Shown: positions 1 to 64,000 of the stretch, in pieces | Numbering within the stretch: the stretch's first letter is position 1 | How the letters are laid out: the number at the start of each line of letters is the position of its first letter | Source: Chloroflexota bacterium | GTDB taxonomy: Bacteria; Chloroflexota; Anaerolineae; Anaerolineales; UBA4823 | Direction: 5' to 3' | DNA length: 64,000 nucleotides | Assembly (NCBI GenBank): GCA_029557965.1 | Contig: JAKQIM010000025.1 | Span: forward strand, 1 to 64,000 | Notes under the pieces: generated by a model | The model's input: only the letters and a program-made list of their open reading frames with translations | Told to the model about the DNA's origin: nothing | Databases searched by the model: none | Position numbers and translations under genes: made by a program

Positions 1-167
1 TAGCGGGCGCCCTCGCGGGCCGAGTTGGTCACCAGGATGTAAATGGCCAACATCCGTCCGGCCTCGATCAGGCCGTAAACAATGATGATGAGCAGTGGAA
101 AGACCAGCGCAAATTCCACCATCGACTGCGCTTTGAACTGCCCAAAAAGTCGCTTATGTGCTTTCAT
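1..167 (-). CDS. TadE-like pilus assembly protein, 3' part beyond window
   Basis: This is the N-terminal 55 codons of a protein that runs off the left edge. It starts at ATG 167, with a GAGG-type ribosome site just upstream. The visible part has a basic N-terminus (MKAHKRLFGQFKAQS), then a hydrophobic helix of about 20 residues preceded by the 'QSMVEFALVFPLLI' pattern, and then 'TNSAREGAR'. That combination (Glu at +5 of the prepilin-like segment, hydrophobic helix, then N-S-A-R-E-G-A-R) is characteristic of TadE/TadG-like pseudopilins of the Flp/Tad pilus system. The rest of the tad cluster would lie to the left. No processing site can be confirmed from this fragment. Confidence 0.75.
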   Translation of the reverse strand, partial: MKAHKRLFGQFKAQSMVEFALVFPLLIIIVYGLIEAGRMLAIYILVTNSAREGAR

Positions 168-287
168 AATCAGCCGGTCCTCTCAATAAAACCTTTGATA
201 ATCGAACGGATCAGGAGCCTAATCATTACATTAATCATCTACGAAAAAGGGCGCCCTGTCAATGGGAAAAGGGGGCTGTTTGACCTG

Positions 288-1061
288 TTAATCATGTAAG
301 GTTTCCAGCCCATACTGGGTCACTTCCAACGCCAGCTTGATCACCGGGTGGGCCAGCGGCGGGTAGGTTTGCAGCAAGACGTCGAACAAGAGCTGTTCGT
401 TGGCCAGGCTCTCGGCAAAGGATTGCCCCATGGTTTCGGCCAGGGCGGCATCTTGCCCGGCCAGCGCATCCAGAGATTCCAGGCCGGCGTTGACTTGCTG
501 GCCCAAAAGCTGGGTGGCGTAGGGTGCCTGGTCGTACTGCTCATCCAAGATCAACTCAACGATCTCGGCCGCCCGGCGTTGAGAGAATTCGATCTGTAGG
601 CGGGTATCCCCGGCCGGGCTGAGGCTGAGGGCCAATTGGGCCTGCTCGATGCCGCGCTTGAGCGGGTAGAGCGTTTCGCCAGGCAGGGCCAGCCGCGAGC
701 CCAGGATGAGGTTCTGGCCCATGGTCACCACGCACAGCAGGGCCAGGGCCAGGGTCACCAGGTTGAAGGTTCGCCCGGGGCGCAAAAAGGGCAGTTGGCG
801 GCGCCAGAAAGGCACCGGGCGCGGCTTTTCTCCCGCCCGGATCTGTTCCAGCAAGCGGGCCTGCGAAGCAGCCATGAAGCCGGGGCGCGCCTGCAGGGCG
901 GGCCGGCTGGCCTGCAAGCGCAGGGCCAGCTCAAGGCGCGGGCGCAGCCGCTCTGCCGCCTGGGGATGGCGGGCCAGGGCCGATTCGAGATCGTCTTCGC
1001 CGCGCGCAATGCGGTCGAGGCAGTCTTGCAAGAGCAGTTCGAGGGATGGTTTCGGGTTCAT
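288..1061 (-). CDS. DUF5667-domain membrane protein, probable partner of the ECF sigma factor
   Basis: The protein has 257 residues. Residues 1-95 are helical and charged, and one membrane helix lies at about 100-120 (LVTLALALLCVVTMGQNLIL). The following segment 'ALPGETLYPLKRGIEQAQLAL' is typical of the DUF5667 family, and the C-terminus is a helical domain of about 110 residues. Its start codon overlaps the stop of the upstream ECF sigma gene (ATGA), so the two are translationally coupled. Small one-helix proteins in this position are usually anti-sigma factors. I infer that role here, but no zinc-binding HxxxCxxC anti-sigma motif is present, so the mechanism of any sigma inhibition is unknown. 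Confidence 0.72.
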   Translation of the reverse strand: MNPKPSLELLLQDCLDRIARGEDDLESALARHPQAAERLRPRLELALRLQASRPALQARPGFMAASQARLLEQIRAGEKPRPVPFWRRQLPFLRPGRTFNLVTLALALLCVVTMGQNLILGSRLALPGETLYPLKRGIEQAQLALSLSPAGDTRLQIEFSQRRAAEIVELILDEQYDQAPYATQLLGQQVNAGLESLDALAGQDAALAETMGQSFAESLANEQLLFDVLLQTYPPLAHPVIKLALEVTQYGLETLHD

Positions 1062-1612
1062 CGTTTTTCTTTGTCCAACAGTTTACGTAGCGTTCCTAGT
1101 GCCCGGTGCTGTAAGACCCGCACCGCCCCCGGCGAGCGCTGCATCACCTGGGCGGTCTCTTCGGGTGTCAGGTCACTGACGAAGCGCAGGGTCAAGACGG
1201 TGCGGTAATCGGGGCGCAGGCGCCCCAGCAGTCGCAGCAACTCTTGGCGCTCGAAACCTGCGCTGAACAGCTCGGCCGGGCCGGGTTTGACATCCGCCAG
1301 GTTGGCGTCCAGCTCGGCTTGCGGGCCTCCCGCGGCACGGCCGCGCCGATATTGGTCGATCACGGCATTGTGCGCAATGCGAAACAGAAAAGCCAACAGC
1401 GGGTTGCCGCGCTCGTGATATTTTGGTAAAGATTGCCAGGCGCGTAAGAAGACCTCATTGGTCAGGTCTTCGGCATCCATCTGGCTGCCCAGGTGAGCCA
1501 GTAGATAACGGTAGACAGCCGGAGCATGACGCTGGTATAGCTCGCCGAAGGCGTCGGTATCACCTGTTTGAGCTTTTTTTAGCAGCTCGCTGTCATCTGG
1601 ATAGCCTGGCAT
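1058..1612 (-). CDS. ECF-type RNA polymerase sigma factor
   Basis: This 184-residue protein has sigma70 region 2 at about residues 20-90 (FGELYQRHAPAVYRYLL, then DAEDLTNEVFLRAWQSL) and region 4 at about 115-175 (LRPDYRTVLTLRFVSDLTPE, then QRSPGAVRVLQHRAL, a helix-turn-helix). Its length fits ECF sigma factors, which lack regions 1 and 3. It is followed with a 4-nt overlap by a DUF5667 membrane protein, suggesting a sigma and regulator pair that responds to a membrane or envelope signal (inference). A GTAAC-N16-CGTT sequence upstream looks like an ECF promoter and could make the gene autoregulated. Confidence 0.9.
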   Translation of the reverse strand: MPGYPDDSELLKKAQTGDTDAFGELYQRHAPAVYRYLLAHLGSQMDAEDLTNEVFLRAWQSLPKYHERGNPLLAFLFRIAHNAVIDQYRRGRAAGGPQAELDANLADVKPGPAELFSAGFERQELLRLLGRLRPDYRTVLTLRFVSDLTPEETAQVMQRSPGAVRVLQHRALGTLRKLLDKEKR

Positions 1613-1627
1613 GCATTCACCCTGTTG

Positions 1628-1653
1628 AACGTCTCAGGCAAGAAATTGTTACA
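1628..1653 (-). promoter_or_regulatory. Candidate ECF-type promoter of the sigma/DUF5667 operon
   Basis: Read on the minus strand, TGTAAC (1648-1653) is followed by CGTT (1628-1631), leaving 16 nt between GTAAC and CGTT. That spacing and base pattern match the general ECF layout of an AAC-containing -35 and a CGT-containing -10. It lies 16 nt upstream of the sigma start codon, which suggests autoregulation. It rests on a short motif and could be chance. Confidence 0.4.
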
Positions 1654-1663
1654 GTCAAAAAGC

Positions 1664-2266
1664 CTATGGAGAGGCCGCCGCGGCCCGGCTGACGTGCAAG
1701 ATCTGCCAATGCTCGAAAGGCCAGTAAACCATCTCCGCCCGGCCGATGACGCGCGCCATGGTCACAAAGCCCCAGGCGCGCGAATCAGAAGAATTGTTGC
1801 GGTTATCGCCCATCACAAACAGGGCCCCCTCGGGCACGGTCCAATCGCCGCCGCGCTGGGTGCTCACGCTGACATAAGGCTCGTTCAGCAGATTGCCGTT
1901 GATCATCACCTGCCCATTGGCAATGTGGATCACATCACCGGGCAGGCCAATGACGCGCTTGATGTAGGGCACCTCATCCGGGTCGAACGGATTTTCGATC
2001 ACTACCACCTCGCCGCGCCGCGCAGGGCGGCCCAGCCACCCCTCGTAAGCCAGCCGGTTGACCAGCACAAAATCGCCCTCGTACAGGTTGGGCTGCATGC
2101 TGATCGATTCAACCCGGATGCGCTCGGAAAGGGTGTTGATGGCCACGAAGACCACCACCGCCAGGAGGATGCTCTCAAGCGTCTCCAGCCAAACGCGCAA
2201 CCAGCTTTCGGATTCTTCGCCGCGGTGAGAGAAATCGGGAACGGCTTCGCTGCGTAAAAAATCCAT
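1664..2266 (-). CDS. lepB: Signal peptidase I
   Basis: This 200-residue membrane serine peptidase cleaves signal peptides from exported proteins on the outer face of the membrane. One N-terminal membrane helix is visible at about 30-50 (LESILLAVVVFVAINTL). It is followed by box B with the nucleophile Ser (RVESISMQPNLYEGD), box D with the general-base Lys (YIKRVIGLPGD), and box E (FVMGDNRNNSSDSRAWG). The length suits the Gram-positive-like short form. It is the last gene of a close-packed minus-strand group that begins with lon. The exported lipoproteins in this window use signal peptidase II instead, so LepB would serve the non-lipid secreted proteins. Confidence 0.95.
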   Translation of the reverse strand: MDFLRSEAVPDFSHRGEESESWLRVWLETLESILLAVVVFVAINTLSERIRVESISMQPNLYEGDFVLVNRLAYEGWLGRPARRGEVVVIENPFDPDEVPYIKRVIGLPGDVIHIANGQVMINGNLLNEPYVSVSTQRGGDWTVPEGALFVMGDNRNNSSDSRAWGFVTMARVIGRAEMVYWPFEHWQILHVSRAAAASP

Positions 2267-2274
2267 GACCTTAC

Positions 2275-2778
2275 CTAATCGGCCTGGTGGCCGGCTTCGG
2301 CAGCGGGGTCGGCGTGCACAAGCTGGACGGCGTGCGCCAGGACGGGGATGACCACGCGCAGGTTTTCTACAGCAGCCGTGGGGCTGCCGGGAAGGTTGAT
2401 GATGATGGCCTGGTTGCGGATGCCCGCCACGGCCCGCGAGAGCATGGCGTGGGGGGTAAGGGCCAGGCTGGCGGCGCGCATGGCCTCAGCCAGCCCGAAG
2501 GCCTGGCGTTGGATCACAGCCAGCGTAGCTTCGGGGGTCACATCGCGTGGGCTGAAGCCTGTGCCGCCTGCGGTGAGGATGATGTCTATTTCTTTCGAGT
2601 CGGCCCAGGCGAGGAGCACCTGGCGCAGCAAAGGCAGCTCATCTGGCAAGACCTCTTGGCGCATGATCTGCCAGCCCTGCTCAGCCACCACTTGCTGGAT
2701 GGCAGGGCCGGTCAGGTCAGGCCTTTCGCCGCTGGCGGCGCGATCTGAGACGATGAGGATGCCCAGGCGCAGTTTCAT
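2275..2778 (-). CDS. mog: Molybdopterin adenylyltransferase-like protein (MogA/MoaB family)
   Basis: The protein has 167 residues from ATG 2778. That start is preferred over one 39 nt upstream because it overlaps the stop of the GNAT gene as ATGA and begins directly at the first strand (MKLRLGILIVSDRAASGERPD). The hallmark 'TAGGTGFSPRDVTPEA' and 'NLPGSPTAAVENL' identify the MoCF-binding fold that adenylates molybdopterin before molybdenum insertion. MogA and MoaB cannot be told apart by eye. A MoeB-like activating enzyme occurs at 28629-29783, but no other molybdenum cofactor gene is adjacent. Confidence 0.88.
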   Translation of the reverse strand: MKLRLGILIVSDRAASGERPDLTGPAIQQVVAEQGWQIMRQEVLPDELPLLRQVLLAWADSKEIDIILTAGGTGFSPRDVTPEATLAVIQRQAFGLAEAMRAASLALTPHAMLSRAVAGIRNQAIIINLPGSPTAAVENLRVVIPVLAHAVQLVHADPAAEAGHQAD

Positions 2779-3212
2779 AGGTTCTTCCCGTAGGTGTAGA
2801 TGTCCATGCATTCCCAACCGTGATCTTCGTAGAGACGTTGGGCGTTGAGGTTGTCTTTGGTCACCAGCAGGTAACAGCGGATGCAGCCTTTCTGGCGCAG
2901 GCGGTCTTCCAGCTCTTGCATCAGTGCGGCTCCCAGCCCTTGCTGGCGGTAGGCTTCTGCCACCGCCAGGTGGTAAACCATGCCGCGCCGGCCATCGAAG
3001 CCGCCCAACACCGTCCCCACGATCTGGCTGCCATCTTGAGCCACCAGGAATAGGTCGGGGTCGCGCTGCAGCTTCTTGGCAATTTCTTCTGGCTGGTCAG
3101 AGCGGCGCACATGGATGCCCGGACCGGCATGTCCCCACAGGTGGACTACGGCGGCGTAATCCTCTGGGTGGCGGTACAGGCGGATCTCGTAAGGAGGGTT
3201 ATTCCTCATCAC
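2775..3212 (-). CDS. GNAT-family N-acetyltransferase
   Basis: This 145-residue single-domain GNAT protein has the acetyl-CoA-binding motif A near residues 78-100 (VYHLAVAEAYRQQGLGAALM, containing the Q-x-x-G-x-G/A loop). The C-terminal 'NLNAQRLYEDHGWE' segment is typical of RimI/YpeA-like members. The substrate cannot be predicted. The gene overlaps the end of the PHP-AlbA_2 gene and the start of mog, so it is co-translated with both. ATG at 3209 would remove only the first Met and is an equally possible start. Confidence 0.88.
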   Translation of the reverse strand: MMRNNPPYEIRLYRHPEDYAAVVHLWGHAGPGIHVRRSDQPEEIAKKLQRDPDLFLVAQDGSQIVGTVLGGFDGRRGMVYHLAVAEAYRQQGLGAALMQELEDRLRQKGCIRCYLLVTKDNLNAQRLYEDHGWECMDIYTYGKNL

Positions 3213-5067
3213 TGCCTACGACCATTTTCCACCGGCCGTGAATGCCATCATCGGTGACGCCAAAGTAGAGGCGGTAGCCTTGCGGGGTGCGTTGGACCAG
3301 GTCGTAGCGCACCAGCTTGCCCTGCTTGTGCAGGCGCAGCATGCCCAAGTCGCCGTTCCACTGCACTTTGACCTGAGCAAGGTCGGAAGGCAGTTGGTTG
3401 TGCTCGGTGATGGCATAGTGCCACAGGCGGCGGGCCGATTTGAGGGTCACATTCTGCACCTGGTTGCCGTTGCGCAGGTCGCGCATGGTGTAGTAGCGCG
3501 TGCCTTCACGGTCAGATACGCTGACCACTTCAACCCCGGTGCGGGGCGGCTGCTCGGCGCCCGATGCGGCCTCGCTACGGCTCTCGCCCAGCGGGTGCAG
3601 ATCTTCTGCCAGGGCGGGCGTCTCGACCGCCGGGACCTCTGCCGCGTTGGGGTGGGTGCGGCGTACTGCCGGGTGCGCTTCAGCCGGGGTGGCAGGGGCC
3701 GCCTGGCGTTGGCCACGCAGCACCAGCCCCACGATCTCATCGCGCACCGCCAGGCCGGTCTCGGCCTCGTCGCGCACGTAGATCTTGTTATCGTCCACGG
3801 CATAGGGTGGGTCATCGCCGCGCGGGATGAGCACCCGCAGGATCTTCTTGCCGCCTGTCTCATGGGTGTCGATGGTGATCGAAAGCGGCGGGGTGATGCG
3901 CGTGCTGATTTCTTTGTCTAGCTGAGAAGCCGCTTGTTCAGGGGCAGGCACCCCGGCCACGGGCTTCTTGGCTTCGCTGGTCAGGCCAATGTAGAGCGTG
4001 CCGCCGTTGGTGTTGGCAAACGCGCAGACATCGGCAATGACGTTGTACAGCTTGCCGCCGCGCACGGTCATGCTCTCGTGAAAATCTTGGATGATGTTGG
4101 GGCCTTCCTCGATCGCGGCGTGGATGAAGTCGAAAACGGGCTCTTCTTTGTGACGGCGCGGGCGGGTGCGGGCAAAGTCGTTGGTCTGGAAGAGCTCTTT
4201 CAGCGCTTCGAAGCTCACCTCAGGCAAAGATACTTCGGTCACGCGGTCGCCAACGCCGGGGTTTTTCTTGCGCAGGGGGTCTGTGGTCAGGCGGTGCGAA
4301 TCGGAGGCCTGGATGCAGTGCATGCGGCGGGGATATTCCGGTTTGGTGCCGTTGAAGAAGGCCGCCGTGGTGCGGGCGCCGCGTTGTTCCAGGTCGGTCA
4401 CTTCGAGGGCGTGCAGGTGAGGGTCTTGCGTATAGGCAATCTTGGTCTGCCCGCCGATTGGGAAACCCCGCATGGCAATGCCATTGCTCGAATTGGCGTG
4501 CGCCGCGATCACCAACCCGCCGGCCTCGTCGATCAGGCGGTAGGCGGTCAGCACGTCGCTGGTGGCGCCCACCGTTGCCGAGCCAAGGTCGAGCTGGTCG
4601 GTAGGGATGTTGAGATCGATCAGCAGGTGCTCTAGCTCGCGCACCGGCGTCTCAGGCGGGAAAATGCCCAGGATGTGGAAACCGAAGGTAGCCGTGAACT
4701 CGAAACCCGGCAGGACGAGGATCTTGTCGGTCAGGCGGCGGTACTCGCGCAGGCGAGACAGCTCTTCGGGTAAGATGCGATTCAGGCGTTCCAGCATTTC
4801 AAGTTGTTCAATTTCTTGCCGCATCTGGCGGTAACCGGCCACGGTGTTGTGGTCGGTAAAGGAAATGATATCCAGGCCGCGCCCTTCGGCACGCTGTAAG
4901 ATATCCAGGTAGCGGCTCTCAGGTTGTTGAAAATCGCTGGAAGCGGGGGTGTGGAGGTGTAAATCGATCGAGCGCCATTGTAAAGCGGCGCGAGGGGTAT
5001 TTTTCTTTTTGGTCACAATTTTTGTTTCTTTCATGCCAGGCGTGGTCCCCATTATTTTAATGGGCAT
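3199..5067 (-). CDS. PHP phosphoesterase fused to an AlbA_2 (Schlafen-type) domain
   Basis: This 622-residue protein has an unusual architecture. Residues about 30-280 form a PHP domain with the metal-binding motifs [21 protein letters not shown] and QASDSH. Residues about 310-450 form an AlbA_2/divergent AAA-4-like domain ([19 protein letters not shown], then [13 protein letters not shown], then [15 protein letters not shown]). A low-complexity Ala/Pro/Glu linker (about 455-515) leads to a C-terminal region of about 105 residues ([12 protein letters not shown] to the end) that I do not recognise. PHP domains hydrolyse phosphoesters, and AlbA_2/Schlafen domains are linked to nucleic acids. 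A nucleic-acid or nucleotide-processing role is inference. The start overlaps the response-regulator stop (TAATG). Confidence 0.85.
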
Positions 5068-5421
5068 TAATCGCCGATCGCCTGGCGGATCTTTTTGATC
5101 AGATCATCTGGCATATAGGGTTTCAGGATAAAGCCTTGTGCGCCGGCCGCCAGGCATTGTTCGCTGTAATCGATGCCTGAAGACATGATCACATTCACGC
5201 CTTCTAACTCAGGGTCCTGGCGGATCTGCTGCAAGACGTCCAGGCCGTTCATATGGCGCAAGTTTACGTCAAGCAGGGCGGCAGCGGGTTTCTCATCTTT
5301 CAAGGCCTGGTGAACGACTTCGACACTATCATCACCGGCAATCACTACGTCAAAGCCTTCCATGCCCAGCAAGGTTTTCAGCAAGCTCAGCATGGTGCGG
5401 TCATCTTCAATTAACATTACT

Positions 5422-5429
<8 letters not shown>
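5067..5429 (-). CDS. Single-domain response regulator
   Basis: This is a 120-residue CheY-like receiver domain. The phosphorylation pocket is visible: acidic pair in LIEDDRTM, phospho-acceptor Asp in [10 protein letters not shown], Ser in IMSSG and Lys in ILKPYMP. No output domain follows. I place the start at ATG 5429 because the receiver fold begins there ([10 protein letters not shown]) and a GGGG stretch lies just upstream. A longer frame to 5549 only overlaps the lon 3' end. It sits between lon (8-nt overlap) and the PHP-AlbA_2 gene (1-nt overlap), with no histidine kinase nearby. Confidence 0.9.
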
Positions 5430-8139
<2,710 letters not shown>

Positions 8140-8154
8140 AAAGCGTGTGGTGTT

Positions 8155-8580
8155 TTAACTCCCGTCTTCTGTGTGTGAGGGGGGCAGCTTGGGTAAGATC
8201 AGCCTCAAAAAGCCATCGCCGTAAACGGCTTGCACTTCTTCGGCAATAACCGGGCAGGGCAGATCGATCTCGGTGCTGAATTCGCCGAAGGGGATTTCCA
8301 TTTGGTGGTAGGCGCGCCGCTCCGATGTATCCTGGCGGACGCCGCGCACGGTCAGGCTGCGTTCAATCAGCGAAATGGCGAAATCACTTTTGCGCATACC
8401 GGCGATTTCGACGCGCACGATGATCGTGTCTTCCGTCTCAAAAACATCGGTCGGCGGGCGCCACAGGTAAGGCCGGGCGCCGATCCGCCAGCGCGGCATC
8501 TCAGATAGGGCATTTTGTGGATCTTCAGAAATGTACCAGCCCGGATGCTGCGTGTCAGATTTTAAACACAGGTCAACCAT
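8155..8580 (-). CDS. Small heat shock protein (Hsp20/alpha-crystallin family)
   Basis: This 141-residue protein has an alpha-crystallin domain at about 40-130 (FETEDTIIVRVEIAGMRKSD, then SLTVRGVRQD, then YHQMEIPFGEFSTEIDLP, then AVYGDGFLRLILPK). It lacks a long N-terminal arm and has a short C-terminal tail. It would hold unfolding proteins in solution without ATP. It starts at ATG 8580 behind an AAGGAG ribosome site and lies 15 bp upstream of lon on the same strand, so the two are probably transcribed together. Confidence 0.93.
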   Translation of the reverse strand: MVDLCLKSDTQHPGWYISEDPQNALSEMPRWRIGARPYLWRPPTDVFETEDTIIVRVEIAGMRKSDFAISLIERSLTVRGVRQDTSERRAYHQMEIPFGEFSTEIDLPCPVIAEEVQAVYGDGFLRLILPKLPPSHTEDGS

Positions 8581-8626
8581 GATCGTACTCCTTAGGCTGC
8601 CAGGGTGAATAGGGCAGCCCGAGAAC

Positions 8627-9154
8627 CTAACCTTTCAATGCCGCCCGCGCCGCCTGCAAGACGGCCTCGTACTGTGGTTCATCGCCCAGGCTCGGCATAT
8701 AAGCGGCGTAAGTCACCACCCCGCCGCGGTCTACAACAAAGATGGCCCGGCGCAAGATGCGGGTTTCTTTGATCAAGACGCCGTATTTCTTGCCGAAATC
8801 GACTTTTTGGTGGTCTGAGAGGGTAATCACCTTGTCAATCCCGGCCGCGCCGCACCAGCTTTTGAGCGTAAAGGGCAGGTCGGTGCTGAGCATCAAGATG
8901 GCCACGTCCTCGCCTAAGCCAGCCGCTTCTTGGTTGAAGCGCCGGGTTTCGCGATCGCAGACTGAGGTGTTCAGCGATGGCAAAGAGCCAATCACGCGCA
9001 CCTTGCCGGCCGTATCTTTCAATCCTTTGAACAGTGACCAATCCGAAGCGTGTACAGAGAATTCAGGCGCCTTTTGCCCCACTTGGAGATCTGGCCCGAC
9101 CACAGTGACATCTTTTCCAGCGAATTTTAATAAACCAATACGTTCGATTTTCAT
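8627..9154 (-). CDS. tpx: Thiol peroxidase (Tpx, atypical 2-Cys peroxiredoxin)
   Basis: This 175-residue thioredoxin-fold peroxidase has the peroxidatic Cys in the Tpx motif 'PSLNTSVCDRETRRFN' and the resolving Cys in 'FTLKSWCGAAGID', the two-Cys arrangement of Tpx. It reduces hydrogen peroxide and alkyl hydroperoxides using thioredoxin. The start ATG at 9154 has a GGGAGAG ribosome site. It lies between tRNA-Arg and hsp20 and forms a stress-related neighbourhood with hsp20 and lon. Confidence 0.95.
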   Translation of the reverse strand: MKIERIGLLKFAGKDVTVVGPDLQVGQKAPEFSVHASDWSLFKGLKDTAGKVRVIGSLPSLNTSVCDRETRRFNQEAAGLGEDVAILMLSTDLPFTLKSWCGAAGIDKVITLSDHQKVDFGKKYGVLIKETRILRRAIFVVDRGGVVTYAAYMPSLGDEPQYEAVLQAARAALKG

Positions 9155-9195
9155 CTTTCTCTCCCAATCATATACCTTTATTCCAGGTTACCAGG

Positions 9196-9268
9196 CGCCC
9201 CTGGCGGGATTCGAACCCACAACCAACAGCTTAGAAGGCTGCTGCTCTATCCGTTGAGCTACAGGGGC
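9196..9268 (-). tRNA. tRNA-Arg, anticodon TCT
   Basis: The 73-nt sequence folds as a full cloverleaf on the minus strand: acceptor GCCCCTG/CAGGGGC, D-arm GCTC...GAGC, anticodon stem GCAGC/GCTGT with loop CTTCTAA (anticodon TCT, reading AGA), and T-arm GTGGG-TTCGAAT-CCCGC. The discriminator is G. The 3' CCA is not encoded, so it must be added enzymatically. Confidence 0.96.
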
Positions 9269-9293
9269 AGAATATGTCCCTTTTTTGCAGGCG

Positions 9294-9740
9294 CTAGCTT
9301 GACAGGTACGGTCTCAAACCGCGATAGATGCGCCCGCCCATCAGGGTTTTGAGGATCGTCTCTGGTTCCCGGTTGAGCTGTGCACCCAATTCCACCGGGC
9401 TCATCGCCACGTTGCCGTTCGCCAGGAAGATGCGAAAGACAGATTCCACCAGCGAGGTGCGCTCGGTGATGAATCCCTCTTGCCGGGCGCAGTGGGTGAT
9501 CAACACGTGCTGTAAACCGTCTACGCGCTGCACTTCGGCAGTTGTCATGTCTACCCAATCCACCATGTGATTATCAGGCAGTTCAGCGAAGGCCTGTTGG
9601 TGCTCAGGGCAGAGCAGTGTGTGTAAGTAAACCCGCCAGTCGCGATCGCTCTGGGCCCACCATCCAAAGTCGATATGAAAGTGGGTCTGGATCGTGGGCT
9701 TTACCAGGCTGAACCGTTTGGTTTCAGGTTGTAGGGCCAT
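9294..9740 (-). CDS. Protein of unknown function, partner of the upstream 530-residue protein
   Basis: I do not recognise this 148-residue protein. The N-terminal half is aromatic and acidic (TIQTHFHIDFGWWAQSDRDW). A conserved-looking Cys-containing stretch 'LITHCARQEGFI' follows. The C-terminal 60 residues (LVESVFRIFLANGNVAMSPV to RGLRPYLSS) look like a winged-helix unit. No signal peptide or membrane helix is seen. Its ATG shares one base with the stop of the upstream gene (TAATG), which implies coupled translation and a joint function. A DNA- or RNA-binding role is inference from the helix-turn-helix look alone. Confidence 0.75.
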   Translation of the reverse strand: MALQPETKRFSLVKPTIQTHFHIDFGWWAQSDRDWRVYLHTLLCPEHQQAFAELPDNHMVDWVDMTTAEVQRVDGLQHVLITHCARQEGFITERTSLVESVFRIFLANGNVAMSPVELGAQLNREPETILKTLMGGRIYRGLRPYLSS

Positions 9741-11332
9741 TATGCTTTCTCCGAGTCGTCAAAGCGGAAGTGCAGATCACCAACATGGATGAACCAGGGC
9801 CGTGAGGCCAGCAGGGCAAAGATAGGCCCTGGCGGGCAGCGGCGGACAACATTGATGGCAGCGTACAACTCACTGGCATGGACGTGGCTTTGTGGGTTGA
9901 GCTTTGACAGCTCGCGCACCGTGTTGACCACGGTGCGTTCAAAGGGGACGCGTTCTTTCTGGGCTTGCTTCCATACCAGGTCGATGGCCTCTACATCGGG
10001 GATTGCTACCGCCATGCGCTCATCGTACGTGGCGGTGACGATCTGTTTGAGCATTGCAAAGACGATCCCGCCATCTGAGCCGACCAACACGGTGCGGATC
10101 CAATCACGGGCGCCGCGCTGCGTATCGCATTGAATGGTGACCTCACCCGGGTTGGCGCTGCGCTGGATCCTGACCTGGCTTCCGGGCATCACGCCGCGCG
10201 TCTCGTACCACTCTTTCAGGCCGCAAACATAGCGGTTCTGGCGCACCACCCAGGCCGGGAATTTTTGGCCCGACTCGCCATCTACCAGCGTAAAGCGGAT
10301 GCGCGGGGTCTCGTAAGCCGTGGGGAACAGGTGGCTCACCCGGCGGGTAAGCGGCAGGGTGCCGGCTCGCCAGTGGGGGTAGATCAGGGGAACCTGCACC
10401 TCGTTGATCGCCGCAGATGGCTTTCCACTGTCAAGGTTCGAAAGCTCATCGTCCAATTTCCGTTCGAGGTTGAGCATCTCGTTGGTCAACAAGCTGTGGT
10501 CGTATTCAATCTCGTGGTATCGCAGCCAACTCGGGATCTGCAAGACGGCTTCGGGTTCCAAGCGGTTAAGAAACCATAACACCTCGCCCGCCGGGCCAAC
10601 CTCATCAAAACGCGGGTCTTCTTGCAAGGCCAAGTCGAGTGAGAATTCGACCAGCTTGGAATTCACATCCGTAGAAAGGCCAACCTGTTCTAACAGCGAG
10701 GTCGTCGGCAGGGGACCGCCTGCCGACATATCGAGCACGGCCTCAGCCAGGTTTAGGTGCCCGGCATTGATATCTACCAGCAAAGCCCGGGGGAACCAAC
10801 GCCCGGCGATGCGCACAAAATCAGCGTCTTTGAGCAGGTCGGCTTCCAGGCGCGCTTGCAAGCCTTCGCCATGTTTTTCCATCACGGCTGCCTGGTCGAG
10901 GCTGGGCTCTTCGATCTCAATTTCCGGCGGGTTGTTCAAGGGGTGATCGGCCAGCCCAGAAGCAAATTCTTTGAGCTCGCCTTCCTTGAAGGCCACCTCA
11001 ATCACCTGGAATTCACCCAGGTCGGGGTTTTGACCCGGACGGATCCCCTTGACCTGGCCGCGCTGCCAATTGAAGGCCGGAAAAACCAGGTGTTGATCGA
11101 GTTTGTAGGTGTCTTTAGGAAGGTAGATATCATCCCCTGAGCGGCGTTGGGCCTCGATGGCGGCCTTCTCGCGCTGGATGCGCTCTTTGACCAAGGCCGT
11201 CAAAAGCTCGGGGGTTGTCAGAGGGGTCTCGGTATCCATGAGGTAGCTGTACAAGAACTCGCGGTCCTCGCCCAGCAGCTCAAAGGTTTCCCAATAATCC
11301 TCCCGGAGTAATAGGGGTGCCGCAGCCATCAT
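9740..11332 (-). CDS. Protein of unknown function, 530 residues, cytoplasmic
   Basis: I do not recognise this protein. I set the start at ATG 11332 because GAGG lies 6 nt upstream; a TTG at 11344 is less likely. Visible segments are an N-terminal helix-rich region (about 10-60, ending LVKERIQREKAAIEAQ), a beta-rich segment around 'FNWQRGQVKGIRPGQNPD', a central helical acidic region, and a C-terminal beta-rich part with 'YPHWRAGTLPLTRRVSHLFP'. No signal peptide or membrane helix is present. It is translationally coupled to the 148-residue gene downstream. A wide divergent intergenic region separates it from the DUF2007 gene. Confidence 0.75.
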   Translation of the reverse strand: MMAAAPLLLREDYWETFELLGEDREFLYSYLMDTETPLTTPELLTALVKERIQREKAAIEAQRRSGDDIYLPKDTYKLDQHLVFPAFNWQRGQVKGIRPGQNPDLGEFQVIEVAFKEGELKEFASGLADHPLNNPPEIEIEEPSLDQAAVMEKHGEGLQARLEADLLKDADFVRIAGRWFPRALLVDINAGHLNLAEAVLDMSAGGPLPTTSLLEQVGLSTDVNSKLVEFSLDLALQEDPRFDEVGPAGEVLWFLNRLEPEAVLQIPSWLRYHEIEYDHSLLTNEMLNLERKLDDELSNLDSGKPSAAINEVQVPLIYPHWRAGTLPLTRRVSHLFPTAYETPRIRFTLVDGESGQKFPAWVVRQNRYVCGLKEWYETRGVMPGSQVRIQRSANPGEVTIQCDTQRGARDWIRTVLVGSDGGIVFAMLKQIVTATYDERMAVAIPDVEAIDLVWKQAQKERVPFERTVVNTVRELSKLNPQSHVHASELYAAINVVRRCPPGPIFALLASRPWFIHVGDLHFRFDDSEKA

Positions 11333-11519
11333 AATTCGCCTCAACCGTGTGGTATAAATAAACTTATCATCGTTTTTTCATTCAGATTACTGCCCGCATC
11401 CGTAACCGGTTAGAGCAGAGACGCGCCAAAAAACAGGCCTGAAACGCCATTTTTGCATAATTTACGCGCCTTATAATTATACACGATGTATCGAGAGAAG
11501 CGGTTGGCAAAATATACGC

Positions 11520-11537
11520 TATAATGATGGTGGAGGT
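11520..11537 (+). promoter_or_regulatory. -10 element and ribosome site of the DUF2007 gene
   Basis: A perfect TATAAT lies at 11520-11525 and a GGAGGT ribosome site at 11532-11537, 5 nt before the ATG at 11543. A transcript starting at the usual distance would have a leader of about ten bases beginning near the ribosome site. No good -35 is seen at 16-18 nt. Confidence 0.45.
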
Positions 11538-11542
11538 GCGCC

Positions 11543-11773
11543 ATGTCTGAAGATCAATGGCAGGTAGTAGATCGTGTAGATGGACTGCTGCAGGCCGAGA
11601 TCCTGAGAGGGATGTTAGAGGCCCAAGGGATCCAGGTGGTCTTAAGCCAGGAAGGTTTAGGCCAGGTTTTGCAGGTCACTCTGGGTACCCTGGGCGCGGT
11701 CGAGATTTTGGTGCCCGCTGGCATGGCCGAACAGGCCCGCCAAATCCTCGAGGCCTACTACAACTCGGAATAG
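11543..11773 (+). CDS. DUF2007-domain protein
   Basis: This 76-residue protein matches the DUF2007 pattern, a small ferredoxin-like 'putative signal transducing' domain. The typical opening 'VVDRVDGLLQAEILRGMLEA' is followed by 'GIQVVLSQE' and 'VEILVPAGMAEQARQILE'. It has no membrane helix and its biochemical role is unknown. It is the only plus-strand gene in the first 14 kb, and its last 16 bp overlap the 3' end of the convergent LysM/M23 gene. Start choice is firm because of the GGAGGT ribosome site. Confidence 0.85.
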   Translation: MSEDQWQVVDRVDGLLQAEILRGMLEAQGIQVVLSQEGLGQVLQVTLGTLGAVEILVPAGMAEQARQILEAYYNSE

Positions 11774-13200
11774 GGGAACTGCTGGACCAGCCAATCCATT
11801 GGGTCGACCTGCACTCCCCCGGCCCACATTTCCCAGTGCAGGTGTGAGCCCGTGGTGCGCAAGCCTGTGTTGCCCACCAGGGCGATTACCTGCCCTGCAT
11901 CAACCTGCTGATCAACTTCTACCAAGATCCCGATGCATTCTTTTGTATCGGGGTCTTCTTGTATGTGCATCATGCCCGAATAGATGCCCCACCCGTGGTC
12001 GATCATGATTGCACAGCCGCGCACCGCCAGGTGACCGGCAAATACCACCTTGCCGGCGGCTGGGGTGTACACCTCCACGCCGATGGCGGCCGGGATATCC
12101 AGACCGGTATGGAAATAAAGTGTTGGATCATCATTATAGTAGCGGCGCACCCCGAAATAATCTGAGTAACCGTCGAGATAGAGGGCGGGCATTGGGTATT
12201 GAAAAACGCCCTCCCAATACCGTTGGGGCGTGGCGGGTTGGGCCAGGGCGTTCCACATTTCATCTTCTGGGCGAGTAATGGCCGGATCCAGGCCGGCCGG
12301 ATCCACGATGAGGGGTGTCAGGCGGGTCAAGTATTCGCCGCTTTGCACCAAAACCTGCTGGCTGAAGGCGAAGGACGCGCCATCGGGCAGGGTCCCTTGC
12401 AGGGTCAGTGGATAAATGCCCGGCTTGAGCATGGCATATACGCTGGTCAAGGCCACGTAACGCCCCTCGGCCAGGGGGAAGAAGCTGACGGCATGCCCAA
12501 CCAGGCTGCCGCTCAGGGCTAGGCCAGGGGCCCCCACCAGGTCTAGTTGGGCGGTAACGCCTTGCGTCAGCCTGGTAAGTTCGACGGAGGTGATGGCAGA
12601 GGGCAGCGCCCCCGGGCCGTCATCCTGCGGACCTGGCAGGCGCAGCACCTCGCCCGGCAGGGCCGCCCAGGTGCCGTCCAGGCCGTTGGCTGCGGCTAAA
12701 GAGTAAGGGTCACTGCCGTTGGCAATTGCCAGCTCCAGCAAAGACTGCCCCGCTGGCAGGGCCAACCGCAAGCCAGGGGCGGGCGTCTCTTCATTTTGAG
12801 GAATGACGAGTGCGCTGCCGGCATAAAGCTCCTGCGGGCTGGTGATGTGGTTGAGTTGAATTAATGTGTCCTCTGCCACCTGGTAGCGCTGGCTGAGGCT
12901 GTGCAGGGTTTCGCCGAAGGGCACTTCTTGGGTGGTTAATACCCCCTGGATGCCTTCCATCCCAGGAATGATGATCTTGTCGCCAACTCTGATCTGGCTG
13001 GGGTCGCTGATATTGTTGGCAGCTTGCAGGTCGGCCTGTGAAACGCCAAACCGCAGCGAAATGCTCCACAGGGTATCGCCCGATTGGACGATGTAAATGG
13101 GGCCAGAAGGGGTGACATCTTGGGCCGCAGCCCAGCCGGTGGGCCAAAGCACCACTACCACCAGGCAAAGTAGGATCAGGGGACGGATATAACGCAGCAT
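11758..13200 (-). CDS. Secreted LysM-domain M23 peptidase
   Basis: The protein has 480 residues. A signal peptide lies at 1-26 (LILLCLVVVVLWPTGWAAAQ). Two clear LysM repeats follow at about 32-78 (YIVQSGDTLWSISLRFGVSQ) and 88-135 (VPFGETLHSLSQRYQVAED), and a third weaker one at about 145-195. A middle beta-rich region of about 150 residues leads to a C-terminal M23 (LytM) metallopeptidase domain with the zinc ligands in FHTGLDI (HxxxD) and SHLHWEMW (HxH). It should bind and cut, or help remodel, peptidoglycan. Convergent with, and overlapping by 16 bp, the DUF2007 gene. Confidence 0.93.
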   Translation of the reverse strand: MLRYIRPLILLCLVVVVLWPTGWAAAQDVTPSGPIYIVQSGDTLWSISLRFGVSQADLQAANNISDPSQIRVGDKIIIPGMEGIQGVLTTQEVPFGETLHSLSQRYQVAEDTLIQLNHITSPQELYAGSALVIPQNEETPAPGLRLALPAGQSLLELAIANGSDPYSLAAANGLDGTWAALPGEVLRLPGPQDDGPGALPSAITSVELTRLTQGVTAQLDLVGAPGLALSGSLVGHAVSFFPLAEGRYVALTSVYAMLKPGIYPLTLQGTLPDGASFAFSQQVLVQSGEYLTRLTPLIVDPAGLDPAITRPEDEMWNALAQPATPQRYWEGVFQYPMPALYLDGYSDYFGVRRYYNDDPTLYFHTGLDIPAAIGVEVYTPAAGKVVFAGHLAVRGCAIMIDHGWGIYSGMMHIQEDPDTKECIGILVEVDQQVDAGQVIALVGNTGLRTTGSHLHWEMWAGGVQVDPMDWLVQQFPYSEL

Positions 13201-13216
13201 CTTTTTTTATTGTGAC

Positions 13217-13597
13217 TTATGAATCGAGCCAGGTTTCTGCAATCTCAAGTTTGTCGCCCACTTGAAAATCGCTCAGCCGGGCAGTATTTAGTTCGAGTAC
13301 GTAGCGGGCCGGTCGCTGAGAGAAGTAGGCGGGCCGCCAGCGGCGCGCCAGGCACACATCCACCACTTCGTTGGCACTGTTGATCCAGACCACCGCCAGG
13401 TCCATGCGCATGAACATCATGTGAATTGAAGATTCCAGGCGGCTGTCTCGGCTCTGTACCAGCAAGAGCCCTTCGCCAGGCGGCAGGCTGGGGTGGAACA
13501 TCAACCCGCGCAGTTGGCAGAAAAAGGAAGCGCAGTAACGGGCAATTACCGGCTGAACCCGGGGGGTGGTAAGGTTGGTGATTGAAACGTATTTCAT
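13217..13597 (-). CDS. DUF192 family protein
   Basis: This 126-residue protein has the DUF192 core: 'FFCQLRGLMFHPSLPPGEGL', then 'IHMMFMRMDLAVVWINSANEV' split over the same beta layer, then 'RYVLELN' and 'VGDKLEI'. These compact beta-barrel proteins are common in extremophiles and have no proven activity. Unlike many members, it has no signal peptide. It lies 16 bp upstream of the LysM/M23 gene on the same strand, so it may be co-expressed with it. Confidence 0.85.
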   Translation of the reverse strand: MKYVSITNLTTPRVQPVIARYCASFFCQLRGLMFHPSLPPGEGLLLVQSRDSRLESSIHMMFMRMDLAVVWINSANEVVDVCLARRWRPAYFSQRPARYVLELNTARLSDFQVGDKLEIAETWLDS

Positions 13598-13630
13598 ATT
13601 ATCTTGCTGGTTGGGCAGCAGGCCATGTAA

Positions 13631-13655
13631 AAACGGGGCGACTTTCGCCGCCCCG
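13631..13655 (-). terminator. Intrinsic terminator after the response regulator
   Basis: On the minus strand CGGGGCG (13655-13649) pairs with CGCCCCG (13640-13634) across an 8-nt loop and is followed by a run of T. It ends the transcript of the response regulator at 13674-14069. Confidence 0.8.
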
Positions 13656-13673
13656 CTGCACGGTTGCCTGGTT

Positions 13674-14069
13674 TTATTGCGGTGCTTGCCGTCGGGCTAA
13701 TACCTTTTCAACGCTGTCGGTCAGTTCCTGAGGGCTAAAAGGCTTGGCAATATAATCTTCCACTTTGGCAATATGCAGGCCCAGCACTTTGTCAATACTT
13801 TGGGCTTTGGCGGTGACCACAATGACCGGGATCTCGCGTGTGCTGTCATCGGCCTTCATTTGCTGGTACACATCCCAACCATCCATGTCGGGCATCATCA
13901 GGTCGAGCAGCACCAGGTCGGGATGTTCCTTGCGAACCATATCCAATCCCTGCCGGCCGCCATTGGCGCCCAGCACTTCAAACCCGCGGCGGCTGAGGAT
14001 CAACCGCACCAGGTCGATCATTTCTTCTTCGTCTTCAATATATACCAGACGTTTGAGTTGATCTGCCAC
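13674..14069 (-). CDS. Single-domain response regulator
   Basis: This 131-residue receiver domain protein shows the acidic pocket (YIEDEEEM), the phospho-acceptor Asp (VLLDLMMPDMDGWD), Thr (VVVTAKAQS) and Lys (YIAKPFSPQ). No output domain is attached. The start is GTG at 14069, chosen because AGGAGGAG lies just upstream. It is transcribed alone, between the efp promoter region and a strong terminator. Its histidine kinase is not in the window. Confidence 0.92.
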   Translation of the reverse strand: MADQLKRLVYIEDEEEMIDLVRLILSRRGFEVLGANGGRQGLDMVRKEHPDLVLLDLMMPDMDGWDVYQQMKADDSTREIPVIVVTAKAQSIDKVLGLHIAKVEDYIAKPFSPQELTDSVEKVLARRQAPQ

Positions 14070-14159
14070 AGCTCCTCCTGATACCTTGTTAGGTCTTTCA
14101 AGTTTACCACAAGCAAGTAAGAATTGGTATCAATTTTGAATGTTATTATCGTTGCGACC

Positions 14160-14188
14160 TTGTCATAGTGCAATGCCTCCGCTATAAT
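14160..14188 (+). promoter_or_regulatory. Sigma70-type promoter of efp
   Basis: TTGTCA (14160-14165) and TATAAT (14183-14188) are separated by 17 nt, close to consensus. The efp ATG is 38 nt downstream of the -10, with a GAAAGGAGC ribosome site between. Confidence 0.8.
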
Positions 14189-14226
14189 CCGTGCCGTATC
14201 TTTGAAAGGAGCAAATTAGAAAGACT

Positions 14227-14784
14227 ATGATTGATGTCAATGATCTACGCAAAGGTGTGACCTTTGAGTTTGATAACAAGCTATACAAGGTGTTGGATTA
14301 TCACCACAACAAGCCTGGCCGCGGGAATGCTACCATCCGCATCAAAGCGGTGGATCTGCGCAGCGGAACGACCCTGGAGAAAACATTCCAATCCGGCGAG
14401 CGTGTTCAAGACGTGCGCCTGGATTTTCACAATGTTCAGTACCTGTACAACGACGGTGAAGTCTACCACTTCATGGACCTCGAGACCTACGAGCAGCCTG
14501 CCATCCAGAGCACTGTGTTGGGCGACAGCGCGCTGTACTTGATCGAGAACCTGGAAGTTAAGCTGACCTTCTACCAGGGCGAGGCCATCGATGTCGAGCT
14601 GCCCATCACCGTGGATATGGATGTGGTGGAAGGCGAAGCGGCTGTGCGTGGCGATACGGCGACGGGCGTGACCAAGCGCGTCAAGACCCAAACGGGTCTC
14701 GAGGTGCAGGTGCCGGCCTTTGTGAATGTGGGTGACCGCATTCGCGTCGATACCCGCACGGGCACATACGTTACCCGCGCTTAA
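14227..14784 (+). CDS. efp: Translation elongation factor P
   Basis: The protein has 185 residues with the three-barrel EF-P layout: KOW-like N-domain, central OB domain and C-terminal OB domain ending 'GDRIRVDTRTGTYVTRA'. It rescues ribosomes stalled on polyproline stretches. The tip loop that enters the peptidyl transferase centre reads KPGRGNAT, so the residue usually carrying beta-lysyl-lysine is Arg here. It should therefore be unmodified or modified by another route than EpmA/EpmB. It has its own promoter and a downstream terminator. Confidence 0.97.
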   Translation: MIDVNDLRKGVTFEFDNKLYKVLDYHHNKPGRGNATIRIKAVDLRSGTTLEKTFQSGERVQDVRLDFHNVQYLYNDGEVYHFMDLETYEQPAIQSTVLGDSALYLIENLEVKLTFYQGEAIDVELPITVDMDVVEGEAAVRGDTATGVTKRVKTQTGLEVQVPAFVNVGDRIRVDTRTGTYVTRA

Positions 14785-14793
14785 GTGATTGCA

Positions 14794-14829
14794 ACCTGGC
14801 AGATCGTGACCCCCTCTGCCAGGTGTTCC
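14794..14829 (+). terminator. Intrinsic terminator after efp
   Basis: ACCTGGCAGA (14794-14803) pairs with TCTGCCAGGT (14815-14824) as a perfect 10-bp stem, followed a few bases later by TTTTT. It ends the efp transcript and overlaps a GTG that could otherwise be read as the start of the next gene. Confidence 0.75.
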
Positions 14830-14849
14830 TTTTTAAACATGGTCCGTTA

Positions 14850-15194
14850 ATGCGCACACCTGCTGGCAGAGAATGTGAATACTTTTACGGAGACTATTTC
14901 CGCGGCCGTAACAATGAAGTCTGCCGGTTATTGCAATCCGTCTCGCCGCCGCAGGCCTGGAACGCCAGGCTGTGCGAAAAATGCCCCGTGCCGGGCATCC
15001 AGATGGCAAACGCTTGCCGCTCGATGATGCTGCGGCCGCGCCTGGCCCGGCCTTTCCCATTCATCTGGCAGCAGGTGCAGGTGCAAACATTTTGCGCGAA
15101 AACGCAGCGCTCGGGTTTTGACCCACACATTGGATGTGGGGCCTGCCACGAGCTGCCGCCGATCGGGGAACAACCGGATGATCCTGCTGTTTGA
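14850..15194 (+). CDS. Small Cys-rich protein of unknown function
   Basis: This 114-residue protein is rich in Cys. The N-terminal 'GRECEYFYGDYFRGRNNEVC' is followed by 'RLCEKCPVPG', 'ANACRSM', 'TFCAKT' and 'GCGACHE'. The CxxC pairs suggest zinc or an iron-sulfur cluster (inference). No signal peptide or membrane helix is seen. I chose ATG 14850 because an upstream GTG (14823) lies inside the efp terminator, but no clear ribosome site supports either start. Its last 17 nt overlap the start of the HAD-DinB gene, so the two are likely co-translated. Confidence 0.65.
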   Translation: MRTPAGRECEYFYGDYFRGRNNEVCRLLQSVSPPQAWNARLCEKCPVPGIQMANACRSMMLRPRLARPFPFIWQQVQVQTFCAKTQRSGFDPHIGCGACHELPPIGEQPDDPAV

Positions 15195-16359
15195 TCTCGA
15201 CGATACGCTGCTCGACAACCCAATGGACATCTTCTTGCCGGGGTATTTGCAGGCTTTATCCGCGCGCATGGCGGCCCATGCAGATCCTCAGCAGTTGGTA
15301 CGCACTTTGCTTGCCGCAACCAATGAAATGATTGAGCAGGCCCGGCCTGACCGCCGGTTGGTCGAGAATTTCGACGCCGCTTTTTATCCTCCATTGAATT
15401 TAAAGCGCGCCGATGTCCAGCCAAGCATTGATACCTTCTACGCGCAGGATTTTCCGGCCCTGCGGCGAAACGTGCAAAAACGCCCCGAAGCCGTGCGGGT
15501 GGTGGAAGATGCGCTGCAGCGTGGTTACCGGGTGGGGATCGCAACCAACCCTCTCTTCCCCCTCACCGCCATCGTCCAGCGCCTGGAGTGGGCCGGTCTG
15601 CCCGTAGAGCAGTATCCCTTTGCCCTGGTGCCCTCTTATGAAAGCTTTCATTTTGCCAAGCCTAACCCGGCCTATTTTGCAGAGTTCTTGGGCCGCCTGG
15701 GCTGGCCGCAAGAGCCGGTGGTGATGATCGGGAACGATGTCAGCCTGGATATTGCGGCCGCGCGCCAGCTTGGCTTGCCTGTCTATTGGGTGAACGGAAC
15801 AGAGCAGTGGCCTGGGCCAGACGAATCCCCCCCGCACGGCGGGCTGGAGGGTCTGCTGCCCTGGCTGGAAAGCCAGGACGCGGATGCGCTGGCCCCAAAG
15901 CTCACCTCGCCCTCGGCGATGCTGGCGGTATTAGAATCCACGCCGGCGGTGCTGGCAGCCCTGTGCGCTGACCGGGGGGATGAGGCCCTGGCTCTCCGGC
16001 CTATGGCTGGGGAATGGAGCCCGGTAGAGGTGTTATGCCATTTGCGAGATGTAGAGCAGGAGGTCAACCTGCCTCGGGTGAGCAAGGTGGCGCATGAAAA
16101 CAACCCCTTCCTTGCCGGGCAAGATACAGACCCCTGGGCTGAAGAGCGAGATTACCTGCACCAGGATCCTGTGCAGGCGCTTTCATCGTTTACGCAGGCA
16201 CGTATTGAGTTGGTCACCCAACTGCGCAGCCTTGATGCGCAGGGGTGGAACCGGCCCGCGCGCCACGCCATCTTTGGCCCCACCTTGCTGCACGAATTGG
16301 TCAATATCATCGCCGCACATGACCGGCTGCATGTACAGCAGGTTTTCAAAGCCTTGTGA
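15178..16359 (+). CDS. HAD-family hydrolase fused to a DinB-like domain
   Basis: The protein has 393 residues. Residues 1-215 are a HAD phosphatase with motif I LFDLDDTLLDNP, motif II VGIATNP, the Lys in FAKPNPAYF, and motif III/IV MIGNDVSLDIAAA. A linker leads to a DinB_2-type four-helix domain at about 240-390 (PMAGEWSPVEVLCHLRDVEQ, then AAHDRLHVQQVFKAL), with His residues in the metal-site positions. HAD enzymes dephosphorylate small metabolites, and DinB-superfamily members are often thiol-dependent metalloenzymes. The joint substrate is unknown. The start is ATG 15178, 17 nt inside the preceding Cys-rich gene. Confidence 0.88.
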   Translation: MILLFDLDDTLLDNPMDIFLPGYLQALSARMAAHADPQQLVRTLLAATNEMIEQARPDRRLVENFDAAFYPPLNLKRADVQPSIDTFYAQDFPALRRNVQKRPEAVRVVEDALQRGYRVGIATNPLFPLTAIVQRLEWAGLPVEQYPFALVPSYESFHFAKPNPAYFAEFLGRLGWPQEPVVMIGNDVSLDIAAARQLGLPVYWVNGTEQWPGPDESPPHGGLEGLLPWLESQDADALAPKLTSPSAMLAVLESTPAVLAALCADRGDEALALRPMAGEWSPVEVLCHLRDVEQEVNLPRVSKVAHENNPFLAGQDTDPWAEERDYLHQDPVQALSSFTQARIELVTQLRSLDAQGWNRPARHAIFGPTLLHELVNIIAAHDRLHVQQVFKAL

Positions 16360-16393
16360 TTTTCATCAAATCAAGCGAGAAGTTCCCCGCGTT

Positions 16394-17548
16394 TTAGCCT
16401 CTTTTTGATGGGCCTTCTTCAGCCCCGGGCGGGGTGGGGGCAGGCAGGTTGGCTGGGGCATCTTTTGCTGCCCCGCCGTTGTTCTCACTGCCAGAATCCG
16501 TGTCGAAGATCTTGATCACCCGTTTGACCAGGCTGGTGAAGACGTTGTGCTGGTAGCCTGCCAGCCAGGCCAGGATGTAGATCACCCACGGTGCCTCTAC
16601 AGCCGTATCGGCATTGGTGATGGCAATCAGGCCGCCGCGCATGATCCAATAGACGAAAGCGCCTAGCCCGGCGCCCATCAGGGGGCTGTTGAGATACCAC
16701 ATGGAATGCTGCTTATCGAAGTCTTGATCTTGGGCCGTGTGCTTGATCAGGGCAAACCAGGCGCCCGTCACGCCGCCCAACCCGCCGCAGATCATGCTTG
16801 CCAGCATGCCGCGCACATCAGCGCTGAACCCGGCAAAGACCGGCGTGTGCAGTGCCAGGAAAAGCAGGATGAATGCAATTCCCCAAATCAATTCATAGAT
16901 GAAAAGAGGCAAGCCGTAGCTGGCAGACCATTTGCGGGCCTGCAGGTTTTGCTTGAGCAAGAACTCCACTTCGTTAATGTGGCGCTCGGCTTCTTCGTAA
17001 TAATCGCGCCCTGCCAGCAGGTAGTTGCGGGCGTATTTGATCTGGTCCAAGAGCATCCGGCCAAGCTCAACCGTGTGAATATCTGTGTCGAGCCTCTCTT
17101 TCGCCGCATCGGCGCGTTTCCATAATTTGTCCATGCGCTCATCTTTGATGAAGAAGCTGACCAGTTCTGGCTCGGCTGGCAGGGCATCTTTTTGAAGCGG
17201 GGATTCTTTGCTTTTCAATCCGCCCGTGGGGCTGGGGTCTTGGTAGGCCTCGGGGCTGAACGGCAGAGCGCCGGTGGTGGATGCGATAGGAGGCAGGGGA
17301 ACCTCTTCTTGGGGCAGGCCGGTATAGCCGGCAGGCTCTAGGGTCTCGGTTGCCGAGGTCATATCTTTGACCCCTTCTTCCAGGCTCTCGCCGCCTGTCT
17401 CGACGCTGGCTAAAGCAGCCTCAATTTCTGCCAGTTCTGTATCCTCTTGAGCAGTGCCCATTGCCCCGTCGCTGTCGATTTCTGCCTCGGGCTGGCCCTG
17501 TGCTGGTTCGGGTTCTACCACGTTTTCATCTTCAACCGTCCCGCCCAT
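16394..17548 (-). CDS. Membrane protein of unknown function with acidic N-terminal tail
   Basis: This 384-residue protein is not recognised. ATG 17548 is chosen because AGGAGG lies 6 nt upstream. Residues 1-130 are acidic, disordered-looking and rich in Glu/Pro/Thr. Residues 130-215 are helical and may form a coiled coil (RMDKLWKRADAAKERLDTD). Three or four membrane helices follow at about 225-335 (YELIWGIAFILLFLALH, then MLASMICGGLGGVTGAWFAL, then GAGLGAFVYWIMRGG, then WVIYILAWLAGYQHNVF). The tail is short and polar. It is convergent with the HAD-DinB gene and divergent from ftsH. No function is assigned. Confidence 0.8.
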   Translation of the reverse strand: MGGTVEDENVVEPEPAQGQPEAEIDSDGAMGTAQEDTELAEIEAALASVETGGESLEEGVKDMTSATETLEPAGYTGLPQEEVPLPPIASTTGALPFSPEAYQDPSPTGGLKSKESPLQKDALPAEPELVSFFIKDERMDKLWKRADAAKERLDTDIHTVELGRMLLDQIKYARNYLLAGRDYYEEAERHINEVEFLLKQNLQARKWSASYGLPLFIYELIWGIAFILLFLALHTPVFAGFSADVRGMLASMICGGLGGVTGAWFALIKHTAQDQDFDKQHSMWYLNSPLMGAGLGAFVYWIMRGGLIAITNADTAVEAPWVIYILAWLAGYQHNVFTSLVKRVIKIFDTDSGSENNGGAAKDAPANLPAPTPPGAEEGPSKRG

Positions 17549-17916
17549 ATAAGACCTCCTGACCGTCATTCTTTCAATTATGAATGATGCGCTATATGCC
17601 AGTATAGATTAAGATATCCATTCCGTCAAATGGCATTTGTAGACCGCATGCATGAAACGGCCAACTGTTGAGCCCTCTCGCGGGGTCAAATTTCGTTAGA
17701 AGCGTGTTAGAAATGCGATTTTTGGGATAGGAAAATTCCCTATATCATCCATAAGATTGGTATAATCCGCTTACTGGTCGTTGCAGAGATTGTGAAACCA
17801 AGCTGGCCTTCTTACGCTGCCTGAAAGTTTAACTCTTAATGCAGGGATCAGTAGGTCTGGCGAATGAGACGCTTCGGCAGACGCTTTGTCTTTTTTGGAA
17901 CATTTCGGAGGTGTCC
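17549..17916. promoter_or_regulatory. Intergenic region with extended -10 promoter of ftsH
   Basis: This 368-bp stretch separates the divergent membrane-protein gene and ftsH. On the plus strand TTGGTATAAT (TATAAT at 17761-17766) forms an extended -10 (TG-N-TATAAT), and no good -35 is seen. A leader of about 145 nt would follow. A GGAGG ribosome site at 17907-17911 lies 5 nt before the GTG at 17917. I see no further gene, repeat or clear hairpin here. Confidence 0.55.
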
Positions 17917-19788
17917 GTGAATTCTAATCGCAACCGTTCGACGATCGTTTATGTGCTTTTGTTCGCCATCATCATCGTGCTGGTGATGTACAACCTGCAG
18001 TCGAACCCGGGTTCTCAAGAAACCCTCTCGATCAACCAGGTAGCTGCCGATGTAAAGAGCGGCATTGTGGCGCGGATCATTGAGAATGACAGTCAATTGA
18101 CCGTGGTATATCAAGATGGCGGTGAAGGGAACGAGCGTACTTCGCATATGGATCCGGGTGCTTCGCTGGTCGAGCAGTTGATCGACCTGGGCGTAAGCCC
18201 GGCTGACCTCTCTCCAGAGCGGGTCAAGATCGAAATCAAGCCCCCCAGCCCCTGGTTGGGCGTGGCAACTGCCCTGGGATATATCCTGCCCTTCTTGCTC
18301 TTGGGCGGCGTTTTTTGGTTTGTCTTCCGGCAGGCCCAGGGCAGCAACAATGCCGCCATGTCGTTCGGCAAGTCGCGGGCGCGCATGTTTACCGGCGACC
18401 AGCCCACCGTGACCTTTGAAGACGTAGCCGGTGTGGATGAATCCAAAGAAGAGCTGAAAGAAGTGGTCGAATTCCTGCGCGAGCCTGAGAAGTTTATCTC
18501 TTTGGGGGCGCGCATTCCCAAGGGTGTGCTCTTGGTAGGCCCTCCCGGAACGGGCAAAACGCTCTTGGCCAAGGCTGTTTCTGGTGAGGCGGGCGTGCCT
18601 TTCTTCTCCATCTCGGGTTCGGAATTTGTTGAAATGTTTGTGGGTGTCGGCGCCAGCCGTGTGCGCGACCTGTTTGACCAGGCCAAGCGCCATTCGCCTT
18701 GTATCGTCTTCGTGGATGAAATCGATGCCGTGGGCCGCCAGCGTGGGGCCGGTTTGGGCGGCAGTCACGATGAACGCGAACAAACCCTTAACCAGATGCT
18801 GGTTGAGATGGATGGTTTTGATACCGATACCAATGTGATTATCATGGCGGCAACCAACCGTCCCGATATCCTCGATCCGGCTTTGCTGCGTCCGGGCCGT
18901 TTTGACCGCCGCGTGGTGCTGGACCGCCCCGATATGCGCGGCCGCGAAGCTATCCTCAAGGTGCACGCCAAGGGTAAGCCCCTGGCGCCCAATACCGATA
19001 TGGCTGTGTTAGCCCGCTCTACCCCCGGGTTTGTGGGGGCCGACCTGGAGAACCTTGTTAATGAAGGCGCTATCCTGGCGGCGCGGCGCAATAAGAAGGC
19101 GATCGAGCAGGAAGACCTGGAAGAAGCCATTGAGCGCGTCATCGCCGGCCCCGAGCGCAAAAGCCGCCTGATCAGCGATGAAGAGAAGCGCATTGTGGCG
19201 TATCACGAAGCCGGGCATGCGGTGGTGATGAATGCCCTGGCTGAGGCCGACCCGGTCCACAAGGTTTCGATCATTGCCCGCGGCATGATGGGTGGTTACA
19301 CCCTGGCCCTGCCAGAAGAAGACCGCACCTTGATGGGCCGCAAGAAAATGCTGGCAGATATGGTCGGCTTGCTGGGTGGACGAGCGGCCGAAGAGTTGGT
19401 CTTCAATGATATTACCTCGGGCGCGGCCAATGACCTGGAACGGGTGACACGCATGGCCCGCTCGATGGTGACCCGCCTGGGCATGAGCGATGCCCTTGGA
19501 CCTATGGTCTACGGTCAGAAAGAAGAATTGATCTTCTTGGGGCGTGAAATTTCTGAGCAGCGCGACTACTCAGATGCCGTTGCCGAGCAAATCGACCAGG
19601 AAGTGCGCAAGCTGGTCGGCCAGGCCTATGACCGCTCTCGCCAGCTCTTGACTGAGTACCGCGATAAGTTGGATGCGGTGGCCCAGCGCCTATTGGAAGT
19701 GGAGACCATCTCGCGCGAAGAGTTTGAAGCCCTCTTCCCGACCCCCACTCCCAAAAATAACGGCACTCCGGTGCCGCAGGCGGCCTGA
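17917..19788 (+). CDS. ftsH: ATP-dependent zinc metalloprotease FtsH
   Basis: This membrane-bound AAA protease has 623 residues from GTG 17917, chosen for the GGAGG site 5 nt upstream; an in-frame ATG at 17839 has no ribosome site. One helix follows the start ([19 protein letters not shown]), then a periplasmic-type domain and a second helix ([18 protein letters not shown]). The AAA+ module shows Walker [10 protein letters not shown], Walker [11 protein letters not shown] and the SRH. The protease domain carries the zinc motif HEAGH. It removes misassembled membrane proteins. It is followed by a strong terminator. Confidence 0.97.
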
Positions 19789-19830
19789 ACTTTGGGGGTC
19801 AGGCTCCCCAAGAACCTGTATCTGTAATGC

Positions 19831-19873
19831 CGGGGCTGTCTCACACGTGTTTAGAGACAGCCCCGTTCTTCTT
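19831..19873 (+). terminator. Intrinsic terminator after ftsH
   Basis: CGGGGCTGTCTC (19831-19842) pairs with GAGACAGCCCCG (19854-19865) and is followed by TTCTTCTTC. The stem is a perfect 12 bp. The T-run is broken by C, but the position just after ftsH fits. Confidence 0.75.
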
Positions 19874-19917
19874 CTTGGCAAAAGATATTAATAATTGTTA
19901 ATTGTTATAAACTCATT

Positions 19918-19946
19918 TTGACTTTTATTGATGTGCTTGGTATAAT
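19918..19946 (+). promoter_or_regulatory. Sigma70-type promoter of the S1-domain gene
   Basis: TTGACT (19918-19923) and TATAAT (19941-19946) are separated by 17 nt, and the -10 is also extended (TTGGTATAAT). The start codon lies 40 nt downstream. Confidence 0.8.
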
Positions 19947-19985
19947 CCACTTTTGCGTATACACTGGATAAATGGAGAGTGAGCT

Positions 19986-20777
19986 ATGGAAACCAACCCT
20001 GCCGAGGTTTCACAGAGCGATTTGGTTAGCGATATTAAACAGAAACAGCACTTTACGGGCAAGGTGATTAAAATCACGCTGGCTGGGGCGATCGTTGATA
20101 TTGGCAGCGGCGTTCCTGGGGTCGTGCATATTTCGCAGATCCAAAAGGAGCCGGTTAAGCGCGTGGAAGATGTCATTCAGGTCGATCAGATGGTCGATGT
20201 GTGGGTGCGGCGCGTATATCCCAAGAAGAACCGCATCGATTTGACCATGATCAAGCCCCTCGACATGGAATGGGGCGAGATGAAGCCTGAAATGGTTGTC
20301 TCGGGCAAGGTGACCCGCCTGGAGAAGTTCGGCGCCTTTGTGGATATTGGCGCAGAGCGCCCCGGCCTGGTCCACATCAGCGAGTTGACTCACGACTATA
20401 TCAAGACCGTTGGCGACGTGGTTAAAGAAGGCGATACGGTTGAGGTCAAAATCCTCGAAGTGAACCGCCAGAAGAAACAGATCAAGCTCAGCATGAAGGC
20501 CCTGCAAGAAAAGCCGGAAGATATGGTCAAGACTGTACTGACCGGCAAGGCCAAGGAAAAAGAGCGCGAGCGCGAAAAGGCTGTTGAGGCTGAACCGGAA
20601 GAGAAGGAAGAGCCTATTCCCACCGCAATGGAAATTGCACTGCGCCAGGCTATGGAGCGCAAAGGTGTTGGGAATATGGGCGACTTCGCTGCCAAGAAAA
20701 AGCGCAAGAACGAACGCAGTGATGATCTTGAAGGGATCTTCTCTCGCACGCTCAAGAACCGCGTGGCAACCAAGTAA
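19986..20777 (+). CDS. S1 RNA-binding domain protein (two S1 repeats)
   Basis: The protein has 263 residues. S1 domain 1 is at about 18-88 (GKVIKITLAGAIVDIGSGVP to RIDLTMIKP) and S1 domain 2 at about 103-175 (GKVTRLEKFGAFVDIGAERP to QIKLSMKAL). The C-terminal 90 residues are highly charged (a Lys/Arg/Glu run around 185-215) with a basic end. It resembles the shortened ribosomal protein S1 (RpsA-like) of Gram-positive and Chloroflexota genomes and probably aids mRNA binding at the ribosome. It is a single-gene transcript with its own promoter and terminator. Confidence 0.9.
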   Translation: METNPAEVSQSDLVSDIKQKQHFTGKVIKITLAGAIVDIGSGVPGVVHISQIQKEPVKRVEDVIQVDQMVDVWVRRVYPKKNRIDLTMIKPLDMEWGEMKPEMVVSGKVTRLEKFGAFVDIGAERPGLVHISELTHDYIKTVGDVVKEGDTVEVKILEVNRQKKQIKLSMKALQEKPEDMVKTVLTGKAKEKEREREKAVEAEPEEKEEPIPTAMEIALRQAMERKGVGNMGDFAAKKKRKNERSDDLEGIFSRTLKNRVATK

Positions 20778-20791
20778 GACCCGATCTAATC

Positions 20792-20845
20792 AAACAAACA
20801 TGATGCCCCCCTGGTTCGTCTTTCAGGAGTGCATCATGTTTTGTT
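20792..20845 (+). terminator. Intrinsic terminator after the S1-domain gene
   Basis: AACATGATGC (20797-20806) pairs with GCATCATGTT (20831-20840), followed by TTGTTG. Flanking AACA/TGTT bases extend the stem with one mismatch. An inner CCTG/CAGG pairing shortens the loop. Confidence 0.7.
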
Positions 20846-20880
20846 GTCTGTGTTGTGCTTGACCGTCTGTTTCGCCCAGG

Positions 20881-22446
20881 TCAATCAACCTGGCTTGGGT
20901 AGCCCGTTATCCGCTGGATCTTCTTATACAAAGGGCGCAAACGCCGGTACATTTGGGCGTACACCGTGTGATACAGCTCGTCATAGATGGCGTGCTGGCG
21001 CGGATCAGGTTCATACACCTGGCTGATGCGGGTCATCGCACCAACAGCCTGCTCGAAGCTGCTATGCAGTCCCAAGCCAACCGCGGCATCGATTGCTGCA
21101 CCCAAGCCCGAAGTTTCGTAAATATGCGGCCTGCCAGCAGGTAGGCCGAACACATCGGCTGTGATCTGCATTGCCACGTTGCTCTGCGAGCCGCCGCCCG
21201 AAACGCGCACCTCGGTGATGGGCGTATGGCTGCGTTTCTCAAAGCGGTGCATCCCATCGCGCAGGTCATAGGCCAACCCTTCTAAGATGGCGCGGTACAT
21301 GTGGCCCCGGGTATGCACATCACCAAAGCCGATGATGGCGCCCTTGGCTTCTGGGCCGGGTATTTTTAACCCGGGTGACCAGTAGGGCTGCAGCATTAAA
21401 CCCATCGAGCCGGCAGGAACCTGGCCCACCATTTCGTCGAAGATGACTTCGGGGGGCACGCCGCGCGCTTCTGCCGTTTGCATCTCGTGCTGGCCAAACT
21501 CTTGCTTGAACCAACTGACCATCCAGAAACCACGGTAAACCTGGTATTCCATGCAGTAGGCATTGGATACCGCCGATGGATAGGGAGGAATGAGGGGGAT
21601 CGGTTCAATATAACGGCGCTGGGTGGTGCAGAAGGTGGCGGAGGTGCCGTATCCCAGGCAGCCGATGTTGGGCTCCAGGCAGCCTGAGCCGATCACCTCA
21701 CAGGCCTTATCTGCCGCAGCGGCGATGAGCGGCAGCCCCTGGGGGATGCCCGTGGCGGCAGAGGCCGCCGCGCTGATCTCACCCAGGGGGTGGGCCGGGT
21801 GTTCCAGGTCGGCCAGCACAGATGGGTCCATGGGCACGGCCTGCCACTTCCAGTCGCTCTTATTTGCCCAGCGCAAATTCTTGTAATCAAACGGCATGTA
21901 GCCAACCTGGCAGCCCACCGAATCGGCAAAGCGCTCGGTCAGGCGGTAAGTCAGGTATCCCGATAGGTACAGGTATTTGTGGGTGGCGCGCCAGATCTCG
22001 GGCTGTTGGGTGCGGATCCAATTGGCCTCCGCCTCGGCTTGCAGGTAAGCCACGGTGCCGCGCATGCCTGCCACTGAAAATAGCAGGCCCCAAATGCCTC
22101 CCACGGGTGGCTCACCCAAGGCGCGGCGTTGGTCCATCCAGGTGATGGCGGGCCGCAGCGGCTGCCCCTGGGCGTCTAAGTTGATCAGGGTCGAGCGCTG
22201 GGTGGTCAGGGCCACGCCCGCGATCGCTTCTTTGTCAATGATGCCTTGAGCCCACAGCCCCTGGCAAGCCAGGCACAGGTTTTTCCAATAATAATCAGGA
22301 TCCTGCTCGGCATACCCCGGCTGAGACGAGACGTAAGGTTGCAGGGGAATACGAGATTTGGCCAGCAGGTTGCCAGCCAGGTCGAAGACGAGCGCGCGCA
22401 CCGATTGGGTGCCGTTATCAATGGCGAGAAGCAGGTCTTTTATCAT
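20881..22446 (-). CDS. FGGY-family carbohydrate kinase
   Basis: This 521-residue ASKHA-fold kinase shows the phosphate-1 loop [17 protein letters not shown] at the N-terminus, '[11 protein letters not shown]' and '[11 protein letters not shown]' of the FGGY N-domain, and the C-domain adenosine-binding '[20 protein letters not shown]'. It would phosphorylate a sugar, polyol or glycerol-like substrate with ATP. By context it is the last gene after the fadR, flavoenzyme and glpD genes, 8 nt behind glpD. A glycerol or dihydroxyacetone substrate is therefore plausible, but the family-level fold does not decide it. Confidence 0.9.
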
Positions 22447-22453
22447 GGGGAAA

Positions 22454-24217
22454 TTATACGTCCAAATCGTCTTTCGGATTGTATCTTTTCCAGATCAAAA
22501 ATCCAAGCAGCCCTGCCAGGCCTGCCAGGATGCCGATCTGCACTGAGCGCTGCATGGCCTTCCGGCGGCTGGAGAGGCGCAGTGCCAGGCGGCGCTGGCG
22601 GGCCTCAACCAACGAGGCTTTCCAGTCTGGAATGCTCTCAGCGCTGGGCAGGCTGTACGAGCGCTGCCATAATGCCAGGTACTGCTGGGTCTCTTGCTCC
22701 CAGCGGGCGTCTGACCAGCCTAATTCTGGTTGGCAAATAGCCTGCATCTCTGTCAGCAGGCCGGCGGCGCCGCGCGGCAAGAGCAGCCCCAGGCGGGTTC
22801 GGCGCAGCAGTAGATCTTCAAGGTGCATCACGCCTTCTGAACGAGCCGCCCAACGCAGTTCGGCCCACAGCACGTTGGTACCCGGGATAGCCTCCAGCTC
22901 GCTGGGCTCGGCGGCGGCTGCCAGGGCCGGGGCCTCGGCCCCATAACGGCCCAGCAAACGGCGGCGTGCCTTTTCTCCTAATTTATCGGCGCCGGGCAGG
23001 TCCAGGTTGACCTGGTTCAGCACCGGCAGGCTGCGATCGATCTCGGGCAGTTCGGGCAGGCGGTGGCGGACGGCCTTGATTGCATCCAGGGCGATCAGGC
23101 GGAAGGTGGTTAGCTTGCCCCCGGTAATGGTCAGCAGGCCGTTCTCTTCCCAAACGACATGGTCGCGCGACTCTTGTGAAGGGTCGGCTTTACCGCTTCC
23201 AATGACGGGGCGTACGCCCGAATAGGTAGAGGTCACGTCCTCCAGCGTAATGCCCAGCGAAGGGAACTGCGATTCGACCGCCGCCATCAGGTAAGCCACT
23301 TCCTCAGGGCTGATGCTGGGGTCATCGCCCAGCTCGCTGCGGTGATCGACATCGGTGGTGCCGACCAGGGTCACATCTTCCCATGGGAAGATGAAGACGG
23401 GGCGGCGGTCGACGGGGTGCAAAAAGCTGACGGCCTGGGCCACTGGAAGCCGCCAGGAAGGGAAGATCAGGTGGCTGCCGCGCAGCGGGCGGATGCGGGG
23501 AGAGGCCCCTAGCTGGCCGCGCAGTTGGTCGGCCCAGGCGCCGGTGGCGCTGATGACCACCCTGGCCCTCACTTCAGCCGCGCGCTCGCTAACCAGGTCG
23601 TGCAGGCGGGCGCCAACTACCTGGCCTTCGTTGTCCATTAGCAACTCTTCAGCCTGGGTGTAGTTCAGGGCTGTGCCGCCCGCGGCAGATGCCTCACGCA
23701 GCACGCGCAGCACCAGGCGAGCATCGTCTGTTTGGGCATCTCCGTAGCGGAAGCCGCCTTGCAGATTTTGGCGCGCAATATGGGGCGCCAGCAGTTGGAA
23801 GTCTTGGGGGCTGTAATAGGCATGGTCCCAGCGCAGGGCCAATAGATCGTACACGGTCAGGCCTAGCTCAAAGGTCCAGCGACCGGGAAAATCACCCTCG
23901 TAAACGGTGAGCAAAAAGCCTAAGGGATCGATCAGCCCGGGGCCCTCGTGCAAAAGCTGTTGGCGTTCCTGGACGGAAGCGCGTGTCAGCAATACACGAC
24001 CTTCTTTCAAATAACGTAGGCCGCCGTGCACCAGCTTAGACGAACGGCTGGACGTGCCCCAGGCAAAGTCGTGCTGTTCTACCAGCAGGGCCCGCAGCCC
24101 CAGGCGGGTGGCCTCGCGCAAGATGCCTGCGCCCGTGATGCCGCCGCCAATGATGAGCAGATCCCAGGGATGGGTAATTTCAGACCAAACTGTATCGCGC
24201 CAGGTAGTATTCCACAT
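22454..24217 (-). CDS. glpD: FAD-dependent glycerol-3-phosphate dehydrogenase with C-terminal membrane anchor
   Basis: The protein has 587 residues. The N-terminal FAD site is clear ([20 protein letters not shown]), followed by the GlpD signature '[16 protein letters not shown]' and the substrate domain ending near '[14 protein letters not shown]'. It oxidises sn-glycerol-3-phosphate to dihydroxyacetone phosphate and passes electrons to quinone. GlpD is normally a peripheral membrane protein. This one adds a basic stretch ([17 protein letters not shown]) and one helix near the C-terminus ([16 protein letters not shown]), so it should be anchored. It lies 5 nt after the alkyl-DHAP-synthase-like gene and 8 nt before the kinase. 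Confidence 0.95.
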
Positions 24218-24222
24218 AATGA

Positions 24223-25812
24223 TTATCCGATTAACTTGCCAGGGTTCATAAGCTCATGCGGGTCGAACTGCTTGCACAGGCTGTGGAGCGCCGCCATGCC
24301 CAGCTCGCCTTTTTCGGCTGGCAAATAGGCGCGGTGATCCAGCCCAACCCCATGCTGGTGGCTGATGGTGCCCCCCTGGGCCACGATGGCCTGGCTGGCG
24401 GCATGCTTCATGGCTTGCCAGCGGCGCAAGGTCTCTTGCGGCTCGGCTGCCAGGCGGAAGAGGTAGGTGGTGTAGATGCTGGAGCCCTGGGGGTAAAGGT
24501 GTGAGAGGTGGGTGAAGATGTGAACCTTTTCGCCGCTGCTCTCCAATGCACTGCTCAGGCCGGTTTCGATAGCCTGTATGGTGCTGGGAACAGCGCTCCA
24601 GGTGGTGGCGGTCTCCAAAGTGTCGATGGCGTAGCCCTGTTCCCACAGCGTGTTGCGCAGGTAAGGGGTGCGGAAGCGGTTCTTTTGCCACTGTTTTCCG
24701 AAGGTGCGCCCAACGTGGATGCCCCCGTGACTGTTGCAGATGTCAATGGCTTCGTCGCGGGCTGCGCGGACGATGGTGTTTTGGCCGGTAAAGCCGATCA
24801 TCAGCATGCTCTTTTCGCTTCCCAGGCCGCGCATGTTGAGCAGCTTTTCAAGCGCACCGATCAGGTTTTCGTGCCCTGCCAGGGCCAGGGTGGTGGTTGT
24901 TTCATTGGCGGTGCTCAGGCGCAGCATCGAGAGCGGCAAGTTGGCTGCCAGGACCTGGCGGGCGGCTGCCATGCCGTGGTCGAAATCGGGGAAGAAGATA
25001 GCGTGGAAGTCTTCCCGCTGGGGCAGGGGGCTGACCCTTACGCTGGCTTCGGTGATAATGCCCAGGCGGCCCTCAGAGCCAAGCACCATCTCGCGCAGGT
25101 CTGGGCCCGCAGCCGAGGCAGGGAAGGGCGGCATCGTCAGTGTGCCAAGTGGGGTTTCCATCTGCCCTCCGGCAAACAGCTTCTCGATCCGTCCATAGCG
25201 CAGGGATTGCTGCCCGCTGGAGCGGGCTGCAATCCAGCCGCCGAGGGTGGCATATTCGAAGGACTGCGGGTAATGCCCCAGCGTAAGGCCGTGGGCACGC
25301 AGTTGGGCCTCTAGGTCTGGCCCGCTGACGCCCGCCCCGAAGGTGGCTAACAGGCTGGCGCGGTCCAGGTGCAGCAAGCGGTTCATGCGGCTCATATCAA
25401 CTGTTAAGGTTGGGGTGCCCGCCAGCGGTGTGATGTGACCGACCACGCTTGTGCCGCCGCCGTAAGGGATGACCGCTGCACCTACCTGACTGGCATATTG
25501 CAGCAGTTGGCGCACATCTTCGCTGCTGCCCGGATATGCCACCCCATCTGGGAAGGTGTCAACCAGCCCGCTGCGCAGGGCCAGCCAATCTGGCAGGCTT
25601 TGGCCGCGCGCATGTTGGATGCGCACCAGGGGGGTTGTATCCAACAGGGGATGGGCGGGCAAGCGGGTAGGCGGCACATGCTCTAGCACTTCCTTAAAAT
25701 CTGGCTCGGGGGTCGGGGTGCCAGGGCCTACCAGGGCGGTGAGAAAACGAGCGGCTGATTCGGGCAGGGGATAGATGATGCTGTCATCTCCCCATCCATT
25801 CCAACGGCGCAT
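24223..25812 (-). CDS. FAD-binding oxidoreductase, alkyl-DHAP synthase-like
   Basis: The protein has 529 residues. It opens with 'MRRWNGWGDDS', a hallmark of alkylglycerone-phosphate synthases (R/K-W-N-G-W-G). It then has the PCMH-type FAD-binding domain with 'VIPYGGGTSVVGHITP' and 'GSEGRLGIITEASV', and ends with a C-terminal cap holding 'TISHQHGVGLDHRAYL', the His-rich loop of that family. In eukaryotes and some bacteria the family swaps the acyl group of acyl-DHAP for a fatty alcohol, the first ether-bond step. D-lactate or glycolate dehydrogenase relatives are possible alternatives, but the RWNGWG start and the GlpD neighbour favour a DHAP substrate (inference). Confidence 0.85.
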   Translation of the reverse strand: MRRWNGWGDDSIIYPLPESAARFLTALVGPGTPTPEPDFKEVLEHVPPTRLPAHPLLDTTPLVRIQHARGQSLPDWLALRSGLVDTFPDGVAYPGSSEDVRQLLQYASQVGAAVIPYGGGTSVVGHITPLAGTPTLTVDMSRMNRLLHLDRASLLATFGAGVSGPDLEAQLRAHGLTLGHYPQSFEYATLGGWIAARSSGQQSLRYGRIEKLFAGGQMETPLGTLTMPPFPASAAGPDLREMVLGSEGRLGIITEASVRVSPLPQREDFHAIFFPDFDHGMAAARQVLAANLPLSMLRLSTANETTTTLALAGHENLIGALEKLLNMRGLGSEKSMLMIGFTGQNTIVRAARDEAIDICNSHGGIHVGRTFGKQWQKNRFRTPYLRNTLWEQGYAIDTLETATTWSAVPSTIQAIETGLSSALESSGEKVHIFTHLSHLYPQGSSIYTTYLFRLAAEPQETLRRWQAMKHAASQAIVAQGGTISHQHGVGLDHRAYLPAEKGELGMAALHSLCKQFDPHELMNPGKLIG

Positions 25813-25871
25813 AATGAACCTCCAGGAAATGTCAAATATTTGTGTCTATGCTGAATTTTTACGAGCTAGCC

Positions 25872-26555
25872 TTAAGCCTCTTGCCAGAGGCGGATGCTTT
25901 CTTGCATTGCCAGGCGCGCGATCTGTTCGACGCTGGCTGGATCATTCTGCTGCGTGGCCGACTGCAAAGCGCTGTAAAACGTTTGTGAAGCCTGGCGGTG
26001 TTGGCGGCGGGCAAAATAGGTGGTGGCGATTTGTTGGTAGAAGCCAGAAAAGCCGTTCAAGATGAGCGTATAGATTGGGTTTGAGCTGGCAACAGTCAGG
26101 GTGTGGTGCAGGCACCAGTCGAAGCTGGCGTAAGCAGCTGGCTCATCTGCCAATGCGGGGGCTTTCTCCAGGCATTCTAAGACCATGGATGGTTGATTGA
26201 TCACTGCCAGGCGGGTGTAAGCTGGGGCCATTGACAGGCGCACTTCTAAGAGATTGGGGATGAAATCAGCCGGCACATGGCCGTTTCGAACCAGCGCGCT
26301 GAGCACGTTCAGCCCGCCGTGGCGCCAGAAATCATTCACCCGGGTGGGCTTGCCCTGTTGGATGGTCAACCAGCCGTCGCGTTCCAGGCGTTGCAGGGTT
26401 TCGCGCAGCGTGGGGCGAGTGACCCCCAACTGTACCGACAGCTCGCGTTCGGCAGGCAGGGTGGTGCCGGGTGGATAACTGCCATCTAAGATTGCTGTGA
26501 GCAGGGTTTGCTCGGCGTATGCGGCGGGGCGTTGGGGCGGGGACCAGTGGTTCAT
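25872..26555 (-). CDS. fadR: FadR-type GntR-family transcriptional regulator
   Basis: The protein has 227 residues from ATG 26555. The winged helix spans residues about 8-75: 'LPAERELSVQLGVTRPTLRE' then 'DGWLTIQQGKPTRVNDFW'. These follow the Escherichia coli FadR sequence almost residue by residue, including the Arg and Thr residues that read the operator. The C-terminal ligand domain has 'NPIYTLILNGFSGFYQQI', also FadR-like, and keeps the Ser and Trp of the acyl-CoA site (ESIRLW). FadR senses long-chain acyl-CoA. A TGGTNNNACCA palindrome lies 34 nt upstream, suggesting autoregulation and control of the three genes downstream. Confidence 0.88.
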   Translation of the reverse strand: MNHWSPPQRPAAYAEQTLLTAILDGSYPPGTTLPAERELSVQLGVTRPTLRETLQRLERDGWLTIQQGKPTRVNDFWRHGGLNVLSALVRNGHVPADFIPNLLEVRLSMAPAYTRLAVINQPSMVLECLEKAPALADEPAAYASFDWCLHHTLTVASSNPIYTLILNGFSGFYQQIATTYFARRQHRQASQTFYSALQSATQQNDPASVEQIARLAMQESIRLWQEA

Positions 26556-26581
26556 CAAATGACCATCCTGAGAAATCAACT

Positions 26582-26605
26582 AACTGGTAAGTGGTCATAC
26601 CAGTT
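26582..26605. promoter_or_regulatory. FadR-type operator between fadR and dus
   Basis: The core TGGT-CAT-ACCA (26592-26602) matches the TGGTNNNACCA half-site layout of FadR and related GntR regulators. A wider inverted repeat AACTGGTA (26582-26589) / TACCAGTT (26598-26605) surrounds it. Its place 34 nt upstream of fadR, and about 50 bp upstream of the dus promoter, fits autoregulation. Confidence 0.7.
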
Positions 26606-26655
26606 GAGCGGATTCTAACACGCGCCCAGGTGCCCGTCAAGAGTGCGAACTGCCT

Positions 26656-26683
26656 TTGTATATCGCCAGACCTCTGCTATAAT
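26656..26683 (+). promoter_or_regulatory. Sigma70-type promoter of dus
   Basis: TTGTAT (26656-26661) and TATAAT (26678-26683) are 16 nt apart. The dus gene begins 57 nt downstream with GGGAGGA as ribosome site. Confidence 0.65.
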
Positions 26684-26740
26684 CCGGCCTGCTTATGCCT
26701 GGCACAGCCGCAAGGTGGTTTGCCAGGGAGGATTTTTGAA

Positions 26741-27742
26741 ATGCAACCAGACGGATCATCTTTTGCTTTGCCGGCTTTCTTTGTCGGGCCAATCCCAGTC
26801 TATGGGACTGCGGTCTTATCGCCGATGGACGGCTATTCGGATCTGCCGTTCCGTTCAATTTGTCGCGAGCTGGGATCAGCCATGAGCTACAGCGAGTTCA
26901 TTGGCGCTATAGGCATCTTGGGCGGCTACCCTCACCTGGAGGATAAGCTGGTGTATTTGCCGCAAGAGCATCCGGTGGTGTACCAGATCTTCGACAATGA
27001 CCCCGATCGCCTTCTTGAAGCAGCCTTGCATTTAGAAGCGGGCCAGATTGCACCGGGTTACAAGCCGGATATCATCGATGTCAACCTGGGCTGCTCTGAT
27101 CGCAGCGTGTCAAACCGCGGGGCGGGGGCCGGGCTGCTGCGTACCCCCCACCTGATCGCTGAAATCTTCCAGAAATTAACCCGCCACCTGCACCTGCCTG
27201 TGACCGCCAAGATACGCCTGGGCTGGGATCATGCCAGCCGCAATTACCTCGAAGTTGCCCGCATACTCGAAGACAACGGCGCGGCTTTGATCGCCGTGCA
27301 TGGGCGTACCAGATCTCAGGGTTATACGGGGAAAGCAGATTGGGATGCCATTGCAGAGGTGGTGCAGGCCGTTTCGATTCCGGTTTTGGGCAACGGCGAT
27401 GTGCGCACGGTTGCCGATATGGACCGCTTGAAGGCCCACACGGGCTGCGCCGGGGTGATGATTGGCCGGTCGGCAGTGGCTAACCCCTGGCTCTTTGCGC
27501 GCCTGGATCGCGGGCAGGTTGCTTTGGATCAGGTGCGCAGCACCATGTACGCCCACTTACAGCGCAACCTGGATTACTTCGGCCCTCATTTGGGGCTGCT
27601 GCGCTTCCGCAAGAACGCCGATACCTACCTGAGACCTTACAGCCTCTTTTCTGAGCTCCGTCACAGCTTGTTGACCACCACCGATGTGGATCAATTTAAA
27701 GTTTTGGTAGAAAAAGTACTATCCAGTCCGTTTATCGCCTGA
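26741..27742 (+). CDS. dus: tRNA-dihydrouridine synthase
   Basis: The protein has 333 residues from ATG 26741, with a GGGAGGA ribosome site; the longer frame to 26591 would cross the promoter. The FMN-binding TIM barrel shows 'AVLSPMDGYSDLPFRSICRE' near the start, 'VNLGCSDRSVSNRGAGAGLL' (the N-x-G-C-x motif; Cys as catalytic acid), 'TAKIRLGWD', 'IAVHGRTRSQGYTGKADWDA' and 'VLGNGDV'. It reduces uridines in tRNA using NADPH via FMN. Assignment to DusA, B or C is not attempted. It is divergent from fadR, whose operator lies in the shared upstream region. Confidence 0.93.
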   Translation: MQPDGSSFALPAFFVGPIPVYGTAVLSPMDGYSDLPFRSICRELGSAMSYSEFIGAIGILGGYPHLEDKLVYLPQEHPVVYQIFDNDPDRLLEAALHLEAGQIAPGYKPDIIDVNLGCSDRSVSNRGAGAGLLRTPHLIAEIFQKLTRHLHLPVTAKIRLGWDHASRNYLEVARILEDNGAALIAVHGRTRSQGYTGKADWDAIAEVVQAVSIPVLGNGDVRTVADMDRLKAHTGCAGVMIGRSAVANPWLFARLDRGQVALDQVRSTMYAHLQRNLDYFGPHLGLLRFRKNADTYLRPYSLFSELRHSLLTTTDVDQFKVLVEKVLSSPFIA

Positions 27743-27754
27743 TCTTCCCACTCC

Positions 27755-28624
27755 TTACTTAACCCCCGCAAACAAATCATCCTCGCGCAGGCCCGGGTCG
27801 GCCGGAGGGTAAGCGCGCATATAGTGCTCATCCTGGGCCATCCAATTGCGCAGAAACCCCAGCAGGCTGAAGCGCTGAGGGGTTAACCCGCCAAGCTGGC
27901 TGGCATGGCAGGCGCTGGCGGTGTCTTTCTTGCGCCGCACCTGGTTACAGCGGATGCGGGCGTGGACAGGAAAATTGCCGTCTTCGACGATCGAGGCCAT
28001 ATCGATATCTTTGTTACGGCCCAGGCGGTGCGGGTCCATTCCCAGCAGGGGCGCCACGTGGACCAAAAAGCGCAGGTAACCCTTACCCACCGTGTAATAA
28101 TAAAGCTTTTGCACCTGGTGCGGCGGCAGGCTGCCGGCAAAGGCCGGGTCAGCCGCCAGGTGAAAAGCCTGGACGGCAGCCTGGTGAATGGCAATATGAT
28201 CGGGGTGCTTATAGCCGCCGATCGGGTCAAAGGTAATGATCACTTGAGGGCGGAGTTGTCGGATATAAGGCACCAGCCGGGCGGCAACGTTTTCAACCGG
28301 TTGGGCTGCCAGGGCGTTGGGATGCTGGTTATCCGGCGAGCCAGCCATCCCCGAATCGCGGTAGTTCAAGAATTGCACACTTGCCAATCCTAACACATCG
28401 GTTGCACAGCGCAGTTCGGCCTCCCGCCGCTCGGCGATCGATTGATAGCCATCCAGGCAGTCTGCATCCATTTCTCCGGCCTCGCCGCGCGTGGCGCAGA
28501 TGAGGTGTACCTGCACGCCGCGCTCAGCGTATAAGGCCAGGGTGCCGCCGGTGCCAAAGGTTTCATCGTCAGGGTGGGCCAGAATGGCCATCAGTGTGCG
28601 GGTTGTGTCAACAGGTGGGATCAT
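27755..28624 (-). CDS. PIG-L family deacetylase (MshB/BshB-like)
   Basis: This 289-residue enzyme starts at ATG 28624, 4 nt after the upstream MoeB-rhodanese stop; the longer frame overlaps that gene without reason. The zinc-site motifs 'AILAHPDDETFGTGG' and 'YKHPDHIAIHQAA' are typical of the PIG-L/LmbE fold, which removes N-acetyl groups from amino sugars or cleaves thiol conjugates. Its place at the end of a cysK-cysE-moeB transcript suggests a role linked to cysteine or a low-molecular-weight thiol, as for MshB, BshB or Mca (inference). No glycosyltransferase or Cys ligase partner is seen nearby. Confidence 0.85.
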   Translation of the reverse strand: MIPPVDTTRTLMAILAHPDDETFGTGGTLALYAERGVQVHLICATRGEAGEMDADCLDGYQSIAERREAELRCATDVLGLASVQFLNYRDSGMAGSPDNQHPNALAAQPVENVAARLVPYIRQLRPQVIITFDPIGGYKHPDHIAIHQAAVQAFHLAADPAFAGSLPPHQVQKLYYYTVGKGYLRFLVHVAPLLGMDPHRLGRNKDIDMASIVEDGNFPVHARIRCNQVRRKKDTASACHASQLGGLTPQRFSLLGFLRNWMAQDEHYMRAYPPADPGLREDDLFAGVK

Positions 28625-28628
28625 AAGT

Positions 28629-29783
28629 TCAATAGATCGGCAGGCTGGGATCCACTTCTCTGGCCCAGGCATTGATGCCGCCTTTCAAGTTTTTGAGTTT
28701 GTGAAATCCGGCCCCGGCCATCAGCTCGAGGGCGCGCTTAGAGCGGATGCCGGCCTTGCAGAACAAGACAATTTCTTGGCTTGGGTCCAGCTCTGATATG
28801 CGGGCGGCCAACTGGCCCAAGGGGATTACCCGGGCTCCCGGTAAGCTGGAGATCGCCAGCTCATGCGGCTCGCGTACATCCACCAGGCAGAGCGTTTCGC
28901 CGCGCCGCAGGCGTTCGTCCAGTTCGCTGGCGGTGATATCCCATTCTGGCCCGGCTGAGCCGGTTTCAGGGCCATGGCCTGGCACACCGCAAAAAGCCTC
29001 ATAATCCATCAGCTCGCTCACGCTCGGGTCGGTTCCGCAAACCTTACAGCCCGGATTTTTGTGCAGCCTGATGAATTCAAACGACATTTCAAGGGCGTTG
29101 TAGAGCAGCAGCTTGCCCACCAGCGGCTCGCCGATGCCCAATAACAGCTTAATGGCCTCGGTGGCTTGCAAGGTTCCGATGGTGCCAGGTAGCACCCCCA
29201 ACACGCCGCTGTCGCCGCAAGAGGGTGCCAGCCCAGGAGGAGGCGGCGCAGGGAAGAGACAACGGTAGCACGGCCCGCAGCGGGCGTCAAACACGCTGAC
29301 CTGGCCTTCGAAGCGGTAGATGGCCCCGTAAACATTGGGCTTGCCCGTCAGAACGCACAGGTCATTGGTCAGGTAGCGGGTCGGGAAGTTGTCGCTGGCA
29401 TCCAGGATCAGATCGTAATCTGCAGCCACCTGGCGGGCGTTGGCCGAAGTGAGGGGCTCTGGGTAAGCGTCTACCTGGATGCCTGGGTTCAAGTCTAGCA
29501 TGCGGCTGCGAGCTGAATCCACCTTAAGCTGGTTCAATGTGGATGTGCCGTGGATGACCTGGCGCTGCAGGTTAGAAAACTCCACCCGGTCGTAATCTAC
29601 CAGGCCAATATGCCCAACCCCGGCAGCCGCAAGGTACAGGGCTGCCGGAGACCCCAACCCGCCCGCCCCCACTACCAGAACCGAGGTGTGTTTGAGCCTG
29701 CACTGGCCTTCTAATCCAATTTCGGGGATGAGCAGGTGGCGCGAGTAGCGCAAGATTTCTTCATGAGAGAGGCCGGTAGCCAT
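28629..29783 (-). CDS. moeB: MoeB/ThiF-type adenylyltransferase with rhodanese domain
   Basis: The protein has 384 residues. The E1-like domain spans residues 5-245: ATP site 'VLVVGAGGLGSPAALYLAAAG', two zinc-binding pairs (CGPCYRC and PGCKVC), and 'SCGDSGVLGVLPGTIG'. A rhodanese domain follows at about 280-380 with active Cys in 'VLFCKAGIRSKRA'. Such MoeZ/MoeBR proteins activate the C-terminus of a small sulfur carrier (MoaD, ThiS or CysO type) and give it sulfur as thiocarboxylate. The cysK-cysE neighbours suggest a carrier-based cysteine route or thiolation of another carrier. No carrier protein gene is visible in the window. Confidence 0.92.
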   Translation of the reverse strand: MATGLSHEEILRYSRHLLIPEIGLEGQCRLKHTSVLVVGAGGLGSPAALYLAAAGVGHIGLVDYDRVEFSNLQRQVIHGTSTLNQLKVDSARSRMLDLNPGIQVDAYPEPLTSANARQVAADYDLILDASDNFPTRYLTNDLCVLTGKPNVYGAIYRFEGQVSVFDARCGPCYRCLFPAPPPPGLAPSCGDSGVLGVLPGTIGTLQATEAIKLLLGIGEPLVGKLLLYNALEMSFEFIRLHKNPGCKVCGTDPSVSELMDYEAFCGVPGHGPETGSAGPEWDITASELDERLRRGETLCLVDVREPHELAISSLPGARVIPLGQLAARISELDPSQEIVLFCKAGIRSKRALELMAGAGFHKLKNLKGGINAWAREVDPSLPIY

Positions 29784-29841
29784 ACAATTGTGTATTATAA
29801 CGTGAGTTCAGGTTGGCGGAACCCCTTGTCCCGAACTCACA

Positions 29842-30621
29842 TTATATCGAGAAATCCTCCCCGCGCCAGGCGCCAAATTGTGGCGCGTGAACGTGAACGT
29901 GGTCTGCATGTAGGGCAGGGGTGGTCTCGTGCCCATTCAGACGGTTTTCAAGGGCCTCAACGCGCTGCATAAGCGCGGGCAGTGTGGTCCCCATCAGGTC
30001 CGGTAGGGCGGTATGGTTCAGGTCGGGGGCGTCGGAGGAACGGTGCGGCTTGCTGCGCGAAACGATCTGCCCTGGCACGCCCACCACCACCGAATTCGGC
30101 GGTACTGGCTTGACCACCACGGCGTTGGCCCCAATACGACTGTCTGCACCGATGGTGATGGCCCCTAACACTTTGGCACCTGCGCCAATTACTACCCGGT
30201 CGCCGATGGTTGGGTGACGCTTGCCTTTCTGCAGGCTGGTGCCGCCCAGGGTCACACCGTGGTACAGGGTGACCTGGCTGCCGATCTCGGCTGTTTCGCC
30301 GATCACTACGCCCATGCCGTGATCGATGAAGAACCCCTCGCCCACGGTAGCGCCGGGGTGGATTTCAATGCCGGTCAGGCCGCGCACCAATTGCGATACC
30401 ATGCGCCCCAAGAGTTTGAGGCGGTGCGTCCATAGCCAATGCGACAGGCGGTGCCCCCACAAGGCATGCAGGCCGGGGTAATTCAACAGCACTTCGAGCG
30501 TACTGCGTGCCGCCGGGTCGCGTTCAAAGATGGCCTGGATATCTTGCCTGAGCGTCTGCAAAAGGCCGGGTTTGCGCCGGGCAGGGCTGGTTGAGAGTGA
30601 GCCTAACGTCTTGGCTTCCAT
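29842..30621 (-). CDS. cysE: Serine O-acetyltransferase
   Basis: This 259-residue enzyme makes O-acetylserine from serine and acetyl-CoA. The left-handed beta-helix hexapeptide region is clear from residue about 110 ([20 protein letters not shown], then [20 protein letters not shown], then [20 protein letters not shown]). The catalytic His and Asp lie in 'FIDHGMG'. A short helical N-domain is present. The C-terminal 60 residues (after GQIVSRSKP) are polar and low in structure, longer than usual. It lies 3 nt after cysK and should be co-transcribed with it. Confidence 0.95.
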
Positions 30622-30624
30622 AAG

Positions 30625-31557
30625 CTATTCTCCTAAGTTTGCGAATAAGGCAGTGCTCAAATAGCGCTCGCCAAAGGATGGGATGATGACCACGATCAGC
30701 TTGGAGGCGTTTTCGGGGCGAGATGCCACTTGCAAAGCGGCCCAGGTGGCGGCACCCGATGAGATGCCCACCAGAAGCCCTTCTTCCTTTGCCATGCGCC
30801 GGGCGGTTTCAAAGGCATCTTCATTCTTGACGCGCACGATCTCGTCGATCACCTGGGTATTGAGCACCTCAGGGATAAACCCGGCCCCGATGCCCTGGAT
30901 CATGTGGGGGCCTTTGGGCGCGCCTGAGAGCACAGCCGATGCATCTGGCTCAACTGCCACCACGCGGAACGAAGGTTTGCGGGCCTTCAGGGCCTCGCCC
31001 ACGCCGGTTATCGTGCCGCCCGTGCCCACACCTGCCACCAAGATATCGGCCTGCCCATCAGTGTCACGCCAGATCTCTTCGGCGGTAGTGAGGCGGTGAA
31101 CATTGGGGTTGGCGGGATTTTTGAACTGCATGGGGATGAAGCAGCGCGGGTCTGAGGCTGCCAGTTCTTCTGCTTTGCGAATGGCGCCGCCCATGCCCTC
31201 GCTCCCCGGGGTTAAGATCAGCTCTGCGCCGTACGCCCTCAACAGCATGCGGCGTTCTTTGCTCATCGAGTCGGGCATGGTCAAGACGCATTTATAACCC
31301 TTGGCAGCGCACACCATCGCCAGGGCAATGCCCGTGTTGCCGCTGGTTGGCTCGACGATGATGGTATCTGGCCCAATTTGCCCGGCCTCTTCAGCCGCGG
31401 CGATCATGGCGGCGCCAATGCGGTCTTTGACCGAATGGGCCGGGTTGAAAAATTCTAACTTGGCAATCACCTGGGCCGGCAGCCCATCTGCCAGGCGTTG
31501 GATGCGTACCAGGGGGGTGTTGCCGATCAAGTCTGTGACGTTATTTGCGATTTTCAT
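30625..31557 (-). CDS. cysK: Cysteine synthase A
   Basis: This 310-residue PLP enzyme forms cysteine from O-acetylserine and sulfide. Start ATG 31557 is chosen because the fold begins directly ([19 protein letters not shown]), with AAAGGA upstream. The PLP Lys is in '[14 protein letters not shown]', the phosphate-binding loop is '[13 protein letters not shown]', and the substrate loop is '[12 protein letters not shown]'. It leads a four-gene operon with cysE, moeB-rhodanese and PIG-L genes. A promoter and a long structured leader lie upstream, so attenuation control is likely. Confidence 0.96.
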
Positions 31558-31582
31558 GCTAGTTTTTCCTTTGATTAAAATA

Positions 31583-31731
31583 AAACGACCAACAGGCACC
31601 AAAAAAGGTGGCGCAAGCCATGGCAGCAAAAGCCTGCCAACCTTCCGCATTGACATGCGGGGCTGCAACCACCTTCTTGTTTAGCTGTTGGTCGTCCGGT
31701 TTCCCGGTTGGGTCTAAAGCAAGGAGGTGGC
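31583..31731 (-). ncRNA. Structured leader RNA of the cysK operon, candidate attenuator or riboswitch
   Basis: Minus-strand folding elements, in 5' to 3' order: a GGTTGG/CCAACC stem, a CCGG-GAAA-CCGG tetraloop hairpin, then CGACCAACAG (31694-31685) pairing across about 90 nt with CTGTTGGTCG (31595-31586). Inside it, AAGGTGG pairs with CCACCTT followed by TTTT, enclosing a CCGCAT-GTCA-ATGCGG hairpin and a GGCAG/CTGCC hairpin. The AAGGTGG...CCACCTTTTTT stem looks like an intrinsic terminator about 45 nt before cysK. A Cys T-box is one option, since GGTGG precedes the terminator, but the full T-box sequence is not seen. Class unassigned. Confidence 0.5.
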
Positions 31732-31807
31732 TACCAACCCCGCCTCAGACACATGCAAGTTAACATCAGGATACTCCGTCTGTGTATTTAGGACAATTCT
31801 AGTGGCA

Positions 31808-31835
31808 ATTATATCCAGGAAGGCCAAATTGTCAA
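31808..31835 (-). promoter_or_regulatory. Sigma70 consensus promoter of the cysK operon
   Basis: TTGACA (31835-31830) and TATAAT (31813-31808) on the minus strand are separated by 16 nt. Both hexamers are perfect. Transcription would begin near 31801, giving a leader of about 240 nt before the cysK ATG. Confidence 0.85.
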
Positions 31836-31846
31836 TAGATGTTGGG

Positions 31847-33178
<1,332 letters not shown>

Positions 33179-33219
33179 TTGGACTCTCCTTGAAGTGATT
33201 TTTTTAATTATACCGAAGA

Positions 33220-34278
33220 TTACGGGCTGAGCAGAATCTCGAAGCTGGCTAGCTGCCGGATACCCACAATGCGCCGGCCGGTCTCTTTGACGATCAGGCG
33301 CGCCCAGGTCGTCTCAGTGACCAGGTAATTTATCGTGCTGTTAAAAGCAGCATAGTTGCCGTCTTCTCCGCCGGTGAGGTAGATGTCGCTGGTACCTACC
33401 ACTTTGCCATTGGTAGTGACCAACTCAATATTTAAGATCGAGATCTCGCTGAGGCGAGCCAGGCCGCTGATGGTGAGCTTACCCCCTTGGATCAGGTGGT
33501 TGGGGGCCGGCTCTCGGATGACGATGGGCTGCATCAGGTCGCCGGGTGGATTGATTTCATTCTCACCTACTTGCAGCAGCAGCAGGTCTACCGACGCAAC
33601 GGCAACTGGGCGGTCTTGGGCGTCAAAAGTGCTGATACGAAGCTGCCCTACTTCAGACAATCGCGACAGCTCAAATTCATATTCATCAGCAAGGTAAATA
33701 AATGATAACGGCTCACTGACAAAATTGTGCAGATCGCGCAGCAGCAGGCGGGGCTGTTGGCCTGTGCTCAGCGGCTCAATCCACAGTTCAACCACGTAAT
33801 ACCCTCCAGGCACGGTGTTGATCGTTGCACCTACCAACAGCGGGCTGATAACCTTTGACATGGGGCCGAGCGAGTAGATCTGGATATCCGCCAGAGGAAT
33901 GCCAGGCGTCATGGTCACGGTGGGGGTTTGGCTTGGGCGGCGTGTGTTGGTGGGCGAAGGGGTTGGCAGGGCGGAGGTGGGGGTATCGGTTGGCGCAAGG
34001 CTCGTCGCCGGGGTGATGCTGGGGCTGGCTGAAGCCGGGGTAGGGTTGGGCGTTGATGGGGCTGGGTTGGTGGGCCGGGCTTGGGTTATGCCAGTGGCCA
34101 ACAAAGGCAGGGCTGTTTCTGTAGCTGCCCGCTGGGCAGCTTGGGCCGTCACTGCCACCACCGTGGGCAGGTACTCGGTAGGGATGGGGGTGGGCAGGTC
34201 GGGGCCAGTTAAACCAGAGCAGCCGCCCAGCAGGACGGCCAATACCAGCAAAAGCAGGGTGGCGAGGCGCGTTTTCAT
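33220..34278 (-). CDS. Lipoprotein of unknown function with Pro/Thr/Ser-rich spacer
   Basis: The protein has 352 residues. ATG 34278 is chosen over a TTG at 34296 because it opens directly into a signal peptide (MKTRLATLLLLVLAVLLGGC). The lipobox is LGGC, so it is anchored by lipid on the outer face of the membrane. Residues about 30-120 form a spacer rich in Pro, Thr and Ser with repeats such as 'TPTPSASPT'-like runs. The C-terminal 230 residues are beta-rich (IYSLGPMSKVISPLLVGATI to GIRQLASFEILLSP) and may be an immunoglobulin-like or adhesive domain. I assign no function. It lies between kamA and the M32 peptidase. Confidence 0.8.
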   Translation of the reverse strand: MKTRLATLLLLVLAVLLGGCSGLTGPDLPTPIPTEYLPTVVAVTAQAAQRAATETALPLLATGITQARPTNPAPSTPNPTPASASPSITPATSLAPTDTPTSALPTPSPTNTRRPSQTPTVTMTPGIPLADIQIYSLGPMSKVISPLLVGATINTVPGGYYVVELWIEPLSTGQQPRLLLRDLHNFVSEPLSFIYLADEYEFELSRLSEVGQLRISTFDAQDRPVAVASVDLLLLQVGENEINPPGDLMQPIVIREPAPNHLIQGGKLTISGLARLSEISILNIELVTTNGKVVGTSDIYLTGGEDGNYAAFNSTINYLVTETTWARLIVKETGRRIVGIRQLASFEILLSP

Positions 34279-34312
34279 ACTGGGCGGCTTACTCAAAACA
34301 GGATCACGGGGT

Positions 34313-35821
34313 TTAGAACCCGTAGATCGAGCGATACTTCTCCGTCAGATAACGCAGGTAGGGCGCCGGGTCGATCTTGGTGCCGGTGATCCGTTTGACC
34401 AGTTCTTGCGGCTCGTATTTTGAGCCATACTGGTGCACCTTTTCAGTCAACCAGCCGCGCAGGGCAGCGAACTCACCGCGACGGATTTGATCGGGCAGAT
34501 CGGGAATGTCTGTGTTGATGCACTCCCAAAGCTGGCCCGAGACGAGGTTCCCAAGGGCATAGGTAGAGAAGTAACCGATCATGCCTCCCGACCAATGCAC
34601 GTCTTGGAGGACACCCTTGCTATCGTTGGGGGGCGTCAGGCCCAGGTATTCTTGCATGCGGGCGTTCCAGGCTTCCGGCAGGTCTTTGACCGCCAGCTTG
34701 CCTTCTAACACGGCAATCTCTAATTCCAGGCGCAGCATCACGTGCATGTTGTAAGTGGCTTCATCTGCTTCAACGCGGATCAGAGATGGCTCTACCTTGT
34801 TAACGCCTTTGTAGAAGGCTTCCAGCGAAACATTGCCCAACTGTGCCGGGAAAGTTTGCTGCAGGCGGGGGTAGAAATGCTGCCAGAACGGCAGCGACCG
34901 TCCGACCAGGTTTTCCCACATGCGTGACTGCGACTCGTGAATCGCCAATGATGTGCCGCCAGCCAGGGGCGTGCGCTCGTAGTGTTGGTTGACACCCAGC
35001 TCGTACATGGCGTGCCCGCCCTCGTGCAGGGTGCTGAACAAGGCAGACCCCAGGTTATCGGGGATGATGCGGGTGGTGATGCGCACATCGTTGATGCTGA
35101 AGTTTGTGGTGAAGGGGTGGGCGGCGCGGTCTTGGCGGCTGCGCTTCCAATCATAGCCGATCTGGTTGAGCACCTGCACACCAAAATCCCACTGCTTTGC
35201 GTCTTCGTACTGCTGATGCAAGAAGGCATCCTCTACCTGCGGGCGGGCCTTGATCGCTTGCAGCAGTTCGACCTGCCGGGGGCGCAGGGCCTCGAAGATC
35301 GCCTTGACATCGGCGGTTTTCAGCCCTGGTTCAAATTCGTCCAGCAGCGGGTCATAAACATGGTCGTAGGGTGCAAAGCAGTCGGCAAAGCGCCGGCGCA
35401 GCTCAAAGATTTTCTCCAGCGAGGGTCTAAAGCTCTCGAAATCATTATTGGCACGCGCCTGCTCCCATACCTGGTGGGCGCTGGACGTGACCTGGCTGAA
35501 TTCCACCACCAGGTCGATGGGCACTTTGGTGGCTTTATCATACTGGCGCTTGGTCACTTGGATCAGCCGGACATCGTCTGAATCTGGGTCGCCCTGGGCA
35601 GCAAAGGGGGCCAGGTCGTCGAGCAGTTTACCGAGCACCTCTGATGTGCGGTTTTCGTGAGCCAATCGCCCGATGGTGGCGATTTGGTTGCCGCGTGCCT
35701 CCGCACCCTCTTGGGGCATGTAACACTGCATATCCCAATGCAAGAGCGACATAGCATTATCGAGATCGGCAATCTCGTTAAGGATCTGTTTTAGCTTTTC
35801 AAGCTTGGGGTCAGTGGTCAT
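34313..35821 (-). CDS. Carboxypeptidase, M32 family (Taq-type)
   Basis: This 502-residue zinc carboxypeptidase starts at ATG 35821; a longer frame to 35947 overlaps the upstream gene. The HEXXH motif is in 'FSTLHEGGHAMYELG', and further M32 hallmarks are 'IHESQSRMWENLVGRSLPFW' and 'GYFSTYALGNLVSGQ'. It removes C-terminal residues from peptides in the cytoplasm; no signal peptide is seen. It is 4 nt behind the SerA-type gene, so likely shares its transcript. Length and motifs are complete. Confidence 0.95.
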   Translation of the reverse strand: MTTDPKLEKLKQILNEIADLDNAMSLLHWDMQCYMPQEGAEARGNQIATIGRLAHENRTSEVLGKLLDDLAPFAAQGDPDSDDVRLIQVTKRQYDKATKVPIDLVVEFSQVTSSAHQVWEQARANNDFESFRPSLEKIFELRRRFADCFAPYDHVYDPLLDEFEPGLKTADVKAIFEALRPRQVELLQAIKARPQVEDAFLHQQYEDAKQWDFGVQVLNQIGYDWKRSRQDRAAHPFTTNFSINDVRITTRIIPDNLGSALFSTLHEGGHAMYELGVNQHYERTPLAGGTSLAIHESQSRMWENLVGRSLPFWQHFYPRLQQTFPAQLGNVSLEAFYKGVNKVEPSLIRVEADEATYNMHVMLRLELEIAVLEGKLAVKDLPEAWNARMQEYLGLTPPNDSKGVLQDVHWSGGMIGYFSTYALGNLVSGQLWECINTDIPDLPDQIRRGEFAALRGWLTEKVHQYGSKYEPQELVKRITGTKIDPAPYLRYLTEKYRSIYGF

Positions 35822-35825
35822 CAGA

Positions 35826-36767
35826 CTAGACAACTTTCCAGCGCAGCGGCTCACCGCGCAGTGCCGCCAGGATTTCAGAAGCAATGTCTTCTGCTGCCCG
35901 AACCTGGGCCTCGGCGGTCTGGGCGCCGATGTGCGGCGTGGCGACAACTTTGGGATGGGCTACCAGGGCGGTCAAGCCAGGCGGTTCCTTGGCGTAAACA
36001 TCCAGGCCCACGCCGGCTACCTGGCCCGATTCGAGGGCTGCCAGCAGGGCGGTTTCGTCGATGATGTTGCCGCGGGCTGTGCAGATGATGCGCACGCCGC
36101 GCTTCATCTGGGCAATGGTCTGCCCGTTGATCATGTTGCGGCTTTCATCGGTCAATGGAATGTGCAGGCTGATGTAATCCGAGCGCGCATACAGCTCATC
36201 CAGCGAGACGGGCTCAAAGCCCAGGCTGCGGATTTCATCCGAAGTGCGAAGCTTGTCATAACCGAGCACGGTCATGCCCATTGCCACGGCGCGTTTGGCC
36301 AGCGCAGAGCCGATGTTCCCCGTCCCAATAATGCCCAGGGTCTTGCCGTCTAGCTCAACGCCTTTCAGTTCCTTCTTCAGCCACTGGCCGCTTTTCATGG
36401 AGGCGTCGGATGTGGTGATGGAATGTGCCAGGGCCAGCATCAGGCTCAGGGCCAGTTCGGCCACAGCCACTGAAGTTGACTTGGGGGCATTGACCACGCG
36501 CACATTGTGGGCCGCGGCTGCCGCCAGGTTGATGTTATCTACGCCAACCCCGGCGCGTCCGACCACTTTGAGCTTCTTGGCGGCCTCAAATACCTCAGGC
36601 GTAACCTTGGTGCGGCTGCGGACGATCAAAGCGTCATACTCGCCGATTACCTTGAGCAGATCTTCAGCAGAGATGTCGTTCTTGTCGTCTACCTGGCAGG
36701 CGGCACTTAAGATGTTCTGTCCCTTCGAAGACAGGCCATCGGTAATCAGGACTTTCCAATTTGACAT
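35826..36767 (-). CDS. serA: D-3-phosphoglycerate dehydrogenase-type 2-hydroxyacid dehydrogenase
   Basis: This 313-residue protein has the NAD-binding motif 'KTLGIIGTGNIGSALAKRAV', the catalytic Arg in 'VKVVGRAGVGVDNI' and 'VRIICTARGNIIDETALLAA', and the Glu and His in 'PHIGAQTAEAQ'. The N-terminal catalytic unit opens 'WKVLITDGLSSKG'. It lacks the C-terminal ASB and ACT domains of allosteric SerA, so feedback control by serine through ACT is unlikely. It would feed serine to cysE, but other 2-hydroxyacid substrates remain possible. Start ATG 36767 follows GGGAG. Confidence 0.85.
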   Translation of the reverse strand: MSNWKVLITDGLSSKGQNILSAACQVDDKNDISAEDLLKVIGEYDALIVRSRTKVTPEVFEAAKKLKVVGRAGVGVDNINLAAAAAHNVRVVNAPKSTSVAVAELALSLMLALAHSITTSDASMKSGQWLKKELKGVELDGKTLGIIGTGNIGSALAKRAVAMGMTVLGYDKLRTSDEIRSLGFEPVSLDELYARSDYISLHIPLTDESRNMINGQTIAQMKRGVRIICTARGNIIDETALLAALESGQVAGVGLDVYAKEPPGLTALVAHPKVVATPHIGAQTAEAQVRAAEDIASEILAALRGEPLRWKVV

Positions 36768-37001
36768 AGCAGCTCTCCCTTTTAAAGTATGTGACAACTG
36801 TTCATGGATAAGGAACGCCCTTAAGCATGAACAATCGTAAGTTGCATGTATTTTACCCTAAAAGAGTGCCCCGCCTAGGTGGTGTAATGCGAAGGTGATT
36901 TTTATCCTATGAAATGGTGTGAATAATCGCATGACAACGGTGAAATGAAACGCGGGTACAATTATTTTCTATTCTGTGACCGATCTAGAGGAGTGAGCTT
37001 C

Positions 37002-38177
37002 ATGATGACAAGGATTTACGATTTCGACCATACGCCTGAGCGGCGCGGTACCGGCAGCCTGAAATGGGAGCGGTATGATGGGGATGTCTTACCGCTGTGG
37101 GTGGCAGATATGGATTTTTTGGCCCCCGATGCGGTCATCCAAACCCTTCAAGCCCAGGTGGCGCATGGGATTTTCGGCTATCCCAGTGCCTTTGGCGGGC
37201 CTGGTGTCCAGGCCGACCTGAGCCAGGTTTTGGTGGTGCGCATGGAGCGGTTGTACGGGTGGCATATTTCTGTGGATGACCTGATCTTCATCCCTGGCGT
37301 GGTGACCGGCTTCAACCTGGCCTGTCACGCGTTGACCGATCCTCAGAGCGGCGTGTTGATCCAGACGCCCGTTTACCCACCTTTCTTGAGCGTGGCCCAA
37401 AACGCGCACATTGCGCGCCAGGATAATCCCTTGCTGCGCCTCCCCGATGGGCGGTATGAAATCGATTTTGATGCTTTTGAAGCTGCCATCACTGAGCAAA
37501 CCCGCCTGTTCATTTTGTGCAACCCCCATAACCCGGTGGGGAGGGTTTTTCGGCAGGACGAATTGGAGCGAATGGCAGAAATCTGCCTGCGTCATGGGGT
37601 GTTGATCTGCTCAGACGAGATCCATTGTGACTTGCTCTACCGCGGCCAACAGCATATCCCCATCGCCTCTTTGAGCCCTGAGATCGCCCAGAATACGATC
37701 ACCCTGATGGCCCCAAGCAAGACCTTTAATATCGCCGGGTTGCAGTGTTCCTTTGCCATCGTTCAAAATGCAGAGCTGCGGAACAAATTGATCCATGCCG
37801 GAGAAGGCCTGGTGGGCTGGGTCAATGCCATGGGGCTGGCTGCCGGCCTGGCTGCTTACCAGGATGGGCAAGAATGGCTGGACCAACTGCTGCCCTACCT
37901 GGAGGCAAACCGGGATTTCTTGTATGACTATGTCAGGGCAGAGCTGCCCGGCATCCAGATGGCAAAACCTGAGGGCACTTACCTGGCCTGGTTAGATTGT
38001 CGCGAGTTGGGCCTTGCTCCAGACCCGTACGAGTTCTTCATTAAAAACGCGCGGGTGGCGTTGAACAAGGGGGCAACCTTCGGACATGGCGGCGAAGATT
38101 TTGTTCGCCTCAATTTTGGCTGCTCACGTGCCACGCTGACCGAAGCCTTGCAGCGAATGAAGCATGCGCTGAAGTGA
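37002..38177 (+). CDS. PatB/MalY-type aminotransferase, putative C-S lyase
   Basis: This 391-residue fold-type I PLP enzyme starts at ATG 37002 behind AGGAG; an upstream ATG at 36945 has none. The family opening 'DFDHTPERRGTGSLKW' then 'LPLWVADMDF' is typical of MalY/PatB cystathionine beta-lyases. The PLP Lys is in 'TLMAPSKTFNIAGLQCSFAI', with Asp in 'VLICSDEIHCDLLY'. It likely cleaves cystathionine or cysteine conjugates to thiols, pyruvate and ammonia, or acts as an aminotransferase. It is divergent from serA and ends at a strong bidirectional terminator. Confidence 0.88.
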   Translation: MMTRIYDFDHTPERRGTGSLKWERYDGDVLPLWVADMDFLAPDAVIQTLQAQVAHGIFGYPSAFGGPGVQADLSQVLVVRMERLYGWHISVDDLIFIPGVVTGFNLACHALTDPQSGVLIQTPVYPPFLSVAQNAHIARQDNPLLRLPDGRYEIDFDAFEAAITEQTRLFILCNPHNPVGRVFRQDELERMAEICLRHGVLICSDEIHCDLLYRGQQHIPIASLSPEIAQNTITLMAPSKTFNIAGLQCSFAIVQNAELRNKLIHAGEGLVGWVNAMGLAAGLAAYQDGQEWLDQLLPYLEANRDFLYDYVRAELPGIQMAKPEGTYLAWLDCRELGLAPDPYEFFIKNARVALNKGATFGHGGEDFVRLNFGCSRATLTEALQRMKHALK

Positions 38178-38184
38178 GCGAATA

Positions 38185-38235
38185 AAAACGGGTGTGAAGT
38201 GGTGCTTTTGCACCATTTCACACCCGTTTTGTTTT
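38185..38235. terminator. Bidirectional terminator with GGGTGTGA stem
   Basis: AAAACGGGTGTGAAGTGGTGC pairs with GCACCATTTCACACCCGTTTT (one G.T pair) around a TTTT loop, and T-runs follow on both strands. It separates the convergent PatB/MalY and ABC permease genes. Its stem shares the ACGGGTGTGA core with the terminator at 47079-47123. Confidence 0.88.
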
Positions 38236-38254
38236 CAAGGCATTGTTCGTAACG

Positions 38255-39481
38255 TTATTCGTAGCGCAGCGCTTCGACCGGCTCGAGGCTGGCGGCCCGG
38301 TTGGCAGGATATAGGCCAAAGAACAGGCCCACTGCGGTGGAAAACAGGGTAGCCAGTAAAACGATATCGAGGCCCATGCGCGGGGTGATGGGGGCGTCGT
38401 TTGCGGCGGCAATTTCTCCAACCACTGCACCTATCGCCCAACCCAACGCAATACCGATCAACCCTCCAAACAGGCTGAGTACCGATGATTCCGCCAGGAA
38501 CTGCACCAAGATATCTGCCTTGTGCGCCCCCACGGCTTTGCGCAGGCCAATCTCGCGCGTGCGCTCGGTCACCGAAACCAGCATGATGTTCATAATGCCG
38601 ATGCCGCCAACCAACAGCGAGATGGCGGCGATGCCGCCCAAGAAAATGGTCAGCACGTTGGTGATGGTGCTGGCTGTATCCAAGAAATCCTCTTGGGTCA
38701 AGATGGTAAAGTCGTCGGCGCCAATGGCTGTGCGGTGACGGGTGCGCAGGATGTTGCTGACTTCCTCGCTGGCTTGGGGAACCGCCTCTGCGCTGATGGC
38801 CTGCACCAGCAGCATATCTACCCGATCGCGAGTGCTGCGGCGGATAAGACGTACCTGGGCGGTGGTGAGGGGGATGATGGCAATATCATCTTCGTTTGAA
38901 AAGCCCGAGCCGCCCTTTGATTCTAGGATGCCGATCACGCGGAAGGGCTGGCCTTCGATGCGCACACTCTCGCCAACCAGGCCCTCTTTGCGCCCAAAGA
39001 GCGTTTCGGCTGTTTCAGGCCCCAGCAATACCACAGAAGCCTGCCCCAGCATATGGCTTTCGTTGACGAATTCGCCCTCTGTGACCCCATAATTGCGCAC
39101 ACTGGAGTATTCGGGGGTAACCCCAGAGATGTTGGTGGTAGTGCTTTCGCCGCCTACAGTGATCTTGGCGTTTCCGGTCAGCATGGGGGCCACGGCAATC
39201 ACCGATGGCGCCTGGAAGGGATCGGCAATGGCCTCGGCATCATTCAATGTAATCGGCTTCGGATTACGCACATCCTCTGAGCCGCCTCGGAATACAAAGA
39301 TCACGTTGGTGCCAATGCCCTGGATCGAATCGGTGATGGATGCCTCGGCACCGCGCCCGATCGAAACCATGGCGATGACTGCTGCCACCCCGATGACAAT
39401 GCCCAAAATGGTCAGGCCAGAACGCATTTTGTTGGCGGTAAGGCTTTCAAGTGCTTCTGCAATCGCCTGGAAAATGTTCAT
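38255..39481 (-). CDS. ABC transporter permease, MacB/FtsX-like
   Basis: This 408-residue protein has the MacB layout: an N-terminal membrane helix at about 20-42 ([20 protein letters not shown]), a MacB-type periplasmic core of about 220 residues, and three C-terminal helices ([20 protein letters not shown], then [20 protein letters not shown], then [20 protein letters not shown]). It works with the overlapping ATPase and the upstream adaptor as an exporter of unknown substrate. It overlaps the ATPase stop by 4 nt (ATGA). Confidence 0.93.
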
Positions 39482-40158
39482 GCTATTTCCTCCACCACGC
39501 CATCACGGATATGGATGATGCGCTGCGCCAAAGCGGCTACGTCAGGCGCATGGGTAACGATGATCAGCGTGGTGCCGCGCTCGCGGTTCAGGGCCAGCAG
39601 CAATTCCATGATCTCTGCCCCCGATTTGCTGTCCAGGTTCCCGGTTGGCTCATCTGCCATGATAATGGCCGGCTCATTGATCAGAGAACGTGCAATTGCC
39701 ACGCGCTGCTGCTGCCCACCAGAAAGTTCGCTGGGGCGGTGATAGATGCGGTCTTGCAGACCAACCGATTCCAATGCCGCGCGGGCCCGGTCGCGCCGTC
39801 CGCGGGTGATCCCGGCATAGCGTAAAGGCAGTTCAACATTGGCCAGGGCGGTGGCGCGCGGCAGCAGGTTGAAGCTTTGGAATACGAAGCCCACCTTGCG
39901 GTTGCGGATCGTGGCAAGCTGGTCATCGCTGAGCCGCGAGACCAGTTCGCCATCCAGGATGTATTCGCCAGCCGTTGGACGGTCCAGGCAGCCGATGATG
40001 TTCATCAGCGTTGATTTGCCCGAACCCGATGGGCCCATGATCGCCACCACCTCGCCGCGGGCAATCTGGGTAGAAAGACCGCGCAGGGCGTGCACTTCTA
40101 CGTCGCCCATCGTATATATTTTGGTCAGGCTGTGTGCCTCAATGACCCAGTCAGGCAT
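39478..40158 (-). CDS. ABC transporter ATP-binding protein, MacB/LolD-like
   Basis: This 226-residue ATPase has Walker [10 protein letters not shown], the Q-loop in '[18 protein letters not shown]', signature [15 protein letters not shown] and Walker [14 protein letters not shown]. It drives the MacB-type permease encoded immediately after it. Order adaptor > ATPase > permease with 2-nt spacing and a 4-nt overlap marks one operon. Confidence 0.95.
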
Positions 40159-40160
40159 CG

Positions 40161-41543
40161 TTACCTCCCAAAGAAGCCGCCGCCGGGCTCAAAGAACTGC
40201 GGCGGGTTAAGTACGATCAGGTCGCCAGATTTCAAGCTGCCATCTAGCACTTCGCTCTCAGTATCTGACGATGCGCCCAATGTGATGCGTACCGTGACCA
40301 GCTCGTTGTTTTGCAAGATGTACACCACGCGCTGCCCGTTTACCACGCGCACCGCCCGGTTGGGTACCAACAGCACATTGTCCAGTTGTTCTACGATAAT
40401 GTTGATCGCGGCGGTCATGCCAGGCTTGACGTTTTCATCGGCATCGGTCAGTTCGACCGTTACCAGGAACTCCACCACGCCCTGGTTGATTGAGCCCACC
40501 TGGGCAACTTCAGAAACCAGGCCATGATACTCTTGTTCCATGATGGCATCGAAGGTCAGGTTAACTTCTTCGCCAACCTTGATACGGTTGATATCCACTT
40601 CAGAAACGTTCACGTCTACCAATAAGCGATCGAGGTTGTCGATGCGCACCGCCAGGCTGCCGGGGCTGACCTTATCTCCCGCCTGAACTGAGAGTTCTGT
40701 AACGGTGCCAGCCGTGGAAGCCTTGATTTGCGTTGAATCAAGCGCAGCCTGGGCTGCGGCAATGCGCGCTTCCAAGATGCTCACTTCGTCTGGGTTGGGT
40801 CCATCTTTGACCCGATCATATGCGCGCTCTGCATCTGCCAGGACGGCCTGAGCGTTGTCTAAGGCGGCCTGGGCAGCCTGTTTTTCTAGCTCGAGCAGGT
40901 CTACCACGCGCACAGCCTCGTCATAGGCATTTTGCGCATCTTCCAGTTCTTGCTCATAGCGTTTGCGGGTGTCATTGTCCTCATCCCAATCGGCATACGG
41001 TTCGAAAGCTTCTTCGGCGTCGGTCAGCTTATCTTCGCGGTCGATCACGTCTTTGCGCGCCGTCTCTAACTTGTCCTTGTATTCTTTCTTGTCATACACA
41101 TCCAGGGTGCGCTCGGCCTCGATGATGGCCTGGCGGGCCTGGTAGACGCTCTGCAAGGCCTGGGTAGTAACGGTATTGGAGCTCAGCAGATCATCCAGCG
41201 CATTTTGGGCATTGATCAGGTCTGCTTCGGCCAGGATGGCATTCTGGGGCAGTGAGGTGCGTTCCAGCGTGGCGATGACCTGCCCGGGCTCTACCCGGTC
41301 GCCGACTTTGACATGGATCACTTCGACCGTGCCGGAAGTCTGCCAGGTCAAAAAAACTGTCTGGTCTGTGCGCACCATGCCGGTGGCGCCAACGGTGGCA
41401 ACCAGGTTGCCGCGCGTGGCAGGGGTGGTTTGCAGATCGCTCATTGTATTGGCTTTTTGCTGTTCGCTGATGTAAAACCAGCCCAGTATGCCAAGCACCA
41501 CCAGCACCAGGACTACAAGTAAGATGGGTAACACTTTTTTCAT
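40161..41543 (-). CDS. Periplasmic adaptor protein of a MacA/HlyD-type exporter
   Basis: The protein has 460 residues. One N-terminal anchor helix ([20 protein letters not shown]) is followed by a biotinyl-lipoyl domain ([20 protein letters not shown]). A long coiled-coil hairpin covers about 100-250 ([20 protein letters not shown] to [14 protein letters not shown]), and beta-barrel and MP domains complete it. It links the MacB-like pump to its substrate outside the membrane. In a monoderm it would not meet an outer-membrane channel. It starts at ATG 41543 with a GGAGGAGGT ribosome site. Confidence 0.93.
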
Positions 41544-41580
41544 GAGATACCTCCTCCAACGACGAAATCGTAAATAGAAA

Positions 41581-41618
41581 TTAAGGGCGGCCCCGGCATG
41601 CGGATATGCAGCCCTTAA
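41581..41618 (-). promoter_or_regulatory. Inverted repeat upstream of the exporter operon
   Basis: TTAAGGGC (41581-41588) and GCCCTTAA (41611-41618) flank GCAT...ATGC, 38 nt upstream of the adaptor start. It may be an operator or a leader hairpin. No regulator gene is adjacent. Confidence 0.35.
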
Positions 41619-41716
41619 GGATAACCTGCTATAATTATCTCACAAACCTTTGGGTATTTGGGGATGCCTTGCTAAAGCGTTAACTGCCTCTCATTATTTA
41701 GGCGATTTGGGGTCTT

Positions 41717-41745
41717 TTGATTGGTGACAACCGTCACTTAATTAC
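41717..41745 (+). promoter_or_regulatory. Candidate promoter with GTGAC-N4-GTCAC operator, upstream of the GltD-like gene
   Basis: The palindrome GTGAC-AACC-GTCAC (41724-41737) lies just after TTGATT (41717-41722), with a weak -10 near 41739-41745. A protein bound there would cover the spacer. The start codon is about 100 nt further on. A related palindrome overlaps the gdhA promoter. The -10 is poor, so the promoter call is weak. Confidence 0.35.
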
Positions 41746-41842
41746 ATGACATCTGAAACATAACATAAAACCATCAGAATCGGTATCATCAATATATGGT
41801 GAATTAGGTGAATTAGTCAGGCGAGTTCGAGGAGGTATTGTT

Positions 41843-43276
41843 ATGGAGAAAATTTCGAGTGATGAGTTAGCCATTGATCGGAAGGGACGTGCTCGTCTTC
41901 CTTCTTTAGATGTTGCTCACCGCGCGGTTGCCCAGCGAGTTTGTGACTTCAACGATATCTGCATCCCCTTAACCCCTGAGGAGGCCCAGTTTGAGGCCTC
42001 GCGCTGCGTGCACTGTCCCGATCCGGCGCCTTGTGTAGAGGCTTGCCCGGCCCATAACGATATCCCCACCGCCATGTGGCTGATCGAGCAAGGCGAATTC
42101 TTAGAAGCCGCCCAGCTTTACCGGCAGACCAGTTCAATGCCTGAGATCTGCGGGCGGGTTTGTCCGCAAGAACAGCTTTGCCAGGGTTCCTGCTCGCACA
42201 TTAAGACCCACGCATCGGTGATCACCGGTGACCTGGAAGCATGGGTCACTTGCTACGAGCGCCGCACGGTAGGTGTGAAATTACCGGTGGGCGAATCATC
42301 GGGCAAAAAGGTGGCAATTGTGGGTTCTGGCCCGGCCGGGCTGGGTTGTGCAGAACAACTGCTGCAACAGGGCCACGCGGTGACCTTTTTTGAATCAAGG
42401 CCCGCCCCCGGCGGCATGTTGACCTACGGCATTCCGCCTTTCAAGATGCCCAAAGAAATTGTCTTTTGCCGCATTGGCGACCTGGAAGATGCCGGAGCCC
42501 AGTTCGTTTTTAGCACCACCATTGGCAAGGATAAGACGATTGATGACCTGTTTGCCGAAGGCTTTGACGCCGTCTTCATCGGTGTTGGCTCAGAGATTGA
42601 CGCGCCGATGGAAGTGCCCGGTGAGGACCTGCCCGGCGTCTACAAGGCCACGCAGTTCCTGGCGCGCTGCAACGTGGCTGCCGAGCTTTTGCCCGAAGAT
42701 ATGCGCCAGCGCCCAGATGTGGGCAAACGGGTGGTGGTAATTGGCGGTGGCGATACGGCCTCTGACTGCTTGCGCACTGCCTTGCGCATGGGCGCTGAGG
42801 ATGTCTCTTGCCTGTACCGCCGCACCATCAAAGAGATGCCGGGCGGGGTTAAAGATCGAGAATTGGCCCTAGAAGAGGGGGCCCATTACCAGTTCTTGAC
42901 CCAGCCGGTACGCTTCATTGCTAACGCATCGGGGCACCTGGCACAGATAGAATGCATCCGCATGGCCCTTGGAGAACCAGATGCCAAAGGCCGCCGCCGC
43001 CCGGTGCCGGTCGAGGGCTCAAACTTCATCGTGGAAGCAGATACGGCTGTGCTGGCCCTTGGCTACTGGCCCGACCCGGTGATCGGCGAGACCACCCCCG
43101 GGCTGGAGACTCACAAATACGGGTTGATCCTTGCCGACCACCAGACTGGCGCTACTTCTCGCCTGGGTGTGTATGCCGGCGGTGATGATGTGACCGGCCC
43201 AGACCTGGTGGTCACTGCTATGATGTTCGGCCGCCGGGCTGCCGCCGCCATTGATGACTACCTGAAAGCCAAGTAA
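41843..43276 (+). CDS. gltD: NAD(P)-dependent glutamate synthase small-subunit-like oxidoreductase
   Basis: The protein has 477 residues. An N-terminal Cys-rich region at about 50-115 binds two 4Fe-4S clusters ([16 protein letters not shown], then [16 protein letters not shown]). The FAD motif is '[19 protein letters not shown]' and the NAD(P) motif '[20 protein letters not shown]'. It is the GltD/DPYD_N-type flavoprotein that passes electrons from NADPH to glutamate synthase or a related acceptor. No large subunit (gltB) is in the window. Other uses of this module include NfnB and hydrogenase-like complexes. The ribosome site GGAGGT precedes ATG 41843. Confidence 0.88.
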
Positions 43277-43296
43277 CAGATCTGAAGAAAAATCTC

Positions 43297-43326
43297 AAGC
43301 GGCGCGCTTGCGCGCCGCTTTTTTAT
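43297..43326 (+). terminator. Intrinsic terminator after the GltD-like gene
   Basis: AAGCGGCGCG (43297-43306) pairs with CGCGCCGCTT (43311-43320) over a CTTG loop, followed by TTTT. It is placed between the GltD-like gene and gyrA. Confidence 0.9.
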
Positions 43327-43338
43327 GAGGGACGTGTT

Positions 43339-45822
43339 ATGGAAATTGGTACCGTACAACAAGTTGATATTGACGAACAAATGCGAACCGCCTACCTCGA
43401 TTACGCCATGAGCGTGATCGTGGCGCGCGCCTTGCCAGATGCCCGGGATGGGTTGAAGCCGGTGCACCGCCGTATCTTATATGCCATGCACGATATGGGT
43501 ATTCGGGCTAACTCGTCTTATAAAAAGTCAGCTCGTATTGTGGGTGAGGTGCTGGGTAAATACCACCCGCACGGTGATGCGGCTGTGTATGAAACGATGG
43601 CCCGCCTGGCCCAAGACTTTTCGATGCGCTATATGCTGGTTGATGGGCAGGGGAACTTTGGCTCGATTGATGGCGACGCCCCGGCGGCGATGCGTTATAC
43701 CGAAGCGCGTCTATCGGTGATGGCAGAAGAGATTTTGGCCGACATTGACCAGAACACGGTTAACTTTTTGGATAACTTCGACGGCTCGCTGAAAGAGCCC
43801 GAAGTGCTGCCTGCTCGTTTGCCCAACCTGCTCCTCAACGGGTCTTCGGGGATTGCCGTGGGCATGGCAACCACCATCCCGCCGCATAACCTGGGTGAAC
43901 TGTCGGCGGCGATCAGCTTTTTGATCGATCATTATGAGCAGGTTGACGATATCCCTACGGAAGATCTGCTCCGCTTCGTACCCGGGCCAGATTTTCCAAC
44001 TGGCGGGGTGATTGTAGGCAGTGATGGCATTCGCCAGGCCTACAGCACTGGGCATGGACGGATTGTGCTGCGCGGCCAGGCCCATATCGAAGAGATGAAT
44101 GGCAACCGTCACCGCATTGTGGTGACAGAGATCCCTTACCAGCTTAATAAATCCAGCTTGATTGAGCGTATTGCTGAACTGGTACGTGAAGAGAAGCTGC
44201 CCGATATCTCAGACTTGCGCGACGAATCTGACCGGCGTGGGATGAGCATTATTATCGAACTGCGGCGCGGTGCACAGCCCAAGAAGGTCTTGAACCAGTT
44301 ATACAAATTCACTCCCTTGCAATCCACTTATGGTGTGCAGTTGTTGGCCCTGGTTGAGGGTGAGCCGAGGCTGCTATCGCTCAAGCGGGCCTTGCAAGTC
44401 TATATCGAGCACCGCCGCCAGGTGATCACGCGCCGGTCGCAGTTTGAGTTAGATAAAGCCCGCGCCCGCGCCCACATCTTGTTGGGTTTGCTCACCGCGT
44501 TGGCCAATTTGGATGCTGTGATCCAGACCATTCGCGAATCGCCCGATGCAGATGTGGCTAAGACGCGCCTGATGGAGCGTTTCGGCTTGAGTGAAGTGCA
44601 GTCTCAGGCCATCCTGGATATGCAGCTTCGCCGCCTGGCCGCCCTGGAGCGACAGAAGATTGAGGATGAACAGCGCCAACTATTGGAGCGCATCGCTTAC
44701 CTGGAAGAACTGCTGGCCCAGCCGCGCAAGATCTTGGACCTGATCAAGACTGACCTGGCTGAACTGGCCCAGAAGTACAATGACCCTCGCCGTACGCACA
44801 TCGCTACAGACGCCCGCGAGGATTTGCGCGAAGAAGACCTTGTGGCCGACCAGGCCGTCTTGGTCAGCATTACCCAGCGCGGCTATGTCAAGCGCGTGGC
44901 GGCACAGCGTTTCAAGGCCCAGAGCCGCGGCGGGCGTGGGGTGACGGGCCATGCCACCAAAGAAGAAGATGAGGTTTTGTTCCTTTTCCCTGCCCGAACG
45001 CTGGACACGATCCTATTCTTCTCAGATCGCGGCAAGGTATATTCTGAAAAGGCCTACCAGATCCCAGATGCCGATCGCAACGCGCGTGGCATACCAATCG
45101 TCAATGTGCTTTCGCTGGACGCTGGCGAAACGATCACCGCCGCGCTGCCCATCCCTGATTTTGTGGCGGCAGAATACCTGACCATGGCCACCCGTAGTGG
45201 CAGGGTCAAACGGGTGGAATTATGCGAGTTAAGCTCGGTGCGCCCATCGGGTTTGATGGCCATTACGCTTGAAGAAGGCGACCAGTTAGGCTGGGTGCGC
45301 CTGACCCATGGGGATGATGAGATCATCTTGGTGACCGAGCAAGGGCAGGCGCTGCGCTTTTCTGAGGCCAATGTACGCCCGATGGGGCGCGCTGCCAGCG
45401 GCGTGAACGGCATCAGCCTGGCGAAGGGGGATTACGTAGCCAGCATGGAAGTGGTGGAGCCAGACGGGGACCTGTTGTTGGTGACCCGGCGTGGATTTGG
45501 CAAACGCGTCCCGCTAGCTGAGTATCCACCCAAGGGGCGGGCTACCGGCGGCGTGGTGACGATCGACCAGAAGGCTTTGGCGTCTGTCGGTGTGATCTCG
45601 GCGGCACGGGTGGTGCAGGGCGACCGCGAAGGCGCCCCAGGGGATGACCTGACGTTGATTTCAGCCAATGGCGTGGTTTTCCGAACCCGGGTTGAGAGCA
45701 TCCGGCGGGCTGGGCGCAGTGCGCGCGGTGTCGCGATCATGGCTTTAGAGGCTGGCGACGAGGTGGTTTCTTTGGCTCGCATCGTGGCGGCAGACCTAAA
45801 ACGGGTGGGGGCAAGTGAGTAA
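43339..45822 (+). CDS. gyrA: DNA gyrase subunit A
   Basis: This 827-residue protein has the winged-helix and tower domains at residues 1-490, with the DNA-cleaving Tyr in '[11 protein letters not shown]', the quinolone-region '[20 protein letters not shown]', and a coiled coil ([20 protein letters not shown]). A six-bladed C-terminal propeller follows (about 500-820). The GyrA box reads QSRGGRG, close to the usual QRRGGKG, so the enzyme should wrap DNA and supercoil rather than act as Topo IV. No gyrB is seen in the window. Confidence 0.96.
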
Positions 45823-45826
45823 TAGA

Positions 45827-45875
45827 AAAAGAATCAGGAGCGAGCACCTGCAGACAGGCGCTCGCTCCTGATTCT
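45827..45875. terminator. Hairpin terminator between gyrA and the small membrane protein gene
   Basis: AGAATCAGGAGCGAGC (45830-45845) pairs with GCTCGCTCCTGATTCT (45860-45875) in a perfect 16-bp stem, with an inner CCTG/CAGG pair. The T-run lies on the minus strand (TTTTT), so it mainly ends the minus-strand gene 45891-46148 and probably stops gyrA read-through as well. Confidence 0.8.
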
Positions 45876-45890
45876 ACTAGGACTTGTGTT

Positions 45891-46148
45891 TTACATTACT
45901 GGGACGATTTTCTCGGTAACCAGCAAGCAGAAGGCGCTCAAGATACAAGCCATCATCAATAGAATGACGGCGATGATAAACCGCTGCGGGGCAGTCATGC
46001 CAAGGATCTTGCTTTGAGGCTGGGCATCCGCGAAGCCATCATCATAATCGGCACCCCCCAGGTCCATGGAAGCTTTCCCTTCTTTTGCGTCTTCATCGTC
46101 AAAGAAGGACATTTCTTCAGACTGTTGTCGCATATCATCAAAAGACAT
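45891..46148 (-). CDS. Small single-pass membrane protein of unknown function
   Basis: This 85-residue protein has a very acidic N-terminal half (DDMRQQSEEMSFFDDEDAKE and more) and one helix near the C-terminus (FIIAVILLMMACILSAFCLL), ending 'TEKIVPVM'. I do not recognise it. It is 9 nt behind birA on the same strand and ends at a strong terminator, which supports a real gene. The acidic, flexible tail should face the cytoplasm given the basic residue before the helix, though this is uncertain. Confidence 0.65.
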   Translation of the reverse strand: MSFDDMRQQSEEMSFFDDEDAKEGKASMDLGGADYDDGFADAQPQSKILGMTAPQRFIIAVILLMMACILSAFCLLVTEKIVPVM

Positions 46149-46157
46149 GATTCTCTC

Positions 46158-46970
46158 CTATTCCCCGGCTGTTTGTGCTAAATCGCCAGCCAGGCGTAAC
46201 TCGCCCACGTTTACGATAATTTCTTTGTCCTGCCGGTTTTTCAACCGTAATGCACCATCAAGTGTCAGACCTAACACCAGGCCTTCGATCATTGCTCCGC
46301 TGCCATCACCAGGGGCCAGTAACACCCACTGGTTGCGGTAAGCCAGGGCATTTTCCCAGGCCGACATAAAACTTGGGCTGCCCAAGCGCGGCCGCCAATC
46401 GATCATGGCTTTCAACACCGCATGCAGCAGTTCCAGGCGGTCTGGCACGCTTCCCAGGCCTGCCGCCACGCATGTGGCGGGATAATTCAATACCTCTGTG
46501 CCCAAGAAAGCGGTTGCAACGTTTATGCCAATTCCCAGCACCAGGGCAGTGGGCTGGGCGCCGTTCCACTGCGTTTCAGCCAGCACCCCGGCCAATTTGC
46601 GCCTAGATACCAGCACGTCGTTCGGCCATTTCACCTGGGCATCCAATCCATACTCGGTGAAGAGGGCCTGGCAAACAGCCAATGCCCCCAGGGCTGTGGC
46701 GCGGGCCAAGTAAGGCAGCTCGGCAGGGCGGGGGCGCAAGATCAAGCTGAAAGCCAGGGCAGATCCTGGCGGGGTGATCCATCGCCTACCGGTCCGGCCG
46801 CGCCCGGCGGTTTGCTCGTCAGCCACCACCAACGCCCAATCTGGAGCGCCGTGCTCGGCCCAGGTGATCGCTTCGTCATTCGTAGAGCCGGTCGCCTGGT
46901 AAAACCGCACGGCAGGCAGGTGCAAGTCAGCCAGTTCTGTTGCTAAAGTGCGGGCATTTAAGTCTTTCAT
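46158..46970 (-). CDS. birA: Biotin--[acetyl-CoA-carboxylase] ligase, single-domain
   Basis: This 270-residue enzyme has the biotin protein ligase fold: 'YQATGSTNDEAITWAEHGAP', the biotinyl-AMP loop 'AGRGRTGRRWITPPGSALAF', and 'VKWPNDVLVSRRKLAGVLAE', followed by a small C-domain (LLAPGDGSGAMIEGLVLGLT). The N-terminal DNA-binding domain of bifunctional BirA is absent, so it cannot act as a biotin repressor. It activates biotin with ATP and joins it to acyl carboxylase carriers. Confidence 0.95.
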   Translation of the reverse strand: MKDLNARTLATELADLHLPAVRFYQATGSTNDEAITWAEHGAPDWALVVADEQTAGRGRTGRRWITPPGSALAFSLILRPRPAELPYLARATALGALAVCQALFTEYGLDAQVKWPNDVLVSRRKLAGVLAETQWNGAQPTALVLGIGINVATAFLGTEVLNYPATCVAAGLGSVPDRLELLHAVLKAMIDWRPRLGSPSFMSAWENALAYRNQWVLLAPGDGSGAMIEGLVLGLTLDGALRLKNRQDKEIIVNVGELRLAGDLAQTAGE

Positions 46971-47078
46971 GCTAGATACAATGCTTAATTCTACCTCAAG
47001 TTGGCTAAACCCGCTTTAAAAATGCCGCTTAAAACAATCTCTATCTGGCCTTCTTGTTTTGACCGGCTAGAAAAACCT

Positions 47079-47123
47079 CAAAAACGGGTGTGATGCAGGG
47101 CTTTTGCATCACACCCGTTTTTG
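47079..47123. terminator. Bidirectional terminator with GGGTGTGA stem
   Basis: A perfect 19-bp stem: CAAAAACGGGTGTGATGCA (47079-47097) and TGCATCACACCCGTTTTTG (47105-47123), loop GGGCTTT. T-runs on both sides make it work in either direction, so it ends the DedA/PrsW transcript before birA. The stem core repeats that at 38185-38235. Confidence 0.9.
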
Positions 47124-47150
47124 GGCTCTCTAGGTATTCTGTTGTAAAGA

Positions 47151-47798
47151 TTATTTGCGAGCGCGTTCTTTGAAGTACTCAACCACAGCCGGCAAGACAG
47201 AAATGAGAACAATGGCGATCACTACGAACTCAAAGTGCTTCTGTACAAATGGCAGGTTGCCAAAGAAAAAACCTAAGAACAAGAAGGTCGCCACCCAGGC
47301 CAGGCCGCCGATGATATTGTAAGAGATGAATTTCTTATATGTCATGGCGCCAACGCCCGCCACAAACGGGGCAAAGGTGCGCACGATGGGCACAAAGCGG
47401 GCCAGGATGATGGTTTTTCCGCCGTGTTTTTCGTAAAAAGCATGGGTTTTGTCAAGGTACTCTTTCTTGAGCACCTTCTTGAGCAAGGGTATTTCGCCGC
47501 TGAAGGCGCGCGGCCCCAGTGTATGCCCAATCCAATAGTTGGCGGTATCGCCCAAGAAGGCTGCCGCAAAAAGCAGCACGAAAAGCAGACCTACCTCCAT
47601 GTAGCCCATGGCTGCAAAGGTGCCCGCTGCAAAGATGAGCGAATCTCCAGGCAAGAAGGGGGTGACCACCAGACCGGTTTCCATGAAGATAACGATGAAT
47701 AACAGCAAGTAGGTCCAAACGCCGTAATCGCGAATGATATCGCCCAGGTATTCATCAATGTGCAAGAAGATGTCGACGAGTTGTAAGATAAAGTCCAT
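47151..47798 (-). CDS. DedA family membrane protein
   Basis: This 215-residue multi-pass protein has the DedA signatures 'FMETGLVVTPFLPGDSLIF' and 'GDTANYWIGHTLGPRAF', then 'YEKHGGKTIILARFVPIVRT' with the conserved Arg, and 'YNIIGGLAWVATFLFLGFFF'. DedA proteins are flippases for undecaprenyl phosphate or phospholipids, needed for membrane homeostasis. It follows the PrsW-like gene by 7 nt and is co-transcribed with it. Confidence 0.95.
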   Translation of the reverse strand: MDFILQLVDIFLHIDEYLGDIIRDYGVWTYLLLFIVIFMETGLVVTPFLPGDSLIFAAGTFAAMGYMEVGLLFVLLFAAAFLGDTANYWIGHTLGPRAFSGEIPLLKKVLKKEYLDKTHAFYEKHGGKTIILARFVPIVRTFAPFVAGVGAMTYKKFISYNIIGGLAWVATFLFLGFFFGNLPFVQKHFEFVVIAIVLISVLPAVVEYFKERARK

Positions 47799-47805
47799 AA
47801 GATTG

Positions 47806-49221
47806 TTAACGTGAGTCCTCTGATTGATTGGTATCGTTGTCAGCCAGCAGAGTAGGCAGCTCGCTTTGGATAGGGGCCTTGGCCGCCTCAGCTACAGGCT
47901 CAGACAGGGCTGCTGCCTCGTCCAAGGCGGCTGGCTCAATGGTGGAGGCGGGTTGGGGGGCCGGCAGGCCGCGGCGTAAGTAGCGGTTGAAGGCAATATA
48001 TGCTGCCCCATTGGCCAACACCATGAATACCAGGCCTACGATCGCCACAGACCCCAATGTGTGAAAAGCATCTGGAAGGACCAGGGGCTCGGGGAGCTGC
48101 ATGGTCCCTACGCTTAAGATTGCCATCCCATTCCATAACCCGTGCAGGGTGATGGCTAAGCCGTATGTGAGCCCCAGGCGTAGGTAGCGTCTTTCGTTCC
48201 AGGCAGATACCAACGCCCAACCGGTCAGGCCCGTGGTCAGCATATGCAACAGCGCCGTAGCAATGCGCACGGTGACCAGGGCGCTCCATCCCTCGCCGCC
48301 CATGCTGGCATTGCCCAGATTCTCAAACAGTGCAAAGCCGGCGCCGCTTAACACCCCCCCCGCAAAGCCCTCGGCAGGCGTCAAGCCGCGCTTTGCCAGG
48401 AACCATAGGCCAATGGGTTTGAAGATTTCTTCGATCAGTGGCACGATACCAGCAACCATCAGCAAAGCTGCCAGCCATGTGCCCGGGCGCATGAGGTAAG
48501 GCCCGAGGATGCGCAAGATGGTTTCTTCATTGGGCGGCGCATATTGCAAGCGCTCTGCCAGTTCTGTGATTTCGGCTGCCAGAGTTGGTTGGCTGGTGAC
48601 CCAAACTGCCCACAGGATGATCGCCACGACAAAGACACTCAGCTCAATGACCAGGATCAGCGAGGGTCCAATGACCAGCCCTGAAGCAAAAAGCCCCCAG
48701 GAGCGTTGGAAAGAATGGTGTGGCAGGCCCCGCAAGCCTAAGAGCACCAGCCACAGCACCGGGATGCCAATGGCAAGCATATGCAGGGGCGCCAGCAGCC
48801 ATCCCAGCCGGTCATTGCGTGAAACAAAGCTGCCAAGCAGCAGGGCCAATGCTAACAGGATGAAGCAGACGATAGTAACGGTAGCCCAAGAGCGGCCATT
48901 TACCAACGAAACCTTGGATAGCAAACCGGTCTTGGGGGATTTTCCCAAACCAAACAGGCGCCGGGTGGCATACCAGGCGGATGGCAGAAGCAGTGCGCCG
49001 CACATCCCCAGCCCAGCCGCCAGCAAGAACGACTGCGTGGTGAGCGAATTGGGTGTGGCAGGCTGGAATAGCTGCGCCAGGCCGACCACCAGGCATACCA
49101 GGGCCGCCAGCAGCAGCATGGCTGAAGTCAACAGGCTTAAGATCATCTGGGCAGCGGAAGGCCAGTGGAATGCAGATGTAGCCGAGGATTGGATTGGGGA
49201 AGTAGAAGGTATTGTTTGCAT
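47806..49221 (-). CDS. PrsW-family intramembrane protease-like protein
   Basis: This 471-residue protein has about ten membrane helices. The catalytic-type motifs of PrsW/Abi-like glutamate metalloproteases are visible in order: EE in 'VPLIEEIFKPIGLWFLAKR', 'GVLSGAGFALFENLGNAS', His in 'IATALLHMLTTGL' and His in 'ITLHGLWNGMA'. PrsW cleaves anti-sigma factors, so it might act on membrane regulators such as the DUF5667 protein here (speculative). The tail of about 60 residues is polar and Ala/Pro rich. Start ATG 49221 is uncertain; a GTG at 49278 is also possible. Confidence 0.85.
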   Translation of the reverse strand: MQTIPSTSPIQSSATSAFHWPSAAQMILSLLTSAMLLLAALVCLVVGLAQLFQPATPNSLTTQSFLLAAGLGMCGALLLPSAWYATRRLFGLGKSPKTGLLSKVSLVNGRSWATVTIVCFILLALALLLGSFVSRNDRLGWLLAPLHMLAIGIPVLWLVLLGLRGLPHHSFQRSWGLFASGLVIGPSLILVIELSVFVVAIILWAVWVTSQPTLAAEITELAERLQYAPPNEETILRILGPYLMRPGTWLAALLMVAGIVPLIEEIFKPIGLWFLAKRGLTPAEGFAGGVLSGAGFALFENLGNASMGGEGWSALVTVRIATALLHMLTTGLTGWALVSAWNERRYLRLGLTYGLAITLHGLWNGMAILSVGTMQLPEPLVLPDAFHTLGSVAIVGLVFMVLANGAAYIAFNRYLRRGLPAPQPASTIEPAALDEAAALSEPVAEAAKAPIQSELPTLLADNDTNQSEDSR

Positions 49222-49293
49222 GGCTTTTGTGTGAGGCGCGTGGACTGGGATTGCCAGTTCCACGCGCCTTATGAACACCTCAGTGGTTTGGTA

Positions 49294-50610
49294 CTACTTG
49301 ATTTCGATGCTGATGTTGATGATCTCGTCACCTGGCGGCAGGTCGGCATTCTGGGATGGATCGCGCGGGGTCAGGCTTGCCAGGACATCCATGCCTTCGA
49401 TCACTTCACCAAAGATGGTGTAGTTGCCATCCAGGTTGGGAGCCGCGGCGTATGTAATGAAGAATTGACTGCCGTTGGTATCGGGGCCGGCATTGGCCAT
49501 ACCCAACAGGCCGGGTCGATCATACTTCAAATCAGCCATCACCTCGTTCTCGAAAGCGTAGCCAGGGCCGCCAAAACCGGTGCCGGTTGGGTCGCCGGCC
49601 TGGGCAATAAAGCCGGGGAGTACCCGATGGAAGGTAACCCCATCATACCAGCCGCTTTGGGCCAGGAAGATGAAGTTGTTGACTGCCAAGGGGGCTGTTT
49701 CGGGGAACAATCTGATCACCACATCGCCCTTGGCTGTGTGCAGGGTGGCAATGTACTCGTGCTCCGCATCGATGGTCATCGGTGGGCACTGCGTGAATTG
49801 GCGTTCCTCCAGCAGTGTGAGCTTGACCACTGCTGCAATGTTGAAGTAATCCATTGAGACATTGGTCGGCCAGGAATTGCCGTTGATCAAGATGAATGGC
49901 GTACCGGGTATGCCAATCTCTGTGCCGAAATCCCAACCGCCCTGGGCAAAGTCAATTAACTCCTGGCTTTGCAGGTCGGTATTGAACTGCTCAACATCCA
50001 GCTCAAGCGCTTGGGCCTCGCTCGCCAACCACGCTTCAAACTCGGCAACCGATAGGCCAGCCCATTCCGACTGCCTGGCAAAGAGAATATCGTGCATTTC
50101 CCAGAACTTGCCCTGGTTGCCGGCCGCCTCAGCGCCACGCGTTGCCAGAGAGGCTTTATCGTGGAAAGGCGACTCGGGGGTGCCGATCAGAGGAAAGTGA
50201 CGATAGACAAAACGAACATCATTAGGAAATTCTTCGATGAGTCGCTCCATCACGGGAGCGATAACTGCGCAGTATGGTCATTGGAAGTCGCTGTATTCGA
50301 TGATCGTGACCTTGGCGTCTGCGGCTCCCTTGGTCCAATCCGCTTCGCCAACCGGCGGAAAGATGGATTGTTCGGTAGGGCCGGGAGTGGGCTGGCGGGA
50401 TACTACGGTGCAGCCCGAGCTCGGTTCAGATACTGCGCCTGCAGTGGGCACGCTGCGCGTGGCAGTGGCAACCGCGGGCTCGGTGTTGGCAGGTTTGCTT
50501 GTGGGCGCCTGCGCGGCGGGTGCCTGTGCCGTGGGTGCCTGTGTAGCCCCCCCATTACAAGCACTGACCAATATGGTCAGCAGTAGCAAAGGAAAGATTA
50601 GCTTTCGCAT
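49294..50610 (-). CDS. Selenocysteine-containing lipoprotein: DsbA-like thioredoxin plus cyclophilin domains
   Basis: One frame, 438 residues, with a TGA at 50278-50280 read as Sec-111. It starts at ATG 50610 (AAGGAGC ribosome site) with a lipoprotein signal (LIFPLLLLTILVSAC, lipobox VSAC) and a Pro/Thr/Ala-rich spacer. The thioredoxin-fold domain (about 95-275) opens 'IIEYSDFQ-U-PYCAVIAP', where relatives have CPYC, and includes 'GTEIGIPGTPFILING'. A cyclophilin-type isomerase domain (about 290-430) follows: 'FHRVLPGFIAQAGDP' and 'NGSQFFITYAAAP'. The exported protein would make or reshuffle disulfides and isomerise prolyl bonds. A SECIS-like hairpin follows the TGA. Two separate genes is the alternative, much less likely. 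Confidence 0.85.
50242..50261 (-). promoter_or_regulatory. Candidate bacterial SECIS element
   Basis: On the minus strand, 16 nt after the TGA, TCGCTCC (50261-50255) pairs with GGAGCGA (50248-50242) as a perfect 7-bp stem with the six-base loop CGTGAT. The apical loop begins 23 nt after the TGA and has G at its second position. That fits the general bSECIS rule of a hairpin whose loop lies about 16-37 nt downstream with a G among its first two bases. Confidence 0.75.
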
Positions 50611-50722
50611 TTTTTGCTCCTTTGAAGGATATGCAGGCAATTTTACCAGTTAAAGGAATATTTCGGGTGCTATCGCAATAGATTCACGCCAGCTTAATCT
50701 TTATAGTAAAATGGGCAGAGTT

Positions 50723-51703
50723 ATGAACCGGAATGATTTGCTGCGTTTGAAGTTGATGGTCGTGTTGGCCTTGTTCGTGCCGGCCCTGGTGAGTTGTACG
50801 CCAGGCGCTGCGCCCGCGGTTGAACCCACCCCGGTGCAGGCTGCAACCCAAACGCCAACCCTGGTTGTTCCTACCCAGGTGACTGCCACACCAACGGCAG
50901 CCCTAACCGCCACGCCTACCACAGCCCCGTCTTCATCGCCCACGCCTGTACAGCCCTCTGCAACCCCCACTGAGGCAGCGCCCGGCTGCCTGAACTTGCC
51001 TGGGGTGGTGGAGATACACAGCCTTGAAACGACTCTTTTGCCTGATCCTCTGGAGTTCCGTGTTTACCTGCCGCCGTGTTACCAAGAGCAGGCGGGCCAG
51101 TCCTACCCGGTGCTCTACCTGATCCATGGGCAGAGCTTTACCGATGACCAATGGGAGCGTTTGGGCGCCGGCACCACGGCTGATGAGCTGATCGCCGCCG
51201 GAGAACTGCCGCCCTTCTTGATCGTCATGCCACGCGATCGGAGCTGGCAAGAGCCGACGTTTGATAATTTTGGCCGTGTGATCGTAGAAGAGCTGCTGCC
51301 ATGGGTCGATGCGCATTACCGCACCCGGGCCTTCCCCTCTTACCGGGCGGTGGGCGGGCTGTCGCGCGGCGGCGGATGGGCAGTGCACCTGGGCCTGGGC
51401 TATTGGCCTCTATTTGGGTCTGTGGGGGTACACAGCGGCTTTGCCTTTCAAAGCGATGCCAACAGTGGCGGCGTCAGGCGTTGGCTGAGCAGCATCCCGC
51501 CTGAGCTGATGCCGCGCATTTACATGGATGTGGGTGATAATGACCGCCCAGAGATCGCCCAGGCGGCAGCCTGGTTGGAACGCTTGTTGACCGAATATGG
51601 CCTGGCACACGAGTGGCATATGTTCAGCGGCTACCATGAAGAGGAATACTGGCAGGCGCACGTGGAGGACTATTTGCGCTGGTATGCCGCCCCCTGGAAA
51701 TGA
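50723..51703 (+). CDS. Lipid-anchored esterase (alpha/beta hydrolase, esterase D-like)
   Basis: This 326-residue lipoprotein has the signal 'LMVVLALFVPALVSC' with lipobox LVSC, then a Thr/Pro-rich spacer to about residue 90. The catalytic domain (about 95-325) shows 'YPVLYLIHGQSFTDDQWE', the nucleophile elbow 'VGGLSRGGGWAVHLGL' (Ser in GLSRG), Asp in 'YMDVGDND' and His in 'MFSGYHEEEYW'. It is related to esterase D and antigen 85-type hydrolases. The substrate is unknown. The start at ATG 50723 is preferred over 50711. The next gene begins 12 nt after its stop. Confidence 0.88.
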   Translation: MNRNDLLRLKLMVVLALFVPALVSCTPGAAPAVEPTPVQAATQTPTLVVPTQVTATPTAALTATPTTAPSSSPTPVQPSATPTEAAPGCLNLPGVVEIHSLETTLLPDPLEFRVYLPPCYQEQAGQSYPVLYLIHGQSFTDDQWERLGAGTTADELIAAGELPPFLIVMPRDRSWQEPTFDNFGRVIVEELLPWVDAHYRTRAFPSYRAVGGLSRGGGWAVHLGLGYWPLFGSVGVHSGFAFQSDANSGGVRRWLSSIPPELMPRIYMDVGDNDRPEIAQAAAWLERLLTEYGLAHEWHMFSGYHEEEYWQAHVEDYLRWYAAPWK

Positions 51704-51715
51704 TATAATCCTCGC
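51704..51715 (+). promoter_or_regulatory. TATAAT immediately upstream of gatCA
   Basis: TATAAT (51704-51709) directly follows the esterase stop codon and ends 6 nt before the gatCA ATG. If used, the transcript would begin about at the start codon (leaderless). No ribosome site is present before this ATG and no clear -35 lies 16-18 nt upstream. Confidence 0.4.
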
Positions 51716-53593
51716 ATGTCCCTGCGGTTGGAAGAAGTTGAACATATTGCGCATTTAGCCCACCTGCGCCTGGCAGAGGCAGAAAAGTTGCTCTATCGAG
51801 AACAGCTTTCGGCTATCCTGGAATATGCGGCGCGCGTGCAAGCCGTGGACACAGAAAACACCCCACCGCTGGCAAGCATCTTGGGTGGTGAAAGCGGCCT
51901 GCGCCCCGATGCCCCGCTGCCGGGCCTGGGCTTGGATGATCTGCTGCAAAACGCCCCTGCTGTTGCCCAAGATCAATTCCTTGTTCCCCCTGTGTTGGCC
52001 TCGAATTCAAAGCCGTTCAGGCAGGCTGCGTATCACGCCCCCTCTCCTTCAGGAAACAAGCCTTTGAAGGCGGATGAGGATTTGAAATCTCCGCTCGGGC
52101 AGGCCGCGTCCTCGCTGTTTGATGGCGGGCTGATCGAGACCATCCAGGCCCTGCGCCGGGGGCAGTTCTCAAGCCAAGAGTTAGTGCAAGATTGCCTGGA
52201 GCGCAGTCAGCAGTTAGAACCAACCCTGCATGCTTTCATCACCCTTGCACCTGAGCAAGCCCTGGCCCAGTCTCGAGAGGCAGATCGCCGCCTGTCTGCT
52301 TACCGCAAAGATCCATCTATGGACATCTCGCCGCTGTTGGGCCTGCCACTGGCGGTGAAGGATATCTTGTGCGTGGCAGGCTTGCCCTGCACCTGCGGCT
52401 CACGCATCCTGGAAGGTTTTGTGCCCCCGTATCATGCCACTGCCATTGAGCGCCTGCTGGCGGCTGGGGTGGTGATCGTGGGGAAGACCAACATGGATGA
52501 GTTTGCCATGGGCTCCTCGACCGAGAACTCAGCTTTCGGCCCCAGCCGCAACCCCTGGAACTTGAACCGGGTGCCAGGCGGTTCGAGCGGCGGCAGTGCC
52601 GCGGCCGTTGCGGCCCGGCTGGTGCCTGCTGCCCTGGGCAGCGACACCGGCGGCAGCATCCGCCAGCCGGCAGCTTTTTGTGGGCTGACGGGATTGAAAC
52701 CAACCTATGGGCGCATCTCGCGTTGGGGCCTGGTAGCTTATGGCTCTTCGCTGGATACGGTGGGGGTCTTGGCGCACAGCGCCGGTGATGCGGCATGGTT
52801 ATTGAGGGTCATGGCGGGCTCTGACCGGCGCGATCCTACCTCTCTGGATTTGCCAATGCCAGCCCTGCCTTCGGATGAAGGGCTCAAAGATTTAGCTGGT
52901 TTGCGCATAGGCATGCCGCGGGAATATTTCCTCCCTGGCTTGCAGATTGAGGTAGAATCGTTAATACACCAGGCGATCCAGGTCTTTACATCTTTTGGGG
53001 CCACGGTTTGCCCGGTCAGCTTGCCTCACACTTCGATGGCCCTGCCGGTCTACTATTTGATCGCCCCGGCTGAGGCCTCGGCCAACCTGGCCCGGTATGA
53101 TGGTGTGCGTTATGGCGCTCGCCTGGCAGGGGAGTCTTTGTGGGAACTATTTGACCACACGCGGGGTGAATTGCTGGGCCCAGAAGTCAAGCGCCGTATC
53201 ATGTTGGGCGCTTATGCGCTTTCGGCTGGTTATTATGATGCCTATTATGGGCAGGCGCAGAAAGTGCGCACCCTGATCTGGCAGGACTTTGAAAACGCTT
53301 TTGCTGAGGTGGATGTGATTGCCGCACCGGTCGCTCCGACCACGGCCTTCTCCATCGGGGCTCATGGCGACGACCCGCTGGCAATGTATTTGGAAGATAT
53401 CTTTACCCTGCCGGCTAACCTGGCAGGCATCCCAAGCCTGGCTTTCCCGGTTGGCTTCGACACCCAGGGGCTGCCGGTGGGTATGCAGTTAATGGCAGGC
53501 CGCGGTTGTGATGATCTGTTGTTGAAAGCCGCAGCAGCCTACCAGCAGGTGACAGATTGGCACCTGCGTAAACCCGGTGATTGTTTGATTTGA
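51716..53593 (+). CDS. gatCA: Fused GatC-GatA, Asp-tRNA(Asn)/Glu-tRNA(Gln) amidotransferase
   Basis: This 625-residue protein joins two normally separate subunits. Residues 1-95 are GatC (LEEVEHIAHLAHLRLAEAEK, then 'DTENTPPLASILGGESGLRP'). A linker of about 45 residues leads to GatA, an amidase-signature enzyme, with the catalytic triad visible: Lys in 'GLPLAVKDILCVAG', cis-Ser in 'PGGSSGGSAAAVAARLVPAA' and Ser in 'LGSDTGGSIRQPA'. It releases ammonia from glutamine for amidation of mischarged tRNA by GatB, whose 3' part lies at the window end. It starts at ATG 51716 without a ribosome site. Confidence 0.92.
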   Translation: MSLRLEEVEHIAHLAHLRLAEAEKLLYREQLSAILEYAARVQAVDTENTPPLASILGGESGLRPDAPLPGLGLDDLLQNAPAVAQDQFLVPPVLASNSKPFRQAAYHAPSPSGNKPLKADEDLKSPLGQAASSLFDGGLIETIQALRRGQFSSQELVQDCLERSQQLEPTLHAFITLAPEQALAQSREADRRLSAYRKDPSMDISPLLGLPLAVKDILCVAGLPCTCGSRILEGFVPPYHATAIERLLAAGVVIVGKTNMDEFAMGSSTENSAFGPSRNPWNLNRVPGGSSGGSAAAVAARLVPAALGSDTGGSIRQPAAFCGLTGLKPTYGRISRWGLVAYGSSLDTVGVLAHSAGDAAWLLRVMAGSDRRDPTSLDLPMPALPSDEGLKDLAGLRIGMPREYFLPGLQIEVESLIHQAIQVFTSFGATVCPVSLPHTSMALPVYYLIAPAEASANLARYDGVRYGARLAGESLWELFDHTRGELLGPEVKRRIMLGAYALSAGYYDAYYGQAQKVRTLIWQDFENAFAEVDVIAAPVAPTTAFSIGAHGDDPLAMYLEDIFTLPANLAGIPSLAFPVGFDTQGLPVGMQLMAGRGCDDLLLKAAAAYQQVTDWHLRKPGDCLI

Positions 53594-53635
53594 TATGCCT
53601 GGCGCGGCTGACAGCGCTCAAAGAAAGGACTTGCA

Positions 53636-55339
53636 ATGTTTTCTACACTTCCTGGTTCTGTTAGGATATTCAAAGATTGGACCTGGGAACAGGTTAAGCC
53701 CTTTGCCGATGATCTGACCAGGCGTGCCTTGAATGCCGGTAATGTTGAAGCCTGGCTAAAGGATTGGTCTGACCTGAGCAGGTTGATCTCAGAGATGTAT
53801 GCCCGCAAACACCTGGCTACTACCATCAATACCACCGATGTAGATGCCAGGCAGGCCTTCAATGCTTTTTTGGATGATATTTACCCCCGCGCCATGGAAT
53901 TGGACCAGACCTGCAAAGAGATGCTCCTGGCAAGCGGCCTGGAGCCTGAAGGCATGGAAATCCCGCTGCGCAATATGCGCGCCGAAGCCGACCTTTTCCG
54001 CCAGGCCAACCTGCCGCTGCAGGCGGAGGAAGTTAAGCTGGCTTCACAGTATGATGAGCTCAGCGGAGAGCAGACCGTGCAATGGGATGGCAAAGAACTG
54101 ACCATTGCCCAGCTTCACCCGATTTACCAGGATCCAGACCGCTCCAGGCGCGAGCGGGCCTGGCGGGCGGGCATGGAGCGCCAATTGGCAGATCGCCAGG
54201 CGTTCAATGACCTGTGGATGCGTTGCATGGATGTGCGCGGCCAAATGGCTGCCAACGCCGGCATGCCCGATTACCGTGCCTATCGTTGGCAGCAACTGCT
54301 GCGTTTTGATTACACCCCCGATGACAGCAAGCACTTCCACCAGGCGATTGAAGATGTGGTGGTGCCTGCCGCACAGCGTATTTGTGAGCGCCGCCGCAAG
54401 CAATTGGGCCTGGAAACCCTGCGGCCTTGGGATATGGATGTGGACCCCCTGGGGCGCCCGCCCCTGCGGCCTTTCCAAAACATTGTTGAACTGGAAGAAA
54501 AAGGCTCCTCCATTTTCCACCAGGTTGATCCTGAGCTGGGTGGGCGTTTTGATTTGATGCGCCGCCAAAAACTGCTCGATCTTGAAAACCGCAAGGGCAA
54601 AGCATCTGGTGCTTTCTGCACCATGTACGCCATTCCTCACCTGCCCTTCGTGTTCGAGAACGCTGTGGGCTTGCATGGCGATGTACAAACCCTGCTGCAC
54701 GAATGTGGGCACGCCTTCCACGTGTTCGAAACGGGCTTCTTGCCGTATTACCACCAGGTGAACACCGGGATGGAGTTTGCCGAGGTGGCCTCGATGGCGA
54801 TGGAATTGTTGGCTTCACCCTATCTTGCAGAAAAGGCCGGCGGGTTCTACTCTGAGAAGGATGCTGCCCGTGCTTTGATCGAACACCTGGAGGGCCTGGT
54901 TTTGTTCTGGCCTTATATGGCTGTGGTAGATGCCTTCCAGCATTGGGTGTATGAAAATCACGCCGCTGCCAGCCAGGCCGCTCACTGTGATGCAAAGTGG
55001 GCTGAGCTTTGGGGGCGCTTCATGAAAATGGTTGATTGGAGCGGGCTGGATGATGTCATGATGACAGGCTGGCAGCGCAAGCTGCACATCTTCCAGGAGC
55101 CATTCTACTATATCGAGTACGGCCTGGCCCAGCTTGGGGCGGTGCAGGTGTGGCGCAATGCCTTGAAAGACCAGGCCGGGGCGGTGGCGGCTTACCGCCG
55201 GGCCCTGGCTTTGGGAAACACGGTGCCTTTGCCCGATCTGTATGCCGCGGCTGGCGCTAGATTTGCCTTTGACGCCAAAACCCTGCAAGAGGCTGTCGAT
55301 TTGGTCGAGACGCAGATCGAGCGTTTAGAAGCCGTGTAG
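53636..55339 (+). CDS. M3 family oligoendopeptidase (PepF-like)
   Basis: This 567-residue metallopeptidase has the HEXXH zinc motif in 'VQTLLHECGHAFHVFETGF' and the third ligand Glu in 'GMEFAEVASMAMELLASPY'. The helical N-terminal part and the overall length fit PepF or related oligoendopeptidases that cut peptides in the cytoplasm. No signal peptide is seen. It starts at ATG 53636 behind AAAGGA, 42 nt after gatCA on the same strand, so it may share its transcript. Confidence 0.95.
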   Translation: MFSTLPGSVRIFKDWTWEQVKPFADDLTRRALNAGNVEAWLKDWSDLSRLISEMYARKHLATTINTTDVDARQAFNAFLDDIYPRAMELDQTCKEMLLASGLEPEGMEIPLRNMRAEADLFRQANLPLQAEEVKLASQYDELSGEQTVQWDGKELTIAQLHPIYQDPDRSRRERAWRAGMERQLADRQAFNDLWMRCMDVRGQMAANAGMPDYRAYRWQQLLRFDYTPDDSKHFHQAIEDVVVPAAQRICERRRKQLGLETLRPWDMDVDPLGRPPLRPFQNIVELEEKGSSIFHQVDPELGGRFDLMRRQKLLDLENRKGKASGAFCTMYAIPHLPFVFENAVGLHGDVQTLLHECGHAFHVFETGFLPYYHQVNTGMEFAEVASMAMELLASPYLAEKAGGFYSEKDAARALIEHLEGLVLFWPYMAVVDAFQHWVYENHAAASQAAHCDAKWAELWGRFMKMVDWSGLDDVMMTGWQRKLHIFQEPFYYIEYGLAQLGAVQVWRNALKDQAGAVAAYRRALALGNTVPLPDLYAAAGARFAFDAKTLQEAVDLVETQIERLEAV

Positions 55340-55397
55340 CCGTTTGCACGTTGACGGCGGGTGTGCCAGGTGCTTTGATCCCTGGCGCACCCGCCTT

Positions 55398-56048
55398 TTA
55401 GTTAATTTCCTCTGGCTTGAAGACCACTTCTTCTTTTCCGGTCAGCTTTTCTTGGATCTTGTGCGCGATCAGGTCCAGGTGAATGGGGTGGGCGACGTAA
55501 TCCAGGGCATCTGCCGGCACGGTGAGAACGGGGCAGAGGCTGAAGTTGGCAATCCACTCTTCGTATAATTCGTTGAGCTGCCCCAGGTATTCGGCAGTGA
55601 TGGTGCGTTCGAAATCTCGGCCGCGCAAGGCAATGCGCTGCTGCAGTGTGTGAACTGAAGCGCGCAGGTATACCACCAGGTCGGGCGGAGGTAAGAACTC
55701 AGCCAACACGCGGTACAGCTCGCGGTAACTGATGTAATCGCGTTCTGCCATCAGACCGCGGCGGTATAGATTCTGTGCAAACACCTCTGCATCTTCGTAG
55801 ACGCTGCGATCTTGGATAGCTGATGTGGGGTGGTCGAGCAGTTGGCGATGGGAGCGCAGGCGGCGGGTGAGGAAAAATATCTGAGAATGGAAGGCCCAGG
55901 TGCGCATATCCTGGTAAAAATCTGCCAGGTAAGGGTTATCGGCAACCGGTTCGTAGAACGGCTGCCAGCCCAGGCGATCACACAACATGCTGACCAGGGT
56001 AGATTTACCAACGCCAATGTTCCCAGCAACTGCGACAAATTTTTTCAT
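55398..56048 (-). CDS. Deoxynucleoside kinase
   Basis: This 216-residue kinase has the P-loop 'VAVAGNIGVGKSTLVSM', the conserved 'PFYEPVADNPYLADFYQD', the DRS motif in 'AIQDRSVYEDAEVFAQN', and the LID-type 'QRIALRGRDFE'. It phosphorylates deoxyadenosine, deoxyguanosine or deoxycytidine in the salvage path. The specific base cannot be told by eye. ATG 56048 is chosen over a TTG at 56060 for its GAGAGG site. It lies 63 nt behind the PEP/pyruvate-binding gene. Confidence 0.92.
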   Translation of the reverse strand: MKKFVAVAGNIGVGKSTLVSMLCDRLGWQPFYEPVADNPYLADFYQDMRTWAFHSQIFFLTRRLRSHRQLLDHPTSAIQDRSVYEDAEVFAQNLYRRGLMAERDYISYRELYRVLAEFLPPPDLVVYLRASVHTLQQRIALRGRDFERTITAEYLGQLNELYEEWIANFSLCPVLTVPADALDYVAHPIHLDLIAHKIQEKLTGKEEVVFKPEEIN

Positions 56049-56111
56049 GTGGCCTCTCAAGGGTTTGGCGGCAAGAGAAAAACACCCCCGGCCGCGTGAT
56101 TGGGGCGATCC

Positions 56112-58436
56112 TTACAGGTCGACCAATAAGGCTACCGCGCGACTCTTTTCTTCATCCAAGATCAAATCCAGGCAAGCGTTGGGACGGAAATCCTTCACGT
56201 CAATCATGCGCAGGCAGTTCTCTAGGTGCGCCTTGCCTGGCAAGAAGTCTCCCAGCCGGTTGGGGGTCTGGTAGAAGAACTCTTGGTTGAAGGTGGCATC
56301 GTCATCATCGAGGAAGACTGCCAGGGGGTAGATATTGGACTCAACCAGGTCCTGGAAGAAATGTGTGCCCAGGGATGGCTCTGGCGCGGGGCCAATGCCC
56401 TGCCCCGAGAGTTCCACCAGGGCGCGCGTGTGATAAATGTCACCGTAACCAATTGGCACGCCCAGGTCGGGGGTAGAGGTGCCCCAGCGCCCAGGGCCAA
56501 CACAGATGAAAGGCCGGCCTTTGAGCAGGCTGTTCAAGGCGTTGATGGCGCGCACCAGTTCGGTGCGTTCTGCAGGAGACTTGAGCGAGAAGTACCCCTC
56601 GGGGGTGACGAACAACACGTGCCCGATGCCCTGCACGTGCCCTTCTGGCACAACGCGGCCGGTAGAGAAGACCACGTCGGCCGGATTCAGGCTGGAGGGC
56701 ATGTGAACTTTGCTTTCTTTGAGGTGGCTTTGCGGGCGGCACTGCAGCAAACAGATCTCTATCTCGGGCTGAAGTGCATAGGGATCGGGAATGTGGATGG
56801 TGAACTCTGTATCCACCGGAGACCCGTAATGTTCTTCCAAAATGTTGAGCATGTCGCGCATGCGCTTTGCAAAGGGGGTGCGGCGCAGCAGCTCGTCATA
56901 GGTCAAAACCAGCGCACTGGTGTCGCTTTCTAGCAGCGCAGTGCGCAGTGAGGCCAGGTAGCCATCCTGGTCTTCTTGAGCGATGTAGCGCAGGATGGGG
57001 TAACGCGACGAGAGCACTGCCGAGGTCTCTAATGTCTTGACATCGTTATCTTCCAGGTCGATCACATCCACGTAGTGTTGTGAATAGCGGCGGATCTCTT
57101 TGGGTGATGCCTGGGGGTGCAGCATGGGGTGGCTGAGGGCCACCAGGCGTGGGTAGTCGTTGCCCACCCTGTCTACAGCGCGCGTGCCCAGCCCCCAAAC
57201 CAGGCGCACAAAGCCATCCTCGCGGCGGATCTGGGGTGACCAGCGGAACTGGTTGCGGCTGAAGGCTACCCCCGCACCGTGGGGCAGGTAATATCGTCCA
57301 AAGCGCTCGCCTTTAACCACTTGCAGCAGAATCGCCATGCGCTCGTCATAATCTTGCAGTCCCTTGCTGCGGCGGTAGAGCAGGGCATCGGGGTTCAGGC
57401 TGCTGGCATAGATGCGCTGGATGGCTTGGGTGAGGTTGCGCAGGTTTTCTTCGGGTGTGCTTTGATTGGGGCAGAAGAAGCTGTCGTATTTGCCGGCAAA
57501 TGAAGTGCCAAAGTTGTCTTCCAGCAGGCTGGAAGAGCGCACGATCAACGGCTGGTTGCCTACCTGCTCAAGCAGATAGCGCAGCTCTTCGAGTGTATCA
57601 GCAGGGAACTTGCCGCCCAAGAAATCTTCGACGATCTGGGGGTATTCTGCACGGCTCTGATCATCGGGTTTGTATTTTTGATCAATCCAATGCATCAAAC
57701 CGTTATAGGCGACGAATTGGTAAGTGATGTCGGCGCCGATGTAATACGATTCGGGGATCGAGAGGTGTTCCACGATCTCTGGGCTGGCCTTTTCTTCTAG
57801 GATGCGCTTGGCCAACAGCATGCCCGCGGCCTTGCCGCCGATCTTGCCATCACCGATCTTGCGGGCGCGGATATCGCGCATATCGGCAATGGTCAGCCAT
57901 TCTTTGGCAATGGTGACATATGCCAGTTGATCGCTGATCATCTTGCGGATCATGACCACTTTTGTTTCTAACAAGCGTGCATCCAGCTTTTTCCGTTCCT
58001 CCGGAGAAAGCTTTTCGATGACGGCTGCGTGTTCAAACAGGGTGGACTGATCTGCCAGCTCAGGGTTGAACGAGGTCAGCATGCTCTGGGGCTCAGCGCC
58101 GCGTTCTGCCAGCACCTGGCGCAAAATGATCTCGAACTGTTCGTAAGACAGGTTGTAAGCGAAATGGATATCGGTCAGGTGGTCACTGATAAACCCCAGG
58201 CGGGCTTCCCACACGTCGGCGTCTTCTTGCCCAAATGGGTCATCCAGGGCTTCGCGAGCTTGTGAGAGGATTGCCTGCTCGCGCGCCTCGGCCTCAAAAG
58301 CCGCTTTTGAGATCACGCCGCTGTCGAACAGGGCCTGGCGCATGCGGGCGCGTATCTGCCTGCTCAGGATGGGATATTGCACCAGGGCGGTGTAAATGCG
58401 CAGGGCTTTGTCTGAAGTAACAGAAGGCAGGGTCAT
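56112..58436 (-). CDS. PEP/pyruvate-binding domain protein (PPDK_N-like, no swivelling domain)
   Basis: This 774-residue protein is not a standard pyruvate phosphate dikinase. Residues about 1-195 are helical and unrecognised. Residues about 200-570 hold a PPDK N-terminal-type ATP-grasp domain ('IGDGKIGGKAAGMLLAKRIL', 'LIVRSSSLLEDNFGTSFAGK', 'GLGTRAVDRVGNDYPRLVAL'). The C-terminal 200 residues are unrecognised, with 'FICVGPGRWGTSTPDLGVPI'. The central His domain and the C-terminal barrel of PPDK are missing, so it should phosphorylate or bind a different partner. The reaction is not predicted. ATG 58436 is chosen over a TTG at 58457. Confidence 0.82.
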   Translation of the reverse strand: MTLPSVTSDKALRIYTALVQYPILSRQIRARMRQALFDSGVISKAAFEAEAREQAILSQAREALDDPFGQEDADVWEARLGFISDHLTDIHFAYNLSYEQFEIILRQVLAERGAEPQSMLTSFNPELADQSTLFEHAAVIEKLSPEERKKLDARLLETKVVMIRKMISDQLAYVTIAKEWLTIADMRDIRARKIGDGKIGGKAAGMLLAKRILEEKASPEIVEHLSIPESYYIGADITYQFVAYNGLMHWIDQKYKPDDQSRAEYPQIVEDFLGGKFPADTLEELRYLLEQVGNQPLIVRSSSLLEDNFGTSFAGKYDSFFCPNQSTPEENLRNLTQAIQRIYASSLNPDALLYRRSKGLQDYDERMAILLQVVKGERFGRYYLPHGAGVAFSRNQFRWSPQIRREDGFVRLVWGLGTRAVDRVGNDYPRLVALSHPMLHPQASPKEIRRYSQHYVDVIDLEDNDVKTLETSAVLSSRYPILRYIAQEDQDGYLASLRTALLESDTSALVLTYDELLRRTPFAKRMRDMLNILEEHYGSPVDTEFTIHIPDPYALQPEIEICLLQCRPQSHLKESKVHMPSSLNPADVVFSTGRVVPEGHVQGIGHVLFVTPEGYFSLKSPAERTELVRAINALNSLLKGRPFICVGPGRWGTSTPDLGVPIGYGDIYHTRALVELSGQGIGPAPEPSLGTHFFQDLVESNIYPLAVFLDDDDATFNQEFFYQTPNRLGDFLPGKAHLENCLRMIDVKDFRPNACLDLILDEEKSRAVALLVDL

Positions 58437-58455
58437 TTCTTCAAGGTCTCTATTC

Positions 58456-58515
58456 AAAATTGACCGTGGAGCTGTCCCAGCAGCATGCTGGGGAACAACC
58501 GCACGGTCAATTTTT
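58456..58515 (-). terminator. Terminator hairpin after dnaN
   Basis: AAAATTGACCGTG (58456-58468) pairs with CACGGTCAATTTT (58502-58514), with an inner hairpin CCCAGCA-GCA-TGCTGGG. T-runs border both sides, so it likely ends dnaN and insulates the PEP-binding gene. Confidence 0.75.
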
Positions 58516-58530
58516 AGATGTTAATTGGGT

Positions 58531-59664
58531 CTAGCTGCCGAGGTGCATGGGCATGATGACGTGTAAGAAGTTGTCTTCGCCCACCGGGCGCAAAACCCCA
58601 GGGGTGGTGTCGATATTGGTCTCAAGCACCACGTTGGGGGTCTTGATCACATCCAGGGCTTCGCGCAAGAAGCGTACATTGAAGGCGATCAAGATCGTTT
58701 GCCCTTCGACGTTGGCGTCGATCATGGTCTGGTTGAAGCCGGTTTCTTCCGATTGGCCCGAGATTTCGACGCTGCCGGGCTGCATATCGCCGCCGGGGGT
58801 GATGTTCACGCGGGCAATGTGCGAGCCTTCACGGGCAAAGATCTCAGCCTGCTTGCATGCCTTGAGGAAAGCCGCCGTAGAAAGCACGGTGCGGGTTTGC
58901 ATTGTGTGTGGAATGACCTGCTCCAGGTCAGGATACACACCTTCGATGAGTTGCGAAACCAGCTCAACGTCTTTGGTATGGAAGATCACCTGCCCGCGCC
59001 CTGGGGGCAGGACCATTGTAACCACCTGGTCGCCATCACTGGTGATGCGGGCCAACTCGCCCAGCGCGCGCGCCGGGATAATGGCTTTGATCGGCCGGGC
59101 AACCGGGCTTGATAACTCAGCTTTGCGCACCGAGAGGCGGAAGCCGTCGGCAGCCTGCATGGTGATCTGATTGCCTTGCGCAATCAACAGCACGCCGGTC
59201 AGCACTGGGCGAGCTTCGTCGTTGGATGCTGCAAAGACCACCTGCTGGATCATCTCTTTCAGGTCAGAAATATTGAGCTGCACCCCTTCTGCCAAATCTG
59301 GCACCGGCATGGGGGGAAATTCCTGTGCATCGATGCACTTGATATCGGTATTTGAGCTGCCGCAGCGCACGTTCAACGTTTGTGTGCGCACATTGAGCGC
59401 CATCTCAACCTTATCGTTGGGCAGTGTGCTGATCAGGTCTGTGTAGGTGCGGGCCGGAACGGTGGTGGAGCCTTCTTCTTCAATCTTCGCACCAATCCAA
59501 CACGTGATCCCTAACTCTAAGTTGGTAGCCGAAAGACGCAGGCGGCCTTCGTCGGTGGCAACCAAAACATTCGCCAGCACCGGCAGGGTGCTGCGCTGAG
59601 ATACGGCACGTGAGACAACGCTCAGGCCATGTGCGAGGTTTTCTTGTAGGACAGAAACTTTCAT
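58531..59664 (-). CDS. dnaN: DNA polymerase III beta subunit (sliding clamp)
   Basis: This 377-residue protein has the three-domain clamp layout, opening 'MKVSVLQENLAHGLSVVSRA' and continuing 'RSTLPVLANVLVATDEGRLR', 'QEFPPMPVPDLAEGVQLN' and 'VLLIAQGNQITMQAADGFRL', and ending 'LHVIMPMHLGS'. It tethers polymerase to DNA. It starts at ATG 59664 behind GAGGAGAGG. It is not next to dnaA or recF in this window, so this is not visibly the usual replication-origin cluster. Confidence 0.97.
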   Translation of the reverse strand: MKVSVLQENLAHGLSVVSRAVSQRSTLPVLANVLVATDEGRLRLSATNLELGITCWIGAKIEEEGSTTVPARTYTDLISTLPNDKVEMALNVRTQTLNVRCGSSNTDIKCIDAQEFPPMPVPDLAEGVQLNISDLKEMIQQVVFAASNDEARPVLTGVLLIAQGNQITMQAADGFRLSVRKAELSSPVARPIKAIIPARALGELARITSDGDQVVTMVLPPGRGQVIFHTKDVELVSQLIEGVYPDLEQVIPHTMQTRTVLSTAAFLKACKQAEIFAREGSHIARVNITPGGDMQPGSVEISGQSEETGFNQTMIDANVEGQTILIAFNVRFLREALDVIKTPNVVLETNIDTTPGVLRPVGEDNFLHVIMPMHLGS

Positions 59665-59751
59665 GGGCAGCCTCTCCTCAATCTAGATTGCTCTGAGTAT
59701 ACAACGAGAGGCCAGGGAATGCAAGTTACATCCGTACCCAGTCGCCGAGGT

Positions 59752-59973
59752 TTACAATTGACTGTTCTTGCCCGGCTGGCTGAGGATGACGAGGAAGGGG
59801 CCAAGGATGGGGATGAATAAGGCCAGCAGCCCCCAAGCAATGTATTCAGAAAGGCTCAATTTGCGGTGGCGCAGGTAAAGCGCAGCCATCAGGGCCATGC
59901 CAGCCAGGCATAATAAGAGTAGAGCACGCAGCACGTCCGGTGTGGTGGGCATCTTGCGCTCATTGTACAACAT
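59752..59973 (-). CDS. Small two-helix membrane protein, PLDc_N-like
   Basis: This 73-residue protein (or 66 from ATG 59952) has two hydrophobic helices: 'LLLLCLAGMALMAALYL' then 'YIAWGLLALFIPILGPFLVI'. The pattern, with a Trp and 'P-I-L-G-P' in helix 2, resembles the PLDc_N (cardiolipin synthase N-terminal) small-protein family. It carries no catalytic residue and its role is unknown. Neither start codon has a strong ribosome site. Confidence 0.6.
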   Translation of the reverse strand: MLYNERKMPTTPDVLRALLLLCLAGMALMAALYLRHRKLSLSEYIAWGLLALFIPILGPFLVILSQPGKNSQL

Positions 59974-60115
59974 TCTTTCTTAGAACGCAAGTTCGTTTTA
60001 TGCCAATTTCGGAGACCGGTTGGCAAGCAGGCTCCGGTTTGGAAAGATATCCCGACTCAAGCAGTGAATACCGAAAACACAAGCGCATAATACGTTCACA
60101 GCCTGCATACAGCTC

Positions 60116-61591
60116 CTAGTGCAGCTTCCAGGCGTGGACGATGGGGGCGGCTTCATCGGCGAAGAGCTCAAGGATGTAAAGCAGGTCGTGGGCGCGGTCG
60201 TAGGCCACATCGCCGATGAGAAAGCGGCGCTGTTCACCGCTGCCGATCATATCGGCCTCAATGCCCGTTGGGTTGAAGAAGAGGTGTTCGTCGATGGTCA
60301 GGCTGGCGTAGGGCTGTGGCTCCCAAGATGCGATCTCGCCCGCAGCCACGCGCTGCAAGTCGGCAGGGTTGTAGAGGATGATCTGGGCATCCCAACGCGT
60401 GCTCCACCAGCCGCGATAATCGTTGTGCCCGCTGCACTCAACCAGGTCTTCGGCTGGGCAATCAGAGCCATCGGCCAGGCGGCAGACCGGGAACTGCCCG
60501 ACAAAATCGTCATCCACGCAGGGGTACTGCGGCCCGGCAGGATTGATATACCCGTACCAGTACTTGTCGCCCAGGCTTTTATTGCCCGCAAAGATGACAG
60601 CCGTTTTGCTGCTGTTGGTGGTCACCCAGGCGCCGCCCTCCCATTCGTCAGGGTGTTGGTAATTGGCCAGGGCGTGCTCAAAATTTTCTGAGATTGCCGA
60701 ACTCTCATACAGCAAAAGCACAATTTCCGGCAGGCGCGCTCCTGGGGCAGCTGGTGTGCCATCCTCGTCGATCCAGGGCCGGTAAGCAAAAAGGGCCGGC
60801 CCCATGCCTGACCAACCTCCATCCCGGTAGCGCCCGGTGCCAATGTAGCGCCCAGAGGCGTAGGCATCGGCCCACCACGTCGGAATCTCAAACAGGTAAC
60901 CGTTGACACTGTCGAGGCCTTGATCACCGATGAACCACTCGCCTTGAAAGTTGGGCACAGCCAGGTTAGGGCTGAACCAGGCATGTGAGGCAGCAGGTGG
61001 GTCGGGCTGGAGGTGTTGGCCCCAGGCCAGGTGCAGCAGGGGGCCCGTGGCAGGCGTGTTCAGGTACAGCAGGCCCAACCGGGGAATCTCATCCAGGCCG
61101 GTAAAATGCCCCGCGCTGACATCGGCAAAGTCTTGCAAAAATGCCGCCCGGTTAAGTGATCCAATGGTTTGCAATGCAGCCGGAACAGGGATGCTCACCT
61201 CAGCCACCTGGCTGCCATCGGTCAGCTCGCCGTAGGGCAGGCGGTCGTGACCTGTGATGAAGAGCGAGCCGGGGAATCCATCCACCGCGCCATCTGGGTC
61301 GCCAGCCGGGTTAAAGGTCATGGCGTTGCCGCCATACGCAAAGGTCAAGGGGCGTTCACCGCCTTCTGGCAGGCGGAAAGCTCCCAGGTATTCAAAATCA
61401 ACCGCCTGCAGCAGGCCGCCTGTGGGCGATGGGGTGCCTTGAGAAACAAAAGGCAGGTAGGTGTGGCTGGTGGCAGTCACCGCTGCCAGGGCCGGGGCGG
61501 CAGGGGATGGCTCTCCAGATAAAGCGCAGCCGAGTGAAAAGATCAAGAGTACCGCGCCAGGTGCAAGGCGTACCAGGTTTCTGCGATCCAT
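60116..61591 (-). CDS. Exported protein of unknown function, 491 residues
   Basis: The signal peptide is 'LVRLAPGAVLLIFSLGC', with a possible non-standard lipobox (SLGC). A short Pro/Ala/Thr spacer follows to about residue 55. The remaining 430 residues are rich in Trp, Tyr, Gly and Asp and contain repeated strand-like blocks such as 'FEYLGAFRLPEGG', 'GSLFITGHDRLPYGE' and 'RFLIGDVAYDRAHDLLYILE', a pattern that suggests a beta-propeller. Three Cys in 'YPCVDDDFVGQFPVC' and 'DCPAEDLVEC' may form disulfides. I assign no function. It stands alone between dnaN-side genes and gdhA. Confidence 0.75.
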   Translation of the reverse strand: MDRRNLVRLAPGAVLLIFSLGCALSGEPSPAAPALAAVTATSHTYLPFVSQGTPSPTGGLLQAVDFEYLGAFRLPEGGERPLTFAYGGNAMTFNPAGDPDGAVDGFPGSLFITGHDRLPYGELTDGSQVAEVSIPVPAALQTIGSLNRAAFLQDFADVSAGHFTGLDEIPRLGLLYLNTPATGPLLHLAWGQHLQPDPPAASHAWFSPNLAVPNFQGEWFIGDQGLDSVNGYLFEIPTWWADAYASGRYIGTGRYRDGGWSGMGPALFAYRPWIDEDGTPAAPGARLPEIVLLLYESSAISENFEHALANYQHPDEWEGGAWVTTNSSKTAVIFAGNKSLGDKYWYGYINPAGPQYPCVDDDFVGQFPVCRLADGSDCPAEDLVECSGHNDYRGWWSTRWDAQIILYNPADLQRVAAGEIASWEPQPYASLTIDEHLFFNPTGIEADMIGSGEQRRFLIGDVAYDRAHDLLYILELFADEAAPIVHAWKLH

Positions 61592-61651
61592 AACAACAGC
61601 CTCCTCTCACAACATATTTCTATTATCGCGCCGTTTTTCTTGGAATAATCT

Positions 61652-61693
61652 AGCAATCAAAAAGCGGCGCCAGAGCGCCGCCTTTTGATTGCT
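61652..61693. terminator. Bidirectional terminator between the exported protein gene and gdhA
   Basis: AGCAATCAAAA...GCGGCGC and GCGCCGC...TTTTGATTGCT form a long stem over a short CAGA loop. T-runs are present on both strands. It ends gdhA on the minus strand. Confidence 0.85.
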
Positions 61694-61714
61694 ACAAAAG
61701 ATTTCTACCAGGTC

Positions 61715-63001
61715 TTAGATCCAACCACGCAGTTCCATGGCCTTGACGACCCGGGCGATGGCAACCATGTAGGCGGCATCGCGCATGTAGACCTTTTCCT
61801 TCTCAGACATCTCAAGTACTGAGTGGAAGGCGCTGGTCATCTTGGCATCCAGTTTCTGCAAGACTTCATCCTTGCCCCAGTAGAAGTTCATGTCATTCTG
61901 AACGCCTTCGAAGTACGAGCAGGTCACGCCGCCGGCGTTGCAGAGGAAATCGGGGATGTTGAAGAGCTTGTTCTTCTTGAAGAATTCATCGGCCTCGGGG
62001 GTGGTGGGGCCGTTGGCGCCCTCGGCGATAATCTTGACACGGCTGTTGATCTTCTTCACGCTCTCAGCGTTCACCTGGCCTTCAAGGGCCGCGGGGATGA
62101 GCACGTCGGCTTCCGTGGCGATCCAATCGTCACCATCAGAGATCACATAACCTTCCTTCTTGGCTTTGGCTTTGTCAACCGTACCATATTGGTCGGTAAT
62201 GGACTGCAGGAAGCGCGGATCCACACCTTTGGGGTGGCTGAAGGTGTAAGAGCACTTGTCTTCGCGATCCCAACAAGAAACGCAAGCCACCTTGCCGCCC
62301 AGCATTTCGATGAAGCCGATGGCAGCGTACTGGCTGACATTGCCGAAACCCTGCAGGGCCACCACAGACTTGGTGGGGTCCATCTTGAGGTGTTTCATGG
62401 CTTCGCGCACGCAGTAAATCACACCGTAACCGGTGGCTTCGGTGCGGCCAAGCGAGCCGCCGTTGCCGACGGGTTTGCCGGTGATCACACCGGGGGTGAA
62501 TTGGCCAACCAGCTTGGAGTACTCGTCCATCATCCAGCCCATCATCTGGGGAGTTGTGCCAACATCGGGCGCAGGAACGTCCTGGCGAGGGCCAATATTG
62601 CGCCACATCTGATCAACCCAACCGCGGCACAGGCGCTCTTTTTCGCGCACCGAAATGGTGGCTGAGTCCACGGGCACGCCGCCCTTGCCGCCACCCAGGG
62701 GGATATCGGCAACCGAACACTTCCAAGTCATCCACATGGCCAGGGCACGTACGGTGTCAAGGGTTTCGGATGGGTGGAAGCGAATACCGCCCTTGGATGG
62801 GCCGCGAGCGTCCGAGTGCTGGACACGGTAGCCAGTGAAGGTGCGGATCGAACCATCGTCCATGCGGACGGGGATTGTGAACTTGAATTCGCGAGATGGC
62901 CAGCGCAAAATCTCACATACCTGCGGGTCGAGGTTGAGCTTCTTAGCCACATCATCGAACTGGCGTTGCGCCATTTGGAAAGCATTGATCGTTTCGGACA
63001 T
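61715..63001 (-). CDS. gdhA: Glutamate dehydrogenase
   Basis: This 428-residue hexameric-type dehydrogenase starts at ATG 63001 with an AGGAG site; a longer frame to 63058 would run into the promoter. The substrate Lys residues lie in 'GPSKGGIRFHP' and 'MTWKCSVADIPLGGGKGGV', and the dinucleotide-binding motif is 'VALQGFGNVSQYAAIGF'. It interconverts glutamate with 2-oxoglutarate and ammonia. NAD or NADP use is not decided by eye. Its promoter overlaps a 10-bp inverted repeat, so repression is likely. Confidence 0.95.
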   Translation of the reverse strand: MSETINAFQMAQRQFDDVAKKLNLDPQVCEILRWPSREFKFTIPVRMDDGSIRTFTGYRVQHSDARGPSKGGIRFHPSETLDTVRALAMWMTWKCSVADIPLGGGKGGVPVDSATISVREKERLCRGWVDQMWRNIGPRQDVPAPDVGTTPQMMGWMMDEYSKLVGQFTPGVITGKPVGNGGSLGRTEATGYGVIYCVREAMKHLKMDPTKSVVALQGFGNVSQYAAIGFIEMLGGKVACVSCWDREDKCSYTFSHPKGVDPRFLQSITDQYGTVDKAKAKKEGYVISDGDDWIATEADVLIPAALEGQVNAESVKKINSRVKIIAEGANGPTTPEADEFFKKNKLFNIPDFLCNAGGVTCSYFEGVQNDMNFYWGKDEVLQKLDAKMTSAFHSVLEMSEKEKVYMRDAAYMVAIARVVKAMELRGWI

Positions 63002-63029
63002 ACGTTTTCTCCTTTTCTGGTGTGCAATA

Positions 63030-63099
63030 AGATTAATCAATCTGGCATTTATCGTCAAGTGACGAATGCCATGCCTTTATCGTCACTTGGGTGTGACAA
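63030..63099 (-). promoter_or_regulatory. gdhA promoter overlapped by GTGAC/GTCAC inverted repeats
   Basis: On the minus strand TTGACG (63058-63053) and TAATCT (63035-63030) are 17 nt apart. The -35 lies inside CGTCA-AG-TGACG (63053-63064). A 10-bp inverted repeat CAAGTGACGA (63056-63065) / TCGTCACTTG (63080-63089) covers it as well, and a further GTGAC follows at 63092-63096. Proteins bound there should block or activate gdhA. Confidence 0.6.
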
Positions 63100-63165
63100 T
63101 TAGCACGTGCATGCCAGATGCGCCATCCGCGGCCTGCAAAAGCAGATTCTTTCTTGAACAGGAGA

Positions 63166-64000
63166 TCATGGCTGCTCATGGAGCAGATCTAGTAAAACTT
63201 GTTTCACCACCTGGGGGTTGGCCTGGCCTTTGCCCCGGCGCATCACCTGGCCAAAAAACCATTGGAAGAGCGCTTCTTTGCCGCCGCGATAGGCCGCGGC
63301 TTGAGATGAATTTTCAGCCAGCACCTGCCGCACGAGTTCGGTGATGGCTGCGGTATCAGATACCTGGTGCAGGCCGCGGGCATTGACGATGGCAGCGGGT
63401 TCCTGGCCGCTGGCAAACGCTTCAGCCAGCACACCCTTGGCAGATGCCTGGCTGATCTCGCCGCGCGCCACCATGCCCAACAGGCCGGCTAAAGCCACAG
63501 GGTTGACAGGACAGGCAGCGATCTCCAGGCCGGCTTTATTGAGCAAGGCGAACAGTTCTCCGCTGACCCAGTTGGCGATCACTTTGGGGGCAATGCCCTG
63601 CGCCGCGGCGGCACTTTGCTCGTAATAATCGGCAACCGAGCGTTCTTCCACCAACACCGCGGCGTCGTAAGCGCTTAAGCCGTACTGTGCCTGGAAGCGC
63701 TGCTGGCGCACAGCGGGCAGCTCGGGCAGGCTCTGACGGACGGCTTCTAGCCAGCCGGGTTCAACCACCAGCGGGGGCAGGTCGGGCTCGGCAAAGTAGC
63801 GGTAATCTTCAGCCTGTTCTTTGACGCGCTGCAAGGTTGTCTGCCCAGATGCTTCATCCCAACCGCGCGTTTCTTGCCGCACAGGCTGCCCCTGGCTCAG
63901 CAAGGCCGCCTGGCGTTCGATCTCGTAGGCGGTGGCTCGCTCAAGGGCGCGGAAAGAGTTCAAATTCTTGATCTCGGTGCGCGATCCAAGCGCGGTGCTG
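63166..64000 (-). CDS. gatB: Asp-tRNA(Asn)/Glu-tRNA(Gln) amidotransferase subunit B, 5' part beyond window
   Basis: This is the C-terminal 278 codons of GatB; the reading frame is open to the right edge. The visible part has 'GSRTEIKNLNSFRALERA', characteristic of GatB, 'EDYRYFAEPDLPPLVV' of the catalytic domain, and the helical GatB/YqeY tail domain (NWVSGELFALLNKAGLEI to QVLLDLLHEQP). It binds tRNA and moves ammonia from the GatA site to the aminoacyl group. Its partner GatCA is encoded 10 kb away on the other strand. Confidence 0.95.
   Translation of the reverse strand, partial: STALGSRTEIKNLNSFRALERATAYEIERQAALLSQGQPVRQETRGWDEASGQTTLQRVKEQAEDYRYFAEPDLPPLVVEPGWLEAVRQSLPELPAVRQQRFQAQYGLSAYDAAVLVEERSVADYYEQSAAAAQGIAPKVIANWVSGELFALLNKAGLEIAACPVNPVALAGLLGMVARGEISQASAKGVLAEAFASGQEPAAIVNARGLHQVSDTAAITELVRQVLAENSSQAAAYRGGKEALFQWFFGQVMRRGKGQANPQVVKQVLLDLLHEQP

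Follow-up and report, generated by a model that had tools for sequence, protein, structure and literature searches.

The locus examined here raises the question of whether a bacterium uses UGA as a selenocysteine (Sec) codon in an exported protein that joins a DsbA-like domain to a cyclophilin domain. It lies in a window of 64 kb (the whole stretch of Chloroflexota DNA analysed, 64,000 nucleotides), where the original prediction had placed a probable selenoprotein at positions 49294-50610. This interval proved correct; the frame, for which no strand had been given, is on the minus strand and runs from an ATG at 50610 to a TAG at 49296-49294, and a plus-strand reading of the same interval encounters four more stops besides the TGA. 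The sole internal TGA, at 50280-50278, is situated at the junction IIEYSDFQ-U-PYCAVIAPVMERL. An ORF finder splits the gene into two halves (50640-50278 and 50253-49294), and the two predicted frames, parted by one TGA only, become a single 438-codon frame once this TGA is read through. The features of the locus, in order of transcription, are as follows.

50617..50623, minus strand: Shine-Dalgarno sequence AAAGGAG, six bases 5' of the ATG, read from the sequence
49294..50610, minus strand: whole proposed selenoprotein frame, 438 residues, from the translation with TGA read through and Pfam domains
50557..50610, minus strand: signal peptide with lipobox LVSAC and Cys18, identified by eye
49843..50337, minus strand: DsbA/Thioredoxin_4 domain, residues 92-256, from PF13462 and PF01323
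50278..50280, minus strand: in-frame TGA, codon 111, proposed to specify Sec as the first residue of UPYC, from the alignment
50242..50261, minus strand: putative SECIS hairpin, 20 nt, -10.9 kcal/mol, from folding and covariation
49351..49746, minus strand: cyclophilin-type prolyl isomerase domain, residues 289-420, from PF00160 and Foldseek matches
47806..49278, minus strand: PrsW-type intramembrane protease gene, 3' neighbor, PF13367 at 53.6 bits
47151-47798, minus strand: DedA/VTT gene, same strand as the selenoprotein frame

The window contains 13 pairs of frames separated by a TGA (each half of 100 codons or more, counted from stop to stop), so that the frame pattern alone is not evidence, and comparative evidence is needed. 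This pair stands above chance because of homology, its TGA being the only one in the aligned region and recurring on the same column in relatives. A search of the 64-kb window with Rfam at gathering scores found one tRNA and nothing else.

Among named genomes, the closest full-length relatives belong to Anaerolineae and other Chloroflexota. At E ≤1e-70, matches were present in 127 of the 396 genomes in a class sample, 55 of these 127 with the TGA form, and in 37 of the 400 genomes in a phylum sample, all 37 belonging to the same class as the source genome; a plasmid search returned 1949 matching records, none of which covered >80% of the query at a single site. Altogether, 155 loci were assembled: 16 from the search for nearest relatives in named genomes, 59 from the near-relative and class-sample searches, and 80 further loci (48 TGA rows and 32 hand-picked other rows), with the 48 TGA rows and the other loci together comprising every full-length TGA row of the near-relative and class-sample searches. 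The codon at column 111 was counted over 152 loci, including this gene and leaving out L027-L029, in which the site is not covered. It is TGA in 74 loci (because rows were picked, 74/152 is not a population frequency), TGC in 39, TGT in 17, and another codon in 22, and outside this column the aligned region is free of TGA in all 152 loci. The mark of a bacterial selenoprotein, an in-frame TGA aligned with the Cys of homologs, is therefore present: the alignment is unambiguous, with Cys at column 111 in 56/152 loci, which supports the prediction that Sec replaces the first Cys of a DsbA CPYC motif. Removal of five duplicates left 147 loci, 71 of them with TGA, and the motifs in these 71 distinct sequences are UPGC (46), UPYC (17), UPAC (7), and UPSC (1). 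Since 22 of the 152 loci carry no redox residue, the redox step is not essential everywhere. One family (f12, 16 loci) comprises (i) ten loci without the residue at 111 and with a Cys four residues earlier, in YCDFQ or YCEFQ (L129, L131, L133, L135, L136, L137, L139, L142, L149, and L153), (ii) four loci with neither Cys (L134, L140, L143, and L144), and (iii) two with Cys. Two matches to the DsbA half only, with one internal TGA each (G016:C235:2326-2901 and G054:C40:777-1433), are perhaps stand-alone Sec forms.

Beyond the UGA of the window gene, the RNA is predicted to form a 7-bp stem (50261-50255 with 50248-50242) closed by a CGUGAU loop (50254-50249); this hairpin starts 17 nt after the UGA, with 23 nt between the UGA and the loop. 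The limits given for bacterial SECIS (bSECIS) elements in the available part of PMC13188914 are a loop of 3-9 nt, a stem of 4-16 bp, a spacing of 16-37 nt, a G as first or second loop nucleotide, and an energy of at most -7.5 kcal/mol, and the window hairpin lies inside them (loop of 6 nt, stem of 7 bp, G second, 23 nt, and -10.9 kcal/mol). The 71 Sec members were sorted into signal types after inspection of their folds, and the classes are thus post hoc. Type A, represented by 32 Sec genes including that of the window, is a hairpin of 7 bp that spans nucleotides 17-36 after the UGA and carries a CGUGNY loop. In an ungapped alignment of type A, 92.9% of the 224 pair cells hold (208/224, against 129.6 with an sd of 5.1 under synonymous recoding), a count that, like those for the other type below, leans toward the pairs because the members were sorted by those pairs; slid versions of the structure pair in at most 57.1% of cells. 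Further, five of the seven pairs changed on both sides, and there are 33 doubly changed cells as compared with 11.5 in shuffles (0/500 as high).

Type B, found in 36 Sec members (among L145-L202), places a hairpin at nucleotides 30-50 after the UGA, behind another hairpin, with a loop of GGU in 29 members and of GUU, GGA, or GGC in 7; the family to which the window gene belongs has one hairpin instead. The other 3 of the 71 Sec members fit neither type. The two type-B hairpins together contain 45 doubly changed cells, as compared with 17.6 in shuffles, and 245/252 core cells are paired, as compared with 157.9 (sd 5.6) under synonymous recoding, whereas one of five whole-structure measures, that of further pair types, was not above the shuffles (98/500 as high). 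Pairing holds in 66.9% of cells of the first hairpin and 86.7% of those of the second, and RNAalifold kept the second only. While type A fits the numeric bSECIS limits in the available part of PMC13188914, the first hairpin of type B is less regular, and the type-B loop is 38 nt after the UGA, one past the 16-37 nt range. An outer stem closing a three-way junction was also considered for type B; it is present in at best 13/36 sequences and is hence not claimed.

The RNA hairpin is a conserved feature of the Sec members and is missing from most others, type-A pairing being present in 5, and type-B pairing in 3, of 76 non-Sec members. In an initial energy test of the 45 nt that follow the codon, 17 Sec loci did not differ significantly from 24 others (mean z of -0.79 and -0.22, respectively; p = 0.11). 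Over 147 loci with a codon-preserving null, the mean z was -1.42 for the 71 Sec, -0.43 for the 54 Cys, and -0.27 for the 22 other members, and the comparison of Sec with the rest gave p = 1.9e-7, a value that is too small because related sequences are not independent.

The source genome (2.16 Mb, 68 contigs, 56% complete) contains the Sec machinery for which the original prediction had proposed a search, namely SelA (444.3 bits), SelB (327.5 bits; cut-off 242.25), SelD (359.1 bits, one internal TGA), and a tRNA-Sec (73.9 bits, anticodon TCA). Its selD gene (L015, G000:C59:6336-7271) carries this TGA in frame, within SSCAGUASKL, and a 7-bp hairpin behind it, and is a probable second selenoprotein gene of the same genome. 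In the near-relative sample, some match was obtained in 61/61 genomes and the full-length fusion with one TGA in 18, SelA being present in 17 of these and tRNA-Sec in the remaining one. In the class sample, SelA alone was present in 48/55 TGA genomes and 55/72 others, which is not a significant difference (p = 0.17), whereas SelA or tRNA-Sec was present in 52/55 and 57/72, respectively (p = 0.019, the search for tRNA-Sec being confined to the 24 genomes negative for SelA); three TGA genomes (78, 78, and 85% complete) lack both.

The encoded protein comprises a lipoprotein signal, a Pro/Ala/Thr-rich linker, a DsbA-like domain, and a cyclophilin domain, so that the lipobox, PF13462/PF01323, and PF00160 confirm the joined layout that had been proposed. 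The signal ends in a lipobox, as expected of a bacterial lipoprotein (MRKLIFPLLLLTILVSAC; judged by eye). Membership of the DsbA family is indicated by Pfam scores above cut-off (68.3 bits against 23.2 for PF13462 and 57.3 bits against 25.6 for PF01323) in combination with a CxxC-type motif, here UPYC. The solved-structure relatives of this part include DsbA and disulfide isomerase chains; the best 50 of 1276 Foldseek matches, however, contain no DsbA structure among the matches listed, and the DsbA assignment therefore rests on sequence. Cys114 and Pro238, the latter presumably the cis-Pro, are invariant in 14/14 aligned proteins, as is Cys275 in the linker ahead of the cyclophilin domain, which may form a structural disulfide. 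The C-terminal part belongs to the cyclophilin family by its PF00160 score (146.7 bits; cut-off 21.7). When compared by eye with the catalytic residues of human cyclophilin A, the domain retains FHR, FF, and the Gln of FIAQ, and has Tyr in place of the LDGKH His. An AlphaFold2 model built from 14 sequences (mean pLDDT of 78.7 and pTM of 0.64, with residues 1-63 below 50) supports two folded domains, but not their mutual arrangement.

Gene neighbors were counted in 64 loci (72 given, of which 8 were dropped as 5 duplicates and 3 without the site), and the counts are lower bounds because most flanks were 1.5 kb. The PrsW-type gene, whose true start is probably the ATG near 49221, is found downstream on the same strand in 48/64 loci and never elsewhere, which suggests joint expression with the selenoprotein. 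The DedA/VTT gene is present in 20/64 loci and a divergent esterase gene in 5/64. Elsewhere in the window, GatC and GatA domains (PF02686 and PF01425) occur within one plus-strand frame at 51716-53593. A quick tree of 145 proteins, with column 111 masked and L039 and L040 left out, requires 25 changes for Sec, Cys, and other states and 4 for the two signal types; no direction of change is claimed because 47 of the 142 inner branches are weak.

The bacterium appears to read a UGA stop codon as Sec in a membrane-anchored DsbA-cyclophilin protein, and three other accounts of the TGA bear on this reading. That an ordinary Cys protein has suffered a nonsense mutation or a sequencing error, which would make the locus a pseudogene or an artifact, is scarcely credible. 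The TGC or TGT of the 56 Cys loci is one base from TGA, and the genome assembly is in fragments and incomplete; yet the same column holds TGA in 73 other loci, so that a base error for TGC or TGT, the outcome that the original prediction had named as fatal to it, is hard to hold. The frame is moreover open on both sides, the hairpin is kept where the TGA is and mostly lost elsewhere, and the conservation of the TGA over distant genomes refutes both a pseudogene and a base error. We give equally little credence to a changed code in which TGA is read as another amino acid, for instance Trp or Gly. An open frame is, as a general caution, in itself no proof of Sec, but the homologous loci have Cys, not Trp or Gly, at this column, the neighboring esterase frame ends in a TGA (51701-51703) just before the next gene start, and the tRNA with the TCA anticodon is of the Sec type. 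Regulated termination, by which UGA would be mainly a stop at low selenium, yielding a short lipopeptide with the full protein as a minor or selenium-gated product, is improbable, though less so than these two. Termination generally competes with Sec insertion, and the part before the UGA comprises a whole lipoprotein signal and linker; this part nevertheless holds no complete domain, its residues 1-63 are modeled with low confidence, and termination of this kind adds to a Sec reading rather than replacing it.

Overall, the best explanation is thus very probably that UGA 111 encodes Sec in an exported, lipid-anchored protein made of a Sec-DsbA and a cyclophilin domain. The machinery, structure, and conservation suggest that SelB and tRNA-Sec would decode the UGA under direction of the hairpin, and the lipobox that the product would be exported and held on the outer face of the membrane by a lipid anchor. 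From the domains, the DsbA-like part would carry out thiol/disulfide exchange via Sec-Pro-Tyr-Cys and the fused cyclophilin would perform prolyl isomerization on the same exported clients, while the PrsW-type protein may be a jointly expressed partner in membrane quality control or signaling. The protein could accordingly be read as an exported folding factor acting on its clients, a role deduced from its domains. A different function for the same selenoprotein, as an oxidase, a thiol enzyme that reduces peroxide, or a sensor that serves the PrsW-type protease, has a substantial chance of being right, albeit one well below even: most DsbA relatives are oxidases, and the PrsW-type gene is a conserved neighbor, but no VKOR partner was found in the source genome (56% complete). 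Selenylsulfides are usually hard to reduce, and a reductive or isomerizing role is for this reason thought likelier than net oxidation.

DsbA-like selenoproteins with UxxC (PF01323) are described in the available parts of PMC1794560 and PMC2398784, and the Rcas_1661 family thioredoxin-like (seleno)lipoprotein, NF041057, is listed as DsbG-like, with UxxC, in that of PMC13188914. The present protein resembles the former in its PF01323/PF13462 domain and UxxC motif, and differs in its cyclophilin fusion, which is unmentioned in the available parts of PMC1794560 and PMC2398784. The word cyclophilin is absent from PMC2398784 and PMC13188914, as is peptidyl-prolyl from PMC13188914; isomerase occurs twice in PMC2398784. 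With NF041057, our protein shares a lipoprotein signal, a DsbA-like domain, and a motif that begins with Sec or Cys, the match extending over residues 8-256, whereas the profile, with 247 positions, lacks the cyclophilin part; the protein scores 96.4 bits, about half of the equivalog cut-off of 190, and its DsbA part alone 75.5 bits, and all 14 aligned proteins match at E ≤0.001. The C-terminal domain is like single-domain cyclophilins (PF00160; PPWD1, 2a2n, and mycobacterial PpiA, 1w74) in fold and sequence, and unlike them in its predicted export and its fusion behind a Sec-DsbA domain. The literature searched, outside which most subscription papers and preprints lie, gave no description of a cyclophilin-fused Sec-DsbA form. 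Given the score at about half of the NF041057 cut-off and a fusion undescribed in that literature, we regard the protein as a selenoprotein of known type with a new architecture.

We further propose, tentatively and with a likelihood a little short of even, an undescribed Anaerolineae-wide family of membrane-tethered Sec-DsbA/cyclophilin proteins, encoded with a PrsW-type protease, in which a single and a tandem hairpin have replaced one another as the Sec signal. In the tandem form, the first hairpin would fold sequence away, so that the GGU loop 38 nt after the UGA could still serve the ribosome. Because the family contains Sec, Cys, and redox-less forms together, with two Sec signals, it offers a natural set for the study of Sec gain and loss, and also for the question of how SelB recognizes hairpins of different kinds. 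Genes of this sort would be split by annotation programs for which UGA is a stop, and the protein is perhaps annotated as fragments in many Anaerolineae genomes. If the Sec reading is right, the handling of exported proteins in these bacteria would be partly selenium-dependent.
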